From Paraflavitalea soli (GTDB taxonomy: Bacteria > Bacteroidota > Bacteroidia > Chitinophagales > Chitinophagaceae), in assembly GCF_003555545.1 (NCBI RefSeq), contig NZ_CP032157.1, forward strand, positions 7,630,546 to 7,694,545: DNA of 64,000 bases, in the 5' to 3' direction. Shown piece by piece: positions 1 through 64,000 of the stretch. Below the pieces are notes generated by a model. The model was given only the letters and a program-made list of their open reading frames with translations. It had not been told where the DNA came from and made no database searches. Position 1 is the first letter of the stretch, and every line of letters begins with the position of its first letter. Both the position numbers and the translations under genes were made by a program.

Positions 1-229
1 TATAACCATCACGCCAGGGTGGAGGACTACATGACTTAGACCTGCTTTTTTCGATAGCAATACAGGAAGCCATCGTTGTTCTTCTTGTAATACAAGGACT
101 CACCCGCAGGTTCTGGCCATAAGATCATATTTCAAGTGAAAGATTATAATGCTTTACGGATTTCTGACCCTGGAAAATGTGGTTGCTGCACCAAATTTGG
201 AACTTTGGTGAGCCAGGAAAAACAACATC
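1..229. other. Left edge, no confident gene
   Basis: No convincing gene is seen here. Frame 1 reads open from the window edge for 12 codons to a stop at 37-39, so this could be the very end of a plus-strand gene, but the piece is too short to identify. An inverted repeat (CACCAAA at 189-195, TTTGGTG at 204-210) lies 20 bases before the ATG at 230 and contains the perfect palindrome CCAAATTTGG at 191-200. It may be an operator or part of the promoter of the next gene. Confidence 0.4.
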
Positions 230-754
230 ATGAATAACATCAACACAGCAAAAACAAGCCGGGGTTCAAAACCGGATATGACAATCCGGCATGCAGAAGA
301 AGGAATAGTTCCACTCTTTCCCCGGAAGGAAACGTCATCATTAAACACCAACCTGTCGCACCAGTTGCAGGAATTACTGGAATTGCTCAGTCCGGAGAAA
401 ACGGGAGGCCCCGCTTACAGAAACCGGTTTCTCATCCGGAAAGGCCACCAGTTTATATCCGTTCCTGTTACAGATATCTGGTATTTCTATTCCCGGGAAA
501 AGTTATGCTTTGTAAAAACCATTGATAATAAGGACTACGTAGTGCCTTTTTCCATTGCAGAGATTGAAGGAATGGTTTCTCCTAAACGTTTTTTCCGTGT
601 GAGCAGAAAATACATCATCAGTCATGGGGCTATCACTAAGATACTGGTTTGGTTCAATGGTAAACTGAAGGTGGAGATACAGCCGGGAGCTACTGAAGAT
701 ATTGTGATCAGCCGGGAGCGGGTGAATGGATTTAAGACCTGGCTGGGCGAATAA
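230..754 (+). CDS. Orphan LytTR-type DNA-binding protein
   Basis: The 174-residue protein has a LytTR DNA-binding domain over about its last 110 residues. The pattern is typical: a strand-rich start (FLIRKGHQFISVPV), then DIWYFYSREKLCFV, a segment like the 'FFRVSRKYIIS' recognition region, and a strand-rich end. There is no receiver domain and no membrane segment; the first 60 residues look disordered. Such stand-alone LytTR proteins act as transcription regulators, but the signal is unknown. No kinase gene is adjacent. The downstream AraC gene starts 124 bases later in the same direction, so the two could be co-transcribed. The start at 230 is the first ATG; an internal ATG at 278 would also keep the domain whole. 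Family assignment is firm, target unknown. Confidence 0.85.
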   Translation: MNNINTAKTSRGSKPDMTIRHAEEGIVPLFPRKETSSLNTNLSHQLQELLELLSPEKTGGPAYRNRFLIRKGHQFISVPVTDIWYFYSREKLCFVKTIDNKDYVVPFSIAEIEGMVSPKRFFRVSRKYIISHGAITKILVWFNGKLKVEIQPGATEDIVISRERVNGFKTWLGE

Positions 755-877
755 CGCGGTTGCAGGTTGCTTCTTTTACAGGGCCGGTCAAAAAACACTG
801 TTGCTGGTTCAGCACATGAGGTCCATTCTGTCTAATATTGCGGTGCATTTATTAACAGCTGGCATTTCCTGTGGCGT

Positions 878-1999
878 ATGTCTGAATCAATGGCTCAATT
901 ACCGGGATTGTTTATATTCCTTTTCCTGATGGCGGGAACGCAGGGGATCATTTTATCCGTTGTATTGTGGCGGCATAAAAGCAATCGCCTTCAGAATCAG
1001 CTGCTGGCCTGGCTGGTGCTGATGTTTTCCATCAGTCTCTTCTTTTTCATCCTTACCAATATCTCCGCCTATTATGATCACCCGTTGTATCCGGGTGTTA
1101 CGGCGGGCTGGATCGTAGGCACCGCGGCGGCTAATTTTCTCCTGATGTACCTGCGCGCCTGCTTTGGCCTGCCGGCTATGCCCCGTCGGGCTGTGCTGTA
1201 CTGGCTGCCCACGGCATTTTTCATCGTATTGATGGTGGCCAGGTATATGATAGGCCCCGGTGTGGCCGCCAATTTTATTGCCTACGGCTGGGTAGGCCTG
1301 GGTTATGTTGTTGGCATGACGGCCTGGTGTTATTATAAGTTCCACCTCTATGCTTCCCGGGGTACAGTTGTCCAAAGCAGCCGGAAAACCAAGCGTTACC
1401 TGCGGTGGATATTGTTGTTCTTTGCTACGTATTCCGTGGTACAGATAACCGGCTTTACACTGTATCATTACATCCCTTCGGTTGTTTCCCTGTATGTGTC
1501 GGTATTGGTTAAGCTACTCACTACGATAGGTATCTATGCCATTGCCTACCTCAATGTGCAATATGCTCACCAGGTGGCGCCGGTCATGATGGCCATGCCG
1601 GTGGAGCCGGCAGAGAAATATAAGTTCTCCAGCCTGGATGAAGACACCGCCCTGCTGATCCGCGAGCAATTGCTGGCCCTGGTAGAAAGGGACAAAATAT
1701 ACCTGCAGCGTGATCTGATGCAAAAGGATGTGGCCGACAAACTGGGCACTTCCGTTCATTATTTATCCCAGGTGCTTAATGAACGGATGGAGGTAAGCTT
1801 TCCTGATTTTGTGAACAGGCTGCGAATAGAGGAAGCCAAAAGGATGCTTTCGGCAGGAGATGATAGTAAGATAGAGTCCATTGCGCTGGATACGGGGTTT
1901 AACAACAAGGTATCCTTTAATAAATCTTTTAAGAAGTTTACAGGTCTTACACCCTCTCAATACAAAATGCAGGCGCAGAAACTAAGCGATCGGGTATAA
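878..1999 (+). CDS. Membrane-anchored AraC-family transcription regulator
   Basis: The 373-residue protein has about seven hydrophobic segments in its first 230 residues, then a short linker and an AraC-type helix-turn-helix domain at about residues 270-365. The second helix-turn-helix and family signature are visible in the stretch from 'IESIALDTGFNNKVSFNKSFKKF' to 'TGLTPSQYK'. This layout, a multi-pass membrane sensor fused to AraC, is common in Bacteroidota and implies a signal sensed in or outside the inner membrane; the ligand is unknown. It follows the LytTR gene at 230-754. No terminator is seen behind it; the next recognisable element is the SAM riboswitch promoter at about 2121. Confidence 0.87.
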   Translation: MSESMAQLPGLFIFLFLMAGTQGIILSVVLWRHKSNRLQNQLLAWLVLMFSISLFFFILTNISAYYDHPLYPGVTAGWIVGTAAANFLLMYLRACFGLPAMPRRAVLYWLPTAFFIVLMVARYMIGPGVAANFIAYGWVGLGYVVGMTAWCYYKFHLYASRGTVVQSSRKTKRYLRWILLFFATYSVVQITGFTLYHYIPSVVSLYVSVLVKLLTTIGIYAIAYLNVQYAHQVAPVMMAMPVEPAEKYKFSSLDEDTALLIREQLLALVERDKIYLQRDLMQKDVADKLGTSVHYLSQVLNERMEVSFPDFVNRLRIEEAKRMLSAGDDSKIESIALDTGFNNKVSFNKSFKKFTGLTPSQYKMQAQKLSDRV

Positions 2000-2120
2000 A
2001 CCTCTCCAATATGTAAGCGCTACGCATTTGACAAATGGCAATTATGACAATTCCATGGCGTATTATTTCGTGTTATTACTGTTTTCCACACCAGTTAGCA
2101 AAATATTTACTCTTTCGCTT

Positions 2121-2151
2121 TCTGTTTAAACAGATGGATTGTATATATTTG
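2121..2151 (+). promoter_or_regulatory. Bacteroidota-type promoter of the riboswitch RNA
   Basis: TATATTTG at 2144-2151 matches the Bacteroidota -7 consensus TAnnTTTG exactly. TCTG at 2121-2124 matches three of four bases of the -33 element TTTG, with the usual 19-base spacing. Transcription would start near 2158, about 15 bases before the first riboswitch helix. Confidence 0.6.
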
Positions 2152-2172
2152 CTTCGTTCTTTTTTGTGTGTT

Positions 2173-2319
2173 GCTTATCAAGAAAGGCTGAGGGAAAACG
2201 GGCCCGATGACGCCTTGGCAACCCTTCTTTTGTTTCATGCTGTATAGACATTGTGCATGATGCGGAGAATGAAGGTGCCAATTCCTGCTCTGCATGTAAT
2301 GTGCAGAGATAGATAAGTC
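2173..2319 (+). ncRNA. SAM-I (S-box) riboswitch aptamer
   Basis: The conserved S-box core is present. Helix P1 forms from CTTATC (2174-2179) and GATAAG (2312-2317). Between them are AAAGGCTGAGGGA, GGCCCGATGA, CCTTGGCAACC and GAAGGTGCCAATTCCTGC in the right order, the blocks that bind S-adenosylmethionine and form the kink-turn in the family. In Bacteroidota such aptamers normally precede methionine synthesis or uptake genes and stop transcription when SAM is high. Here a terminator follows, but the next gene, 340 bases beyond the terminator, is an RteC-like regulator. The aptamer call is firm; the target is not known. Confidence 0.9.
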
Positions 2320-2368
2320 TGTGTACAGCTTTGAAATGCATTGCCATTGGCATTGTTATATATTTTCA

Positions 2369-2404
2369 AGCTCACCTGACTTATCATCAGGTGGGCTTTT
2401 TTTT
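2369..2404 (+). terminator. Riboswitch expression-platform terminator
   Basis: An 11-bp stem (2369-2379 with 2387-2397, one G-U pair) with a 7-base loop is followed by eight T residues. The loop sequence CTTATCA repeats the 5' strand of riboswitch helix P1, so the P1 3' strand (GATAAGTC, 2312-2319) can pair with 2378-2385 instead. That is the expected arrangement for a SAM-controlled antitermination switch. Confidence 0.85.
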
Positions 2405-2661
2405 ATGCCCTTACCTGCAGCATTATTTAGTAACCACTTAAAAAGACTTCCCCGGTTGTTTGTAGTAACCTGTATTAGATCAGGGCTATGCACAGGAAAG
2501 GGAATTTCCAGGAGGGTTTTGTTTCTTCTTATATGTCAATGTCCGCTTTGTCCTTATCCCGGTTTTGCCGGGATGGGACACGGGCAAACCGGGAAGAACT
2601 AATAAATGACAGTAACCTTTGTTTCAAATAGTAGATTTTCTCATGTGACCTTTTGGTTAAC

Positions 2662-2694
2662 CAGGGATTGTTTTTACTTTCCCTGCTTTTTTTT
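2662..2694 (+). terminator. Terminator-like hairpin before the RteC-like gene
   Basis: CAGGGA (2662-2667) pairs with TCCCTG (2680-2685) across a 12-base loop and is followed at once by a run of T residues to 2694. It could stop any read-through from the riboswitch transcript. The stem is short, so its strength is uncertain. Confidence 0.45.
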
Positions 2695-2742
2695 ATTGAC
2701 ATAGCATTTTAATACCCCCTATAAAATCCCCCTGGACTATCT

Positions 2743-3297
2743 ATGAGAGAACAATGCAAACTCTTGTACGAAAAGATGTTGGCAGAAATGGAGTCCTGCA
2801 GGCAACAGAGTCTAACCGAAAAAGAGCAAATTGAATGTGCCTTCCGGACTTGTGAAATGAACTGGAAAAAGCTACAAGCCCTTCTACACACCTACCGGTT
2901 CCATAGCGAATCCGAAGAAGCCTGGTTCTTCAAAACCATCAAACCTCAATTTACCGGCCTCATTGAATATTATGCCCTCGTATATAAAGCCGCCTTATTT
3001 CTCCCGGACGACGATCAGCACGATATTTATAAGTTTTGGCAAAATGAACTGCAACTGGCCAGACGCTTCTTTACAGAGCATGAATCTTTCTATAACTATT
3101 ATAAAGGCGGAATGACCGAAATGGATACCATCTATTTTGTACGCGCCAATAACGATCCTACCATCCTGCCTGCTTCAAAAGCTTATGATATTGCACCCGA
3201 GGCTACCACCTCCCACGACCACCTGGTGGCCTCTATTATTGCCCGTGAACAATACATGGAATATGTGAACCGGCAAATGCAGCGGATCAACAATTAA
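2743..3297 (+). CDS. RteC-like protein, short form
   Basis: The 184-residue protein resembles the N-terminal part of RteC, known from Bacteroides conjugative elements as a regulator of excision genes. The best-matching stretch is at about residues 55-90: FFKTIKP, then GLIEYYALVYKA and LFLPDDD. Family members I know are about 280 residues, so this one lacks the usual C-terminal third; it ends cleanly in a stop and no extension is visible downstream in any frame. The protein is mostly helical and has no signal peptide. RteC-like genes are also found outside mobile elements in Chitinophagaceae, and no mobilisation gene is nearby. Possible sigma70-like hexamers lie at 2696-2701 and 2720-2725. Family moderately sure, function open. 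Confidence 0.65.
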   Translation: MREQCKLLYEKMLAEMESCRQQSLTEKEQIECAFRTCEMNWKKLQALLHTYRFHSESEEAWFFKTIKPQFTGLIEYYALVYKAALFLPDDDQHDIYKFWQNELQLARRFFTEHESFYNYYKGGMTEMDTIYFVRANNDPTILPASKAYDIAPEATTSHDHLVASIIAREQYMEYVNRQMQRINN

Positions 3298-3459
3298 TGT
3301 CGCCACGCTGATCATAGTGTAGATCGATTTAACGTCTAAATAATACATTATCAGCAACTTCATTTGTTCAATCCATTTTTATTCGTGTATTTCGTGCACC
3401 CAATAGGGGTAAGGATTCTGCCAGTTGTCATATAATAAAGCGCAATTGGCAGAAGCAGT

Positions 3460-3467
3460 TATATTTG
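3460..3467 (+). promoter_or_regulatory. Candidate -7 box of the ECF sigma operon
   Basis: TATATTTG fits TAnnTTTG exactly and lies 23 bases before the ATG at 3491. No TTTG is seen at the normal -33 distance. The box supports translation from 3491 rather than from the in-frame TTG at 3425, which would lie upstream of the transcription start. Confidence 0.4.
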
Positions 3468-3490
3468 GCGGCAGATATCAAATCGTTCGA

Positions 3491-4063
3491 ATGGCAGTTA
3501 ACGATACGGGCAGCATTCAGTCGCGCACTGAAAGCGGAACTACAGCTTTTGAAGATGTTTTTAAATCGCATTTTAAGAACCTGCACGCGTATGCCTGTAC
3601 CATTGTAAAAGACGATATCATGGCCGAAGAAATGGTGCAGAATGTGTTTTATAAGATCTGGGAACGTAAAGCACACCTCACCATTCAAACCTCCTTAACC
3701 GCTTACCTCTACCGCGCTGTTTATCATGAAAGCCTGAACTACATCAAGCACCTGAAGGTGAAATCGGCCTATCAGTCCTTTGCTACAGCGCGCATGAATC
3801 AAAATACAGATAATGCAGAAAAGAAAGTATTGCTGGGGGAACTGGAAGGCCGTTTGCGTACTGCCCTGCAGGAATTACCGGAACAATGTCGTACCATATT
3901 CCAGATGAGCAGGTTTGAAGAGCTAAAGTACCAGGAAATAGCCGATCGGTTGGGACTATCTATCAAGACCGTAGAAAACCAAATGGGCAAGGCGCTGAAA
4001 CTAATGCGTTTGAAGCTGATCGAATTTTTACCCTTATTGATCCTGTCCTTACTAAACCTGTAA
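3491..4063 (+). CDS. ECF-type RNA polymerase sigma factor
   Basis: The 190-residue protein has sigma region 2 ('FEDVFKSHFKNLHAYA' to 'EEMVQNVFYKIWERK') in its first half and region 4 ('LPEQCRTIFQMSRFEELKYQEIADRLGLSIKTVENQM') near the end. It directs RNA polymerase to a small set of promoters when released by its anti-sigma partner, the FecR-type protein that starts 12 bases after this stop. I chose the ATG at 3491; the frame extends back to a TTG at 3425. A short hydrophobic tail (EFLPLLILSLLNL) ends the protein, a feature seen in several Bacteroidota ECF factors next to FecR. It is the first gene of a sigma/anti-sigma/STN operon (to 6962). Confidence 0.92.
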   Translation: MAVNDTGSIQSRTESGTTAFEDVFKSHFKNLHAYACTIVKDDIMAEEMVQNVFYKIWERKAHLTIQTSLTAYLYRAVYHESLNYIKHLKVKSAYQSFATARMNQNTDNAEKKVLLGELEGRLRTALQELPEQCRTIFQMSRFEELKYQEIADRLGLSIKTVENQMGKALKLMRLKLIEFLPLLILSLLNL

Positions 4064-4074
4064 ACCAGAAAACT

Positions 4075-5067
4075 TTGAAAGAACATGTACACGATATAAA
4101 TGATGACCTGCTGGTAAAATACCTGCTGCAGGAAACCACGCCGGGCGAAAGCCGGCAGGTGGAAGCCTGGATAGCAGCAGGGGCAGCCAACCAGCAGTAC
4201 TTTGAGCACTTTAAGCTGATATGGGATAAAAGCAGGGTGCTGGCTGCTCAAAGTACGGTAGATGAAGAAGGGGCGTGGCACCGTTTTCAACAGCGGGTAA
4301 ACAATGGGCGAGCTATGGGATCGCAGGGTGTGGTACGTTCTTTCAACCGCCGGCTGTATCCCTGGCGGGTAGCTGCCGCGGTTATCATCACCGGCGCGCT
4401 GATAGCCATGATCTATTTCTTTTCAGGCCGTGGAGGTACCGATACGCCGGTTACCCTGGCAACGGTAAATGCCAGTCAGGTGGATACCTTGCCCGATGGC
4501 TCCGTGATCACGCTCAACAGGCATTCATCGCTTAGTTATGCCGGCGCCTACAATGAGAAAAACAGAACGGTTGAACTGAAAGGGGAGGCATTCTTTAGTG
4601 TGGCGCCCAATAAAAAGAAACCATTCATCATACATGTTAATGGTATTACCGTTACCGTAACAGGCACCTCTTTCAATATCAAGACCACCGGTACCAAAAC
4701 CGAAGTGATCGTTGAGACAGGTACCGTACAGGTAAGCAACAGTAAGCAGACCGTTGCCCTCACGCCCAAAGAAAAGATCACTGTAAGCCATCCGGACTCC
4801 ACGCTTGCCAAAGAAGAGGTAACGGACCAGCTTTACAAGTATTATCGTGATAAGACCTTTGTATGTGATCACACCCCCTTGTGGAAATTGGTGCAGGTAC
4901 TCAATGAAGCCTATGATGTGAATATTGTCATTGAATCCAAAGAGAAGAAACAGCTTCAATGGACCACCACTTTGCATAATGAACCTCTTGATCATATTCT
5001 TGATCTTATTTCCAAAACATTTGATATGACCGTTACTCCTAAAGATTCTCTGATCATATTGAAATAA
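4075..5067 (+). CDS. FecR-family anti-sigma factor
   Basis: The 330-residue protein has a cytoplasmic N-terminus of about 95 residues, one membrane span (about 96-118, 'RVAAAVIITGALIAMIYFF'), a periplasmic FecR domain (about 140-235) and a C-terminal DUF4974 domain (about 255-330, ending in 'KDSLIILK'). In this family the N-terminus holds the ECF sigma factor and the periplasmic part receives a signal from the STN domain of an outer-membrane protein. The start is a TTG, because no ATG in frame precedes residue 81. It sits between the sigma gene and the STN-repeat protein, with gaps of 11 and 20 bases, so the three are almost certainly one operon. Confidence 0.9.
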   Translation: MKEHVHDINDDLLVKYLLQETTPGESRQVEAWIAAGAANQQYFEHFKLIWDKSRVLAAQSTVDEEGAWHRFQQRVNNGRAMGSQGVVRSFNRRLYPWRVAAAVIITGALIAMIYFFSGRGGTDTPVTLATVNASQVDTLPDGSVITLNRHSSLSYAGAYNEKNRTVELKGEAFFSVAPNKKKPFIIHVNGITVTVTGTSFNIKTTGTKTEVIVETGTVQVSNSKQTVALTPKEKITVSHPDSTLAKEEVTDQLYKYYRDKTFVCDHTPLWKLVQVLNEAYDVNIVIESKEKKQLQWTTTLHNEPLDHILDLISKTFDMTVTPKDSLIILK

Positions 5068-5087
5068 TTCTACTCAGAAAGTTAGTT

Positions 5088-6962
5088 ATGAAGCAGTCAG
5101 CAGGATTGGTAAGAGCAGTCTTACTTTCAACTCTTTTATTATTTTCTTTAGCGGCATCGGCGCAGAGTGTATTGGGCAGAACCGTTTCCATTGATGTATC
5201 ACTCCAGCAACTGGACCAGGTATTGGAGATATTAAGCAACAAGGGTAATTTCTATTTCTCTTACAATAGCAATATCATCAAAAGAGACAGCCTTGTTACC
5301 TTGAAAGTATACAATAAGACCGTGAAGCAGGTGCTGGACCTCTTGTTTGCCGAAGGTTATGAGTATCGGGAGAGTGGTAATTATATTATCCTGCGTAAAG
5401 CACCCATTAAGCTATCGGTGGTCACCACCCATACGGCAAGTGATGAAAAGATATATTTTGTAAGTGGTTATATTCTCGATGATCAAACGGGGGAGACCAT
5501 CAGCAATGCCAGTATCTATGAAAAGAACCAGCTGGCCTCTGCTATCTCCAACAAAGAGGGCTACTTTAAACTTAAACTGAAGAGCCGGTACGATAAGGCG
5601 GCCCTGACGGTGAGTAAGGACCTGTATGAAGACACGACCATTATAATTCAACCCAAATACAACCAGCAGCTTTCCATCGCTATCATGCCCGTGGAGATAT
5701 CTGATAAGACCATCACCATTACACCCTACACATTTGATGCACCCGACTCTATAGTGATCGCAGTACGCAAAGCCGATAGTACCCATTGGCTGTATACTTA
5801 CCGGAAGACCGATTCGGCCATGGTAGAAAAAACAAAAGCAGGACAATGGTTCTTGTCTGCCTGGCAGAAGGCGCAGACGATCAACCTGAAGAAGTTTTTT
5901 GTGATGCGGCCCTACCAGCTTTCCCTGTTGCCGGGATTAAGCACCAATGGTCCGCTTAACAGCCAGGTCATTAACCATATTTCATTAAATATATGGGGCG
6001 GCTATTCGGGCGGCGTGAAAGGAGTAGAACTGGCAGGCTGGTTCAATATCGACAAAAAGGATGTAAAGTGGGTGCAGGCCGCAGGATGGTTTAATGTGGT
6101 GGGTGGCCAGGTGGATGGTGTACAACTGGCAGGTATACATAATACAGTGATGGATAGTGTAACCGGTGTGCAGGCAGCCGGTATTTCCAATTTTGTGAAG
6201 CGACAGTTTGTGGGGGCCCAGCTAAGTGGCATATATAACCATGTGGGCGGGAGTATGAATGGCCTGCAGGCTGCAGGCATTGGCAACTATGCAAATAACA
6301 ATACTACCGGTGCACAGCTCGCCGGTATTTTGAATGTAAACCGTCGCCGGATGAATGGCGCCCAGATTGCGGGGATATTGAACGTGAATTTCCAGGAAGT
6401 AAAGGGGGCACAGATTGCCGGGGTGATCAACTATACCAAAAAACTATCAGGGGTGCAGATCGGCCTTATCAATATTGCGGATACTTCTGATGGGTATAGT
6501 ATTGGCCTGATCAATATCATATTCAAGGGATACCACAAGTTGTCGCTGTATGGCAATGAAGTGTTTCCATTAAATGCCGCCTTTAAAACAGGTAACTCAA
6601 AGTTGTACAGTATTTTACTGGCAGGAGTCGAACCTACCAAAGATGATAAAGCCTATACTTTTGGTTATGGCCTGGGGCGTGAATTTTACCTGAATAAACG
6701 TTGGGGCGCGAATGCCGAAATATCAACACAGCAGGTTTACCTGGGCAGTTGGGACAATATCAATGTGCTCAACCGGCTGGAAATGCACTTGCACTTTAAG
6801 CTCAATAAATACTTCTCCCTCTTTATGGGGCCGTCCGTATCCTTGTACTATTCTGATCAAAAGGAAAAGATCGAAGGGTTCAAGCAGAACATCCGATCTT
6901 TATCTTCCGGTGAGCATGTAAAGATCTGGTCAGGCTTTACGGCTGGTATCAATATATTCTAA
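5088..6962 (+). CDS. STN-domain outer-membrane protein with 16-residue repeats
   Basis: The 624-residue protein starts with a signal peptide (ending near 'AASAQS'), then an STN (secretin/TonB N-terminal short) domain at about 30-105, and a carboxypeptidase-regulatory-like fold at about 120-205. A linker follows, then an array of 16-residue repeats from residue 310 to about 470 with the pattern xxG(V/A)Q(L/A/I)AGxxN. The last 150 residues alternate like a small beta barrel and end in Phe, as outer-membrane proteins do. STN domains of outer-membrane transducers pass signals to FecR. What is unusual is that there is no TonB plug and no 22-strand barrel, so this is not a SusC-type receptor. The repeats recall LA_2272-type surface repeats; that likeness is from memory. 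It probably senses something at the surface and controls the sigma factor at 3491. Confidence 0.8.
   Translation: MKQSAGLVRAVLLSTLLLFSLAASAQSVLGRTVSIDVSLQQLDQVLEILSNKGNFYFSYNSNIIKRDSLVTLKVYNKTVKQVLDLLFAEGYEYRESGNYIILRKAPIKLSVVTTHTASDEKIYFVSGYILDDQTGETISNASIYEKNQLASAISNKEGYFKLKLKSRYDKAALTVSKDLYEDTTIIIQPKYNQQLSIAIMPVEISDKTITITPYTFDAPDSIVIAVRKADSTHWLYTYRKTDSAMVEKTKAGQWFLSAWQKAQTINLKKFFVMRPYQLSLLPGLSTNGPLNSQVINHISLNIWGGYSGGVKGVELAGWFNIDKKDVKWVQAAGWFNVVGGQVDGVQLAGIHNTVMDSVTGVQAAGISNFVKRQFVGAQLSGIYNHVGGSMNGLQAAGIGNYANNNTTGAQLAGILNVNRRRMNGAQIAGILNVNFQEVKGAQIAGVINYTKKLSGVQIGLINIADTSDGYSIGLINIIFKGYHKLSLYGNEVFPLNAAFKTGNSKLYSILLAGVEPTKDDKAYTFGYGLGREFYLNKRWGANAEISTQQVYLGSWDNINVLNRLEMHLHFKLNKYFSLFMGPSVSLYYSDQKEKIEGFKQNIRSLSSGEHVKIWSGFTAGINIF
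6015..6494 (+). repeat. Coding repeat array, 48 bp per unit
   Basis: Eight units of exactly 48 bp (16 residues) run from 6015 to 6398, followed by a 15-residue unit and degenerate copies. In each unit the G, Q, G and N positions are nearly fixed (for example GVQLAGIHN, GVQAAGISN, GAQLAGILN). The DNA copies have diverged, so the array is old and not a recent slippage product. Confidence 0.85.
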
Positions 6963-6971
6963 GCTTGCATC

Positions 6972-8348
6972 CTACATCCGCATCAGGTTGGGATACAACC
7001 GGAGGTACAATTGTCCCCCAATAGGATTCTTTCCATAAAGCCCATCGAGTTTGGTATCGGCGCGGTAAAAGCTAAGATGTCCCCCAAGCGCCATGCGTAC
7101 CGGGCCTGCTTTTAACACGGTATAGTTCAAGCCGGCAGTTAGTGCATGTACGGGGAAGATGACATCATGGCCATATACCGATTCATCAAGGTTCAGTTCT
7201 TCTGTAGATTTCTGCACATATTCATAGCGGCTATAGATAGCCAGTTTCTTTAGTTGTAATGCTCCTTCCAGCAATACCGCATGTTCGCCATCATGACCGG
7301 CTGTTTTATTCAATCCCCACAGCGCAGTTACATTGAGGGAGCGATCATCTTTCATAGGGAGACTGTACACAGCAGAGGCCGTGGTCCGGTTCACATTCTC
7401 ATCATCGTGTAATGCTTCCGGACTCTTGATGTAGCCATGCGATACCTGGAAAGCCCAGTTGGCGGTAGGATTGTAAGACACCCGTCCACTCCAGGAATCA
7501 AAACGGGCTTTGTCAAAATTATACCTATCCTCATCCGGCTCACGACCGGTAAATGAAGAAGCTTCTAATTTGAACTTATCCAATCGCACGCCCAGGGTGG
7601 CTACGCCAAAAGTAATATGGGTGCCATCATTCCAGTGGTGGCTAAGCGGGGCATCCGGATTGGGGAGTGCCGATGGCCGGTGCATGAAAGCCACAGAGCC
7701 GAGGGCAGGTTCACCCGGATAACCTATATAGGCAAATATGTCTACCTTTTTGGAGATGGCATGTGTATAGCCAATGGATAGTTCTGAAAACAGATCATGT
7801 GGATGTTGTCTGTCTACCAGGGGTTGCCCCTTCCAGGATTCTCCCGATTGAAACAACAAGGGATAACCGGAGCCGCCTGCAATGGCAGCATCCAGGGAAA
7901 ACATAGCGCTAAAACGAAACAGACCTCTTTGGCCCACTTTACGTTGGCCCATCGCCATCAGCCAGTTGGGGGCGTCCCATTTTTCGCCGCCTCTTACGCC
8001 TTTGTCGCCAAGGTCCTGTTTATTATAGCGAAGGAATACACTACCGTGGATCATGTACATCCATTTCTTTGAATGCAGCATCACCCCATACATAGGCGAT
8101 GCATCCGGCAACCAGCCTGTGCCCGAACCGTTGCGGTTCATGGGCAGGTTTAATGAAAAAGCATGGCTCATGGGCACACCCATGTTCATGGTGCTGTCAT
8201 GGCCTTTGTGCATACCGGGCATGTCATGTCCGGTATGACTGGCTTTGGCCGCCGGCTTTACCGTATCGGTCTGATGGTGTTCATGTTGTGCATAGGTAGC
8301 TGTAACCGAGAATGTCGTGATCAGCAAGGCTGGTAATAATTTATGCAT
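6972..8348 (-). CDS. His/Met-rich outer-membrane protein, metal-linked
   Basis: The 458-residue protein starts with a signal peptide ('LLPALLITTFSVTATYAQ') and continues with a His/Met-rich segment (HEHHQ, HTGHDMPGMHKGHD, NMGVPMSH) that looks made to bind copper or another soft metal. The remainder alternates polar and apolar residues as in a beta barrel and ends in 'LRLYPNLMRM'. I do not know a characterised member. The gene lies behind the CxxC-containing AraC regulator on the same strand, which supports a metal-response role. I chose the ATG at 8348 because the signal peptide starts there; the frame extends eight codons further. A -7-like box lies at 8409-8416. Confidence 0.6.
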   Translation of the reverse strand: MHKLLPALLITTFSVTATYAQHEHHQTDTVKPAAKASHTGHDMPGMHKGHDSTMNMGVPMSHAFSLNLPMNRNGSGTGWLPDASPMYGVMLHSKKWMYMIHGSVFLRYNKQDLGDKGVRGGEKWDAPNWLMAMGQRKVGQRGLFRFSAMFSLDAAIAGGSGYPLLFQSGESWKGQPLVDRQHPHDLFSELSIGYTHAISKKVDIFAYIGYPGEPALGSVAFMHRPSALPNPDAPLSHHWNDGTHITFGVATLGVRLDKFKLEASSFTGREPDEDRYNFDKARFDSWSGRVSYNPTANWAFQVSHGYIKSPEALHDDENVNRTTASAVYSLPMKDDRSLNVTALWGLNKTAGHDGEHAVLLEGALQLKKLAIYSRYEYVQKSTEELNLDESVYGHDVIFPVHALTAGLNYTVLKAGPVRMALGGHLSFYRADTKLDGLYGKNPIGGQLYLRLYPNLMRM

Positions 8349-8408
8349 TGTTTTCACTTTTAAAAGCACCACTTGGCAGTAGCTGTGGTGGCAGGTGATT
8401 TATTAGCA

Positions 8409-8416
8409 CAAAACTA
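8409..8416 (-). promoter_or_regulatory. Candidate -7 box for the metal-linked protein
   Basis: Read on the minus strand this is TAGTTTTG, an exact TAnnTTTG match, about 60 bases before the ATG at 8348. No clear -33 TTTG is found at 19-21 bases, which fits a promoter needing an activator such as the AraC protein encoded upstream. Confidence 0.35.
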
Positions 8417-8481
8417 TTGCCAGGGACACGGATGGCTGTTACATGATTTCGCTGATTAGTTATATAATTCCGGGTAGTTTG

Positions 8482-9027
8482 TTAACGACTGGGCTGGTCT
8501 TTTAACTTTTTGAATTCGGAAGGCGTAATGCCTGTCACCTTTTTGAACTGCGCTGATAAATGGGCTACACTGCTATAGCCAAGCCGGAAAGCAATTTCCT
8601 GCAGGGTAAGGTTCTCATAGATCAGCAGTTCTTTCACCCGCTCTGTTTTTTGAAGGATCACATATTTCTCAATGGTAATGCCTTCTACTTCCGAAAACAA
8701 CTTGCTTAGTTGGGCGTAGTCTTTGTGCAGGGCATTGGACAATAATGCTGAAAACTTATGATTGTCATCCAGGTCGCCCGACTGCATAAGCCGGCTGATG
8801 GTAGTCCGTATTTGCTCAATGAGTTTTTGCTTTTGGTTGTCCAGGACCTCAAAGCCCAGGGAGGCCAGTTGGGTCTTAATGGCTTCCTGTTGCTGACCGG
8901 TGGGCGCTGTATCCAATTCCACCTCTCCGAGCTTTACATTTTTAGGATGCAGGCCCTCAGCCTCCAATACCTGTTTTACCACAAGGATACAACGATTGCA
9001 AACCATGTTCTTAATGAATAACTGCAT
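8482..9027 (-). CDS. AraC regulator with N-terminal CxxC metal-type domain
   Basis: The 181-residue protein has two parts. Residues 1-65 look like a heavy-metal-associated fold with the ligand motif MVC-N-R-C (Cys10 and Cys13) and the beta-alpha-beta spacing of that family, including a 'LASLGFEVLD' end typical of HMA domains. Residues 85-178 form an AraC helix-turn-helix domain ('LTLQEIAFRLGYSSVAHLSAQFKKVTGITPSEFKKL'). Together they suggest direct sensing of a thiophilic metal such as Cu(I) by a one-component regulator. The gene is upstream of, and in the same direction as, the His/Met-rich outer-membrane protein. The metal is an inference. Confidence 0.8.
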   Translation of the reverse strand: MQLFIKNMVCNRCILVVKQVLEAEGLHPKNVKLGEVELDTAPTGQQQEAIKTQLASLGFEVLDNQKQKLIEQIRTTISRLMQSGDLDDNHKFSALLSNALHKDYAQLSKLFSEVEGITIEKYVILQKTERVKELLIYENLTLQEIAFRLGYSSVAHLSAQFKKVTGITPSEFKKLKDQPSR

Positions 9028-9192
9028 AAGTGCAAAATAATGATATTGTTATAACAAGCGATTAACAAGCAGCCTAGCGACTTTTGCCCATCTGTCGAAA
9101 AGCCCTTACCGCCTATCTTAGTAATTGGGTAATCCGTCTAATTTTATAAACATTTTAATCCTGGCATTGTTTGAATTTCATAATTTCGAATT

Positions 9193-10125
9193 ATGGGCAA
9201 GGCAGAATCAATCAGCGATTTTTATAAAAGGATCGGCAGTCCTGCAGGCGCAACGGGCCGTGTTATTTATGATAAGCAGAACCAGCGCCAGGACCTGGGC
9301 CACCTCAATGTTTACAAACGCAGTGATTTCTATTGCAAAACTTATTCTCCTTATAACCGCCGCGACTTTTACAAGATATCCCTGATCATAGGAGAGGGTA
9401 TGTTGTATTATGCCGATAAAGGTATCAGGATCGATAAGCCAGCCTTGTTGTTTTCCAATCCTACCATTCCCTATGCCTGGGAAGCAGCCTCTGCACAACA
9501 GGAAGGTTATTTCGTACTCTTTGATCACCAGTTTGCCGACCGCACACACCGCAATGAAGGTATCATGGAATCGCCCCTGTTTAAAATAGGCGGCGATCCG
9601 ATCTATTTTGTAACACCTCAACAGGTTGATTTTCTCTGCGATATATTCGCTAAAATGCAGGTGGAGCTTGCGTCTGAGTACATTCACAAATATGAGGTAT
9701 TGCGCAATTACGTGAACCTGATCATCCATGAAGCCCTGAAGTCAAAACCTGCTGATAGTTATTTTCAACATACCAATGCTTCTTCAAGAATAGTTGCGTT
9801 GTTTATCGAATTACTGGAAAGGCAATTTCCTATTGACTCACCGGACCATGTGCTTAAATTGAAAACGGCCGGCGATTATGCCCTCAACTTATCAGTGCAC
9901 GCCAACCACCTCAACCGGGTAGTGAAAGAGATCACTGGTAAAACAACCACCGAGCATATCGCCGACCGCATTGTGAAAGAAGCAAAAGCCCTGCTGGTGC
10001 ATACCAACTGGAACGTATCTGAAATTGCTTATAGTCTTGGTTTTGAGTATCCTGCCTATTTTAACAACTTCTTTAAGAAACAAACATTGCAGACGCCCAG
10101 GTCATTCCGTGGTGTGGTTGTTTGA
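9193..10125 (+). CDS. AraC-family transcription regulator
   Basis: The 310-residue protein has a cupin-like N-terminal ligand domain (about 40-165; 'KPALLFSNPTIPYAWEAAS' is typical) and a C-terminal AraC DNA-binding domain (about 205-305; 'NWNVSEIAYSLGFEYPAYFNNFFKKQT'). Its ATG lies inside the inverted repeat CATAATT-TCG-AATTATG (9179-9195), a possible self-control site. It stands 150 bases before an RND efflux operon transcribed in the same direction and may control it, which is an inference from position only. In other Bacteroidota, AraC proteins of this kind often sit next to oxidoreductases such as the aldo/keto reductase at 16451. Confidence 0.88.
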   Translation: MGKAESISDFYKRIGSPAGATGRVIYDKQNQRQDLGHLNVYKRSDFYCKTYSPYNRRDFYKISLIIGEGMLYYADKGIRIDKPALLFSNPTIPYAWEAASAQQEGYFVLFDHQFADRTHRNEGIMESPLFKIGGDPIYFVTPQQVDFLCDIFAKMQVELASEYIHKYEVLRNYVNLIIHEALKSKPADSYFQHTNASSRIVALFIELLERQFPIDSPDHVLKLKTAGDYALNLSVHANHLNRVVKEITGKTTTEHIADRIVKEAKALLVHTNWNVSEIAYSLGFEYPAYFNNFFKKQTLQTPRSFRGVVV

Positions 10126-10177
10126 TTTTTATAATTATTTGTTTGAAATGTATAATGGCTTTTCCTTTGGGGCTAGG

Positions 10178-10185
10178 TACCTTTG
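10178..10185 (+). promoter_or_regulatory. Candidate -7 box of the first RND operon
   Basis: TACCTTTG matches TAnnTTTG exactly and lies 90 bases before the TolC start at 10275. The -33 region has only AATG, so the promoter may be weak or activator-dependent. Confidence 0.4.
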
Positions 10186-10274
10186 CTTTCTTATAAAAGT
10201 TATTCTTCTCTAACAACTAAGCTTGCCTCGTGGTTACGGTTATCACAATCTGATTGTTATTCATTCGCAAAAGC

Positions 10275-11675
10275 ATGTCAAAAAATCACCCCGTTCACCT
10301 CTTAGGGCTTATATGTATTGCGCTTGGCGCTCAGGTAGCTGAAGCGCAGGTATTGACGCTGAAGGAAGCAGTTCAAACGGGCCTGCACAATTATAGTGCT
10401 ATCAAGGCCAAGGTCAATTATGTCAATGCCTCCAAAGCGACCGTTAAGCAAAGTGAAAAAGAATACCTGCCTGATCTCGGTATATCCTTCCAGCATGATT
10501 ACGGAACAGTCAATGGAACCACTGGTCCTTCCTACGCACTGCGTGGTATAAGCAATGCTGCCTCATCCGGCGCTCCTTTGTCGGAGCAAAACTGGCATGC
10601 AGCCTTTGGAGCCCTCTACCTGACCAACGTAAACTGGGATTTCTTTTCTTTTGGACGGGCCAAAGAAAAGATCAGGACCGCACAGGCGGCCGTGTCCCGC
10701 GATGAAAGCGACCTGGTGCAGGAACAGTTTCAGCATGAGATAAGGGTATCAGCCGCGTATATGAACCTGCTGGCGGCCCAGCGGCTTACCCAGTCATGGC
10801 AAAACAATCTCGACAGGGCGATCGCCCTGCAGGGCATTGTAACTACCCGCGTAAAAAATGGCCTCAATGCCGGAGTTGATTCTTCACTGGCCAATGCCGA
10901 AGTATCGAGCGCACGCATCGTGTTGACCCGCGCCAGGGATTATGAGCAGGAGCAGGCCAATCAACTGGCCATCCTGATGGGAGTGCCTGCACAAACCTTT
11001 AGTCTCGATACTTTATTTGTAGCACGTATACCAGCCGCCTTATACGATTCTGGCAGCCGCCGCCAGCAACATCCCTTGCTGGCATTCTATCAGCGGCGGA
11101 TAGACCTGAGCAATGAACAGGCAAAATATTTCAGGACGTTTAGTTACCCCACCTTTTCCTTGTTCGGTGTATTTCAGGGCAGGGGATCCGGTTTTGATTA
11201 TGATTATGGCGTGCAGGGCATGAATCACTACAAACAGGATTATCTTTCTGGTATCAATCCTAACAGGTATAACTACCTGCTGGGTGTAGGAATGGTGTGG
11301 AACCTCACTTCACCCCTGCGGGTGCAGCAGCAGGTAAATGCCCAGAAGTTTATTTCGCAGGCGCTGAAAGATGAATACGATCTCACCGATCAACGGTTGA
11401 AGGCCCAGCTGGCCCTGGCCGATAACAAGATCAAAAATGCATTGGATAATTACCGCGAAGTGCCGGTGCAGATAAAAGCTGCTTCGGATGCTTTTCTGCA
11501 GAAATCAGTATTGTATACCAACGGCCTTACCAATATGGTAGATGTTACGCAGGCTTTGTACACCCTCAACCGTGCAGAGACCGATCGTGCCATTACCTAT
11601 AATAATGTATGGCAGGCCTTGTTGCTGAAAGCGGCTGCCAGTGGAGACTTTGCTTTATTTTTTAACGAGTTTTAA
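10275..11675 (+). CDS. TolC-family outer-membrane efflux protein (operon 1)
   Basis: The 466-residue protein has a signal peptide (ending near 'VAEAQ') and two OEP repeats, each with long helices that form the periplasmic tunnel ('LTLKEAVQTGLHNYSAIKAKVNYVNASKATVKQSEKEYLPDLGIS' opens the first). It is the exit duct of a tripartite pump. The ATG at 10275 places the signal peptide correctly; the frame also offers a TTG at 10254. The permease gene follows after 15 bases and the adaptor after that, giving the order duct-permease-adaptor, which differs from the second pump in this window. Confidence 0.9.
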   Translation: MSKNHPVHLLGLICIALGAQVAEAQVLTLKEAVQTGLHNYSAIKAKVNYVNASKATVKQSEKEYLPDLGISFQHDYGTVNGTTGPSYALRGISNAASSGAPLSEQNWHAAFGALYLTNVNWDFFSFGRAKEKIRTAQAAVSRDESDLVQEQFQHEIRVSAAYMNLLAAQRLTQSWQNNLDRAIALQGIVTTRVKNGLNAGVDSSLANAEVSSARIVLTRARDYEQEQANQLAILMGVPAQTFSLDTLFVARIPAALYDSGSRRQQHPLLAFYQRRIDLSNEQAKYFRTFSYPTFSLFGVFQGRGSGFDYDYGVQGMNHYKQDYLSGINPNRYNYLLGVGMVWNLTSPLRVQQQVNAQKFISQALKDEYDLTDQRLKAQLALADNKIKNALDNYREVPVQIKAASDAFLQKSVLYTNGLTNMVDVTQALYTLNRAETDRAITYNNVWQALLLKAAASGDFALFFNEF

Positions 11676-11690
11676 CTGAACCTATAGACC

Positions 11691-14600
11691 ATGGGATTGA
11701 TCAGAACAGCACTTCGAAAACCTATCTCCATATTGGTACTGGTAGCCGGGTTATTGTTTTTTGGCATCAGCGCCGTACGCACCATCAAAGTGGATATATT
11801 TCCGCAGATGAACCTGCCGGTGATCTATATCTCACACCCCTTTGGTGGATATTCCCCTTCACAAATGGAGGCTTTCTTTGGAAAGCAGTATGTGAACCTT
11901 TTGTTGTTTGTGAATGGTATCAAGACCATCGAGACAAAGAATACCCAGGGCCTTACGCTGATGAAGTGTACGTTTTATCCAAAAACCAATATGGCGCAGG
12001 CGGCCGCAGAGTTGAGTGCCTTCTGTAACCGTGCGCAGGCTATCTTTCCACCTGGGTCACAACCTCCTTTTATTATACGGTTTGATGCTTCCACCTTGCC
12101 GGTGGGCCAACTGGTACTAAGCAGCCCTACCCGTACCAACAATGAATTGATGGATATGGCCAATGTATATGTACGGGCCGCCTTTACTTCCATTCCGGGT
12201 ATCGTGAGCTCACCTCCATTTGGTGGTAATATCCGCACTATCGTTATTAAGGCCGATCCTGAATTGCTGCGTTCCCATCAACTTACTCCCGACCAGCTGG
12301 TTGAAGCCCTGCGCCTCAACAACCAGGTATCACCCGGTGGTAATGTGCGCATTGGCGATTATAACTACATAACACCGTCCAATACGATCATCAAGACCGT
12401 CAAAGATTTTGAGAATATGCCCCTGTACAAAGGCGGGGTGCAGAACCTGTACCTGAAAGATGTGGCTACGGTAGAAGATGGCGCCGACATTACCATGGGC
12501 TATGCCCTGGTAAATGGCAAGCGATCTGTGTATTTGAGTATTGCCAAATCGGCGGATGCCTCTACCTGGGAAGTGGTGCAGAAATTGAAAGCCGCCTTAC
12601 CCACCTTCCAGGCACAGCTTCCGGAAGATGTAAAGTTGTCTTATGAGTTTGATCAGTCTGTATATGTAATGAATGCAGTAAAGAGCCTGTTAAGTGAGGG
12701 TGCCATCGGCGCCATCCTTACGGGTTTGATGGTACTGATGTTCCTGGGCGATGCACGCGGGGCGCTGATCGTGATATTGACCATTCCTACCTCCATTATT
12801 GCCGGCGTATTGTTCCTGCAATTGTTTGGACAAACCATCAATATCATGACCCTTAGCGGTCTGTCACTGGCCATTGGTATCCTGGTCGATGAATCGACGG
12901 TTACGATTGAAAATATCCACCAGCATTTCGATATGGGCAAACCCAAGGCCAAGGCCATCTGGGATGCCTGTAAAGAGATCGCATTCCCTAAATTATTGAT
13001 CCTGTTCTGTATCCTGGCAGTATTCGCACCCGCCTTTACCATGCAGGGCATTCCGGGATCCTTATTCCTGCCTTTGTCCCTGGCTATCGGATTTTCTATG
13101 ATCGTTTCTTATTTCCTGTCACAAACTTTTGTACCTGTACTGGCCAATTGGATCATGAAGCCCCATAAGGCCAAACATCCGGTGGCGGCGGGGCACCAGG
13201 AAGACTGGGAATTAAAAGCTGCCATGGCAGAAAGGACAGATACCAATACGGATGGTAAATTAACGCGGTTTGAAAAGTTCCGTGCCCGCTATATGCGTTT
13301 CCTCGACCGGCTGTTAAGATTCCGTAAACCGGTAGCCGCAGGTACTTTACTGGTGGCTATCGGGGCGGTGGTATGGTTGCTCTCCAGCATCGGACGTGAT
13401 GTATTGCCCAGGGTAAATGGTTCACAGTTCCAGGTGCGCCTCAGGGCTCCGCAGGGTATGCGCATTGAACGTACAGAAGAAAAGACCATCAGGTTATTAA
13501 ACATCCTGGAGCATATGGTGGGCAAAGAAAATATTGGCATCAGCTCCGCTTTCATAGGGCAGCACCCCGGCCAATTTTCTACCAGCCCCATCTACCTGTT
13601 TTCCGGCGGTCCGCATGAAGCGGTATTGCAGGTGAGCTTACAGGAAGACTACAAAGTGAATATGGACCAGCTGAAGGAAAATATTCGTGCAGAAGTGGCG
13701 AAAGCTATGCCAGATGTGAAGTTATCTTTTGAACCCATCGAGCTTACAGATAAAATACTAAGCCAGGGTTCACCCACGCCGGTAGAAGTAAGGATAGCAG
13801 GCCGCAATAAAAAGCTGAATGAAGAGTATGCGCACAAAGTGATGGATAAGCTGAAGCAGATCAGTTACCTGCGTGATATACAGATAGCACAGCCAATAAA
13901 GTATCCAGCCCTCAATATCAATATCGACAGGATCAAGGCGGCCCAATTGGGAGTAGATATGTCGGATATCTCCCGTTCTTTGATCGCCTCTACCTCTTCT
14001 TCCCGTTATACGGAAAAGAATGTATGGCTCGATGAAAAGGCCGGCTTGAGTTATAGTGTGCAGGTGCAGGTGCCTGAAGTTAAAATGGCGAGTGTCAACA
14101 GCATTGGTGAAATACCGGTATTGAGAAATGCGCCCCGCCCGGTGCTGAGTGATGTGGCTACTATTGAAGCAGATACCACGTATGGCGAAAACGACAACCT
14201 GGGGGCTATGCCGATCATATCTGTAACGGCCAACCTGGTAAATAAGGACCTGGGTGTAGCTACAGACGATGTAAAGAAGGCCATTGCTTCCCTGGGAGAA
14301 CTGCCCCGTGGTTTATCGGTGGAACCAATAGGATTGGGACAGGTATTAACAGAAACGCTGGATAGTTTACAATCAGGTCTGATCGTAGCTATTGTGGTGA
14401 TCTTCCTGATGCTGGCCGCCAACTTCCAATCGTTCAAAGTATCGTTGGTGGTATTGACTACCGTGCCGGCGGTGTTGCTGGGGGCCTTGCTGATGTTGCT
14501 GGCCACTGGTTCTACACTCAACCTGCAATCCTACATGGGTATCATCATGTCTGTAGGTGTGTCGATCGCCAATGCGGTGTTGCTGATCACCAATGCCGAA

Positions 14601-14909
14601 CAGTTGCGCAAGCACAATGGTAATGCCTTGCAGAGTGCACGGGAAGCAGCCGCCTTGCGTATACGTCCGATCTTGATGACGAGTATGGCGATGGTAGTAG
14701 GCATGGTGCCGATGGCAGCCGGTTTGGGTGAAGCCGGCGACCAGGTGTCTCCGCTGGCGAGGGCCGTGATCGGCGGATTGATCGCTTCTACTTTTGCCAC
14801 CCTGTTGTTATTACCCCTGGTATTTGCCTGGGTGCAGGGTAAGGCTTCTACCGTTTCAGTGTCCTTAGACCCTGAGGATAAGGAGAGTAAGTATTATGTG
14901 GAGCCGTGA
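11691..14909 (+). CDS. RND efflux permease with EF-hand loop (operon 1)
   Basis: The 1072-residue protein has the RND layout: one membrane span, a large periplasmic porter domain, six spans, a second porter domain and five more spans. In span 4 the proton-relay site reads LVDEST, so Asp400 is followed by Glu401 where AcrB-like pumps have Asp-Asp; the second pump here does have Asp-Asp. The cytoplasmic link between spans 6 and 7 carries D-T-N-T-D-G-K-L-T-R-F-E at residues 517-528, a perfect EF-hand calcium loop. Substrate is unknown. It belongs to an HAE1-like branch rather than to the CusA/CzcA metal pumps as far as I can judge. It is co-transcribed with the TolC gene before it and probably with the adaptor 127 bases after it. 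Confidence 0.9.
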   Translation: MGLIRTALRKPISILVLVAGLLFFGISAVRTIKVDIFPQMNLPVIYISHPFGGYSPSQMEAFFGKQYVNLLLFVNGIKTIETKNTQGLTLMKCTFYPKTNMAQAAAELSAFCNRAQAIFPPGSQPPFIIRFDASTLPVGQLVLSSPTRTNNELMDMANVYVRAAFTSIPGIVSSPPFGGNIRTIVIKADPELLRSHQLTPDQLVEALRLNNQVSPGGNVRIGDYNYITPSNTIIKTVKDFENMPLYKGGVQNLYLKDVATVEDGADITMGYALVNGKRSVYLSIAKSADASTWEVVQKLKAALPTFQAQLPEDVKLSYEFDQSVYVMNAVKSLLSEGAIGAILTGLMVLMFLGDARGALIVILTIPTSIIAGVLFLQLFGQTINIMTLSGLSLAIGILVDESTVTIENIHQHFDMGKPKAKAIWDACKEIAFPKLLILFCILAVFAPAFTMQGIPGSLFLPLSLAIGFSMIVSYFLSQTFVPVLANWIMKPHKAKHPVAAGHQEDWELKAAMAERTDTNTDGKLTRFEKFRARYMRFLDRLLRFRKPVAAGTLLVAIGAVVWLLSSIGRDVLPRVNGSQFQVRLRAPQGMRIERTEEKTIRLLNILEHMVGKENIGISSAFIGQHPGQFSTSPIYLFSGGPHEAVLQVSLQEDYKVNMDQLKENIRAEVAKAMPDVKLSFEPIELTDKILSQGSPTPVEVRIAGRNKKLNEEYAHKVMDKLKQISYLRDIQIAQPIKYPALNINIDRIKAAQLGVDMSDISRSLIASTSSSRYTEKNVWLDEKAGLSYSVQVQVPEVKMASVNSIGEIPVLRNAPRPVLSDVATIEADTTYGENDNLGAMPIISVTANLVNKDLGVATDDVKKAIASLGELPRGLSVEPIGLGQVLTETLDSLQSGLIVAIVVIFLMLAANFQSFKVSLVVLTTVPAVLLGALLMLLATGSTLNLQSYMGIIMSVGVSIANAVLLITNAEQLRKHNGNALQSAREAAALRIRPILMTSMAMVVGMVPMAAGLGEAGDQVSPLARAVIGGLIASTFATLLLLPLVFAWVQGKASTVSVSLDPEDKESKYYVEP

Positions 14910-14968
14910 GTGGTGAGAAGAATTTGCAAGTAAAATAAGATAAATAATTAATTAGGAACTTTGAGGTC

Positions 14969-15017
14969 GCGGCTAAAAGCTAACAGCTAATACCTAACCG
15001 CTAACACCTGATACCTG
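14969..15017. repeat. Short imperfect GCTAA repeats
   Basis: The gap between permease and adaptor contains several imperfect copies of an 8-10-base unit around GCTAAnA and CTAACA / CTAATA / CTGATA. I see no hairpin terminator here, so transcription can continue into the adaptor gene. The role is unknown; similar CTAA-rich spacers occur in other Bacteroidota genomes (recollection). Confidence 0.5.
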
Positions 15018-15036
15018 GATCCTTTAAACAGAGCAT

Positions 15037-16164
15037 ATGAGATCAAAACATATATTATTCCTGGCATTGGCCGGTTGGGGCATCATCCCCACAGCCTGTA
15101 ATTCTTCTCACGGTGAGAAGAAGACAGAGAATGCCGTAGCGCCGGCTCCCGCAGCCATCGAAGTATTTCCATTGGAGAAAGAAAAATTATCTACTTCGTT
15201 CCAGACACCTGCAGAGTTGATCGCGTGGCAGCAGGTAGACCTGTATGCCAAGGAAAACAGCTTTGTAAGAAAGCTGTTTGTAGATGTGGGTTCCGAAGTG
15301 AAAGCGGGTCAGTTGTTGGTTTCGCTGGAAGCTCCTGAGCTCAATTCAAGGCTGGCGGCAGCTGAATCAAGGCTCAAGTCGCAGGAGGCTATTTACACCG
15401 CCAGCAAATCGCAGTACGATCGTTTGTATGAGACCAGCAAAACGCCGGGTACCATATCTCAGAATGACCTGGACCAGGCGGCTGCCCGCAAAAATTCTGA
15501 TCTGGCGCAATTGGAAGCTGCCAAAGCAGCCCATAAAGAGGTGACCATTACTCAAAGCTACCTGGAGATCAGAGCGCCTTTCAATGGAGTGATCAGTGCG
15601 CGTAATGCCAACCCCGGCGCTTATGTAGGTCCTTCGGGAAAAGGATCGGAATTCCCTATGTTCACGTTGCAGGAGCAACGAAAACTGAGACTGGTAGTGG
15701 CGGTGCCGGAAGCATTAACGGGTTACCTCGAAAACAAACATGCTGTTCAATTCACCGTGAAAGCCCTTCCCAATGAAACGTTTAAAGGAGTCGTGAATCG
15801 TTTATCAGGCGCCCTCGATAGCCGTTTGCGTTCAGAACGCATTGAGATCGATGTAGAGAACAACAATAAGAAGTTATTGCCCGGCATGATCGCAGAAGTA
15901 AATATTCCTTTTCCTGCAAGGGACAGTACCTTAACAATTCCCAAGTCGGCCCTGGTCAACTCAACCGAAAGAGTATTTGTGATCCGTATTGCCAACAATA
16001 AAGCGGAATGGGTGGATGTGAAGAAAGGACGTGATATCGGTGGCAAGATTGAAATTTATGCCAATACCCTGCAGCCTGGTGATCAACTGGTGAGGAAAGC
16101 GAGTGAAGAGGTCAGGAACGGATCGGAGGTAAAAAATGTTAAAGTGGTTACTGTTACACAATAA
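15037..16164 (+). CDS. RND periplasmic adaptor lipoprotein (operon 1)
   Basis: The 375-residue membrane-fusion protein starts with a lipoprotein signal (lipobox IPTAC, Cys21). Then come a split biotinyl-lipoyl domain ('FVRKLFVDVGSEVKAGQLLVSLEAPEL' and 'ITQSYLEIRAPFNGVISARNANPGAYV'), a helical hairpin between them (about 105-175), a beta barrel and a membrane-proximal domain. It links the permease at 11691 with the TolC duct at 10275. A strong terminator follows at 16189-16222. Confidence 0.92.
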   Translation: MRSKHILFLALAGWGIIPTACNSSHGEKKTENAVAPAPAAIEVFPLEKEKLSTSFQTPAELIAWQQVDLYAKENSFVRKLFVDVGSEVKAGQLLVSLEAPELNSRLAAAESRLKSQEAIYTASKSQYDRLYETSKTPGTISQNDLDQAAARKNSDLAQLEAAKAAHKEVTITQSYLEIRAPFNGVISARNANPGAYVGPSGKGSEFPMFTLQEQRKLRLVVAVPEALTGYLENKHAVQFTVKALPNETFKGVVNRLSGALDSRLRSERIEIDVENNNKKLLPGMIAEVNIPFPARDSTLTIPKSALVNSTERVFVIRIANNKAEWVDVKKGRDIGGKIEIYANTLQPGDQLVRKASEEVRNGSEVKNVKVVTVTQ

Positions 16165-16188
16165 AAGAGATCATGTTGGTTATCTGTG

Positions 16189-16222
16189 GCCAGTTACCGC
16201 TTACCGGTGACTGGCTTTTTTT
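16189..16222 (+). terminator. Terminator of RND operon 1
   Basis: An 11-bp stem (16189-16199 with 16205-16215, one G-U pair) with a 5-base loop is followed by seven T residues. It lies 25 bases after the adaptor stop codon. Confidence 0.88.
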
Positions 16223-16263
16223 ATCCGATCCCTCCTCTTCCTTGTCGATTCTCTTCATTTTTA

Positions 16264-16307
16264 TCATTTCGACCGCTTTTTGTTCATTTCGACCGCAGGG
16301 AGAAATC
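16264..16307. repeat. Dispersed intergenic repeat, tandem start
   Basis: TCATTTCGACCGC occurs at 16264-16276 and again at 16284-16296; the second copy runs on into AGGGAGAAATCTGC. I recognise this sequence as a common intergenic repeat of Bacteroidota, from memory and not from a search. It probably has no coding role. Confidence 0.55.
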
Positions 16308-16423
16308 TGCTAATCGAAGCAAACGTCAAAGCAAGAGATTGCTGATTGCCGATTCACGATCCCCCTGTTTGAATTTCATAAGTATCCGTTTGATCTTTAT
16401 AAACAAGGCCCTGTAATCCATAG

Positions 16424-16431
16424 TATCTTTG
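16424..16431 (+). promoter_or_regulatory. Candidate -7 box of the aldo/keto reductase
   Basis: TATCTTTG matches TAnnTTTG exactly and lies 19 bases before the ATG at 16451. No -33 TTTG is found at the usual distance. Confidence 0.4.
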
Positions 16432-16450
16432 AGCTATAAATTATTAGTCT

Positions 16451-17434
<984 letters not shown>

Positions 17435-17445
17435 GACAATAATTA

Positions 17446-17484
17446 GCGGGTGGTACCGGTCACTATCGGGCCACCCGCTTTTTT
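17446..17484 (+). terminator. Terminator after the aldo/keto reductase
   Basis: GCGGGTGG (17446-17453) pairs perfectly with CCACCCGC (17471-17478) and is followed by six T residues. Confidence 0.88.
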
Positions 17485-17671
17485 ATACTATAACGGTATA
17501 GTGATTTGTTGAGTTCTCCACATTTGTGCTCCTCCCTTGTGCCCCTTGCCATAATTCCTGTCGTTCCACAACTTTCTTTGTAAAATCTTCGTACATTTCT
17601 TGGGTAATAACTGCTAGTAGCGGGCGCTTATATGTCCTTTTTGAGGTAAAGGCCCGTCTAAATCACTCAAC

Positions 17672-19333
17672 ATGAAAGGTATCCACATCGGCCGGTGGTT
17701 CAGGAACGTATCGATTGCAAAGAAGCTGTACTTCACGGTAGGGATTATGGCCCTGTTGATTGCCTTCGAGCTGGGCGCACTTATTTTTTCCATCAACACA
17801 CTTTCTTCAGTAAGGGCTTATGTAAATGGCGAAGGGCTTTGGTCAAAGGCCCAGAAAGATGCCATGTACCAACTCCTTAAATATGGCCGCAGCAGGGATG
17901 AGGCCGATTACCTGGAATTCAAAGAATTCATGAAAGTACCCATGGGCGATCATAAAGCCCTGGTAGAATTGAGCAAACAGAAACCCGACCTCCAGGCAGC
18001 CCGGGAGGGGTTGATAGCAGGCCGTAATCATCCCGACGATGTAGAGGGGATGATCAAACTCTTCAGAAGATTCCACAGTGAAGATCATATCCACCGGGCC
18101 ATTCTGGCCTGGAATGCGGCCGACAGCCTGATCCCCGAATTTTTCGTCATCGGCAACAAGCTGCACCAGGAGATCAATGCTACCAATCCGTCTCCGGAGC
18201 GTATCAATGCGATATTGGAGGAGATCGATCCCCTCAATGATAAGATCACGCCTTTTGAAGACAGGTTCTCCGCCACCCTGGGCGAAGGCTCGCGCTGGCT
18301 GGAAAAATACATCCTGAAGATATTGTTTATTATTGCGCTTACCGTAGAATTGACCGGGTTGGGACTGGCCATTGTTGTAAGCCGAAGCATACAGAAGGGA
18401 CTGAATGAAATATTGCACTCTGCACAGGCCGTTACCCTGGGCAACCTGAGCAGCCGGGCAAAAGCCTTTTCCAACGACGAGATCGGCATATTGGCCAACG
18501 ATTTTAACAAGATGGCCGCAGAGCTGGAGCGTATGACAGATGTGATCCAGGAAGCAAATATCACCCTGGAGCGCAAAGTGCAGCAGCGTACCTCCGAACT
18601 GGAACGTAAGAATAAGGAATTGGAACAATTTGCCTATGTAGCCTCGCACGATCTTCAGGAGCCTTTAAGGACTACCACCGGATTTGTAGAAGCCTTGCGC
18701 AAGCAGTACAAGGGAATGTTAGACGAACATGCCGACAGGTACCTGGACTACATAGCCCAGTCATCTGACCGGATGAAAATACTGATCAAAGACCTGCTGG
18801 ATTATTCCCGCATCGGAAGGGAGAAGCAATTTGTACCAGTCAATTGTAATGTAATGCTGGCTGAGGTATTGTCTGACCTCGATACCGTTATCGGGGAAAG
18901 TCAGGCCGCCATTAAGGTTGGCGAACTGCCCGTAGTCAATGCTTTTCCTACGGAACTTAAATTGTTGTTCCAAAACCTCATCAGTAATTCCATTAAATTC
19001 AGAAGGCGCGGGGTAGCTCCTTTGATCAGCATTGATGTGCAGTCCAGGAATGGGTATTGGAAATTCTCCGTGCAGGACAACGGTATTGGTATTGATCCCA
19101 GTCACCACGACAGGATCTTTATTATCTTCCAGCGATTGCATAACCGGTCCGATTATGAAGGATCGGGTATTGGCCTGGCGCATTGCAAGAAGATCGTTGA
19201 ATTGCATGGAGGAGAGATCTGGGTAGAATCTACGCCCGGAAAGGGCAGTACTTTCTTCTTTACGATTGCCGAGCACCCCGTCCACACCGAAGAAGAAAAA
19301 ACGAATGCCGCCCGGCAGGTGATGAATCTTTAA
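17672..19333 (+). CDS. Sensor histidine kinase with HAMP domain
   Basis: The 553-residue protein has a membrane span near residues 24-46, a periplasmic sensor of about 160 residues, a second span at about 213-235, a HAMP domain (about 236-290) and a coiled coil. The kinase core begins with FAYVASHDLQEP, where His326 is the phosphorylation site, and the ATPase domain has the N, G1 and G2 boxes ('NLISNSIKFRR', 'DNGIGIDPSHHDRIF', 'GSGIGLAHCKKIV'). The core is of the phytochrome-like HWE/bacteriophytochrome type often seen with 'ASHDLQEPL'. No response regulator is encoded beside it. It stands between two efflux operons, but a role in their control is only a guess. Confidence 0.9.
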   Translation: MKGIHIGRWFRNVSIAKKLYFTVGIMALLIAFELGALIFSINTLSSVRAYVNGEGLWSKAQKDAMYQLLKYGRSRDEADYLEFKEFMKVPMGDHKALVELSKQKPDLQAAREGLIAGRNHPDDVEGMIKLFRRFHSEDHIHRAILAWNAADSLIPEFFVIGNKLHQEINATNPSPERINAILEEIDPLNDKITPFEDRFSATLGEGSRWLEKYILKILFIIALTVELTGLGLAIVVSRSIQKGLNEILHSAQAVTLGNLSSRAKAFSNDEIGILANDFNKMAAELERMTDVIQEANITLERKVQQRTSELERKNKELEQFAYVASHDLQEPLRTTTGFVEALRKQYKGMLDEHADRYLDYIAQSSDRMKILIKDLLDYSRIGREKQFVPVNCNVMLAEVLSDLDTVIGESQAAIKVGELPVVNAFPTELKLLFQNLISNSIKFRRRGVAPLISIDVQSRNGYWKFSVQDNGIGIDPSHHDRIFIIFQRLHNRSDYEGSGIGLAHCKKIVELHGGEIWVESTPGKGSTFFFTIAEHPVHTEEEKTNAARQVMNL

Positions 19334-19694
19334 CCCTGGTTTAATGCCATCATATCCCTGAATATGGCCATTGTTGTATACTTTTCGTGCCCGCATCTTT
19401 GCGGTGTAGATGGCCCTGAAAGCCCCCTATACAATAATGTCTAACGATTGGTTCGCCCGGTAATAAAATACTGTAACCAAATAAATTATAACGATGGGAA
19501 CCAAAATAATTTGCCTGTTTTACGAAGCACTTTAATAATTTTGCAGCATCTCAGGAAAAGTCCCTGCAACTCTCAGGCAGGTATTATCCAGGATTGACGC
19601 CCCCAGTCATCCCTGCTTTTATAGAAAAAGCAGCCATGATTACCCATGCATAATGATTGCGTGTTCCGGTATATTAGAAATATAAATGTGCATT
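19334..19694 (+). promoter_or_regulatory. Promoter and structured leader of RND operon 2
   Basis: This 360-base gap has no gene. TAATTTTG at 19536-19543 is an exact -7 match, with TTTG at 19510-19513 (spacing 22). The leader that follows would be about 145 bases long and can fold into three neighbouring hairpins: CCTGC/GCAGG (19563-19581), GGATTGAC/GTCATCC (19591-19612) and CTGCTTTT/AAAAGCAG (19613-19633). No known riboswitch class fits well. Confidence 0.45.
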
Positions 19695-21047
19695 ATGAGC
19701 AACCAATATAGAGAAAGGCTTTCCGAAAAAAAGAAGATCCTCAAGGCATGCCTATTGGCGTTAGCGATGCCCCTTTTGTTGCCTGCACAGCAGCAAAGCA
19801 GCGATAGTGTATTACAACAGGCGACCCTGGAAAATGTAATACAGTATGCCATCAGGCGGCAGCCATTGATCCAGCAATCATTGATCGATGAGGAAACGAC
19901 AGAGACAACGATTAAAAGCAAACTGGCAGACTGGTTTCCCCAGTTGAACTTCAATTACCTGTTCCAGCACAACTTCGAGGTACAAACAGCCGTGATCGGT
20001 GGAGAGGCCAGGAAACTGGGGGTAAACAATACCTCCGCCCTGCAATTTGGCCTTACCCAAAACCTGTTCAACCGCGATGCCTTGCTGGCCAGTCGCAGCG
20101 CCAGGGATGTACGCAATCTGGCAAAGCAGAATACCAGCAGCACCAAAATAGATGTGGCGGTCAATGTGGCCAAAGCATTTTATGATGTACTGGCCACTGA
20201 ACAACAGATCAAAGTATCTCATGAAGACATCACCCGCCTGGAACGCAGCCTCAAAGATGCTACTGCTCAATATACCGCTGGCGTGGCTGATAAGACAGAT
20301 TACAAAAGGGCTACCATCGCTCTGAACAATGCCAGGGCCCTCCTTAAGACGCACGAAGAACTCGTGATCGCAAAGCGGGAATACCTGAAGTCATTGATGG
20401 GCTACCCCACCAGCCAGCCAATAGACATAATATATGATAGCCTGCAAATGGAAAGGGAGATAACATTGGATACGACACAAACGGCCGATTATAAAGGGCG
20501 CATAGAGTTCCGGTTATTGGAAACCCAACGCAAGCTGCAACAGGCCAATGTGCGCTACAATAAATGGAGCTACCTGCCCAATGTATACGCTTCCGGCGCT
20601 TACAATTTCAATTTCCAGAATGATAAGTTCAGCAAGTTGTACAACACCAACTATCCTAACTCTTATGCAGCGCTTACTTTATCCATGCCTATATTCCAGG
20701 GCGGTAAAAGAAAGTACAATATCCAACAGGCAGAGTGGGAGCTGAAGTCATTGGATTGGCAGGAGATCAGCCTGAAGAATTCGGTCAACTCACAATATGC
20801 GCAAGCACTGGCTGTCTATAAAAGCAGCCTGGCCACTTACCTGGCATTGAAAGAAAATATGGACCTGGCCAGGGAAGTATATGATGTGATCAACCTGCAA
20901 TACCGCTCGGGTGTGAAAACTTACCTCGAAGTGATCAATGCAGAATCAGACCTGCGTACAGCCCGCATCAACTATTATAATGCCTTATACGTGTTACTAT
21001 CCGGTAAGATAGACGTACTAAAAGCATTGGGCCAAATCAATTATTAA
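19695..21047 (+). CDS. TolC-family outer-membrane efflux protein (operon 2)
   Basis: The 450-residue protein has a positively charged start and a signal peptide ending near 'LLLPAQQ', followed by two OEP repeats with long helices ('LENVIQYAIRRQPLIQQSLIDEET' opens the first; 'YRSGVKTYLEVINAESDLRTARINYYNALY' is in the second). It is the outer-membrane duct of the second pump. ATGs at 19686 and 19695 are both possible starts. The adaptor begins 18 bases after its stop, then the permease, giving the classical order duct-adaptor-permease under one promoter. Confidence 0.9.
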   Translation: MSNQYRERLSEKKKILKACLLALAMPLLLPAQQQSSDSVLQQATLENVIQYAIRRQPLIQQSLIDEETTETTIKSKLADWFPQLNFNYLFQHNFEVQTAVIGGEARKLGVNNTSALQFGLTQNLFNRDALLASRSARDVRNLAKQNTSSTKIDVAVNVAKAFYDVLATEQQIKVSHEDITRLERSLKDATAQYTAGVADKTDYKRATIALNNARALLKTHEELVIAKREYLKSLMGYPTSQPIDIIYDSLQMEREITLDTTQTADYKGRIEFRLLETQRKLQQANVRYNKWSYLPNVYASGAYNFNFQNDKFSKLYNTNYPNSYAALTLSMPIFQGGKRKYNIQQAEWELKSLDWQEISLKNSVNSQYAQALAVYKSSLATYLALKENMDLAREVYDVINLQYRSGVKTYLEVINAESDLRTARINYYNALYVLLSGKIDVLKALGQINY

Positions 21048-21065
21048 TATCAAACATCTCAGCAT

Positions 21066-22220
21066 ATGTTGTTTACAAGGATAGGATATTTTACAAGTGT
21101 AGGTTGCCTGTTGGCCATGGTTTCCTGTGGCGGTAATAAGCAACCACAACCAGGTGCTCAGACGCCGCAGGCTGTTCCCGTTACCGTGACCAAAGTAACT
21201 ACTACCGATGCGGTTTATTTTGATGAATACCCGGGTACCCTTACTGCCCTCAACCAGGTAGAATTGCGTGCGCAGGTAAACGGATATATTACCGGCATTT
21301 ATTTCCAGGATGGTGCAAGAGTGAAGAAAGGCCAGCGTTTGTATTCCATCGATCAGCAGGCTTATGAAGCCAACTACCAGCAGGCAGTCGCTTCGCTGGC
21401 GGTGCAGGAAGCCAACCTCATCAAAGCGCAGAAGGATGCCGACCGCTACCATGAGCTGGACAAGCAGGATGCCATTGCCAAACAACAGGTAGATAATGCT
21501 GATGCTGCACTCGAAGCTGCGAAGAAACAGGTAGAGGCTGCCAAGGCCAATATCCGCGCTGTGCAAACCAACGTAAGGTATACCACCATCCTGGCGCCTT
21601 TTGATGGCACCATTGGCATCTCACAGGTAAAAGTAGGTGGCCCCATATATGCCGGTACCACTATCCTCAATACGGTGTCTTCTGATGATCCCATGGCCGT
21701 CGACTTTACGATCAATCAAAAAGAACTCTACCGGTATGTACAGATGCAGCAAAAGGGTACAAAACCCAAAGACTCAATTTTCACGATTGCTTTTGGTAAT
21801 GATGTGTATCCCTATGTTGGCTCTATCAGCCTGATAGACCGTGCCGTTGATCCGCAGACCGGTAATATTAAAACAAGACTTATATTTCCCAATCCCAAAG
21901 ACATGCTGAAAGCAGGTATGAGCGCTACCGTGCGCGTGAAGAATAGTTCTTCCACACAGACGGTGGTCATTCCTTATAAAGCCGTTACCGAACAGCTGGG
22001 TGATTTCTTTGTGTATGTGGAAGCTGACAGCAGCAAGGTAACGCAGCGTAAAGTGGTATTGGGTAAGCAGATCGGTACAGATGTGATCATCAAGGACGGT
22101 TTGCAGGCCGGTGAGACCATTGTAGTACAAGGTGTGCAGAACCTGCGCGAAGGTGCTAAGATCACCACTGCACCGCCACAACAGCCAGGAGCACCAGGAG
22201 CAGCACCTGCTAAGAAGTAA
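21066..22220 (+). CDS. RND periplasmic adaptor lipoprotein (operon 2)
   Basis: The 384-residue AcrA/MexA-type adaptor has a lipoprotein signal (lipobox MVSC, Cys21), the lipoyl half-motifs ('VELRAQVNGYITGIYFQDGARVKKGQRLYSID' and 'ILAPFDGTIGISQVKVGGPI') around a helical hairpin, and a C-terminal 'VQGVQNLREGAKI' segment typical for HAE1 adaptors. A Pro/Ala/Gly-rich tail ends the protein. It bridges the permease at 22265 and the duct at 19695. Confidence 0.93.
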   Translation: MLFTRIGYFTSVGCLLAMVSCGGNKQPQPGAQTPQAVPVTVTKVTTTDAVYFDEYPGTLTALNQVELRAQVNGYITGIYFQDGARVKKGQRLYSIDQQAYEANYQQAVASLAVQEANLIKAQKDADRYHELDKQDAIAKQQVDNADAALEAAKKQVEAAKANIRAVQTNVRYTTILAPFDGTIGISQVKVGGPIYAGTTILNTVSSDDPMAVDFTINQKELYRYVQMQQKGTKPKDSIFTIAFGNDVYPYVGSISLIDRAVDPQTGNIKTRLIFPNPKDMLKAGMSATVRVKNSSSTQTVVIPYKAVTEQLGDFFVYVEADSSKVTQRKVVLGKQIGTDVIIKDGLQAGETIVVQGVQNLREGAKITTAPPQQPGAPGAAPAKK

Positions 22221-22264
22221 CGAGCGTTATTATTCGAACTGAGGACTTATAAAGACGATAACTA

Positions 22265-25200
22265 ATGATAGCAGATACTTTTATAAAACGCCCGGTAACG
22301 GCCATCGTAATATCGATCGTGATTGTGCTGGTGGGCCTGATATCCCTGAACAGCCTGCCCATTGCGCAATACCCGGATATCACCCCGCCTACCGTTTCTA
22401 TATCAGGTATTTTTACAGGTGCCGATGCCCAAACGGTGGAACAAACGACGACCACCGCTATTGAAACGCAGGTGAATGGTACACCGGGCATGACATTCAT
22501 CAGCAGTAACAGTACCGGTAGCGGTCAAAGCAGTATTACCGTAAATTTTGAGATCGGAACAGATATTAATATTGCCACACTCGATGTACAGAACCGGGTA
22601 AGTGTGGCCGAGCCTACGCTGCCGGATGCGGTAAAGCGGTTGGGATTGACCACCCGTAAGCGTAACCCCAGCATCATGGTGGCCCTGGCCTTGTATTCTC
22701 CCAATGGAACCAGAAGCCCAACTTTCCTGGGCAACTATGCCAACATCTATTTGAAGGATGCCTTACTGCGTGTGAAAGGGGTGGGTGATATCGTGACCCG
22801 TGGTGATGATTTTGGTATGCGTATCTGGCTCGACCCCAAAAAACTGGCCGCGCTCAATATGACGCCAGCCGATATTACAGCCTCCCTTACAGAGCAAAAC
22901 CTGCAAGTGGCTGCCGGTACCATTGGTGGTAACCCACAGCCTAATGCACAGGCTTTTGAATACAGCGTATTGACCAATAGCCGTATCAATACCAAGGCCC
23001 AGTTTGAAAGCATCGTAGTACGTACAAGACCTGCCGATGGCAGCGTTGTATACCTGAAAGATGTAGCCAGGGTAGAGCTCGGTAAATTTGATTATGGCAA
23101 TAATGCCTTCGTAAATGGAAAATCAGCCGCCTTCATCCTCATCTACCAGGCGCCGGGCGCCAACGCCCTTGATACCTGGGATGGGTTGCAAAAAACACTG
23201 GCTGAGCTGAAAGCTGCTTTCCCGAAAGATGTGGATTATGCGGTGCCCCTGGAAACAGTCTCTGTAGTAAAGGTGTCTATCAACGAAGTAATGCATACCC
23301 TGGTGGAAGCATTGATACTGGTGATCATTGTGGTATTCCTGTTCCTCCAGAACTGGCGTGCTACGCTGATCCCCGTACTGGCCATCCCGGTATCATTGAT
23401 CGGTACTTTCATCTTCTTCATTCCGTTTGGATTCACCATCAATACACTCACCCTGTTTGCATTTGTACTGGCCATTGGTATCGTGGTGGATGACGCCATT
23501 GTGGTGGTGGAAGCAGTGCAACACTATATTGACCACGAAAAGCTATCACCCAAGGAAGCTACCCAAAAAGCGATGGGTGATATCTCGGGTCCGGTAGTGG
23601 CCATTGCCCTTATCCTGGCTGCGGTATTTGTGCCCGTAGGTTTTATCCCGGGCATTGTGGGGCGGTTGTACCAGCAGTTCGCCATTACTATTGCCGTCTC
23701 GGTGATCATCTCAGCCTTTGTGGCCCTGTCTTTGACACCAGCCTTGTGTACCATCATGCTCAGGCCTTCCAAAGAAGAAGGCGCCCGTAAGAACATACTG
23801 GAGAAATTCTTTGCCTGGTTCAACCGGGTGTTTGGCAACCTTACCCGTTCTTATACTAAAGGGGTAGGCAGGTGGATCAAAGGAACGCCCTATGTGGTGA
23901 TCATGATGATCTGCCTCTTTGTAGGTTTGTTCTTCCTGTTCAAAGCCAAGCCATCCGGATTTATACCTACCGAAGATGAAGGCCGTATGTTTGTGACCTA
24001 TGAAATGCCGGAAGGTACTTCCACTACCCGTAGTGTGGCCATGCTCAAAGATGTAATGGCCAGGGTACAGGCCATACCCGGGGTAAGAGTAGTAGGAGGT
24101 TTGGCCGGTCTGAACATTATCAACTTCTCTTTCAAATCCAACTCCGGAACCATGTTCGTGAGTCTGGATCCCTGGGATGACCGGAAGGACAAGAGTTTGC
24201 AGCTGGACGGCATCATGGCCGAGATCAGGAAGCGGACCGGTGATATTAAAGAAGCCAGGATCCTGCCGATAGCCCCGCCTGCGATCCCGGGCCTTGGACA
24301 GACCTCCGGGTTTACTTTTGAATTACTGCAAACAACCAGTACCGATAATATCCAGGAATTTGAGAAGGTAGGACAGAAGTTCATGGGTGCCCTGTACCAG
24401 CGGCCTGAGATCGGTGTGGCCTTTACCTTCTTCTCTACCAAAACCCCCAGCTACCAGGTAGATGTAGACAAGGAGAAAGCCAAGAAACTGGGTGTACTGG
24501 TATCGGATGTATATGCCACCATGTCTACCTTACTGGGTAGTAGTTATGTAAATGACTTCAACCTGTATGGCAGAAACTTCCGGGTAATGGCCATGGCTGA
24601 TAGCAGCTTCCGTTCATCGCTCAATGATTTCCAGAATTATTATGTGCGCAACAGCCAGGGCAATATGATACCGCTGAGTTCTTTGGTGACTTCCAAACTG
24701 GTAGAAAACCCTTCGGTGATCTCTCACTACAATATCTATCGTTCTATCGAGATCAACGGTTCACCCAAGCCGGGCTTTAGTAGCGGCCAGGCCATCCAGG
24801 CCTTGCGTGAAGTAGCAGCCCAGGTTTTACCCGCAGGATACAGTTATGAGTTTTCAGGTATGAGCCGTGAGGAGATCAAAGCAGGTGATAGCACCACTAC
24901 CATCTTTGCGATCTCCATTGTGTTTGTATTCCTGTTCCTGGCCGCCTTGTATGAAAGCTGGTCAATACCTTTCTCCGTATTGTTTGCAGTACCCATCGGT
25001 TTGCTGGGTTCTATCCTCACGTTGACCCTGCTGCCCAACCTCACCAACAATATCTATGCGCAGATCGGTATGATCACCCTCATCGGGTTGGCCGCCAAAA
25101 ATGCCATCCTGATCGTAGAGTTTGCCAAGGAGCGGGTAGACCGGGGTATAGATGTGGTGCATGCCACCCTGCAGGCCGTGCAGTTGCGTTTACGTCCCAT

Positions 25201-25459
25201 TGTCATGACCTCACTGGCATTCATATTGGGTGTATTGCCCCTGGCCTTTGCCAGTGGTGCAGCGGCTGTATCACGCCAAACCATTGGCTGGACCGTATTC
25301 GGCGGTATGCTGGCAGCTACCACCCTGGCCATCTTTGTGGTGCCCGTACTGTTTGTACTGATCACCAAGATTGCCTACGGTCGTACACTGAAGAAGTTGA
25401 AAGAGAACCAGAAGAATGTAGAGCAGGTAGACCAGAATATTCTTTCAGGAGAAAGCTGA
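22265..25459 (+). CDS. HAE1-type RND multidrug efflux permease (operon 2)
   Basis: The 1064-residue protein is close to AcrB/MexB in layout, with twelve membrane spans and two porter domains. The opening 'IADTFIKRPVTAIVISIVIVLVG' is typical. The proton-relay pair is intact as Asp409-Asp410 in IVVDDAIVVVE. Known relatives export dyes, detergents and antibiotics using the proton gradient; the actual substrates here are not known. It is the last gene of the operon, and a strong terminator follows at 25531-25561. Confidence 0.94.
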   Translation: MIADTFIKRPVTAIVISIVIVLVGLISLNSLPIAQYPDITPPTVSISGIFTGADAQTVEQTTTTAIETQVNGTPGMTFISSNSTGSGQSSITVNFEIGTDINIATLDVQNRVSVAEPTLPDAVKRLGLTTRKRNPSIMVALALYSPNGTRSPTFLGNYANIYLKDALLRVKGVGDIVTRGDDFGMRIWLDPKKLAALNMTPADITASLTEQNLQVAAGTIGGNPQPNAQAFEYSVLTNSRINTKAQFESIVVRTRPADGSVVYLKDVARVELGKFDYGNNAFVNGKSAAFILIYQAPGANALDTWDGLQKTLAELKAAFPKDVDYAVPLETVSVVKVSINEVMHTLVEALILVIIVVFLFLQNWRATLIPVLAIPVSLIGTFIFFIPFGFTINTLTLFAFVLAIGIVVDDAIVVVEAVQHYIDHEKLSPKEATQKAMGDISGPVVAIALILAAVFVPVGFIPGIVGRLYQQFAITIAVSVIISAFVALSLTPALCTIMLRPSKEEGARKNILEKFFAWFNRVFGNLTRSYTKGVGRWIKGTPYVVIMMICLFVGLFFLFKAKPSGFIPTEDEGRMFVTYEMPEGTSTTRSVAMLKDVMARVQAIPGVRVVGGLAGLNIINFSFKSNSGTMFVSLDPWDDRKDKSLQLDGIMAEIRKRTGDIKEARILPIAPPAIPGLGQTSGFTFELLQTTSTDNIQEFEKVGQKFMGALYQRPEIGVAFTFFSTKTPSYQVDVDKEKAKKLGVLVSDVYATMSTLLGSSYVNDFNLYGRNFRVMAMADSSFRSSLNDFQNYYVRNSQGNMIPLSSLVTSKLVENPSVISHYNIYRSIEINGSPKPGFSSGQAIQALREVAAQVLPAGYSYEFSGMSREEIKAGDSTTTIFAISIVFVFLFLAALYESWSIPFSVLFAVPIGLLGSILTLTLLPNLTNNIYAQIGMITLIGLAAKNAILIVEFAKERVDRGIDVVHATLQAVQLRLRPIVMTSLAFILGVLPLAFASGAAAVSRQTIGWTVFGGMLAATTLAIFVVPVLFVLITKIAYGRTLKKLKENQKNVEQVDQNILSGES

Positions 25460-25460
25460 T

Positions 25461-25510
25461 AGTGCCAGCCTGAGCTAACGCATGTCAGCCTGAGCCTGTC
25501 GAAGGCGGCT
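25461..25510. repeat. Dispersed intergenic repeat (GTCAGCCTGAG type)
   Basis: GCCAGCCTGAGC (25464-25475) is followed by a second copy, GTCAGCCTGAGC (25484-25495), which continues into CTGTCGAAGGCGG. A variant with a small hairpin inserted in it lies at 45950-45996. This is a short dispersed repeat of the genome, seen twice in this window. Confidence 0.65.
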
Positions 25511-25530
25511 TCAATATAACAGGATGAATG

Positions 25531-25561
25531 AACAGGAAAGGGAATCCCCTTTCCTGTTTTT
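25531..25561 (+). terminator. Terminator of RND operon 2
   Basis: A perfect 12-bp stem (25531-25542 with 25547-25558) with a 4-base loop ends in a T run. It lies 70 bases after the permease stop. Confidence 0.9.
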
Positions 25562-25684
25562 GTTTATAGTGGTGGGCCTTTTGCAGGTGCTTGCTTTTTT
25601 AGTGTGTAATTGACAATAAAAAGCTACCTTCCGGGTATTAATTTCCTAACCGGCGTTTTGCCACCCGAGTTCAATGCTTGTGCT

Positions 25685-27613
25685 ATGATGAAAATGATCC
25701 TTTCGCTGGTGTTACTGGCCAGCACACTTACTACAACTGCTCAAGGGGGCACCCCCGTTGTTAGTCCCAACAAAAACATCCAGTTATTCACAGGTATCAC
25801 CGATGGCCAGGCCTGGTACCGGGTACTGTATAAGGGTAACGAGGTCTTGCAAAAGTCAAAGTTGGGTATAGAGCGGCAGGATGAGCAGTTTACCGATGGC
25901 CTGGTATGGAAGAGCGTATCCGCTGTTGAAAAAGTAAATGATAATTATACCTCTGTTAATGCCAAGAAGAGCAGTATGGTCTACAGAGCCAATAAAAGGA
26001 CCATTCACCTGCAGAATGCTGCTGGTAAGAAGCTGGATATTATTTTCCAGGTATCAGATGATGGTGTGGCATTCCGGTATTATTTCCCCGATGCGGCGGC
26101 TGATCGCAAGACCATTACGGCCGAACATACTTCCTGGCATTTTGGAAGTGATGTACAGGCCTGGCTGCAGCCCATGCAGGAAGCACAGGGTGGATGGGAG
26201 CATGTATACCCCTGCTATGAAGAGCACTACCTCCAGGGCATTTCACCCGCTACTGCTTCACCCTTCAAAGCAGGATGGGTATACCCCGCTTTGTTTAAAA
26301 AACAGGACACCTGGGTGCTGATCACAGAAGCTGCGGTAGACAGCACTTTCTGCGCTACCCGCCTACAATCCACGGCGCCCGATGGAGAATATAAAATAGG
26401 TTTCCCCGATACGCGCGAAGTATTTACCGGCAAAGGATCCTTGCCCGAATCCACCTTACCCTGGTATTCCCCCTGGCGCATCATCACTATCGGCTCTTTA
26501 AAGACAATAGCAGAATCTACCCTGGGTACCGACCTCGCAACACCTGCTATCCCCATAGATCATTCTTTTATTCAACCGGGCAAAGCTTCCTGGAGCTGGG
26601 CCCTTTTGAAGGATAACTCCGTGGTGTATGATGTGCAGAAGCAGTTTATTGATTATGCGGCTGACATGCATTGGCAGTATTGCCTGGTAGATGTGGATTG
26701 GGATACCCGCATCGGGTACGATAAAATAAAAGAACTGGCAGCCTATGCTGCTGCCAAAAAAGTAGGATTGATTGTATGGTTCAATTCCTCCGGCGATTGG
26801 AATACCACAAAGTATCATCCTAAGAGTGCCTTGCTTACCCGTGAAGCGCGCGACAGTGTATTTAGCAGGTTACAAACCATGGGCATCAAAGGCGTGAAGA
26901 TCGATTTCTTCAATGGCGATGGTCGCTCCATGATGCAGTATTACCTGGACATTCTACAGGATGCCGCGCGGCATAAATTACTGATCAATTTTCACGGGGC
27001 CACCGTGCCGCGTGGATGGCAGCGCACTTATCCGCATCTCATGAGTGCTGAAGCGGTAAAGGGATTTGAGATGATCACGTTCAGTCAGCAGGATGCAGAT
27101 GCGGCTGCCAATCACTGCACCATGCTGCCGTTTACCCGCAATGCTTTCGATCCCATGGACTTTACGCCCATGTGCCTGTATAAAATTCCTCGTATTGAAC
27201 GTAAGACCACCAGCGCATTTGAACTGGCTTTATCCGTAGCCTTCTTATCGGGCGTTCAACATTATGCCGAGACGCCCGAGGGCATGGGCCATGTGCCGGA
27301 TTATGTGAAAGGCTTCTTACGTACCCTGCCCAACCATTGGGATGATGTACGTTTCCTCGATGGCTTTCCCGGTAAGCTGTATGTGGTGGCACGTCGCTCG
27401 GGCAGGAAATGGTATATAGCCGGCCTGAATGGCGAGAACACCGCGAAGACCATTAAGCTCGACCTATCCTTCCTGCGTGGCAGGAAAGGGGCGCTCATTA
27501 CAGATGGCAGGGAACCACTGTCCTTTGTTCAGCAAGCCGTTGCTTCACCAGCGGGCAAACCAACAACGATTGAGCTGTTGCCGAATGGCGGGTTTGTGAT
27601 GCTGTTTGAATAA
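25685..27613 (+). CDS. Glycoside hydrolase family 97 (likely retaining type)
   Basis: The 642-residue secreted protein has a signal peptide ('ILSLVLLASTLTTTAQG'), an N-terminal beta-sandwich (about 25-270), a catalytic barrel (about 280-560) and a C-terminal beta domain, the full GH97 layout. The segment GVKIDFF places an Asp (residue 407) where retaining members such as the Bacteroides alpha-galactosidase BtGH97b have their nucleophile; Glu462 lies 55 residues later, the same spacing as nucleophile and acid/base in that enzyme. I therefore favour a retaining alpha-galactosidase-like enzyme over a SusB-type inverting alpha-glucosidase. The ATG at 25685 fits the signal peptide; the frame extends to a TTG at 25610. 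It stands alone and converges on the LytTR operon. Confidence 0.9.
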   Translation: MMKMILSLVLLASTLTTTAQGGTPVVSPNKNIQLFTGITDGQAWYRVLYKGNEVLQKSKLGIERQDEQFTDGLVWKSVSAVEKVNDNYTSVNAKKSSMVYRANKRTIHLQNAAGKKLDIIFQVSDDGVAFRYYFPDAAADRKTITAEHTSWHFGSDVQAWLQPMQEAQGGWEHVYPCYEEHYLQGISPATASPFKAGWVYPALFKKQDTWVLITEAAVDSTFCATRLQSTAPDGEYKIGFPDTREVFTGKGSLPESTLPWYSPWRIITIGSLKTIAESTLGTDLATPAIPIDHSFIQPGKASWSWALLKDNSVVYDVQKQFIDYAADMHWQYCLVDVDWDTRIGYDKIKELAAYAAAKKVGLIVWFNSSGDWNTTKYHPKSALLTREARDSVFSRLQTMGIKGVKIDFFNGDGRSMMQYYLDILQDAARHKLLINFHGATVPRGWQRTYPHLMSAEAVKGFEMITFSQQDADAAANHCTMLPFTRNAFDPMDFTPMCLYKIPRIERKTTSAFELALSVAFLSGVQHYAETPEGMGHVPDYVKGFLRTLPNHWDDVRFLDGFPGKLYVVARRSGRKWYIAGLNGENTAKTIKLDLSFLRGRKGALITDGREPLSFVQQAVASPAGKPTTIELLPNGGFVMLFE

Positions 27614-27615
27614 GT

Positions 27616-28311
27616 TTATTCCTGCCCCAGTTTTTTGTACAGGCTATCTTTATAGGTTACCCCCAGGGGCAATTCTTTATCGAGTATTCGGACCAGGCTG
27701 CCTTCTACAAATTGGATATGCCCCACATTAATAATGAAAGATTTGTGGATGCGGATGAATTGTTGTTCAGGAAGCAGTTCTCCGATCTTGTTGAGGGAGA
27801 AGTAGGAAGTATGGACCGCATTGGCCGTCACCACTTTGATATAATCGCCAAAGCCTTCGATGTAGAAGATATCCGGATAGGCAATGCGTAACAGTCGCTT
27901 TTGCACCTTTATAAAGATCGCATCACCCGGGGCCTGCGCCTGTGCAAGGGAAGCTACCTCTTTTGGCGCCACCACTTTTTGGATCGCTTTGATGAATCGC
28001 TCAAAAGTGATGGGCTTCAATAAATAATCTACCGCCTCCAGTTCAAAAGCTTCCACAGCGTATTCCATATAAGCAGTAGTAAAAATGACTTTGGGCGGAT
28101 GCTTGATCGATTTGAGGAAGTTGAGGCCCGTAATACCCGGCATCTGAATGTCCAGGAAAAGCAGGTCTACGGGCTCACGGTGCAGCCATTCGAATGCTTC
28201 GAGCGCCGTTTCACAGGTGCCCACCAACTGTAGGCTTTTTACCTGCCTTACATGCGACTCCATCAGTTGGCGTGCCAGTGGTTCATCATCAATAATAAGG
28301 CACCTGGTCAT
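27616..28311 (-). CDS. LytTR response regulator
   Basis: The 231-residue protein has a receiver domain (acidic Asp8-Asp9, phospho-acceptor Asp54 in LLFLDIQMPG, Lys98 in YLLKPI) and a LytTR DNA-binding domain over its last 100 residues ('IFYIEGFGDYIKVVTANAVHTSYFSLNKIGELLPEQQFIRIHKSFIIN'). It is the partner of the kinase upstream, whose gene overlaps its start by four bases. LytTR proteins bind pairs of direct repeats about 21 bp apart, and such a pair lies in front of this operon at 29428-29459, so it may control its own transcription. Confidence 0.94.
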   Translation of the reverse strand: MTRCLIIDDEPLARQLMESHVRQVKSLQLVGTCETALEAFEWLHREPVDLLFLDIQMPGITGLNFLKSIKHPPKVIFTTAYMEYAVEAFELEAVDYLLKPITFERFIKAIQKVVAPKEVASLAQAQAPGDAIFIKVQKRLLRIAYPDIFYIEGFGDYIKVVTANAVHTSYFSLNKIGELLPEQQFIRIHKSFIINVGHIQFVEGSLVRILDKELPLGVTYKDSLYKKLGQE

Positions 28312-29384
28312 TTAGGGGGATTTAGTTGAACACTTAAAGTAACGATAAATCTTGATTCCTCGGCTGCCGCCAATAGCTGATGGCGGCCGGGATATAATAG
28401 CTCCAGTCTTTTGCGCACATTGTACAATCCAATGCCGCCTTCCCTGGGGACTGCTTCTGTTTGCGGTGCTATGAGATTAGACGTTTGAAAAGTGATCTCG
28501 TCTTCATCCAGTGTCATGAACACCTGTACCTGGTTGCCGGGTATCTTGTAATGAAGTGAATGTTTAAAGCAATTCTCGATCAATGGTAAAAACAACAGCG
28601 GCTCCACCAGTATGCCATGAGGATTGCCTTGTACGCCGAATTGTATAACATTATCGTCGTTATGGCGTATCCGCTCCAGTTCCAGGTAGCTGTGCATAAA
28701 AGCAATCTCCTTCGCCAGCAATACCTTTTCTTCCCGCGCTTCATACAATACATACCGCATGATGCCGGAGAGATTGGCGATGGAAACAGATGTCTTCGGA
28801 GAACCCTGCAAACTCAGCGCATACAGATTGTTCAGCGTATTGAAGAAAAAATGAGGTTGGATCTGTGATTTCAACTGGTCGAGCTCCAGGCGCAATTTGT
28901 CCGATTGCAGCTGATCAACCATATGCTGCCGCTTGAACAATTCCCTGATAAAAAGAAATCCAATGGAGGTGAGCAGGATCAGCACCGTATACCCCATATT
29001 TTGTACCAGCCTGCCGTCCCAATGCCAGGGCTCCACAGAGGCGAGGTTGGAACGGTATTTTTCAGGAATGAAGGACAGGTTGATCATCAGCAGATAAGCA
29101 AGCCTTATATTGATCTCATACACCAATACATAGAATGGCAGCGATCCCAGAAACCACCAGGGTCGGTTATTGAACAGCGTGCGGGGCAACAGCCAGCGAT
29201 AAAAGAACAGGATCGAAGGCGCCTGTAGTAGCTCAAGGAAGATAAGGCTCAGGGTAAAAGAGAACCGGTCGAATATCTGCACCCCCATTGAGAAGGGAAC
29301 GATGACAAACAGGATAAAAAAGTAGAGCAGCTCCACCACTTTTACCTTCTTATAATAGCTCCAGTTTTTGGTTCCTTCAAACAT
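28308..29384 (-). CDS. LytS/YehU-type sensor histidine kinase
   Basis: The 358-residue protein has four hydrophobic spans in its first 150 residues, a short coiled coil, and the His_kinase domain of the LytS type with QIQPHFFFNTLNNL, where His178 is the phosphorylation site. A HATPase domain follows ('LFLPLIENCFKHSL', 'GGIGLYNVRKRLELLYPG'). It phosphorylates the LytTR regulator encoded next, with which it overlaps by four bases. There is no large periplasmic sensor, so the signal is probably sensed within the membrane or by the loops. Confidence 0.93.
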   Translation of the reverse strand: MFEGTKNWSYYKKVKVVELLYFFILFVIVPFSMGVQIFDRFSFTLSLIFLELLQAPSILFFYRWLLPRTLFNNRPWWFLGSLPFYVLVYEINIRLAYLLMINLSFIPEKYRSNLASVEPWHWDGRLVQNMGYTVLILLTSIGFLFIRELFKRQHMVDQLQSDKLRLELDQLKSQIQPHFFFNTLNNLYALSLQGSPKTSVSIANLSGIMRYVLYEAREEKVLLAKEIAFMHSYLELERIRHNDDNVIQFGVQGNPHGILVEPLLFLPLIENCFKHSLHYKIPGNQVQVFMTLDEDEITFQTSNLIAPQTEAVPREGGIGLYNVRKRLELLYPGRHQLLAAAEESRFIVTLSVQLNPPK

Positions 29385-29427
29385 GCTACAAATTAAAACT
29401 ACTGTACATGCAATGGGGGAGTTATTT

Positions 29428-29459
29428 CGCCCAATTTACCATTTTGCACGCCCAATTTA
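29428..29459 (-). promoter_or_regulatory. Paired direct repeats, candidate LytTR operator
   Basis: CGCCCAATTTA occurs at 29428-29438 and exactly again at 29449-29459, 21 bp apart. A related 7-base core in the opposite direction (ATTGGGC) lies at 29490-29496. LytTR regulators bind two direct repeats on one face of the helix with this spacing. The site is 44-75 bases upstream of the kinase ATG (29384) and about 95 bases from the S41 peptidase start (29553) on the other side. Confidence 0.55.
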
Positions 29460-29552
29460 AAGAAAGCCATTGAACCGGCAGGCCCCGGCATTGGGCTAAA
29501 ATACAATCATGCACGTTTATTCCTGCCACAATTTTGCCTGCAAATCAAACAC

Positions 29553-31199
29553 ATGAAAAAGATCGTTGGCCTGCTATTGCTTTGCATCGTGGCCTGCAGC
29601 AGCCAGGCCCAAACCAATAAACAGGTTACACAACTGGCAACATTCGGCAAAGTATGGGGATTGTTGAAATATTATCATCCCGCTGCCGCTAAAGGTAAGC
29701 CTGATTGGGACAAAGAACTGATACGCATGGTCACACTGATAGAACAGGTCCCAAACAGAAAAGCATTCGATACCTTGCTCGAAGGATGGTTCCGGTCTTT
29801 GCCTGCCGCAAAGCTATCCGATACACCGGTCAACTGGTCAGCCGATTCGCTGGCAAGGATCTTCACAGAAAAAGACATACAAGAATTCAGGGTTTCAAAA
29901 TGGCTGCAAACCGAACTGGTCCGTTTGTACCAGTACCACCAGCCCGATGCCAGCCGGTACGTAACGCGGTATTATAACAAACACTATTTCGATCATATCA
30001 TCCATACCGAAGATGCACATGAAAAACCTGCCTTTCCCGATCGGCCCATGCGTTTGCTGGCCCTCTTCCGCTACTGGAATACCATCACTTATTTTTACCC
30101 CCATAGAGAACGCATGCACAACTGGCACGATGTGTTGACCCGGTACATCGGTCCGTTCCTCGCAGCCAAAGATTCCATACAGTACCGGAATGTCATTCGG
30201 GCGCTGGTGCATGAGCTCCCAGATGCACATGCCTTTTTACAGGAGCCCGACAAAGCATATTATTTCACACCATTTCGAATTGATTATATCGAAGGGAAAT
30301 ACCTGGTCGCTGCCTGCGATGACAGTACTGCGAAGAAATGGGATTACCGTATTGGTGATGAGATATTAACTATTAACGGACAATCGACCCGCCACAGGGA
30401 AAAAGAATTGTTGGCGGTCACTGCAGGTACCAATGCAGCTTCACTGTACCGCAATATTGCCCAGGAATTATTGAAGGTAGGTGACTCCGTGATCCAGGTA
30501 AGCTTCAGGAGAAACAAAGAGGTGATTACCCGGCCCGTTGAACTCCATACCTGGCAGCTATACAGGCGCATGCCCCAGGCTCCTGCCAAACCATGGTGGG
30601 AGGAGATTGAAAAAGGTATTTGGTACGTTCGCTTTTGTCGTATCACTAAGGCAGATACACTGCGTCGGTTGTTTCAGGATATCCAACAGGCCAAAGCCGT
30701 GATCTGGGATATGCGCGACTACCCCAATTACCAGGTTACCGCCGCACTGAATAAATTTCTTTTTCCCGCAAAGACCCAATTGACCGAAGAATCCAATGCC
30801 TGGGATCTTTATCCGGGCACCTTTATCAAAAGCCCCCTCTATTTTACGCCAGTCGCCAAAGAAGCGTTGATATACCAGGGGCCAATGATCATTTTGATAG
30901 ATGAACATACACAGAGCCTTTCCGAATCAGTAGCCGCCGCAATGAAACTACGCCCCAATACCATTACCATGGGCCGGCAAACAGCCGGCACTACCGGCAA
31001 TATCACCTGGTTTACCATGCCCGGTGGTTTAGAAGTGAGTTATACAGGGGTGGGCGTAAGGGGTATGGAACAAGGGTTTTGCCAGGGCGGGGGCGTTAAA
31101 CTGGATAGGCCGGTTACCCTCACCCAGGCCAGGCTACTACATAGCAAGGATTATATATTGGAACAAGCCCTGCTGCATGTGAGCAATAACTGGAAGTGA
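29553..31199 (+). CDS. S41-family (tail-specific) peptidase, secreted
   Basis: The 548-residue protein has an export signal that may be a lipoprotein signal (IVAC, Cys15) or end later at SQAQ. Its middle (about 235-310) looks like a PDZ-like domain ('EGKYLVAACDDSTAKKWDYRIGDEILTINGQS'). The C-terminal part (about 345-530) is the S41 protease fold, with the serine region HTQSLSESVAAAMKL and 'MGRQTAGTTGN' matching C-terminal-processing-type peptidases. S41 enzymes cut periplasmic or surface proteins. It stands divergent from the LytTS/LytTR operon, with the paired repeats between them, and may be one of its targets. Confidence 0.85.
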   Translation: MKKIVGLLLLCIVACSSQAQTNKQVTQLATFGKVWGLLKYYHPAAAKGKPDWDKELIRMVTLIEQVPNRKAFDTLLEGWFRSLPAAKLSDTPVNWSADSLARIFTEKDIQEFRVSKWLQTELVRLYQYHQPDASRYVTRYYNKHYFDHIIHTEDAHEKPAFPDRPMRLLALFRYWNTITYFYPHRERMHNWHDVLTRYIGPFLAAKDSIQYRNVIRALVHELPDAHAFLQEPDKAYYFTPFRIDYIEGKYLVAACDDSTAKKWDYRIGDEILTINGQSTRHREKELLAVTAGTNAASLYRNIAQELLKVGDSVIQVSFRRNKEVITRPVELHTWQLYRRMPQAPAKPWWEEIEKGIWYVRFCRITKADTLRRLFQDIQQAKAVIWDMRDYPNYQVTAALNKFLFPAKTQLTEESNAWDLYPGTFIKSPLYFTPVAKEALIYQGPMIILIDEHTQSLSESVAAAMKLRPNTITMGRQTAGTTGNITWFTMPGGLEVSYTGVGVRGMEQGFCQGGGVKLDRPVTLTQARLLHSKDYILEQALLHVSNNWK

Positions 31200-31212
31200 A
31201 GCGCTGACGTTT

Positions 31213-33603
31213 CTACAACCGCGTCACTTCCCAAAAAGCTTTCTTGGGCTGCAGGCTTTGGTCAAACAGCAGCGGATAATCCTTTCTGCCTCTTACCGGA
31301 AAATTATCCAGCCAGCTGTTCCGGTCGGAAATATTCCAGAAGGTAACGCTGCTGATATGTTTGCTGTATTTCCTGAACAGCCCGAAAGCCAGTTTGTATT
31401 TTTCCAATTGCTGTTGTTCCCGTTCGGATGTAAAGGCCGTGTTGGCATCTTCCGGTCTGCTAGCCCTTGCTTCGTGTTCTTTGGGATAAACAGATATATC
31501 CAGTTCCGTGATCTGGAGTGTAAGGCCAAGGCTGCTGAATTGTTGCAGGGTGCTGTCCAGTTGTTCTTTGGAGGGTTCGTTAACAGCCCAATGCGCTTGC
31601 AAGCCAATACCATGAATAGGAATGCCTTTCGCTTGTAATGATTGGATGAGCCGGATGATCTTTGCTCTTTTGACGGCGCCGATCTCATTATAGTCATTGT
31701 AAAACAACAGGGCATTGGGATCTGCTTCATGCGCCCATTGAAATGCTTTGGCAATATATTCCTCACCAATGATCTGCAGCCAGGGAGATGGGCGCAGCCA
31801 TTCGCCGGCTTTATCCGAAACAGCTTCATTCACTACATCCCAGGCATATATCTTCCCTTTATAACGGCTTACCACCGTGGTGATATGGTCCTTCAGTCTT
31901 TGCAGCAATACTTCCTTGCTCACAGGCGCGCCTTTATCGTCCATAAAAAGCCAGGAAGGGGTTTGGTTATGCCAGCACAGCGTATGCCCGCGCATTTTCA
32001 TATTGTTGCGTTGTGCAAACGCTACGATGGAGTCAGCATCTTTCCAGTTGTATTCTTTCTCCTTTGGATGAACAGGCCCCATCTTCAGCGCATTCTCCGG
32101 CGTAAGGCTGTTGAACTGTTGTATGACCAGGGAAGCTTCATTGCTTTTCAAAGCACGCGGGGAAACAGCAACACCCATGGTGAAGAAGTCCTTGTAATAA
32201 TCCTTTAAGCCCTTTGTATTGGCGGCGGAAGCAGTACCCTGCCCGAAATACCTGGCCGCAAAGTCAATAAAGAAAGGCCAGTTGGGGCCCGTGGTATGGC
32301 CACCTTCGTGTTGCCGGAAAGCAAGTTCACCAGTCAGCACACCTGTTTCCTGTGGCGGCATTTCGGTAGTGCCAAGATCTTTTTTGCCGAGCAGGGTATA
32401 GACAGGACCTGCATGAACGGCGGCCACAAACATGCCTTTACCATCGATCCAGTTCCCTTCTACCTTGGGTGAACCTACACTGATGAATACAGGTCGCGGT
32501 GCACAGAGTGCGATCAACTCGTGCGCATCTACCGGCAGGTCATTGGGTGTCAGCGGACCTGCATACCGGATAAAATTGCCGGCAAACCAATGGTACTCGC
32601 CCGAAGATGCCAGGTTCTCCACTTGTTCACCAAATACCCGGCGAAGGATCTTGGCGCCGCCGGCGCCCGAAGAGCCAATAAACCCAATAGCAAACCTGGG
32701 CTCATAAGCCAAAGCCACCAGCGCCGCCTTTCCATATCTTGATAATCCCTCAATGCCTACGCGTTTGGCATCTACTGCCTTGTCTGTCTCCAGGTAATCC
32801 AATGCCCGGCTGGCGCCCCAGGCCCATGCTTTTAACGTGCCCCAGTCGTCTGCCTTGCGTGGCTGTCCTTTATTGACCAGGCCAATGATACCCTGCGTTA
32901 AACCGGCGCCGTTATCTGCCTGGTAGCTGGTGGGCACGATCACGGCATATCCCCATCCTTTGGTCAGCAGTTGTTGTTTCCAGCTGGGTGGGGCTTTCCT
33001 TGAAGTATCGCGGGGCGGATTGAATCCTGGCGGAAATACAAAACCAAATTCCATGATCACTGGCACAGGTCCTGTTGCCTGCGCAGGCGTGGTGAGGGTC
33101 ATTTGTATAGCTACTTTTATCGCAGGCCAGGAAGCATTGTCTACATGACCCGTCAGCTTTTTGGTTACCACCGGTATATCGCCATCCATCTCCTGGGTAG
33201 TGGCCACGACCTCCCACTCTACGTGGGGTGTTTTCGCAGGTGTGCGGCCATAGACGGCGGTATCGAATGCTTCCACAATTTCCGGGCGGCGTTTATTCCA
33301 CCAGGTTGTTGCCTCCGTTACCTTCTTGCCGTTTTGCAGCACCAGCGCGTCGGGCAGGGTGGTATAGGGGGAGGCCTTGGTTTCATCCGAATTGGCGGCA
33401 TCAGGCGCTTGTGGATTGCCCGATGGGCCACGCCTCGTAGAAGGGATGTTCAATTGCTGCAACATTCGTTTATAATCAAGCTGCGTGGCTTTGTTGATGC
33501 TGTCTACACGCAGACTGTCGGCAGGTGACATCCTTCTGAATTGTGCCTGCACACCAGTTGAAAGTAGTAAAGTAAGTAGGCAAAAAAAAGCAAGGGGCTT
33601 CAT
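31213..33603 (-). CDS. Bifunctional CE15 glucuronoyl esterase / GH10 xylanase
   Basis: The 796-residue secreted protein joins two enzymes. Residues about 50-430 are a CE15 4-O-methyl-glucuronoyl methylesterase domain: the serine motif is GLSRYGK (Ser288), where most members have GCSRxGK, and HEGGHTTGP holds the likely catalytic His. Residues about 440-790 are a GH10 endo-beta-1,4-xylanase with acid/base Glu593 in WDVVNEAV and nucleophile Glu700 in ITELDI. CE15 cuts the ester between lignin and glucuronic acid on xylan, and GH10 cuts the backbone, so the pair can free xylan from lignin-carbohydrate complexes. The ATG at 33603 fits the signal peptide; the frame extends seven codons more. It is the last gene of the lacI-SDR-GH115 operon. 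Confidence 0.93.
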   Translation of the reverse strand: MKPLAFFCLLTLLLSTGVQAQFRRMSPADSLRVDSINKATQLDYKRMLQQLNIPSTRRGPSGNPQAPDAANSDETKASPYTTLPDALVLQNGKKVTEATTWWNKRRPEIVEAFDTAVYGRTPAKTPHVEWEVVATTQEMDGDIPVVTKKLTGHVDNASWPAIKVAIQMTLTTPAQATGPVPVIMEFGFVFPPGFNPPRDTSRKAPPSWKQQLLTKGWGYAVIVPTSYQADNGAGLTQGIIGLVNKGQPRKADDWGTLKAWAWGASRALDYLETDKAVDAKRVGIEGLSRYGKAALVALAYEPRFAIGFIGSSGAGGAKILRRVFGEQVENLASSGEYHWFAGNFIRYAGPLTPNDLPVDAHELIALCAPRPVFISVGSPKVEGNWIDGKGMFVAAVHAGPVYTLLGKKDLGTTEMPPQETGVLTGELAFRQHEGGHTTGPNWPFFIDFAARYFGQGTASAANTKGLKDYYKDFFTMGVAVSPRALKSNEASLVIQQFNSLTPENALKMGPVHPKEKEYNWKDADSIVAFAQRNNMKMRGHTLCWHNQTPSWLFMDDKGAPVSKEVLLQRLKDHITTVVSRYKGKIYAWDVVNEAVSDKAGEWLRPSPWLQIIGEEYIAKAFQWAHEADPNALLFYNDYNEIGAVKRAKIIRLIQSLQAKGIPIHGIGLQAHWAVNEPSKEQLDSTLQQFSSLGLTLQITELDISVYPKEHEARASRPEDANTAFTSEREQQQLEKYKLAFGLFRKYSKHISSVTFWNISDRNSWLDNFPVRGRKDYPLLFDQSLQPKKAFWEVTRL

Positions 33604-33658
33604 ACGTTTATAATTTGATTGCAAGCAATGGTGTATCCACTAAATCCACAAAATCCTA

Positions 33659-36265
33659 TTAATCCCGGTTCAGACGTGTTTCCGGTGGACCTAAATAACT
33701 ATCTTCCTGTTTACCTGTTTTCACAACCAGTTTTTGTACCACCACCGCAGGGCTTACCATCCAATACTTCACAACATGCCTTCCCGGTTGGGAAATCACA
33801 TGGCTGGATGTTTTGATAATAATATTATTAGCTACCCACTTCTCCCAGGTCCTTACATTACTGTCTTCCTTGTTGATACTAATGATCTGTGGCGCCTCAT
33901 CATCTACAGAAATAGCATATTGAAGTCCTTCAGCCGTATTGTGGAAATTCAGGGTAGGGGAGAAATAGGCGTTGATGGAAGCCTCCCCTTTACCGAAAGT
34001 ATAGATATCGTATTCCAGGTGCGGCGAGTTGCCGCCAGGTTTTTGTGGTTTGGCAGTAACAGGGAATGGAGTAATGGCAGCACCCGTACGTCCATGATCG
34101 GATAATACCTGCCATTTAATATCCGGTGTGTTGATCGCCCTGGTATAATGATCCGCCCCTATAGAAACCCCCGATAGCTCTACCTCGTAAAACACATGGC
34201 CGGTTACTGATGCAGGTATGGAGGCAACTTTTACATCCTTTTCACCGCCATCCGGTAGCCTGGAGGCGTTAGTGCCAGTCATATACTTTACTTCCGGCAT
34301 GGATTGACGGTTTGGTTGTTGCCAGTACGTATACCCGATATGCGTTTGGCTCATCATTTGATTCCATTTCCCGTTGTTGAGGCTATGGTATTGAGCCGTG
34401 ATGATGGAATCATTGGCATATAGTTCCTTCACCTTATCCGCATATATATTGGCGCCCGGAAGATCATGTGCATTAGCGGCCTTATTCAGCGCAACGTTGT
34501 AGTACATTTCATAGAGGTTGGCGCAGGCTTTTACCGGGTGCAACACAAGTTGGAAGTAGGCGTCCTGGCTGGCTGCCGGCAGTGCCTGGCCAATGGCAGT
34601 GGCTTTTTTGAGCAATTCGTTGTAATCATCAACTACTTTTTCCCATTCATAAGTGGCAAGACTATACGTATTCGCATCCAGCAGTTCTGGTTTACGCCGG
34701 CCATTATATTTGGTGTACCTGGAAATAATGTCGGCGATCTGGCTGGCATAAGCAGCACCGAATTGCCGGGCGGCCCATCGTTCCGTATACCGTTGCAGAT
34801 CAGCAGGACCGATGGCATCAGGGTTCCAGGCATAATCAAGAAAGAAAGAAATGGGAAACTCCATGGGTTTGATATCGCCCACATTCACGATCCATATTTC
34901 CCGGGCCTTATATTCCCAGGCCAGGTGCATTTGTTCCCATACACGGGCAATAGGATTCGTATTAAGCCATTTGTAGTTGCGGGGACCGCCTACATAATCA
35001 AAGTGATAATAAATGCCATAGCCCCCTTTCCGGGGCGTCTCATCCGGCTTGGGCAACTTACGGATATTGCCCCAGTTGTCATCGCACAACAATAAGGTTA
35101 CATCATCCGGTACCCGCATACCTTTGTCATAATAGTCCTGCACTTCTTTGTACAGCGCCCATAGCTGGGGTGTTTCGCTGGCCGGCTTGCGCGTTACTTC
35201 TTCAATGATCTGCCGCTGGTCTTTGACGATCCGCTCCAGCAGCGCAGTGGCTGTTTGCCGGCTCATGGGTTCATCACCATCGCCCCGCATACCTATGCTT
35301 ACTATCTTTTCGTTAGTGGCCCGCTGCATGCCACCGCGCCAGAATTCTTTGAGTTTTACTTCATTGCTGTCATAATTCCATTTGCCTTTGCCGTATCGCC
35401 TCCATTCATCATGCGCCCGCATCAGTGGCTCGTGGTGAGAAGTGCCGATCACGATACCATACCTGTCTGCCATTTTTATATTTAGTGAATCGTCATCATA
35501 AAAAGCATTGCCCCACATGGCGGGCCACAGGTAATTGCCTTTCAGGCGCAGGATAAGTTCAAATACTTTTTCATAGAACAGGTGATTGAAGCCGCCGAAT
35601 TTTTCCTTGCTCCAGCCCGAGAGCGCAGGGGCCTCATCATTGATAAAGATGCCGCGGTATTTTACTTTCGGGGCATCGGTCAGCGTGACCCCTTTCTTTA
35701 TATAGAGATCTTTTTTCTTTATTACCGGTACATCAGCCCACCAGTACCAGGGAGATATCCCCAACTGCTTGGACAGCTCAAATACCCCATAGGCTGCGCC
35801 CCTTCTGTCGCTGCCCGCGATCACAATACGATTGCCGGCTGTTTGTATCAGGTACCCTTCCCATTTGTTTTGTAAAGCCGTCAGCGGGAGCTTACGCTCT
35901 TTACCGGCAGCTTTGATGAGCGAACTGCTGGCCAACGTACCAATGATGATGACAGGTTGTTGGGTGATGCCGGAAGAAATGGATGGCTTCACACCGGTTA
36001 CCATTTCAATATCCTGTTGCAGGCATTTCGCAGCCTGCTGCACCAGTGCTTCGTCCCTGGGATCAACACAGATCACCACGCCCGCCAGGGAAAATGTATT
36101 GTTGGAAGGTTTGTCATCTACAAGCGATTGGGCATAGCTGCCCATCGTTAGCAGGCAGAGCGTGATACCGAGTGATAATTGTTTCAGACTCAAAGGTGAG
36201 TCGCTCTGCCGCGCGGCCAGGCAGCGCCGTAGAGCGGCCCACCTTAATGTAGGTTTTTGTTTCAT
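33659..36265 (-). CDS. GH115 xylan alpha-1,2-glucuronidase
   Basis: The 868-residue protein shows the GH115 layout: a signal peptide, an N-terminal alpha/beta domain (about 45-190), the catalytic barrel (about 200-500) with conserved segments 'YRGIFINDEAPALSGW', 'GNYLWPAMWGNAF' and 'WIVNVGDIKPMEFPISFFLDYAWNP', a helical domain and a C-terminal beta domain (about 690-868). GH115 enzymes remove 4-O-methylglucuronic acid from internal and terminal xylose units of xylan. The N-terminus is odd: about 17 extra residues rich in Arg/Ala (about 8-24) precede the hydrophobic signal core; they are encoded by a GC-rich hairpin repeat (36193-36245). The gene follows the SDR gene by 12 bases. Confidence 0.94.
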   Translation of the reverse strand: MKQKPTLRWAALRRCLAARQSDSPLSLKQLSLGITLCLLTMGSYAQSLVDDKPSNNTFSLAGVVICVDPRDEALVQQAAKCLQQDIEMVTGVKPSISSGITQQPVIIIGTLASSSLIKAAGKERKLPLTALQNKWEGYLIQTAGNRIVIAGSDRRGAAYGVFELSKQLGISPWYWWADVPVIKKKDLYIKKGVTLTDAPKVKYRGIFINDEAPALSGWSKEKFGGFNHLFYEKVFELILRLKGNYLWPAMWGNAFYDDDSLNIKMADRYGIVIGTSHHEPLMRAHDEWRRYGKGKWNYDSNEVKLKEFWRGGMQRATNEKIVSIGMRGDGDEPMSRQTATALLERIVKDQRQIIEEVTRKPASETPQLWALYKEVQDYYDKGMRVPDDVTLLLCDDNWGNIRKLPKPDETPRKGGYGIYYHFDYVGGPRNYKWLNTNPIARVWEQMHLAWEYKAREIWIVNVGDIKPMEFPISFFLDYAWNPDAIGPADLQRYTERWAARQFGAAYASQIADIISRYTKYNGRRKPELLDANTYSLATYEWEKVVDDYNELLKKATAIGQALPAASQDAYFQLVLHPVKACANLYEMYYNVALNKAANAHDLPGANIYADKVKELYANDSIITAQYHSLNNGKWNQMMSQTHIGYTYWQQPNRQSMPEVKYMTGTNASRLPDGGEKDVKVASIPASVTGHVFYEVELSGVSIGADHYTRAINTPDIKWQVLSDHGRTGAAITPFPVTAKPQKPGGNSPHLEYDIYTFGKGEASINAYFSPTLNFHNTAEGLQYAISVDDEAPQIISINKEDSNVRTWEKWVANNIIIKTSSHVISQPGRHVVKYWMVSPAVVVQKLVVKTGKQEDSYLGPPETRLNRD
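36193..36245. repeat. Hairpin repeat inside the GH115 signal region
   Basis: Outer arms AAGGTG (36193-36198) and CACCTT (36240-36245) and inner arms CGCTCT (36202-36207) and AGAGCG (36231-36236) enclose a GC-rich centre. The ends resemble those of the intergenic hairpin at 46000-46030 (GGTGAGnCGC at one end; GCGGCCCACC against GCGCCCCACC at the other). It therefore looks like a dispersed hairpin element inserted into the gene and now translated. Confidence 0.55.
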
Positions 36266-36277
36266 ATAGTTCAGTTA

Positions 36278-37027
36278 CTAAAAACCAATACTGTTTCCAC
36301 CGTCTACCGGCAATACAACACCTGTAATAAATTTGGCCGCATCACTGGCCAGGAAGTATGCAGCGTTCCCGATATCGGTGGCTTGTCCCATGATGCCCAT
36401 GGGCGTGCGGCCAAAGACCTTTGCTTTTCTTTCAGGATCACTGTCCAGGGCTTTCGCCGTCATTTCAGAATAGATGAAACCAGGCGCAATGGCATTGACG
36501 CGGATACCATTGGGCGAAAGTTCCACCGCCATGGCCCGGGTCATGCCATCAATAGCTGTTTTGCTGGCCGAATAAGCAATCACCTTCGGCAAGCCGTATT
36601 GTGCTGCCATAGAACTGATATTGATAATGCACCCGGTTTGCCTGGGCAACATGTGTTTGACTACTTCCCGGCTCAGCGAGAATACCGAGGTGAGATTGGT
36701 GAGGATCACCTGTTGAAAATCCTCATCCGTTACCTCGGTGAAATCCTTCTTCATATTGATGCCGGCATTGTTCACGAGAATATCGATCTGGCCGTATGTC
36801 TGAATGATCTGTTGTACAAAGCCGGGTAGGGAAGCTAGGTCCGATACATCACAGGCCTTGGCGATACAGAGTTCACCCAGTTGTTGTTGTGCAGCGTCTA
36901 ATTTCTTTTTATCCCGGCCGGCAATAATCGTTTGAATACCGTTCTGTACAAAGGTGGAGGCAATGGCGAAGCCAAGGCCTGAACCCCCTCCGGTCACGAT
37001 GGCTGTTTTGGGGTGCGTTGCTGTCAT
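36278..37027 (-). CDS. SDR-family oxidoreductase, possible fructuronate reductase
   Basis: The 249-residue protein is a classical short-chain dehydrogenase: TGGGSGLG cofactor loop (12-19), NNAG (86-89), catalytic Ser138/139, Tyr152 and Lys156 in YSASK, and a 'PVDGG' C-terminus. It resembles gluconate 5-dehydrogenase and KduD-type enzymes. In glucuronate breakdown, fructuronate must be reduced to mannonate before UxuA acts; no classical UxuB is present here, and this SDR sits in the glucuronidase operon, so it may do that step. That is an inference from context. It lies between lacI and GH115. Confidence 0.85.
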   Translation of the reverse strand: MTATHPKTAIVTGGGSGLGFAIASTFVQNGIQTIIAGRDKKKLDAAQQQLGELCIAKACDVSDLASLPGFVQQIIQTYGQIDILVNNAGINMKKDFTEVTDEDFQQVILTNLTSVFSLSREVVKHMLPRQTGCIINISSMAAQYGLPKVIAYSASKTAIDGMTRAMAVELSPNGIRVNAIAPGFIYSEMTAKALDSDPERKAKVFGRTPMGIMGQATDIGNAAYFLASDAAKFITGVVLPVDGGNSIGF

Positions 37028-37097
37028 TGTATACTTGGTTTATAGTCTTTTCTATAGGTTCTTTTAGTGGTGCTGTCCGGGCCAATGCAATAATGTG

Positions 37098-38132
37098 TCA
37101 GAAAGTGCCGCTTCTCAAAGAGGACTTACGGATAATAAGGTCCGAACGGATCACAATGGTATTGGTATGCCTGATATTGGTTATGCCCTGCAGGTGATTG
37201 ACCAGGCTCCTGGCGGCAATCTCACCCATATCCTGACCCCGGTAATCAATGGTAGTTAAGGAGGGCTCAACAATCCTGCCAATCGTATCATTATTAAAAC
37301 CTACTACCGCAATGTCTTCCGGAATACGTACGCCCTGTTCTTTCAAATGTTGCATGCACACGGCGGCTGAGAAATCATTGGTGATAAATGCCCCATCGGG
37401 CAAGGGGGCCATGTCCAGTATCTGCCGCGCCGCTTCTACTCCGCATTTTTCACTGAGATCCTTGATGAGCAGGTGCTGCTCATCGAAGGGCAAGCCGCTG
37501 TCGGCCAGCGCAGCTTTATAGCCCATAAAACGTTGCACATATACGTTGCGTTCCAGGCTGGCAGTCACCATTACGATCCGCCGGCAACCTTGCTCTATCA
37601 GGTGTTTGGTGGCCTGGTAGCCACATTGGTAATTATCGATGATCACTTTCGTGCTTTCCGATCGTTCTTCCACCCGGTCAAAGAATACCACCGGTATACC
37701 CTTGTCCTGGAATAATGAATAGTGGTCCAGCCCGATGGTATCGAATGCCAGGGAGGCAATAAGGCCGTCCACTCTTTTATGGAAAAGATTGGCTGCATTG
37801 GCGGCCTCTTTTTTAAAGCTTTCGGAAGAGTGGGCAATGATAAGATCATAGCCCGCTTCCGAAGTGATCCTTTCAATACCTGCCAATACCGATGTAATGA
37901 AGTTACTTCTCAATTCATGGACGATCAAACCAATCGTATTGGTCTGTTGCTTCCGGAGGCTGCTGGCAAAGATATTACGCCGGTATCCCAGCAACCGCGC
38001 CGCTTCCTGTACCCTTATCCTGGTTTTTTTGTTGATGGTGGGATTATCCTGCAATGCCCTGCTTACCGTGGCGGACGACAGGGCGAGTTTTTTGGCAATA
38101 TCATGGATCGTAACCTCTTTCTTCTGTTTCAT
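37098..38132 (-). CDS. LacI-family regulator of the xylan locus (first)
   Basis: The 344-residue protein has the LacI helix-turn-helix ('VTIHDIAKKLALSSATVSRALQDNP') at its N-terminus and a periplasmic-binding-protein-like sensor domain (about 60-335). It probably represses this locus and is released by a uronic acid or xylo-oligosaccharide. It is the first gene of the SDR-GH115-CE15/GH10 operon. A palindrome of LacI-operator type (38137-38148) lies four bases before its ATG, so it very likely controls itself; an identical palindrome overlaps the susC promoter on the other side. Confidence 0.93.
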   Translation of the reverse strand: MKQKKEVTIHDIAKKLALSSATVSRALQDNPTINKKTRIRVQEAARLLGYRRNIFASSLRKQQTNTIGLIVHELRSNFITSVLAGIERITSEAGYDLIIAHSSESFKKEAANAANLFHKRVDGLIASLAFDTIGLDHYSLFQDKGIPVVFFDRVEERSESTKVIIDNYQCGYQATKHLIEQGCRRIVMVTASLERNVYVQRFMGYKAALADSGLPFDEQHLLIKDLSEKCGVEAARQILDMAPLPDGAFITNDFSAAVCMQHLKEQGVRIPEDIAVVGFNNDTIGRIVEPSLTTIDYRGQDMGEIAARSLVNHLQGITNIRHTNTIVIRSDLIIRKSSLRSGTF

Positions 38133-38136
38133 GTTT

Positions 38137-38148
38137 GCAATCGGTTGC
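38137..38148. promoter_or_regulatory. LacI-type operator 1 (lacI side)
   Basis: GCAATCGGTTGC is an imperfect palindrome with the half-sites GCAA and TTGC around a central CG, the form known for LacI-family operators. It covers the ribosome-binding region of the lacI gene. Confidence 0.7.
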
Positions 38149-38291
38149 TGAAGATCGCAAAAAAAATCAAACCAGCGTAATTTGTTTTCGGGAGTCGGTA
38201 CACACTATATAACATGGGCGTCCTGCTTACGGGCTTCTCAGCCCGGTCATCAGGGTTTTTGCGTTAAGGCAAGTTTTTGCAATAAAAAAAT

Positions 38292-38303
38292 GCAATCGGT
38301 TGC
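38292..38303. promoter_or_regulatory. LacI-type operator 2 (susC promoter)
   Basis: The same 12-base sequence as operator 1, and in fact the same 14 bases TGCAATCGGTTGCT. It overlaps the -33 TTG (38300-38302) of the predicted susC promoter, so a bound repressor would block RNA polymerase. Confidence 0.72.
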
Positions 38304-38329
38304 TATTTTATGTTTTTTGCCTATATTCG
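38300..38329 (+). promoter_or_regulatory. Promoter of susC
   Basis: TTG at 38300-38302 and TATATTCG at 38322-38329 (one mismatch to TAnnTTTG) are separated by 19 bases, the usual Bacteroidota spacing. Confidence 0.6.
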
Positions 38330-38631
38330 TTTCCGCAGGTAAGCCCTTTGCCTGCCAAACGATTGAATTTCTGGTTAAAAAAATTGCTGTATGGAACAAC
38401 CTAATTGCCTGTCGGGCACCCCATTTTTCCATTGCATTTTCGTCGTACTCTCCCGCTTGGCATTTGCTTTCCGGCACTTGCAGTTCGTCCGCCTGTCAAT
38501 GATCCGGCTGCGCACAACTATCCCTGGCACCGTAAAACATCATTGGTCCTTATTGGCATGCCGGGGGTATCTCCATTGTTGAAGTGCTGGCATCTCATCA
38601 ATAACAATCATAAAGTCTACATACCAAAACG

Positions 38632-41600
38632 ATGAATATGAAAAAAACTCAAAACCGAAAAAGGTTTATCCTGCAAAGGCTGTTGCAGGAAAAAATGACT
38701 GCTATGGTTTTCCTGCTTTTACTTTCCTGTCTGGCAGGAACAGAAGCATTCGCTCAAAATACCGTCAAGGGTAAAATAACAACCAACACCGGAGACCCCG
38801 TTGTGGGCGCTTCAATAGTCGTAAAAGGAACTGCCAACGGCACCAATACCGGTGCAGACGGCAGTTTTTCCATTGCGGCAGCTAAGGGTGCCACGCTGGT
38901 GGTTTCGAGCGTTGGCTATACCACCAAAGAAATTACCGTGGGTGATAATAATACCATTGATATACGACTGGCTACCGCAACAGGTGATCTTGACCAGGTA
39001 ATAGTAGTGGGGTATGGCACCCAGCGAAAAGAAGCGATCACCGGTTCTGTTGCTTCCATTGGCGGAGAGAAAATGCGGGAAGTGCCTTCGCCCAATATCT
39101 CACAGGCCCTGCAGGGACGTATGGCTGGCGTGGATATTGCACAAACCTCCACCCGGCCGGGAGCTACTATGCAGATCCGTATCCGTGGTACACGGTCACT
39201 GAGCGCTGATAACAATCCATTGATCGTATTGGATGGTATCCCCTTTATCGGATCACTGGCCGACATCAACCCGAATGATATTAAAAGCATCGATGTACTA
39301 AAGGACGCCTCGGCCACGGCCATCTACGGTTCGCGGGGCGCCAACGGTGTCTTAATTATTACAACAGAAAAAGGATCTAAGAACAGAAAACCCCGCATCA
39401 ACTACAGCGGATATGTTGGCGCACAGAAAGTCTTTGCCAAATATCCCATGATGGATGGACCTCAGTTTGTAAAACTCCGTACGCTGATCGCTGCTACCCC
39501 TGGTGCCATTCAATACCCCAACGGGCTGGATGAGTCCAACGATGTCAATACCGACTGGCAGGACCTGTTCTACCAAACAGGCATCGTAACCGATCACAAC
39601 ATCAGCCTTTCCGGCGGCACCGAGACCGGCAGCTACAACTTTGGAGGAGGTTACTACCTCAACCAGGGTGTGATCCCCACCCAGCAATACAAGCGTTATT
39701 CACTGCGGGGTTCAATAGATCAGCAGGTGGGTAAATATGTGCGGGTTGGCTTCACCACCAATAGCAATTTTAACCAAACCGAAGGGAGTCAGGTAGGCTT
39801 GTACAATACATTAAGCATGACGCCTATTTCCTCTCCGTATAATGCTGATGGCACTTTGAAAAGAGGCATACGGATGTCGGTAGACAACCAGTATATCTAT
39901 ACAAAAGACAATGTGAAAGCCTTAAGGGATAATGATCAATGGCTGAATGAAACACGCGGTTATGCCACTTACAATGCCGTTTATGCAGAAGTAAAAGCGC
40001 CGTGGGTGGATGGATTGAAGTACAGGGTAAACCTGGGATTGGATTACATCCAAACCAATAACGGCGCTTATACCGGCGCCGGGGTGGGCGATGCACTTAC
40101 TGCCACTACGCCTTCCGCTGCTTCTATCGATAACAGGAACACAGTGCACTATACACTGGAAAACCTGTTATTTTATGATCGCAGTTTTGGTAAGCATACC
40201 ATCAACGCAGTGGCCTTGTATTCTGTGGAGCAACAGAAATACAACAGGTCAAACGTGGCGGCAAGAGATGTCCCTGCCGATGCCCTTGAATATTATAACC
40301 TGGGACAGGCCAGTGGTGCAATAACAGTGGATCCTGCCAACCAGGATTACCAGTTGTGGGGCCTCATGTCGGCCATGGGACGTGTGATGTACTCTTATGA
40401 TAACCGTTATATGATCTCGGCAACGGTGCGGTCCGATGCTTCTTCCAGGCTGGCGCCCGGACACAAGTGGCATACCTATCCCGCTGTATCGGTGGGTTGG
40501 AATATCACCAACGAATCATTTATGCGGAACGCGCCCATTATCAATAACCTGAAATTGCGTGCCGGCTATGGACAAACCTCCAACCAGGCGATTGCGCCTT
40601 ATGCTACCCTGGGCCGGTTGGACACAAGGCCTTACAATTTTGGGCCCACCAGTTATTCAACAGGGTTCTTTGTTTCCCAACTGCCCAATCCTAATCTGGG
40701 ATGGGAGTTCTCCAAGACTTTGAACATTGGCCTTGACTTCTCTTTGCTCAAAAACCGTTTGTCCGGTACTATTGAGTATTATGTCACCAAGACCGAAGAC
40801 ATCCTCTTAGGTCTGGGCCTGCCACCCACTTCCGGCGTGTCTGGTTATACAGCCAACATTGGTTCAACTGAAAACAAGGGATTCGAATTCTCGCTGAATG
40901 GTACCATCCTTGACGACCTGAATGGCTGGACCTGGGAGATGGGTGCTAACGTCTATGTAAACAACAACAAACTGGTATCGCTTGCTTCCGGGCAAACCCG
41001 CGATGAGGGCAACTGGTGGTTTGTAGGCCACAATATCAATGCGATCTTCGATTATGAAAAAATAGGTCTCTGGCAAAAAGAAGACCAATACCTGAATGTG
41101 TTGGAGCCAGGTGGTAACATAGGAATGATCAAGGTAAAGTATACCGGTGGCTTTAAAGCAGATGGTACGCCCGAGAGAGCGATCGGTACTGCCGACAGGC
41201 AGATCATGGATGTAGATCCCGATTTCCAGGGCGGTTTCAATACCCGCGTATCCTACAAAGGATTTGACCTGGGTGTGGTTGGTTTCTTCAGAAGTGGCGG
41301 TATTCTCTTCAGTACCATTCACGGTTCAAATGGCTATCTTAATTTGTTGAGCGGACGCCGCAACAATATAGATGTAGACTACTGGACACCAGAAAATACA
41401 GGCGCCAAGTATCCCAAACCAGGTGGCATTATCGCCAGTGATAACCCCAAATATGGCAGTACCCTCAGTTACTTCGATGGCTCTTTCCTGAAGATACGCA
41501 CCATTACACTGGGCTACGATTTCAACAGGACCCTGCTTAAAAGGTCGCCTGTTAAAATGAGGATGTACTTTACAGCGCAAAACCCTTTTGTCCTGTTCTC

Positions 41601-41760
41601 GCCATTCCACAAAGAATCGGGTATGGATCCTGAGACCAACTCATTCGGAAATGAGAATGCGTCGGTAAACCTCAGTCAAAACCTGAGACGTATCCTGACC
41701 GTAGGGTATAATACACCGGCCACCCGCAACTACATTGTAGGCGTTAATTTGACATTTTAA
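38632..41760 (+). CDS. SusC/RagA-type TonB-dependent receptor (xylan locus)
   Basis: The 1042-residue outer-membrane protein has a signal peptide (ending near 'TEAFAQ'), a carboxypeptidase-like domain (about 43-115, 'VKGKITTNTGDPVVGASIVVKG'), the SusC signature 'VIVVGYGTQRKEAITGSV', a plug domain and a long beta barrel ending in 'VGVNLTF'. There is no STN domain, so it does not signal to a FecR; control is by LacI instead. With SusD it imports oligosaccharides through the outer membrane using TonB energy. The SusD gene starts 10 bases after its stop. ATGs at 38632 and 38638 are both possible. Confidence 0.95.
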   Translation: MNMKKTQNRKRFILQRLLQEKMTAMVFLLLLSCLAGTEAFAQNTVKGKITTNTGDPVVGASIVVKGTANGTNTGADGSFSIAAAKGATLVVSSVGYTTKEITVGDNNTIDIRLATATGDLDQVIVVGYGTQRKEAITGSVASIGGEKMREVPSPNISQALQGRMAGVDIAQTSTRPGATMQIRIRGTRSLSADNNPLIVLDGIPFIGSLADINPNDIKSIDVLKDASATAIYGSRGANGVLIITTEKGSKNRKPRINYSGYVGAQKVFAKYPMMDGPQFVKLRTLIAATPGAIQYPNGLDESNDVNTDWQDLFYQTGIVTDHNISLSGGTETGSYNFGGGYYLNQGVIPTQQYKRYSLRGSIDQQVGKYVRVGFTTNSNFNQTEGSQVGLYNTLSMTPISSPYNADGTLKRGIRMSVDNQYIYTKDNVKALRDNDQWLNETRGYATYNAVYAEVKAPWVDGLKYRVNLGLDYIQTNNGAYTGAGVGDALTATTPSAASIDNRNTVHYTLENLLFYDRSFGKHTINAVALYSVEQQKYNRSNVAARDVPADALEYYNLGQASGAITVDPANQDYQLWGLMSAMGRVMYSYDNRYMISATVRSDASSRLAPGHKWHTYPAVSVGWNITNESFMRNAPIINNLKLRAGYGQTSNQAIAPYATLGRLDTRPYNFGPTSYSTGFFVSQLPNPNLGWEFSKTLNIGLDFSLLKNRLSGTIEYYVTKTEDILLGLGLPPTSGVSGYTANIGSTENKGFEFSLNGTILDDLNGWTWEMGANVYVNNNKLVSLASGQTRDEGNWWFVGHNINAIFDYEKIGLWQKEDQYLNVLEPGGNIGMIKVKYTGGFKADGTPERAIGTADRQIMDVDPDFQGGFNTRVSYKGFDLGVVGFFRSGGILFSTIHGSNGYLNLLSGRRNNIDVDYWTPENTGAKYPKPGGIIASDNPKYGSTLSYFDGSFLKIRTITLGYDFNRTLLKRSPVKMRMYFTAQNPFVLFSPFHKESGMDPETNSFGNENASVNLSQNLRRILTVGYNTPATRNYIVGVNLTF

Positions 41761-41770
41761 ATCATTAGAT

Positions 41771-43750
41771 ATGAAACATCTGCTTATAAAATCGCTTATA
41801 GTATCAGCATGCTTCCTGCTGTTATTCTCAGGGTGTAGCAAAATTCTGGAGGAAAAGCCCCGCAGTTTTTATGAACCTGGTTTTTTTAAGACCGAGAAAG
41901 GAGTGCTGGGCGGTATCACCTCCCAATATGCCCACCTGCGATTCCTGTATGGCCAACCCTATTATTACAATATCTTGGAGACGGGTACCGACGAATATAC
42001 CTGGGGCCAGAGTGCCGACGCCAATTTTAAAGATGCAGATCTCAGTGGCGTAGGTAACCTAACGGCTGCCAGCAGTCGTTCCGACAACTTGTGGACTACC
42101 GCTTTTTCCAATATCAATACAGCCAGTGGTATTATCGAGAATGCGGCAGCGGTGCCTGCCATCACTGCTGCAGTGGTAGCCGAAGCCAGGTTTTTCCGGG
42201 CCTTCGATTATTTTCTCCTGGTGCAAACCTTTGGCGGTGTGCCATTGGACCTGGGCGCCGGAGAATTGAAATTTAATACAGCCCCTTCACGAAAATCTGT
42301 GCGCAACACCGTACCTGAAGTGTATACCAAAGCCATATTCCCCGACCTCGTGCAGGCGATAAACGATTTGCCGGCTGCGCCAAGGGTAGTTGGGGGCGCT
42401 ACTAAAACAGCAGCACGCCTTTACCTGGCGAAAGCCTATTTAACCTATGGCTGGTGGTTACAAAACCCCAACAACATTCCCACCTATCCACAAAGCGCCA
42501 GGACCGATCCTGATGCCCATGATGCAGCGTGGTATTTCCAAAAAGCATATGATGTAGCTAACCAGGGTATCGACCAGCCGGGTAGTTTTGGCCTGGAAAA
42601 TACTTTCTATGACCTGCATGTTGGTGGTAATGACCGTAACAAGGAAATGATCTTGTATGCCGACCATACACAGGAAAGTGAGTTTTACAATGGAGCTTGT
42701 ATTTCCTGCTTTGATGGTGAAGCAGGAAATGGCAGGAACTCTGCCGTTTGGATGGTTACCCCCAACTATACGGTGATCAGAAGCGCTCCCAATGCCGACG
42801 GTACCGGTATTGCTGTAAGTTCCGTGCAGCGGGAAGCTGCTCAGGCTTTAGGTCGTCCATACACCCGTATGGCTCCTCCGGTGGGCGTGTTTATAAATAC
42901 CTTTGCAGAGAAAACGTTGGATTCCCGTTATGACGGCACGTTCAGTACTGTTTATAGAGCTAATTGGCCCAAAGGTGGTACTACGAACGCAACGCTTTAT
43001 AATGCGAACGATATGCCGGTTACACCCGGTCAACCCATACTGAGCTTCCTGGAATATCAAACAGACGCAGTAGGTCTTGTTTATCCTACCGGGCCATCTT
43101 TCCCCGGCAAATCCTCCAATGCGGTGGGCGCTGGTGTAATGCCAGGCAGGGCCGATTTTGTGATCGCTCCCCTCGGTATAAGCAGGGTGTTATTTCCCGG
43201 TCTATGGAAAATGGGCGTATACCGTACGGATAATGGCACAGGGCTAGGCCAGCCCAATGCTACCAGCACCCGTCCATTCAAAATTGCCAAATTCTCTGAG
43301 TTTTACTTCATAGCGGCGGAAGCTGCCGTGAAAGGTGCCACTACTGTAGCAGGCAGAACCGCCCGCGACCTCATCAATGTGATCCGTGCACGGGCAGGCA
43401 AGTGGAAATTCTCCAACAAGAACAATGCAGCCTTCGTGGCAGACAACAGTGCCGCGATGATTGCTGCCACGCCTGCTACCATCGACATCAACTATATCCT
43501 GGCCGAACGTTCCCGTGAATATTTCGGAGAAGGCCATCGTTGGTTCGACCTGGTACGTACGCAAAAATGGAACGAACTGGCTGGCACCTACCAGATTGCT
43601 GGTGCAGCCTATGGCAATCATACACCCGAAACATTTACACGTACCATTGAACCTAAGCATTATCTCCGGCCCATTCCGCAAGGCCAGCTGGATGGCATGG
43701 AAGCGACAGCCGAAGAAAAAGTGGCCTATCAAAATCCAGGCTATAATTAA
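41771..43750 (+). CDS. SusD/RagB-type surface glycan-binding lipoprotein (xylan locus)
   Basis: The 659-residue protein has a lipoprotein signal (lipobox FSGC, Cys22) followed by the SusD fold with TPR-like helices ('EARFFRAFDYFLLVQTFGGVPLDL' is the classic segment) and the C-terminal RagB part with 'LAERSREYFGEGHRWFDLVRTQKW'. It caps the SusC barrel and binds the glycan at the cell surface. It forms a pair with the receptor at 38632. An intrinsic terminator follows at 43763-43802, before GH67. Confidence 0.95.
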   Translation: MKHLLIKSLIVSACFLLLFSGCSKILEEKPRSFYEPGFFKTEKGVLGGITSQYAHLRFLYGQPYYYNILETGTDEYTWGQSADANFKDADLSGVGNLTAASSRSDNLWTTAFSNINTASGIIENAAAVPAITAAVVAEARFFRAFDYFLLVQTFGGVPLDLGAGELKFNTAPSRKSVRNTVPEVYTKAIFPDLVQAINDLPAAPRVVGGATKTAARLYLAKAYLTYGWWLQNPNNIPTYPQSARTDPDAHDAAWYFQKAYDVANQGIDQPGSFGLENTFYDLHVGGNDRNKEMILYADHTQESEFYNGACISCFDGEAGNGRNSAVWMVTPNYTVIRSAPNADGTGIAVSSVQREAAQALGRPYTRMAPPVGVFINTFAEKTLDSRYDGTFSTVYRANWPKGGTTNATLYNANDMPVTPGQPILSFLEYQTDAVGLVYPTGPSFPGKSSNAVGAGVMPGRADFVIAPLGISRVLFPGLWKMGVYRTDNGTGLGQPNATSTRPFKIAKFSEFYFIAAEAAVKGATTVAGRTARDLINVIRARAGKWKFSNKNNAAFVADNSAAMIAATPATIDINYILAERSREYFGEGHRWFDLVRTQKWNELAGTYQIAGAAYGNHTPETFTRTIEPKHYLRPIPQGQLDGMEATAEEKVAYQNPGYN

Positions 43751-43762
43751 TACTCATCACAC

Positions 43763-43802
43763 AAAAAAGATTGGCTGCCCCGCCGGGTAACCAATCTTTT
43801 TT
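43763..43802 (+). terminator. Terminator between susD and GH67
   Basis: AAAAAAGATTGG (43763-43774) pairs perfectly with CCAATCTTTTTT (43791-43802). The A/T-flanked shape can act in both directions. It may reduce read-through into GH67, lowering enzyme relative to transporter. Confidence 0.85.
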
Positions 43803-43853
43803 ATATTTATCCGCATTCCCTGCTGTAAAGCAGCAAACAATAAGCACCAGATA

Positions 43854-45923
43854 ATGAAAACACTCTTGCTCGGTATTTTATTTGTTTTTACGGCTTTCGT
43901 CCTGAAAGCACAGGAAGGTCATGAGCTTTGGTTGCGCAGTTCGCAAAAAACGGTTCCCGTAAAGATCATCTGCTCAAAAAATACACCCACGCTTGCCATC
44001 GCCAGGCAGGAACTGCAACAGGGATGGCAAGGTGAGCCAAATGCTACGGTTACCCTTTCCATTACAAAGAATAAAAAAATCAAGACCGACGGATTCAGAC
44101 TTACCCAACACGAAGTAGAAGCCACCACAGATAGGGGGATCCTGTATGGCGTATATGAACTATTGCGCCGGCAACAAACGGGTGAAGGAATACAGGATGA
44201 AATTTGTAATCCTTCCTATGCCATCAGGATGTTGAATCACTGGGATAACCTCAATGGTACCGTGGAGAGGGGTTATGCAGGTATGTCCATATTCTGGCGC
44301 AAGGACGATCCGTTTGTCGTGACAGAGCAGGATAAAACCCGCTGGCAGGAATACGCACGTGCCAATGCCTCCATTGGTATCAATGGCTCATCGATCAACA
44401 ACGTCAATGCTTCTCCCACTGTATTAACCCCTGAATACCTCAACAGGACGAAAGCCATTGCTGCTGTACTGCGCCCTTATGGGGTCAAAACATACCTCTC
44501 TGTAAATTTTTCTTCCCCCAAAGTGATTGGAGGTTTACCCACCTCTGATCCATTAGATCCTGCCGTGATAAAATGGTGGAAGGATAAAGTGGATGAAATA
44601 TATACGCTGATACCGGACTTTGGAGGCTTCCTGGTTAAAGCCAACAGCGAAGGGCAACCGGGACCACAGGATTTTGGTCGCACCCATGCTGACGGCGCCA
44701 ATATGCTGGCCGATGCACTCACCCCTTACGGAGGTATCGTAATGTGGCGCGCCTTCGTCTACAGCTCCAATGATAAAGACAGGGCAAAACAAGCCTACAC
44801 TGAATTTGTACCGCTCGATGGGCAATTCAGGGACAATGTGATCATACAGGTAAAAAACGGCCCAATAGACTTTCAGCCTAGAGAACCCTTCAGCCCCTTG
44901 TTTGGGGCCATGAAGAAAACGCCGGTGATGACTGAATTCCAGGTAACACAGGAATACCTCGGCCATTCTACTCATCTGGCCTTTTTATCGACCATGTGGG
45001 AAGAATGCCTGCAATCCGATACTTACCAGGAAGGACCGGGAAGCACGGTAGCGCGCTGTACCGACGGCAGCCTCTATCCCCAAAAATATACAGCTATTGC
45101 AGGCGTATCCAATATAGGGTTGGATACCAATTGGTGTGGGCATCATTTTGCCCAGGCCAACTGGTATGCCTATGGACGCCTGGCATGGAACAATAATTTA
45201 AGAAGCGAACAGATTGCCGATGAATGGATCAGACAAACCTTTCCACCCGCCTCACCTTCAACAACAGGGTCATCGCTTTATGCAGCCGACTGGAGAGAAA
45301 ACTTCCTGGTGCCAGTAAAGAGAATGATGCTCGAAAGCAGGGAAGCGGTAGTAAACTATATGACGCCGCTTGGGTTGCATCATATTATGTCTGCCAACGG
45401 GCATTATGGCCCCGGCCCCTGGTGGGCGCCCGAAAAAATGCGGGCAGACTGGACACCGCCTTATTATCACCAGGCAGGTACAAATGGTGTTGGTTTTGAT
45501 CGTACCAAAAAAGGCAGTGATGCCGTGGATCAGTACCGTGAACCATTGGCGGCACAGTTCAACGATCCGGCAACCTGTCCGGACATGTTCTTGCTGTGGT
45601 TCCATCATTTGCCCTGGGATTATAAAATGAAAAGCGGGCGCACATTGTGGGAAGAGATCTGTGCCCATTATGATAAAGGCATACTGCAGGTGCGGCAGTT
45701 TCAAAAGACCTGGGACAAAGTGCAGCCATATGTTGACAGCAGTCGCTTCGTAGCTATACAACGTAAGCTGCGCACGCAATGCAGTGATGCCCTTGTGTGG
45801 AAAGATGCCTGCCTGCTTTATTTTCAACAGTTCAGCCAGATGCCCATCCCGTATTACCTGGAACGCCCGGTTAATAACCTGGATGAGATCAGGGCCAATG
45901 AGTTTTTGAAAAGGATACCGTAA
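43854..45923 (+). CDS. GH67 alpha-glucuronidase
   Basis: The 689-residue protein matches family GH67 over its length: N-terminal domain (about 20-130), catalytic barrel (about 135-460) and helical C-terminal domain. The acid Glu266 (KANSEGQPGP) and the two bases Asp339 (GPIDFQPRE) and Glu367 (TQEYLG) have the same spacing (73 and 28 residues) as Glu292, Asp365 and Glu393 of the Cellvibrio enzyme. GH67 removes methylglucuronic acid only from the non-reducing end of short xylo-oligosaccharides, so it finishes what GH10 and SusCD deliver. It has an export signal, so it acts in the periplasm. It lies behind a terminator and may have its own weak promoter (TATATTTA at 43802-43809). Confidence 0.95.
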   Translation: MKTLLLGILFVFTAFVLKAQEGHELWLRSSQKTVPVKIICSKNTPTLAIARQELQQGWQGEPNATVTLSITKNKKIKTDGFRLTQHEVEATTDRGILYGVYELLRRQQTGEGIQDEICNPSYAIRMLNHWDNLNGTVERGYAGMSIFWRKDDPFVVTEQDKTRWQEYARANASIGINGSSINNVNASPTVLTPEYLNRTKAIAAVLRPYGVKTYLSVNFSSPKVIGGLPTSDPLDPAVIKWWKDKVDEIYTLIPDFGGFLVKANSEGQPGPQDFGRTHADGANMLADALTPYGGIVMWRAFVYSSNDKDRAKQAYTEFVPLDGQFRDNVIIQVKNGPIDFQPREPFSPLFGAMKKTPVMTEFQVTQEYLGHSTHLAFLSTMWEECLQSDTYQEGPGSTVARCTDGSLYPQKYTAIAGVSNIGLDTNWCGHHFAQANWYAYGRLAWNNNLRSEQIADEWIRQTFPPASPSTTGSSLYAADWRENFLVPVKRMMLESREAVVNYMTPLGLHHIMSANGHYGPGPWWAPEKMRADWTPPYYHQAGTNGVGFDRTKKGSDAVDQYREPLAAQFNDPATCPDMFLLWFHHLPWDYKMKSGRTLWEEICAHYDKGILQVRQFQKTWDKVQPYVDSSRFVAIQRKLRTQCSDALVWKDACLLYFQQFSQMPIPYYLERPVNNLDEIRANEFLKRIP

Positions 45924-45949
45924 AAAGGAAGCTGTCAGCCTTAACGTTT

Positions 45950-46070
45950 GTCAGTCTGAGTCCCGCGAAGCGGGATAAACGCTGTCGAAGGCGTCTAAAG
46001 GGTGGGGCGCCCTTTCGGGGCGGCTCACCCGGATCTAAAGGAGCTTGTAGAAGGCGGCTAAAGGGCTTCC
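45950..46070. repeat. Intergenic repeat block with hairpins
   Basis: After the GH67 stop comes a block of dispersed elements. GTCAGTCTGAG and CTGTCGAAGGCG (45950-45993), the repeat also seen at 25484, are here split by the small hairpin TCCCGC-GAA-GCGGGA (45961-45975). A GC-rich hairpin with ends GGGTG and CACCC follows at 46000-46030. The unit CTAAAGG is repeated near 45995, 46034 and 46055. No gene is seen. The block separates convergent GH67 and lacI and may serve as a bidirectional stop. Confidence 0.6.
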
Positions 46071-46078
46071 TCTTGGCT

Positions 46079-47113
46079 TCACCCTTTCTTCAGCGAAGAA
46101 GCCCTGATGATCATATCCGCCCGCAGGGTGATGGAGTTGGTGCTATAAAGATTGCTGATGCCTTTGAGGTGGTTGATGAGGTTGGTAACAGCCGTATTGC
46201 CCATGGTATCGCCGGAGTAATCGACAGTAGTAAGATTGGGTTCAATGACCTTGCTGATCGGATCATTGTTGAAGCCGGCAAAAGCTACATCTTCGGGAAT
46301 GCGCAGGCCGGCCGTTTTAAGAGCGATCATGCAATAGACAGCAGCTGTATCATTGGCCGAAAATACAGCATCGGGTCGTTTGGCAGCTGTCAGGTTAAGG
46401 ATATGTTTAGCTGCTTCTGCGCCGGCCTTTTCAGATAGCGTACTGATAAAATGCATTTTTTCGTTGAAGGACAGGTCATGGTCTTTAAGCGCCTGCCGGT
46501 AACCATCGAATCGCTCTTTGTAAACATTCCTGAGTACATTGCCGCCCAGGTGCATGATGCGACGGCAACCCTGGTCTATCAGGTGTTTGGTGATATTATA
46601 GGCAGCGCCATAGTTGTTGATGACAATGGAAGTGCTGGCATTGTGCGGATGAACACGGTCGAAGAAGACCACCGGTATCTTGCGTTTGAAAAAAGGTTCC
46701 AGGTGGTTGATGTTCTGCGTATCGTACGAAAGGGAGATGAGTAGTCCGTCCACCCGTTTGTTGAACATGGTGGCCGCATTGAGCTTTTCTTTTTCCGCAT
46801 CTTCCAGCGATTGGGCAATGATGAGGTTGTAACCATGCCTGTTGGCGGCGTTTTCCATACCAGCCAATACGGAAGACATGAAATAACTGTTGAGTCTTGG
46901 CACCAGCACCCCCAGCGTATGGGTGCTTTTGCTTCTCAGGCTGCTGGCAAAAGTGTTGGATTGATAGCCCAGCTCTACGGCAGCCTCGGCAATTTTCTTC
47001 CGGGTATTCTTGTTGACAGAGGGACTGTTTTTCAAACCCCTGCTCACAGTGGCTGCTGAGATGTTGAGGTGTTTGGCGATGTCGTATATTGTTACTTCCC
47101 GGTTTTCGGCCAT
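46079..47113 (-). CDS. LacI-family regulator of the xylan locus (second)
   Basis: The 344-residue protein has the LacI helix-turn-helix ('VTIYDIAKHLNISAATVSRGLKNSP') and a sugar-binding-protein-like domain. It is clearly related to the LacI protein at 37098 along its whole length (for example GVLVPRLNSYFMSSVLAGME against GLIVHELRSNFITSVLAGIE), so the two are paralogues that may share operator types. It stands divergent from uxuA and so probably controls uronate breakdown. The ATG at 47113 places the helix-turn-helix as in the paralogue; the frame extends 12 codons further. Confidence 0.92.
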   Translation of the reverse strand: MAENREVTIYDIAKHLNISAATVSRGLKNSPSVNKNTRKKIAEAAVELGYQSNTFASSLRSKSTHTLGVLVPRLNSYFMSSVLAGMENAANRHGYNLIIAQSLEDAEKEKLNAATMFNKRVDGLLISLSYDTQNINHLEPFFKRKIPVVFFDRVHPHNASTSIVINNYGAAYNITKHLIDQGCRRIMHLGGNVLRNVYKERFDGYRQALKDHDLSFNEKMHFISTLSEKAGAEAAKHILNLTAAKRPDAVFSANDTAAVYCMIALKTAGLRIPEDVAFAGFNNDPISKVIEPNLTTVDYSGDTMGNTAVTNLINHLKGISNLYSTNSITLRADMIIRASSLKKG

Positions 47114-47140
47114 TGTCGTAGCTGGTTGTTGATCAAGGAA

Positions 47141-47181
47141 AATAAGCATTTTCTGAACTAAATGTAAAAATAGTGCTTATT
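47141..47181. promoter_or_regulatory. Inverted repeat between lacI and uxuA
   Basis: AATAAGCA (47141-47148) and TGCTTATT (47174-47181) are perfect inverted copies 25 bases apart, in the 134-base divergent region. AATAAGCA occurs once more at 43839-43846 just before GH67. It may be a control site for a regulator of this locus; it does not look like the GCAAnCGnTTGC operator. Confidence 0.4.
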
Positions 47182-47247
47182 CCGTTGTATGGCGGGCACT
47201 GGAAACATAATAACCTATAACTATTGACTATTCACTATATGATCTTA

Positions 47248-48408
47248 ATGGAGCAAACAATGCGTTGGTTCGGGCCAAATGATCCCGTAAGCTTATGGGA
47301 TATACGACAGGCAGGATGTACGGGCGTAGTAACAGCCCTGCATCATATTCCGGTGGGAGCGGTATGGACAGTTGAGGAGATCAACATCCGCAAAGCCATG
47401 ATTGAAGCGGTAGGTATGAGCTGGACGGTCATTGAAAGTCTGCCGGTGCACGAGGACATTAAAAAGCAAACCGGTAATTACCGGCAGTACATTGAAAATT
47501 ATAAAGAGAGCCTGCTCAATGTGGCGCAGTGCGGCCTGAAAGTTGTGACCTACAACTTCATGCCCATACTGGATTGGATGCGCACGGATGTTTCCTACGA
47601 GATGCCCGATAAAAGCAAGGCCCTGTATTTTGAACGGTCCGCCTTTATTGCCTTCGACCTCTTTCTGTTGAAAAGACCCGGTGCAGAGAAGGACTATACG
47701 AATGCCGACATACAAAAAGCAACAGCAAAGTTTGAGGGTATGACACAGTTGGAGAAAGACACCCTTTTCCGCAATACCATGCTGGGACTGCCCGGTAGCG
47801 ATGAGGCGTTTACACCGGAACAGGTATTGACAGCCTTGAAAACCTATGATGGGATTGATGCGCAACAATTGAAACAACATTTGTATTATTTCCTGCAGGA
47901 AATTGTACCCGTAGCTGAAGCCTGTGGATTGAAACTGGCCATTCATCCCGATGATCCTCCCTATAGTATTTTAGGGTTGCCGCGTATTGTAAGTACTGCA
48001 CAGGATGCCAGGGACCTCCTGGCCGCTGCGCATTCACCAGCCAATGGACTTTGTTTCTGTACTGGTTCATTTGGCGCCCGGGCCGATAATGACCTGCTTA
48101 CGATGTTGCGCGATTTTGGCGACCAGGTGCATTTCCTGCACCTCCGTAATACCAAGAGAGATGCAGAAGGCAATTTCTATGAAGCCGATCACCTGGCCGG
48201 TGATGCCGACATGTACACCATCATCAAAGAAATACTGCACATCATGCAGCGGAGAAAGATGCCCATCCCCATGCGGCCCGACCATGGTCACCAGATGCTG
48301 GATGATCTGCATAAGAAGACCTATCCCGGCTATTCCGCCATCGGGCGGCTGCGTGGACTGGCAGAGTTACGCGGACTGGAAATGGGCATCAGCAGGAGCC
48401 TGCAGTAG
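47248..48408 (+). CDS. uxuA: Mannonate dehydratase UxuA
   Basis: The 386-residue protein is D-mannonate dehydratase, which turns D-mannonate into 2-keto-3-deoxy-gluconate in glucuronate breakdown. The typical start '[23 protein letters not shown]' and the metal-site segments [25 protein letters not shown] and MRPDHGHQM are present. I chose the ATG at 48 in '47248' frame because homologues begin there; an ATG at 47239 and a TTG at 47224 precede it in frame. It uses the glucuronate freed by GH115 and GH67. The isomerase UxaC and a classical UxuB are not in the window. Confidence 0.94.
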
Positions 48409-48409
48409 A

Positions 48410-49891
48410 TTACACCAGCTGCATCGTCTCCGTAAACACCTGCCCAAACCGGTCGGTTGCTTTTACCGTGATCTTCTTAGCAGCGGCCGAAGGCCTGGCA
48501 AAGAAGAGGTGATCCGTGAGCGTAGGCTCTACAAACTTGTGCTTCTTCGGTAATTGGGGCCCGCCATGCAGTTCTATTGACCAGGGATCGAGTGCTACTC
48601 TTTGCTCCATGATACCCTTGGCCACATCATCTTCCCACCATTCTATTTTCCATTTGGGGTCCCAGTTCCATATATTGGCTACTATTTCATCCGGTGCAGT
48701 GGCCAGCTTACCTTTTCCATACACCCTCAGCTGATGATCTTTTTCTTTACCGGTCGACTTATAATACCATTTGAGCTCATCTCCATCTACCTCGTATACA
48801 CCATAACCATTGGGTGTACCGTCACTGCAAATAGGCCCTGTCCACCAGGCGCCGCATACCGTACCGTGTACATGCTCCATCAGGTTGTCCTTTTCCCATT
48901 TTTCATTCACGTGCGTATGGCCCGACATGATATGCGTCTTGAACGGCTTCAGCAGTTTGTACAGTTGGTTCCTGTTCGATACCGTACCGCCAATCGCTTC
49001 TTCTTCCAGTTTATTTCTCCGTTGATTACCCGTATCCGTAGGTATATGGTTGCTCACTACTACCGTTGAGCCTGGTTTTACCAGCGCGAGGTCCTGCTCC
49101 AGCCAGCGAAGTTGTGCTTCAGTGAGATAACCAATGTATTTCTTGGCAGTGCCGATAAAGAATACATTATCGAGTACGATATAATGGACCTTACCCCGGT
49201 TGAAAGAATAATACGTAGGGCCAAACTGCTGTTTGAAGGTTTTAGCCGATACATCATCTGAACCACCGTCTATATCCATATCGTGGTTGCCGATAACATT
49301 AAAGAAAGGAACACCCGTAATATCCACTGCTGCCCGGTAATCCGCAAACAGTTCAAAATGGTCCCATACCAGGTCGCCGCAGCCAATGCCATGGAACAAA
49401 GTGCCCTGGGGATAACCAGCTACCAGCTGGCGAAGGTCCGGGGCGCTTTGGGTTTTGAGCAGCTCACCATCTTTGGCTGAGATGATCTGCGTATCGGCCC
49501 ATACTACAAAATTGTGTTTGGTGTCATCAGTGGTCAGTTTCTCCAGGTGGAAGTCAGCTTTCAAAGCCCCTTCTTTTTGCGTGAGCGCCTGGTAAAACTG
49601 TGCAATACCTTTATCATGGGGAAAGGCATAACCTGCCGGTACACTGATGTATACAAATTCAGCAGCAGAATGCGCATTGATCGTATAGTTACCTTTTTTA
49701 TCCGTGGTGGCAACACTGTATCCATCTGTTACCGCCACATTCGCTATGCCGCTGCCGTTGCTTTGTACACGGCCCTTAATGGTAAGTCCGGTAATAAGCG
49801 AAGTACTGGCTGCATGAGTAAGCGCTGCCGGTGCAGAAAATGCGGCGCCTGCCAAACCAAAGTTTCTTAGAAAATTCCTTCTTGTGATCAT
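48410..49891 (-). CDS. Tat-exported calcineurin-like metallophosphoesterase
   Basis: The 493-residue protein starts with a twin-arginine signal (RRNFLR at 4-9, then 'FGLAGAAFSAPAALTHAAS'). Three domains follow: an N-terminal beta-sandwich (about 32-118, MetallophosN-like), the metallophosphoesterase core and a C-terminal beta domain (about 350-493). The metal ligands are all visible: Asp133, GDLVWD (172-177), GNHD (201-204), NHIP (281-284) and GHTH (324-327). It hydrolyses a phosphoester in the periplasm; the substrate is unknown. It is the last gene of the ECF-FecR-SusCD operon, which suggests a phosphorylated ligand. Confidence 0.92.
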   Translation of the reverse strand: MITRRNFLRNFGLAGAAFSAPAALTHAASTSLITGLTIKGRVQSNGSGIANVAVTDGYSVATTDKKGNYTINAHSAAEFVYISVPAGYAFPHDKGIAQFYQALTQKEGALKADFHLEKLTTDDTKHNFVVWADTQIISAKDGELLKTQSAPDLRQLVAGYPQGTLFHGIGCGDLVWDHFELFADYRAAVDITGVPFFNVIGNHDMDIDGGSDDVSAKTFKQQFGPTYYSFNRGKVHYIVLDNVFFIGTAKKYIGYLTEAQLRWLEQDLALVKPGSTVVVSNHIPTDTGNQRRNKLEEEAIGGTVSNRNQLYKLLKPFKTHIMSGHTHVNEKWEKDNLMEHVHGTVCGAWWTGPICSDGTPNGYGVYEVDGDELKWYYKSTGKEKDHQLRVYGKGKLATAPDEIVANIWNWDPKWKIEWWEDDVAKGIMEQRVALDPWSIELHGGPQLPKKHKFVEPTLTDHLFFARPSAAAKKITVKATDRFGQVFTETMQLV

Positions 49892-49906
49892 ATTATTTAT
49901 TGACTA

Positions 49907-51430
49907 TTATTTCAGTTTCGTCGCTCCTTCCCCTTCGATCTCTGTTACCGGAGATTGTTTGGTAAGGAGGTAATTGGTCTGTGTGCGTGCTTTTGTCCAC
50001 CTTCCCAGGGAGAGGTTGTACTCGCCTCCGAGCAGGTTGAAATAACCCTGATCGGCCGTTGCATAAGTAAGACTGAGCGTATTGGAACCTTGCCTGTAAA
50101 AAGGCTGGTCCTGCAGCGTAATGGGGTTCTTTACATCATACCAGTCATTATTGGTGATGCGGTAACCCATGGCAGGAGGCCCTGCAGTATACAAACTACC
50201 GCCCGTGGCTACAAAGATCACATCTACCGGTTTGGAATTGCCGGTCAGATCCGTGCCTTCAAATACAGCCAGGCCGGATGCATTGCCGCTATTGGCAAAC
50301 AAGCCACCTGTTTTTGCGCCGAAGCCATCTCCATTGTTATTGACATAATCTAAGGTCCGTATCCAGTTGGAAGTGCTCATACTGGTGGAACCAGACCCGT
50401 TTATTCTTTTGGTGGTGCCTCCTACATAGAAGAAGCTGCCTTTGGCGGCGCTGCCTGTGGTAAGATTGAATTTAAAAGTACGTTGGTTGCCCGTGGCCCA
50501 TCCATTAACAGGGTAGCCAGAAGGGTTGGAAGCATTGGCATTGTTGGTAACAACCACCGAAAATGGCGTGGTAGCAAAGTTGATGTCCTTTGTGGCCATC
50601 ATTTGAATGTATTCATAATTACCATCGCCGCCTGCCACATCACTCATAAAGCCGGTGATGATGACCGGCGGTATTTCTATTACAGAACTCAATACCACCA
50701 CATCATTGTCCGTACGCAGGTGGAAGCGTGGGACCAGCGTTCCTTCCGGTCCGTTGGTATTGAAAGCAATGCCATAGAAATTGGCCAGTACAGGCGCCTG
50801 AAGGTTGGCAAAACTGGCATTGGCCGCTGTATGCAGCGTAATATTGCCAAAGCCATCATTAAGTAGCTTATCGCCCGAGAGTACATCACCCGCAGCGGGG
50901 AGGGGATCGAAACCACCTTTCACGATCACCGATAGAACGCTTTCATAGTCTGCCGGGTTAGCCAGCATAAAGCTGATAGGTACGCGTAATGCCAGGTAAC
51001 TGTTGCCGGAGGATACTTTTTTGATGGCGTTGGCCGGCAGGTTGGTGATCTGCAGAATGCCATCCACTCTTTTGAGCAGGGCGCCTTCTACATTGGCCAC
51101 CACCGAATCGCCGGGGTGATAGTTGGCAGCTTCAGCGCCAATGGGAATAGCAATGCCCCGCAGCAATCCCAGCCGGCGCATATCTTGTATGACCAGCAAT
51201 CCGGCAGGCAGGTTTCCTCCCGAATGTTCAGATACGACCATCCCCGTGATGGACGTTGAGCCCAGCATATTTTCTTTGGTCAACGTAACATCCTGTCCTT
51301 TATAAATATTTCTCAGATCATAAATGCCTATAAAGCTGTTTATTGCTCCACCCGGGTAATTGTCTTTTTTACATCCCCACAGCGAAGCTAATGACAACAA
51401 AAAGAAAGAATATAGAATGATCTTTTTCAT
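49907..51430 (-). CDS. DUF5689 surface lipoprotein
   Basis: The 507-residue protein has a lipoprotein signal (lipobox LWGC, Cys20), then a DUF5689 region (about 30-240, from 'GGAINSFIGIYDLRNIYKGQDVTLTKENMLG' on) and a second beta-rich half (about 255-440) that looks like a carbohydrate- or ligand-binding fold. DUF5689 proteins are usually encoded behind SusCD pairs and are thought to sit on the cell surface. Its position between SusD and the phosphoesterase supports a binding role for the same substrate. No enzyme motif is seen. Confidence 0.82.
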   Translation of the reverse strand: MKKIILYSFFLLSLASLWGCKKDNYPGGAINSFIGIYDLRNIYKGQDVTLTKENMLGSTSITGMVVSEHSGGNLPAGLLVIQDMRRLGLLRGIAIPIGAEAANYHPGDSVVANVEGALLKRVDGILQITNLPANAIKKVSSGNSYLALRVPISFMLANPADYESVLSVIVKGGFDPLPAAGDVLSGDKLLNDGFGNITLHTAANASFANLQAPVLANFYGIAFNTNGPEGTLVPRFHLRTDNDVVVLSSVIEIPPVIITGFMSDVAGGDGNYEYIQMMATKDINFATTPFSVVVTNNANASNPSGYPVNGWATGNQRTFKFNLTTGSAAKGSFFYVGGTTKRINGSGSTSMSTSNWIRTLDYVNNNGDGFGAKTGGLFANSGNASGLAVFEGTDLTGNSKPVDVIFVATGGSLYTAGPPAMGYRITNNDWYDVKNPITLQDQPFYRQGSNTLSLTYATADQGYFNLLGGEYNLSLGRWTKARTQTNYLLTKQSPVTEIEGEGATKLK

Positions 51431-51517
51431 TGTACTGTTTTTGTAACTGCTACTGTTCTTAAACTGTATTTTGTTTTCCCAATCCTTATTTCCTACTCAC
51501 GACTCGCTATTCGAGAC

Positions 51518-53071
51518 TCACGGCTTCTGCCACCATACCTGCGTGGCTATGTGATCAGGCCCTTGTTCTGCCAGCGCCAGTTTATAATTCGTAGGATTCG
51601 TTGATTGCACATATACCGGGTAGGTCATCCTGGCCGGCATTACACCTCCGTTTCTTAAGCCTGGACCCTTCGGCAGGGTGGGATGACCCGTGCGGCGATA
51701 TTCAAACCATTGCTGCATATCTGTGAGGAACAGCGCATAATATTTCTGCAGGTGGATCCGTTCCATTTTATCGTCCACACTGGCGGCATCGTCCCAGTCA
51801 ATATCCGCTGCGGCCAGGAACTCCTGGATATTGTGAACGCCCGTACTTGTATCTGGCCAGTTGGGCAGCCAGAGTTTAATGCTCGCATCGGCGCCATTCT
51901 CATAGAACGTTTTTGGTGAACCGTTGATCCATCCTTTCAGGGCAGCTTCCGCATACATGAAATTCACTTCAGCGAAGTTCAGGATCATACCTGCCAATGG
52001 TTCCGTCATTAAAGAAGGACCCGCGCCGCTGTTATTGGTATTGGAATAAAAGGATGCTTTTTGGCCAGGGTCCTGTCCGGGCAGGTAACCACTGGGTACG
52101 CCTACATAAGCGCCCTGTGAAGGAGCGATACCCCACCGGTTGGTTTTAGTGGGTGTTCCCGTTCCGTAAACAGGGATATTGATGCGTGGATCATTCCACA
52201 CTGCCAGGTGCTCAATGAAGAAACTACCCAGGCTGGGCGCCCTGAAATCCTGTTCCCTTACACTGAGGTAGGGCGACACAAAAGGACCCTGTCCCGTCCA
52301 ACGTAAGATGGCTGATTCATCGTTCTTGGCGATCTTGGGATAAGTAGAGGCTTTGGTATCTACGATCTCTTTGATCTTGGCAATAACCATATCAGCTACT
52401 TCTGCCTTACCGGAAATGCGGAGCAGGAGCCGTAAGTAGAGCGTATTGCCAAACTTGCGCCATTTAGCAATATCCCCATTGTATACCGGATCACTGGCGG
52501 CTACAATAGCAGGCCCGCCATTTAACAACGTGTTGGCTTCCTCCAGCTTTTTAAAGATATCGAGGTATATATCCTTTTGTTTGTCAAAAGGCGGCTCAAA
52601 CAGCAGCGAGTCTTTCGCAAGATTCGAGTGAAAATAAGGAACGTCGCCATAAGTATCCGTGATAAGGGAATATACCCAGGATTGAAGTATCAGTGAAATG
52701 CCCTGGTACGACTTGTTGAGTGTAGGCGTGTCTTTCGCTATTTTGTACAGATCCTTCAGGTTGGTCATTTCCAGGTACCAGCCATTGTAGAGATAGTCAG
52801 ACCAGTTGGAACGGAAATCATACCTGAACACCGTGCCTTCTCCATCATTTCTGTTCACCGTTACCTGCATCAACTCATTGTTGAAGTTGCGGTTGCGCAG
52901 CATGTTATAACCCATGATCCCTACGAGTGCAGGCGCCAGCAATTGATGCGGTTGCGATTTGGGCGTATTGTTGGGATCAGTATTGATCTCCGTAAAATCT
53001 TTGGTGCAGGAGGCTAATGCCATACTGAACAGCACTATTGCCACTATAATTTTATTGATAGTCTTTTTCAT
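51518..53071 (-). CDS. SusD/RagB-like lipoprotein (phosphoesterase operon)
   Basis: The 517-residue protein has a lipoprotein signal (lipobox LASC, Cys22) followed by 'TKDFTEINTDPNNTPKSQPHQLLAPAL', the typical opening of the SusD-like_2 subfamily. The helical core contains 'NFAEVNFMYAEAALKGW' and ends with 'WFEYRRTGHPTLPKGP'. It pairs with the receptor whose gene ends 12 bases upstream. This subfamily differs from the SusD of the xylan locus and is often seen with STN-containing SusC proteins. Confidence 0.93.
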   Translation of the reverse strand: MKKTINKIIVAIVLFSMALASCTKDFTEINTDPNNTPKSQPHQLLAPALVGIMGYNMLRNRNFNNELMQVTVNRNDGEGTVFRYDFRSNWSDYLYNGWYLEMTNLKDLYKIAKDTPTLNKSYQGISLILQSWVYSLITDTYGDVPYFHSNLAKDSLLFEPPFDKQKDIYLDIFKKLEEANTLLNGGPAIVAASDPVYNGDIAKWRKFGNTLYLRLLLRISGKAEVADMVIAKIKEIVDTKASTYPKIAKNDESAILRWTGQGPFVSPYLSVREQDFRAPSLGSFFIEHLAVWNDPRINIPVYGTGTPTKTNRWGIAPSQGAYVGVPSGYLPGQDPGQKASFYSNTNNSGAGPSLMTEPLAGMILNFAEVNFMYAEAALKGWINGSPKTFYENGADASIKLWLPNWPDTSTGVHNIQEFLAAADIDWDDAASVDDKMERIHLQKYYALFLTDMQQWFEYRRTGHPTLPKGPGLRNGGVMPARMTYPVYVQSTNPTNYKLALAEQGPDHIATQVWWQKP

Positions 53072-53082
53072 TGTTTCAAGAA

Positions 53083-56000
53083 TTAGAATCCAACAACAAG
53101 GTTAAATCCGAATGAACGGGTAGAAGGAAACTGCGCGATCTCAAACCCTTGTACGATGTCACTGCCGAGAAGCGTACCAAATTCGGGATCAAACATCGGC
53201 CAGTCAGACCAGATAAAAAGATTACGGCCATATACACCAAGCGTGGCGCGCTGTAAACCAAGTTTTCTGACAAGATTGGGTTTGAAGTTATAATCCAGCC
53301 TGGCTTCCCGGAATTTGATATAGTCTGTACGGAATGTATTTCCTTCCGCATTGTCTGTACCGAAGTGAGATCGGTAATACTCATCTATGTCCATTGCAAC
53401 TACATCATTTTTCCGGTACTTGCTATCAGGACCCATTACCACACCATTGCCGATGATGCCGCTGTACCGGCCCGGCAGGGTCTTGGTGGTCTTACCTTGT
53501 TCCGCCAGTTTGTAGTTCATCAGTGAATGCCCTACCGCGCCGTATTGTGCATCGAACAATAAATTCAACCGGAATTGTTTATACGAGAACTCGTTGGTGA
53601 AACCAATTTTCCATTTGGGGATCGTATTGCCGAGATAGGTAACATCCTGCGAGATGAGCGCAACACCGCTTTGTGCATCATACACAACTTGTCCGTCCGG
53701 AGACCTTACATAACCTCTTCCGTACATATCCCCCATGCTGCCGCCTACTTTAGCTACGATCTGACCGCCGCCTACAGGACCATTTTGAAGCACGATAGAG
53801 CTATCGGGCAATTCTTTTACGATATTGGTGTTCGCCGAGAATACAATACCCGTAGTCCATTTGAAACCTTCCTTCGAGGTTATAGGTGTTCCGTTAAGTG
53901 CCAGTTCGATGCCTTTGTTGGCCACCTTGCCGATATTGATCACAGCATATTGGTTGCCGGAAGCGCGGTCCAGCTGGCGGTTCAGGATCTGGTCTTTGGT
54001 ATAACCTGAATATACAGCGAGGTCAACACTCAAACGGTCCCTGAACATTTTCATAGCAACCCCTGCTTCATACGTGATCGTTCTGAGTGGTTTCAGGTTG
54101 GGGTTATTCAGTGCCCCCGGATTTTCCAGGCCGCCGCCATACAAACTGCCTGCCGAAGAATAATAGAAGGCCGTCCGGTAGGGGATCATTTGGGCACTGC
54201 CCACGTTAGAGGCTGAGAACCGCAGTTTGAGGAAGCTGATGTCCTTGGGTAATTTAAAGGCTTCAGAGGCTACAAAGCTCAGGTTGGCCGATGGATAAAA
54301 GAAACCCGTATTTTCTGTACGCTGAGGCGTGGCCAGCGCACTGTTCCAGTCCTGCCGGCCGGTAATGTCGAGGTACAGGAAGTCTTTATAACTGGTAGTG
54401 AGGATACCGTAAAAACTGTTGATGACCACCTTCGATTTGTAGGGCAGGGTGATCAAAGGACCGGCCGCATTGGCAAAAGTATAATTGCCTGGGTCGATGA
54501 GTGAATCAGCCCTGGTTTCATCACGTGTATAGGTATTCTTGAGCGTGCTGCCGCCTCCGGTGATGGAGAACTCGAAATCCTTCTGTATCCTTTTGGTGTA
54601 TTTCAACAGGAAGTCAGCACTGGACTCCATCGAAAAGATATTCTGCGTGCGGTAGCTTCCATAGCGGTATTTTGAACCTGCATCAAAAGGACGTTCCTGT
54701 GCACGCTGGTCGTATCCAAAGTCCATGGATGTCCTCAACATCATGCTCAACTCTTTCGTGAAGTTATAGGTAGCCTGTACATTGCCCGTCACACCATGAC
54801 GATTCGTGCTGTTGATGAATTCGTTGACGATCGCATAAGGATTTTCAGGAAAGCTGCTATAGGGGTAGAATATCTTTCTGCCTTCCTGGCCCTTTACCCA
54901 ATAGTTCTTCAGCCAGTCAATATCTGCATTGGGCTGCCAGAAAATATACCAGTACATGATCGACTGGTTACCATATCCGGCTCCCGGCAGGTTATCACTC
55001 CATTTGTTGGTATAGTTGATCTTCGAACTTACCTGCAGCCTGTCATTCACTTTTGAATTGACTGATAACGATACCGTATTACGCTTATAACCCGTATTAG
55101 GTATGATCCACTTATTGGTCACATTGGTTACCGAAAAGCGGGCCGTGGTCTTATCCGTACCACCATCTACACTGATGGTATTGGTAATGGTATTACCTAC
55201 ATCAAAGAACTCACGGAGCTTGTTCTTATAAGGTACCCAGGGCGTAGCGATCGTATCCCGTCCCTGCAGCCCATTGTTATACTGGAAGAACTTTTGCCCG
55301 TCAAACCGGGGACCGTACGCAGAACTGGAAGAGGAATTGGCTGATCTGCCATAGTCATAATCTGCTTGTCCATCCAGTCCGATACCATATTCCCATTGCA
55401 GGTCGGGCCAGCGGTTCACCTGTTCCCAGGCAACATTGGAACTGAAAGTAATACCCAGGCCTTTCCTTTTATTGCTGCCCGATTTAGTGGTGATGACCAC
55501 CGCGCCGTTGGCAGCGCGTTGGCCGTAGAGCGCCGCGGCGCCAGGTCCTTTTAGCACAGTCACTGATTCAATATCTTCCGGGTTGATATCATTGAGGCCG
55601 CTGCCATAATCGGCTGGCATATTATCACTGCCCGTGCCATAGGTTTCTTCACCTGCTATAGCGCTGCGCCGGCCACTGCCGTTGTTGATCACCACACCAT
55701 CTACTACGATCAGCGCTTCATTGTCGCCCGTAAGGTTGTTCTCCCCACGCAGGATGATCTTATTGGTACCTGTAGGGCCGGCATTCGAACGTACCAGGTT
55801 CAATCCAGCTACCTTGCCCGATAGCGCATCTGTCCAGTTGCCGCTCATAGCATCCGTCAGTTGCTTCCCATCAACCGTAGTGGTAGCATAACCCAGGGCT
55901 CTTTCCGCACGTTTGATGCCGAGTGCCGTCACTACCACGTTCTGCATTTGCGTTTCGTCCTTGATCAGGTCTATCTTCAATAACTGTTGTTCCGAGGCGG

Positions 56001-56526
56001 CAAATTTCTTCTTGGAAGGCAGGTAGCCTACCGCTGATATGTCCACCGTTCCTTCCGCCAAAGGAAGCTTTTTACTAAAGGCCCCCTTTTCATCGGCTAC
56101 TGCAATCGTTGTTCCTTGTCCGGCTTGTTTGATTATGACCGTGGCGCTGGGCACAGGATTATCTCCTTCTGTAATGATGCCCTGCAACACCATATTGGCT
56201 GTTTGTTGCCGGGGTGTTTCAGATTTCCTGATGATCCAGCTGCTACCGCTGGCCGTAGCTTTAAAATTTGCCGGTGCCAGCACTTTGTTCAATAAGTCTC
56301 CTACTGTGGGCGCCTCATAACTGCCAGCCGTTACCCTGAACGCTGCCAGTTCCTCATTGGCATAAGCCAGTTGTGCTTTGAATTGCTTGCCAAAATCTTC
56401 TACTACTTTGGCCAGGTTGCCCGCTCCATGCCGGAACCGGAGCTGACTGCTTTGCGCCTGTAGCAGACCTGCTGTAAGCAACAGGACCAAAAAGCTGAAA
56501 GGTGTTTTTAGTTTCACGTTTTCCAT
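53083..56526 (-). CDS. SusC-type TonB receptor with STN domain
   Basis: The 1147-residue protein has a signal peptide (ending near 'GLLQAQS'), an STN domain (about 27-95, 'FGKQFKAQLAYANEELAAFRVTAGSYEAPTVGDLLNKVLAP'), a carboxypeptidase-like domain (about 108-185), a plug and a barrel ending in 'SFGFNLVVGF'. The STN domain allows signalling to the FecR protein encoded just upstream, so substrate binding should switch on the sigma factor and the operon. The ATG at 56526 fits the signal peptide; the frame extends 24 codons further into sequence that does not look like a signal. Confidence 0.95.
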   Translation of the reverse strand: MENVKLKTPFSFLVLLLTAGLLQAQSSQLRFRHGAGNLAKVVEDFGKQFKAQLAYANEELAAFRVTAGSYEAPTVGDLLNKVLAPANFKATASGSSWIIRKSETPRQQTANMVLQGIITEGDNPVPSATVIIKQAGQGTTIAVADEKGAFSKKLPLAEGTVDISAVGYLPSKKKFAASEQQLLKIDLIKDETQMQNVVVTALGIKRAERALGYATTTVDGKQLTDAMSGNWTDALSGKVAGLNLVRSNAGPTGTNKIILRGENNLTGDNEALIVVDGVVINNGSGRRSAIAGEETYGTGSDNMPADYGSGLNDINPEDIESVTVLKGPGAAALYGQRAANGAVVITTKSGSNKRKGLGITFSSNVAWEQVNRWPDLQWEYGIGLDGQADYDYGRSANSSSSSAYGPRFDGQKFFQYNNGLQGRDTIATPWVPYKNKLREFFDVGNTITNTISVDGGTDKTTARFSVTNVTNKWIIPNTGYKRNTVSLSVNSKVNDRLQVSSKINYTNKWSDNLPGAGYGNQSIMYWYIFWQPNADIDWLKNYWVKGQEGRKIFYPYSSFPENPYAIVNEFINSTNRHGVTGNVQATYNFTKELSMMLRTSMDFGYDQRAQERPFDAGSKYRYGSYRTQNIFSMESSADFLLKYTKRIQKDFEFSITGGGSTLKNTYTRDETRADSLIDPGNYTFANAAGPLITLPYKSKVVINSFYGILTTSYKDFLYLDITGRQDWNSALATPQRTENTGFFYPSANLSFVASEAFKLPKDISFLKLRFSASNVGSAQMIPYRTAFYYSSAGSLYGGGLENPGALNNPNLKPLRTITYEAGVAMKMFRDRLSVDLAVYSGYTKDQILNRQLDRASGNQYAVINIGKVANKGIELALNGTPITSKEGFKWTTGIVFSANTNIVKELPDSSIVLQNGPVGGGQIVAKVGGSMGDMYGRGYVRSPDGQVVYDAQSGVALISQDVTYLGNTIPKWKIGFTNEFSYKQFRLNLLFDAQYGAVGHSLMNYKLAEQGKTTKTLPGRYSGIIGNGVVMGPDSKYRKNDVVAMDIDEYYRSHFGTDNAEGNTFRTDYIKFREARLDYNFKPNLVRKLGLQRATLGVYGRNLFIWSDWPMFDPEFGTLLGSDIVQGFEIAQFPSTRSFGFNLVVGF

Positions 56527-56618
56527 GTTTTTTTCATTACAGTATAGACAATAGGTTAGCTGTCTGTGCCAGGTGCGCCAGCAGCAGTGATGAACCAAAT
56601 GGTTAATTCAATGATATG

Positions 56619-57461
56619 TTAGTGGATATTATAGCCTGTCAGTACATTCAAGACCTGTAAGTTTTCTTCCATGGATAAGGTCATGTTCCAGGTTAAACTT
56701 ATTTTCATCGCCGGATTCGTATGTTCCTTCGATAGTGTTACTCCATAATACGATTCTATATAGTGGATCAATGTTTCCAATGATATATTGTACAGCCTTA
56801 TTTCCTTACGAGCCCACCAGTCAGCTAGCCCGGGATCTACGCTTTCAACAGGGGCCGTTTTCCCCTTACGTGTTTGTACACGTTGCCCGGCAGTAAGGAT
56901 ATTGCTGCTGTTTGTATTAACCAGGGATACCCTCCCTTCCTTCACCGTCAATTGTATATCAGCCGAATCAAGGCGGCTGATCGTGAACTGGGTACCCAGT
57001 ACCGTTACCTGCTGGTTATTCACCGCAATAGAAAAAGGATGCCGGGTATCTTTGGCAATACTAAAGAACACCATTCCTTTGGCAAGCTGCGTAGTACGCT
57101 TGTTCCTGAAATCAGGATATACCCGCACCACCGATCGGGGAGCCATCCACAATACAGAACCATCTTCCAGTTGTATTTGGCGGGCACTGTCATTTGCCAC
57201 CAGCTCTTTCCAGGATTCCACCGGCATTTCCTGCTGGTTCCAGGGTAGCTTAATGAGCACCGCTACCAGTATGGCCGCAGCCGCGCTAAGCCCGATATAG
57301 AATAACTGCTTTTTCTTACGGCGGGTATTGTCCAATCGTTGATGGATCGTATGGAGCATGGCCGCTTTACGAGAAGCGTCCATGGCATCCGGTTGCTCCC
57401 ATGCCTGCTGCCATTGCTCATCGTCTTTAGGTGTATGTTGCTGCCGTGATTTTCGGGGCAT
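56619..57461 (-). CDS. FecR-family anti-sigma factor (second)
   Basis: The 280-residue protein has a short cytoplasmic part, one membrane span (about 53-71, 'FYIGLSAAAAILVAVLIKL'), a FecR domain (about 90-185, 'DSARQIQLEDGSVLWMAPRSVVRVYPDF') and a shortened C-terminal DUF4974 domain. It holds the sigma factor encoded at 57625 and receives the signal from the STN domain of the SusC protein at 53083. Compared with the FecR at 4075 its N-terminus is shorter. Confidence 0.92.
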   Translation of the reverse strand: MPRKSRQQHTPKDDEQWQQAWEQPDAMDASRKAAMLHTIHQRLDNTRRKKKQLFYIGLSAAAAILVAVLIKLPWNQQEMPVESWKELVANDSARQIQLEDGSVLWMAPRSVVRVYPDFRNKRTTQLAKGMVFFSIAKDTRHPFSIAVNNQQVTVLGTQFTISRLDSADIQLTVKEGRVSLVNTNSSNILTAGQRVQTRKGKTAPVESVDPGLADWWARKEIRLYNISLETLIHYIESYYGVTLSKEHTNPAMKISLTWNMTLSMEENLQVLNVLTGYNIH

Positions 57462-57624
57462 GAGAACGGGTTTGTATAATAGACGCTCGTGGAGAGAAAC
57501 TGGTACTAGACCTTTTTTAAGAAAATAGCGGAGTTAACGATTTGGTCATATTGCGAGGGATAATGACCCATGCCGCTCTTGTTGCCTGGTCGGCAATTCC
57601 ATTGTGGGGGCAAGCGCGATAGGC

Positions 57625-58194
57625 TTACAGGAAAAACAATTGTACCTGGCGTAATAACTTCACAATGCGTTGGCCGGCCGTATGCAATTGGTTCTTCACC
57701 GTTTGCTCACTCAGTTGTAACTCGGCGGCTATTTCTTTTACCGAGCGTTGTTCTTCAATTTTCATGGCGTAGATGCGGCGCATCTGACCGGGCAGTTTTT
57801 CCATGGCGCCGCGCCACATATAATATACCTGCTTGTATTGATATTGCTCATCAGGCTGAGGCGTTCCTTCCTCCTGCTCCGGCATATCGTCTGTAAGCGT
57901 ATACTTCCTTCTCCGCGAAGCGCGGATATGATCACTGATACAATGCTGAACAATGGTATACAGGTAATTGCGGAAAGAAGAGTGGATAACAATAGACTGT
58001 CGTTTGTGCCACAGGCGTATGAATACCTCCTGCAATACATCATTCGCTTCTTCCGACCCATTCAGGCGCATCCGTATATACGTGTGCACCGGGCCGGCAA
58101 AGCGGTTGAAGATCTCATCAAAAGCAGTTTTGTCCCCCGCTCGCAACTGCAACAGTAATGACCCTTCATCGGGGGCTAATTCCTGATAGTTCAT
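57625..58194 (-). CDS. ECF-type RNA polymerase sigma factor (second)
   Basis: The 189-residue protein has sigma region 2 ('FDEIFNRFAGPVHTYIRMRLNGSEEANDVLQEVFIRLW') and region 4 ('LPGQMRRIYAMKIEEQRSVKEIAAELQLSEQTVKNQL'). It should start transcription of the downstream SusCD operon when released by FecR. I chose the ATG at 58194: an exact -7 box lies at 58216-58223, so the earlier ATG at 58218 would be inside the promoter. FecR begins 163 bases downstream on the same strand. Confidence 0.93.
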   Translation of the reverse strand: MNYQELAPDEGSLLLQLRAGDKTAFDEIFNRFAGPVHTYIRMRLNGSEEANDVLQEVFIRLWHKRQSIVIHSSFRNYLYTIVQHCISDHIRASRRRKYTLTDDMPEQEEGTPQPDEQYQYKQVYYMWRGAMEKLPGQMRRIYAMKIEEQRSVKEIAAELQLSEQTVKNQLHTAGQRIVKLLRQVQLFFL

Positions 58195-58210
58195 AATGGC
58201 GGCAAACTTA

Positions 58211-58225
58211 GTTACCAAATGTAAC
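58211..58225 (-). promoter_or_regulatory. -7 box inside an inverted repeat (sigma factor promoter)
   Basis: On the minus strand the sequence is GTTACATTTGGTAAC. It contains TACATTTG, an exact TAnnTTTG box, and at the same time GTTAC and GTAAC form inverted arms 5 bases apart. A TTTG lies 24 bases upstream of the box, longer than the usual 19-21. A repressor bound to the arms would cover the promoter. Confidence 0.45.
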
Positions 58226-58364
58226 GATGTCGCAGCAGCTATTTTATCAAATGTTTAAGTTTTTATGCCGTTGCAGGTTTTTGCAGGACAAAACCTGACA
58301 TTTGGCCCCTGGGCAAGCCTATTTCTATGTCAGAAAAAAATACTAATTTAAAGGACCCATAAAT

Positions 58365-58376
58365 GCAAACGATTGC
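58365..58376. promoter_or_regulatory. LacI-type operator before the small unknown gene
   Basis: GCAAACGATTGC has the same GCAAnCGnTTGC form as the two operators of the xylan locus. It lies 79 bases before the ATG at 58455 and 140 bases from the sigma factor promoter on the other side. A perfect 12-bp palindrome, GCTACCGGTAGC, follows at 58408-58419. Confidence 0.55.
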
Positions 58377-58454
58377 GTTCATGACTCCCCTCTATCCTCG
58401 CGAAAACGCTACCGGTAGCCAGTGATCATTTTATAACCATTAACAACTGAGTTT

Positions 58455-58916
58455 ATGATGTGGGAAGACTTTTTAGCTTGCAGGAGAAAGAGAATGGAAC
58501 AACAGCGTATTGACCAGCTTTCTCATCCGGCGCAGCAACAGCAGGAGCCCTATGATCAGGCCCTCCGCGCCAGCTTCATCAAAAATTTCCGCGAAAAGAT
58601 GGAGCAGATCATTACCCCCGCCTTTGGTAAATGTGTACAATCACTCAACAGGTATGGCATCGTCGCGCAGCAGGTAGACAGGATGGAGCGCGAACACCCC
58701 AATGTATCGCTCGATATCCGCTACGATACCCAAAACTATTGCATGTTCCTCCTGGCCCCCATGGAGGCCGAAGGCAAAGTGGCCATGCGCACCTTAATTC
58801 ACAAGGACAATGAATGGAATTATGAAGATGCTACCCGCGTAGAGGTAGATCAGCTCTCCGAATCCCTCATCAGGGAAAAGGTGCAGGAAGCCATCAATGC
58901 CCTGGATAATCAATAA
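58455..58916 (+). CDS. Hypothetical protein, small soluble
   Basis: I do not recognise this 153-residue protein. It has no signal peptide and no membrane span. The first 60 residues are charged and helical with a Gln-rich patch (HPAQQQQEPYDQ); the middle and end ('HPNVSLDIRYDTQNYCMFLLAPMEAEGKV', 'VEVDQLSESLIREKVQEAINALDNQ') look like a small alpha/beta domain. It has its own terminator (58944-58978) and its own upstream palindromes, so it is a single-gene unit. The LacI-type operator before it may tie it to sugar control. Confidence 0.7.
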   Translation: MMWEDFLACRRKRMEQQRIDQLSHPAQQQQEPYDQALRASFIKNFREKMEQIITPAFGKCVQSLNRYGIVAQQVDRMEREHPNVSLDIRYDTQNYCMFLLAPMEAEGKVAMRTLIHKDNEWNYEDATRVEVDQLSESLIREKVQEAINALDNQ

Positions 58917-58943
58917 TAATCCCTTGATTTTAAATTATTGTAG

Positions 58944-58978
58944 AAAATGTCATCCTTTCAGGGTGACATTTTTCGTTT
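58944..58978 (+). terminator. Terminator after the small unknown gene
   Basis: A 12-bp stem (58944-58955 with 58961-58972, one G-U pair) with a 5-base loop is followed by T-rich sequence. Confidence 0.85.
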
Positions 58979-59010
58979 TTGACCATATATATCTGTAACC
59001 CTCCTGCAAA

Positions 59011-59124
59011 ATGGATGACCACAAGATCATTGACCTGATCCGTTCCGGCGGCAACAATCTGTATGAGCTGAATAAAAAGGCAATCGGCCTAAATATCAAA
59101 TTGCCCCCTGTTTTAATCATTTAG
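59011..59124 (+). pseudogene. Remnant of an ECF sigma factor N-terminus
   Basis: This 37-codon open frame begins MDDHKIIDLIRSGGNNLYE, which resembles the first residues of many Bacteroidota ECF sigma factors, then changes into unrelated sequence and stops. No region 2 or 4 follows in any frame. It may be the left-over of a deleted sigma gene that once controlled the next operon. A direct repeat GCCCCCTGT (59103-59111 and 59124-59132) brackets the end and could mark the deletion. Confidence 0.35.
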
Positions 59125-59128
59125 CCCC

Positions 59129-59158
59129 CTGTCATGTCCACCAGTATCCTTACTTTAG
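59129..59158 (+). promoter_or_regulatory. Candidate promoter of the BNR/GH88 genes
   Basis: TACTTTAG (59151-59158, one mismatch to TAnnTTTG) stands 19 bases after CTG (59129-59131, one mismatch to TTG), 50 bases before the ATG at 59208. Confidence 0.35.
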
Positions 59159-59207
59159 CGCCGCTAAGGCGAAAGCCTGCCAACGAAAACAGATTAAAAA
59201 ACAATTA

Positions 59208-60560
59208 ATGGGGAATTTCCCGGGGAGGGTAGTTAGGATATTATTGATCATATTGCTGCCGGTAGGTATAGTGCAGGCACAAACGGTGCCCGGAGTAAAG
59301 CACTCCACCATTGCCGATGGCTGGGCCAATAATTCCATCAATGTGGTGGTGTTTCGCAAAAACTCCCTGGTTACCCACGATGGCTGGCAGTACACCGCTT
59401 TCTACGACCAGGACCGCTATGTAGTACTGGGCAAAAGAAAACAGGGCGCCGCCCAATGGCAGTTGAAAAGAACACCCTACCAGGGCAATACCGCAGATGC
59501 CCACAATACCATCAGCCTCATGGTCGATGGAGATGGTTACCTCCACCTTTCCTGGGATCACCACAACAATGCCCTGCGTTATTGCAGAAGCAGTAGCCCG
59601 GGCTCCCTGGAGCTGACAGATAAAATGCCCATGACCGGCCAGTTGGAAGAGCGGGTGAGCTACCCCGAGTTCTATAAGTTACCCAATGGCAACCTGCTAT
59701 TCCTGTACCGCAATGGCCAATCAGGCCAGGGCAACCTGGTCATCAATCAATATGACCGGCATACTAAAAAGTGGTCGTCCCTGCACAGCAACCTGATCGA
59801 TGGAGAAGGACAGCGCAATGCCTATTGGCAGGCTTGTGTGGATACCAAAGGTACCCTGCACCTCTCCTGGGTATGGCGCGAAACACCTGATGTGGCCAGC
59901 AACCACGACTTGGCTTATGCCCGCTCAAAAGATGGTGGCCTTACCTGGGAAAAGAGTACCGGCGAAAAATACCTGTTGCCAATTACCGCCGCCACCGCTG
60001 AATATGCCTGCCGCATTCCCCAAAAAAGTGAATTGATCAACCAGACCTCCCTTTATGCCGACGGCAAAGGGATGCCCTATATAGCTACCTATTGGCGCGA
60101 AGCAGGCTCCGCTGTACCGCAATACCATGTGGTGTATGCCAATGGTAAGCAATGGCAGGTGCAGGACCTGGGCTTCCGTACTACCCCTTTCAGCCTCAGT
60201 GGAGGTGGTACCAAACGCATTCCCATTTCACGGCCGCAGGTCATGGTATGGCGTACAGGCAGGCGCATAACGGCCGCCCTGGTATTCCGCGATGCAGAGC
60301 GCAACGATAAAGTATCCGTGGCTATAAAGAATGATATCACCAAAGGAGCCTGGCAGGTGACAGACCTGACCACGGAGTCCGTAGGATCATGGGAACCCAC
60401 TTACGATACCGAATGGTGGAAACAAAAAGGCATCCTGCAATTGTTTGTACAAAAAGTGGAGCAGGTGGATGGCGAAGGCAAAGCAAATATTCCACCCCAA
60501 CCCATACAGGTATTGGAATGGAAACCATCACCTACATTTGACGATAACAAAAAACGATAA
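59208..60560 (+). CDS. Secreted BNR_4-repeat protein
   Basis: The 450-residue protein has a signal peptide (ending near 'GIVQAQ') and then a beta-propeller of the BNR_4 type: 'DGWQYTAFYDQDRYVVLGKR', 'DAHNTISLMVDGDGYLHLSWDHHNNALRY' and 'SYPEFYKLPNGNLLFLYRNG' are characteristic blades. Propellers of this family include ulvan lyases and other enzymes or binding proteins acting on uronic-acid glycans; the conserved His pair in WDHHNN is in the region used by lyases. The GH88 gene starts 9 bases after its stop, which fits a lyase followed by an unsaturated uronyl hydrolase. Substrate is not known, and a non-catalytic role is possible. Confidence 0.8.
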   Translation: MGNFPGRVVRILLIILLPVGIVQAQTVPGVKHSTIADGWANNSINVVVFRKNSLVTHDGWQYTAFYDQDRYVVLGKRKQGAAQWQLKRTPYQGNTADAHNTISLMVDGDGYLHLSWDHHNNALRYCRSSSPGSLELTDKMPMTGQLEERVSYPEFYKLPNGNLLFLYRNGQSGQGNLVINQYDRHTKKWSSLHSNLIDGEGQRNAYWQACVDTKGTLHLSWVWRETPDVASNHDLAYARSKDGGLTWEKSTGEKYLLPITAATAEYACRIPQKSELINQTSLYADGKGMPYIATYWREAGSAVPQYHVVYANGKQWQVQDLGFRTTPFSLSGGGTKRIPISRPQVMVWRTGRRITAALVFRDAERNDKVSVAIKNDITKGAWQVTDLTTESVGSWEPTYDTEWWKQKGILQLFVQKVEQVDGEGKANIPPQPIQVLEWKPSPTFDDNKKR

Positions 60561-60568
60561 AAGCATAT

Positions 60569-61783
60569 ATGAAGCGTAACATTACCTGGTTAAGTTATTT
60601 ATCCGTTACCCTGGTCATTACGGGCCTTTCCTGCAGTACTTCAAAGAAAGCCGGCATTTCAACCGACAAAGCCCTGGCACAATCCTTTGATAAAGAATTT
60701 GTAGATGCTGGTGCCCAGTATAAAATATTGGCGAAAGACCTGCCTGCTGATAAGTTTCCCAAAACATATTTCCCCACTACCGGTAAACACGAGTACAGCA
60801 ATTCCGGTTGGTGGTGCAGCGGCTTTTACCCCGGCACCTTGTTCTATCTCTATGAGCAAACAAAAGACATTGCCTTATACAACGAAGCAGTAAGGATATT
60901 GGAACCCCTCAAAAAAGAACAATACAATAAAGGAACCCACGACCTGGGTTTTATGATGTTCTGCAGCTTCGGCAATGCCGAACGCATCCAATCCAAACCC
61001 GAATACAAAGAGATATTGATCAACAGCGCCAAATCACTCATCACCCGCTTTGATCCTAAAGTAGGTTGTATCAGGTCATGGGATTCTAAAAAGGCCGAGT
61101 TCATCGTCATCATCGACAATATGATGAACCTCGAATTGTTGTTCTGGGCTACACAGGTTACCGGCGATTCTATTTATTACAAGATAGCCGTTACCCACGC
61201 CAATACTACTATTAAGAACCATTTCCGTCCCGATTATAGTTCTTACCATGTCATCAATTACAATCCTGAAACAGGTACCGTGCAACAAAAACGCACAGCC
61301 CAGGGCGCTGCTGATGAATCTGCCTGGGCCAGGGGACAAGCCTGGGGATTGTACGGTTATACCGTCATGTACCGCGCTACCAAAGACAAACAATACCTGG
61401 ACCAGGCCAATCATATTGCACATTTCATCTTAACACATCCCAACCTGCCGGCCGATAAAGTGCCGTATTGGGATTTCAATGCGCCCGGTATTCCCAATGC
61501 ATTGCGCGATGCGTCTGCCGCTTCCATCATGGCTTCCGCTTTCCTGGAGCTGCAGCAATATGTGGATGATGCCAAAGCAAAAGAATATGTCAGTGCAGCT
61601 GAGACCATGTTGCGCTCCCTGTCATCCCCTGCTTACAAAGCAGCGCCGGGCACTAATGGTGGTTTCATCATTGAGCATGGCGTAGGTCACCTGCCTGCCA
61701 AATCCGAAGTAGATGTGCCCCTTACCTATGGCGATTATTATTATGTAGAAGCCATGAAACGGTATAAAGAGCTGGCTAAATAA
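60569..61783 (+). CDS. GH88-family unsaturated glucuronyl hydrolase
   Basis: The 404-residue lipoprotein (lipobox GLSC, Cys22) is an alpha6/alpha6 barrel of family GH88. Asp125 (THDLGFM) and Asp183 (IDNMMNLEL) match the two catalytic Asp residues of unsaturated glucuronyl hydrolase (Asp88 and Asp149 in the Bacillus enzyme). These enzymes remove the 4,5-unsaturated uronic acid that polysaccharide lyases leave at the end of oligosaccharides. It directly follows the BNR_4 gene, probably in one transcript, and a strong terminator comes after it. Confidence 0.92.
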   Translation: MKRNITWLSYLSVTLVITGLSCSTSKKAGISTDKALAQSFDKEFVDAGAQYKILAKDLPADKFPKTYFPTTGKHEYSNSGWWCSGFYPGTLFYLYEQTKDIALYNEAVRILEPLKKEQYNKGTHDLGFMMFCSFGNAERIQSKPEYKEILINSAKSLITRFDPKVGCIRSWDSKKAEFIVIIDNMMNLELLFWATQVTGDSIYYKIAVTHANTTIKNHFRPDYSSYHVINYNPETGTVQQKRTAQGAADESAWARGQAWGLYGYTVMYRATKDKQYLDQANHIAHFILTHPNLPADKVPYWDFNAPGIPNALRDASAASIMASAFLELQQYVDDAKAKEYVSAAETMLRSLSSPAYKAAPGTNGGFIIEHGVGHLPAKSEVDVPLTYGDYYYVEAMKRYKELAK

Positions 61784-61810
61784 GCATGACCTTATTACAT
61801 ATATTTTCAA

Positions 61811-61846
61811 GTGCGGGCTGTCTGCAAAGACAGCCCACACTTTTTT
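61811..61846. terminator. Terminator between GH88 and the barrel protein
   Basis: A stem of 12 pairs with one mismatch (61811-61823 with 61828-61840) and a GCAA loop is followed by six T residues. It lies between convergent genes and may serve both. Confidence 0.88.
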
Positions 61847-61867
61847 GTAATATTGAATAGCTACCAC

Positions 61868-62434
61868 TTACTTTTTCCCGATCAGGTAACTCACTCCAAC
61901 ACTCAGCGTGTGTAATTTGATGGACGAGTTTTCACCCATGTTAGATAATCCCGCCGCATACCGCAGATCAATGCCCAGACCTTCCGGCAGACGATAGCCT
62001 ATGCCCATTACGAGCGAAGTCTCAAACTTATTCAGGATGTGCTTCATATCTTCTTCCGCATCAGTGTCTTTATAGATTGCTTTTCCCCTGACCAATAGGC
62101 CGAATTGAGGGCCGCCATTTACAAAGAATCCACTGCTATGATGAAGCTGGAACAATAATGGCAGCCGCAGGTAGGAAATAACGTATTTCAAACCGCCAGT
62201 CTGCGCGCCTTCCTGCGAATAGAACAGTTCTGGCTGCAGGATAAATAATTTGCTGAAAGAGAAACTGGCTACAGCGCCCGCATGCCAGCTGGTAAGGGTT
62301 TTAACTCCTGTGACCTCTTTGCCGATCATAGTAGCGAAATTGATACCAGCCTTCGGGCCAAATTGTACAGGGGGCTGCGCATTACATACATACGAAAGCA
62401 AAATGAGTACGGAACAAAATAATTTCCTTTTCAT
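61868..62434 (-). CDS. PorT-type outer-membrane beta-barrel protein
   Basis: The 188-residue protein has a signal peptide ('FCSVLILLSYVCNAQPP') and then a small eight-stranded-type barrel: 'VQFGPKAGINFATMIG' is the usual start of outer-membrane beta-barrel proteins of the PorT/OMP_b-brl group, and 'LHTLSVGVSYLIGKK' is the last strand. The function is unknown; such barrels are often of structural or sensing use. It converges on GH88 and starts 190 bases from the divergent DUF2264 gene. The ATG at 62434 fits the signal peptide. Confidence 0.85.
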   Translation of the reverse strand: MKRKLFCSVLILLSYVCNAQPPVQFGPKAGINFATMIGKEVTGVKTLTSWHAGAVASFSFSKLFILQPELFYSQEGAQTGGLKYVISYLRLPLLFQLHHSSGFFVNGGPQFGLLVRGKAIYKDTDAEEDMKHILNKFETSLVMGIGYRLPEGLGIDLRYAAGLSNMGENSSIKLHTLSVGVSYLIGKK

Positions 62435-62624
62435 GGTGGTGTTTTTTTGTGGCACAAAAATGCTTCACTGCTCCGCTTCCCGGAAGCCGCGCTTAACGGA
62501 TACCTTGTTTGGGTTAATGGAAATACAGGTTGTCTTAAAAAAAAGTCTTCTTAACACTTGATTATTTACCTTGCTGGTTTGAACCCACATTCCTTCGTAT
62601 CTTGTCGCCTCACAAATCAACCAT

Positions 62625-63863
62625 ATGAAAAGAACCATCCTGGCGATCTGTTGTATTGTGTGCGCAATAGCAGTACAGGCACAAACCCCAAAGAAAAATA
62701 GCCAGCCCGTCAACGATAGAAAACAATGGCTGGCCCACCTCGATAAACTCGCCCGGCCTGTATTGTCCAACCTCGCGGCAGGCACCCTCCGGCAAAACAT
62801 GCCCGTGATCTTATCACCCAAGGTCGACAACGCCGCCAACCGCGCCCAGGTAGCTTACCTCGAAGCATTTGGAAGGGTACTCGCAGGCATCGCCCCCTGG
62901 CTCAACGGCGAAGGCGGTACCGCTGAAGAACAGGCCCTCCGCAATCAATACCGCGAATGGACCCTCAAAGCCATCGCCCATGCAGTAGATACCGCCGACA
63001 AAGATTATATGCGTTTCACCGGTGGTCAGCCATTGGTTGATGCTTCCTTCATGGCCCTGGGCCTCGTACGTTGCCCCTGGTTATGGGAACACCTCGATCC
63101 CAAAGTACAGGCCAATGTAATAGCCGCTTTTAAAGCCACCCGCTCTATTGTACCGGGTTATAGCAACTGGATCCTCTTTTCAGGAATGATAGAAGCCTTC
63201 TTCTGTAAATATGGGGTCGACTATGATGGAGTGCGCATTGAGTATGGTATCCGAGAATTTGCCGGCAACTGGTATCTGGGCGATGGGGTTTATGGCGATG
63301 GTCCCCAGTTCCATTGGGATTATTACAACAGCTATGTGATACAGCCCTACCTGGGCAATATCCTCGAAGTATTGCGCAAACGCAATCCCCGGGCTTATGA
63401 TTGGTATGCACCTAAGTTCGAGCAGATCAGCAAACGGTATGCAGTGATCCAGGAGCGCCTCATCAATACCGATGGCACTTTCCCCGTTACCGGTCGTTCC
63501 ATTTGTTACCGCGGCGGCGCTTTCCACCACCTGGCCGATATGGCCTGGAGAAAACAATTGCCCCAGGAAATAACGCCGGCACAGGTTAGAAGCGCCCTCA
63601 CTGCCGTGATCAATAAAACCTTTGAACCCGCTTCTACTTTTACCAAAGATGGCTGGCTCAACATAGGCTTGTATGGTAGCCAGCCCGGCCTCGCCGAAGG
63701 GTATATCAATACAGGCAGTGTATACCTCTGCACAACCATCTTCTTACCACTCGGATTGCCCGAAACCGATGAATTCTGGGCTGCTCCCGCAGCACCCTGG
63801 ACTGCCGTAAAAGTGTGGAGCGGACAGGACATGCCGGCCGACCATGCCGTGGACGTCAGGTAA
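62625..63863 (+). CDS. Secreted DUF2264 protein, possible uronidase
   Basis: The 412-residue protein has a signal peptide (ending near 'AVQAQT') and a DUF2264 domain over most of its length, an alpha/alpha-toroid rich in Trp, Tyr and His ('GDGVYGDGPQFHWDYYNSYVIQPYL', 'GGAFHHLADMAW'). I recall that members of this family have been described as beta-glucuronidases (GH154), but cannot check this here. With the BNR_4 and GH88 genes it points to breakdown of a uronic-acid-containing glycan. It lies behind the minus-strand barrel gene, so it has its own promoter, which I cannot place. Confidence 0.85.
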   Translation: MKRTILAICCIVCAIAVQAQTPKKNSQPVNDRKQWLAHLDKLARPVLSNLAAGTLRQNMPVILSPKVDNAANRAQVAYLEAFGRVLAGIAPWLNGEGGTAEEQALRNQYREWTLKAIAHAVDTADKDYMRFTGGQPLVDASFMALGLVRCPWLWEHLDPKVQANVIAAFKATRSIVPGYSNWILFSGMIEAFFCKYGVDYDGVRIEYGIREFAGNWYLGDGVYGDGPQFHWDYYNSYVIQPYLGNILEVLRKRNPRAYDWYAPKFEQISKRYAVIQERLINTDGTFPVTGRSICYRGGAFHHLADMAWRKQLPQEITPAQVRSALTAVINKTFEPASTFTKDGWLNIGLYGSQPGLAEGYINTGSVYLCTTIFLPLGLPETDEFWAAPAAPWTAVKVWSGQDMPADHAVDVR

Positions 63864-64000
63864 TGGTTGCATCAGCGCTGTTAATACTTTGATAAGAAGC
63901 GGAGCCTGGCTTGAAAGATTCGTTAATATGTAAAATCGCCAACTCTTACCATGTTGGCATGAATTTATATCGGCGTAAATTGCTATATATTATTCATGCT
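63864..64000. other. Right edge, no gene seen
   Basis: Only a short hairpin, GCCAAC/GTTGGC (63939-63944 with 63954-63959), is visible. There is no T run after it, so it is not a clear terminator. The A/T-rich last 40 bases could be a promoter region for a gene outside the window. Confidence 0.3.

Follow-up and report, generated by a model that had tools for sequence, protein, structure and literature searches.

In textbook cell-surface signaling, a TonB-dependent receptor is required that both transports and signals; the STN domain of the receptor touches the anti-sigma factor FecR and controls its proteolysis. Das1/Dma1 of B. thetaiotaomicron is reportedly a dual membrane-spanning anti-sigma system, in which the anti-sigma factor itself crosses both membranes. 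In the classical systems, the receptor itself signals (PMC9249621, PMC11637429), and the STN-FecR contact is already present in the uninduced state, where it protects the anti-sigma factor (PMC11637429). SusC-like receptors with an STN domain occur in polysaccharide loci controlled by ECF sigma and anti-sigma factors, and in these receptors an NTE precedes STN (PMC7782687).

The locus analyzed here lies in a 64,000-nucleotide stretch of the Paraflavitalea soli genome, referred to below as the window (Table 1), and encodes an ECF sigma factor, a FecR protein, and an STN-bearing outer membrane protein built on a small barrel. A unit that keeps STN, FecR, and the sigma factor without a transporter separates transport from signaling; therefore, it can be asked what an outer-membrane-to-sigma signal minimally needs. 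In the open-access papers searched, no STN protein other than a TonB receptor was found to be described as a partner of FecR.

Table 1. Features of the sigma-FecR-STN locus and of the predicted regulon; coordinates are window positions unless another frame is given
Feature	Coordinates	Strand	Basis or remark
Window	NZ_CP032157.1 7,630,546-7,694,545	forward	64,000 nt; Paraflavitalea soli, GCF_003555545.1
Predicted sigma-factor promoter/operator TAGGGGTAaggattctgccaGTTGTCATA	3404..3432	+	58 nt upstream of sigma ATG; conservation in the four nearest relatives, motif counts
ECF sigma factor, 190 aa	3491..4063	+	TIGR02985/Sigma70_r2 + Sigma70_r4_2
FecR anti-sigma factor, 330 aa, FecR_C (STN-like) periplasmic end	4075..5067	+	PF04773 + PF16344
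STN outer membrane protein, 624 aa, N-terminal signal peptide	5088..6962	+	Domain profiles
STN domain, residues 57-105	5256..5402	+	PF07660, 31.0 bits (cut-off 28.4)
Carboxypeptidase-regulatory-like domain, residues 125-199	5460..5684	+	PF13715, 33.9 bits, above cut-off
Solenoid cap hairpin, residues 272-283 paired with 294-301	5901..5990	+	Coevolution 5.07
Beta-solenoid, 16 residues per turn, residues about 294-478	5967..6521	+	Periodicity, AlphaFold, coevolution
Eight-stranded outer membrane barrel, residues 482-623, C-terminal F624	6531..6959	+	AF2 pLDDT 94, coevolution
Motif site, window's genome	6,141,166		Ahead of receptor gene, GIN gene next
Exact motif	L296 10089-10116 = G000 4,763,088-4,763,115	-	~130 nt ahead of 196-aa OMP_b-brl_2 barrel gene

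The sigma-FecR-STN unit

A sequence-only reading of this DNA had described positions 3491-6962 as an ECF/FecR signaling unit with a non-TonB STN protein, and the three genes were indeed found there, with their domains above the cut-offs. The sigma gene product scores 167 bits against TIGR02985 (cut-off, 126), and both PF04773 and PF16344 exceed their cut-offs in the FecR product. A domain profile search gave no match to a barrel domain in FecR; the barrel is the product of a separate gene. The genome comprises 8.44 Mb in one contig, and the third gene has its closest named relatives in Niastella, Paraflavitalea, and Pseudobacter. Immediately 5' of the predicted promoter lies an RteC-domain gene (PF09357, 100.6 bits; window positions 2743-3297, + strand), which is retained in the three closest relatives (L031-L033) and was not seen adjoining other loci.

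The third gene keeps both the STN and the carboxypeptidase-like domain, as that reading had proposed; the latter was matched in 33/33 relatives of the 624-residue protein and the former in 30 of these. Domain profile searches gave no match to the plug (PF07715) in the protein or its 33 relatives and no match to the TonB-receptor barrel (PF00593) in the protein itself. The replacement of plug and large barrel by a 16-residue repeat array and a small barrel was likewise borne out: sequence identity between repeats reaches 0.35 at a lag of 16 and 0.36 at a lag of 32, compared with a maximum of 0.15 in 2000 shuffling trials, and an eight-stranded barrel follows the array. The LA_2272 repeat model NF047436 is matched with 26.0 bits over the whole protein (cut-off, 25), and the match to the VC2662 family NF047437, an equivalog model, stays at 32.7 bits, short of the 140-bit cut-off. 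In a scan of its own genome, the 624-residue protein is the only one below TonB-receptor size with an above-cut-off STN match; the remaining matches fall in frames of 880-1240 aa, which is TonB-receptor size, plus two weak ones in frames of ~380 aa. At a separate locus (L182 6432-7679, - strand), a 416-aa protein conserved within its genus carries a few LA_2272-like C-terminal turns, with no Pfam match and an end that lacks the 8-strand barrel.

The three-gene order is widely retained. In a first set, all 48 loci keep the order sigma, FecR, STN gene, some entries being one gene from two collections. After distant families were added and the STN-solenoid-barrel proteins were deduplicated, 102 unique relatives with enough upstream sequence remained, of which 97 have sigma and FecR immediately ahead of the STN gene on its strand; of the other five, FecR alone precedes the STN gene in 2, and both genes are missing upstream in 3. 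Thus, the STN gene is not separated from sigma and FecR in most relatives, and the survey supports a unit of the FecI/FecR type whose dedicated STN protein is not a TonB receptor and which, judging from these sequences, is conserved across Chitinophagaceae and other Bacteroidota families. The STN-solenoid-barrel genes without an upstream sigma gene (L144, L132, L282, L119, and L253), three of which also lack FecR, are possibly orphan sensors or have relocated partners. In a FastTree tree, in which some sequences may be incomplete, STN-bearing and STN-less solenoid-barrel proteins interchange 13-18 times, which suggests that the STN head is often lost or exchanged; it is, as far as these sequences go, not always kept.

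Fold and orientation of the solenoid-barrel protein

AlphaFold models the full 624-residue protein with a mean pLDDT of 78.6 and residues 265-624, for which 67 aligned sequences were used, with a pLDDT of 94.2 and a pTM of 0.77. In the latter model, strands of 7 and 4 residues recur in each turn, every 16 residues, and are followed by long strands. How the strands pair was then examined by mean-field coevolution, for which 203 sequences (Neff, 175) were used. The top coevolving pairs join residues i and i+16 inside the repeats, as expected from the in-register stacking of a solenoid. The eight ring-neighbor strand pairs (strands 482-490 to 609-624) score 3.13-5.93, and no other pair within the ring exceeds 2.79. 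Of the 2520 ring orders, the up-down order 12345678 has the best score, by a small margin over the next (31.4 versus 30.1). The highest score outside the barrel belongs to the hairpin that caps the solenoid and is not joined to the barrel. Structure prediction had been suggested as a check for a plug or a 22-strand barrel; neither is present, and AF2 and coevolution together give a closed 8-strand barrel and a solenoid. Foldseek searches of the PDB gave matches to small barrels and to the carboxypeptidase-like domain but none to the protein overall. Two other topologies were considered, namely, an 8-strand barrel with residues 272-281 as strand 1 and the solenoid outside, and a 10-strand barrel including residues 294-301; both were dropped in view of the coevolving pairs 272-283/294-301 and 482-490/611-623.

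These pairings bear on the side of the membrane on which the solenoid lies. Even-stranded outer membrane barrels have both ends inside, and since the solenoid precedes barrel strand 1, it should be a periplasmic stalk, not a surface array, if the modeled topology is right. The sequence-only reading had pictured a dedicated surface sensor, a model under which the repeat array would be exposed and bind the ligand. The array exists, and the NCBI name for the repeat is "surface repeat"; however, coevolution places the solenoid before strand 1 and couples its last turns, chiefly through residues 502-507, more with the barrel rim that bears the C terminus, the periplasmic side, than with the opposite rim (p = 0.03), so that the array is not supported as surface material and an exposed, ligand-binding array appears very unlikely. 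The four outward loops of the barrel are short, of about 5, 5, 7, and 21 residues. Among relatives, lengths vary by whole 16-residue turns, as would suit a stalk whose length can be adjusted.

Predicted promoter motif and regulon

Alignment of the sequences upstream of the sigma gene in the window and its three closest relatives showed that two boxes, AGGGGTAA and GTTGTC, are fixed and separated by 11 nt, within the motif TAGGGGTA-N12-GTTGTCnTA. Since TTG 3425, farther upstream, falls inside the predicted -10 box, ATG 3491 is the favored start of the sigma gene. In 1.51 Mb of related loci, 87 sites were found with at most one mismatch, and the unspecified base preceding AGGGG is T in all 87; in the same loci, the reversed pattern and seven control spacers (8-10 and 12-15) gave 0 matches. 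Of these sites, 84 lie directly ahead of genes for the sigma factor (31), a TonB-dependent receptor (20), an STN-less paralogue (19), a GIN protein (10), or FecR (4), and 3 are ahead of others. Even with 2 mismatches allowed, the motif is missing from about half of the sigma genes, and 8/96 gene-body control stretches contain such a copy. The boxes were not found in the Bacteroidota transcriptome papers searched. From its position and conservation, we infer that the motif is the promoter of the sigma factor encoded at 3491-4063. It is improbable that another regulator binds it and that the STN protein is merely one co-regulated surface protein: with its pair of boxes at a single spacing, the downstream one of the GTC type, the motif resembles an ECF promoter, and it also stands ahead of this very sigma gene and occurs in genomes along with the system. 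Elsewhere in the window, a two-mismatch copy (62510-62537, + strand) precedes the gene at L301 1629-2906 and is probably due to chance.

In relatives, further genes often follow the unit: one for a copy of the solenoid-barrel protein without STN, one for a TonB-dependent receptor of ~790 aa that also lacks STN, and one for a head-GIN (DUF2807) protein; the receptor, with CarboxypepD_reg and Plug domains, and the DUF2807 protein are the recurrent neighbors. The lineage of the window has none of the three at the sigma locus. In its genome, the 16-base pattern occurs with at most one mismatch at only three sites (0.19 expected from a uniform-base estimate): ahead of the sigma gene, at 4,763,088, and at 6,141,166. 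The second of these makes the 196-aa OMP_b-brl_2 protein a possible further member of the regulon. With a looser pattern, control matches were as many as the extra sites in this genome, the match count at 1 mismatch being close to that of the control; therefore, a single genome is not decisive, and the evidential weight is placed on location and multi-genome comparison. In the window's genome, in three congeneric genomes (G164, G482, and G086), and in G002, the receptor gene is remote from the sigma locus but still carries the motif, and the receptor belongs to the same subfamily throughout; in G002, an unlinked STN-less paralogue on another contig also carries the motif. Across 197 genomes of the family, the exact motif is present in 21, of which 20 encode the STN protein, compared with 74/197 overall (p = 7e-9, kinship not corrected), and control patterns gave 0 matches. 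This comparison provides the strongest new evidence. One receptor that is nearer to the neighbor family (L180 5108-7600, + strand; 37% identity with the L036 receptor) has no motif within two mismatches and adjoins an apparent response-regulator gene.

From the shared motif, the surface genes that the system probably controls can be told, a separate transporter among them. With a motif this fixed, the regulon can be predicted in other genomes and tested with a single reporter, and uncharacterized families (solenoid-barrel proteins, head-GIN proteins, and the receptor subfamily) gain a common regulatory context. One P. gingivalis member of the head-GIN family is adhesin-like (PMC10949514), and the predicted regulon of receptor, head-GIN protein, and barrels is one that concerns the cell surface. 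The earlier view of a dedicated sensor that signals without transport holds in one respect, the sensor having no transport domain, and falls short in another, the predicted regulon containing a TonB-dependent receptor; transport seems to be not absent but separated from sensing.

What the sensor perceives could be specified in two ways, each a narrower form of the mechanism favored below. In the first, a classical system would be cut in two: the signal would be the ligand of the STN-less receptor in the regulon, and the barrel protein would bind the loaded receptor in the membrane and relay its state to FecR. That receptor is among the two commonest shared neighbors and is preceded by the motif in cis or in trans, and in classical systems signaling runs through the receptor itself (PMC9249621, PMC11637429); however, the receptor and sigma genes are unlinked in the window's lineage, and the flank analyzed for some relatives has no receptor. 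Such a relay is a plausible conjecture on which we would not yet rely. In the second, somewhat doubtful form, barrel and stalk would report the state of outer membrane assembly, lipid, or peptidoglycan and not a ligand from outside; the regulon, with its adhesin-like GIN protein, barrels, and receptor, would remodel the surface. The short outside loops and the large share of the protein predicted to face the periplasm agree with this form, and the STN-less version in the regulon would suit negative feedback by competition, but no stress genes were seen among the motif targets.

Proposed mechanism and comparison with known systems

The locus probably represents FecI/FecR-type cell-surface signaling in which the TonB-dependent transducer is replaced by a non-transporting outer membrane protein, sensor and transporter being separate. 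The 8-stranded barrel would anchor the sensor in the outer membrane, with the beta-solenoid stalk and the carboxypeptidase-like domain extending into the periplasm, where the N-terminal STN domain would meet the STN-like end of FecR. A signal perceived by the barrel, or by a partner held in the membrane, would alter the STN-FecR contact; FecR would then be processed, presumably by proteolysis, and the ECF sigma factor would transcribe the genes behind the motif, that is, its own operon, the STN-less TonB-dependent receptor, the head-GIN protein, and, in many relatives, the STN-less sensor paralogue. Domains, gene order, barrel and solenoid topology, motif, and target genes were obtained by sequence analysis, and the nature of the signal is conjectured. 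Inter-protein coevolution between STN and FecR_C was not above that of shuffled pairings; by analogy, the classical STN-FecR chain with the barrel protein as transducer would be the most economical reading. A wider formulation, offered tentatively as a rather unlikely generalization, is that across Bacteroidota a non-transporting 8-strand barrel on a periplasmic solenoid of variable length, uncoupled from TonB, reports the state of the envelope or outer membrane through STN and FecR and controls a small regulon of surface genes, one of them for an STN-less copy of the sensor that acts as a decoy.

The proposed system resembles FecA/FecR/FecI of E. coli and FoxA/FoxR of P. aeruginosa in that an ECF sigma factor, a FecR protein with an STN-like C-terminal domain, and an outer membrane protein with an N-terminal STN domain form one unit. 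Two traits of a FecI/FecR system were found, namely, an ECF sigma gene beside FecR with a periplasmic C-terminal domain and an STN outer membrane protein in the unit (97/102). Of the traits of a TonB-dependent transducer, the sensor has the N-terminal STN domain and lacks the plug and the 22-strand barrel; unlike FecA and FoxA, it has no transport domain, and in the predicted regulon the transporter is a protein of its own, which lacks STN. With STN-bearing SusC-like receptors (PMC7782687), it shares the combination of STN and the PF13715 extension in one Bacteroidota protein; however, STN here precedes PF13715, whereas the NTE precedes STN in those receptors (PMC7782687), the C-terminal part is a solenoid with an 8-strand barrel, and no SusD partner was noted among the recurrent neighbors. 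The repeat region is like that of the LA_2272 repeat and VC2662 proteins in matching both models (NF047436 and NF047437), but these curated models cover the repeat or whole short proteins, and their names imply no link to STN. As in Das1/Dma1, the outer membrane of a member of the Bacteroidota would be coupled to an ECF sigma factor without TonB; unlike in that system, the anti-sigma factor and the outer membrane barrel are separate polypeptides, which would meet through STN. As far as sequence comparison can tell, the locus functions like cell-surface signaling, its sigma and FecR genes place it in the FecI/FecR kind, and the part that appears new is the outer membrane component, which departs from TonB-dependent transducers in two defining respects.
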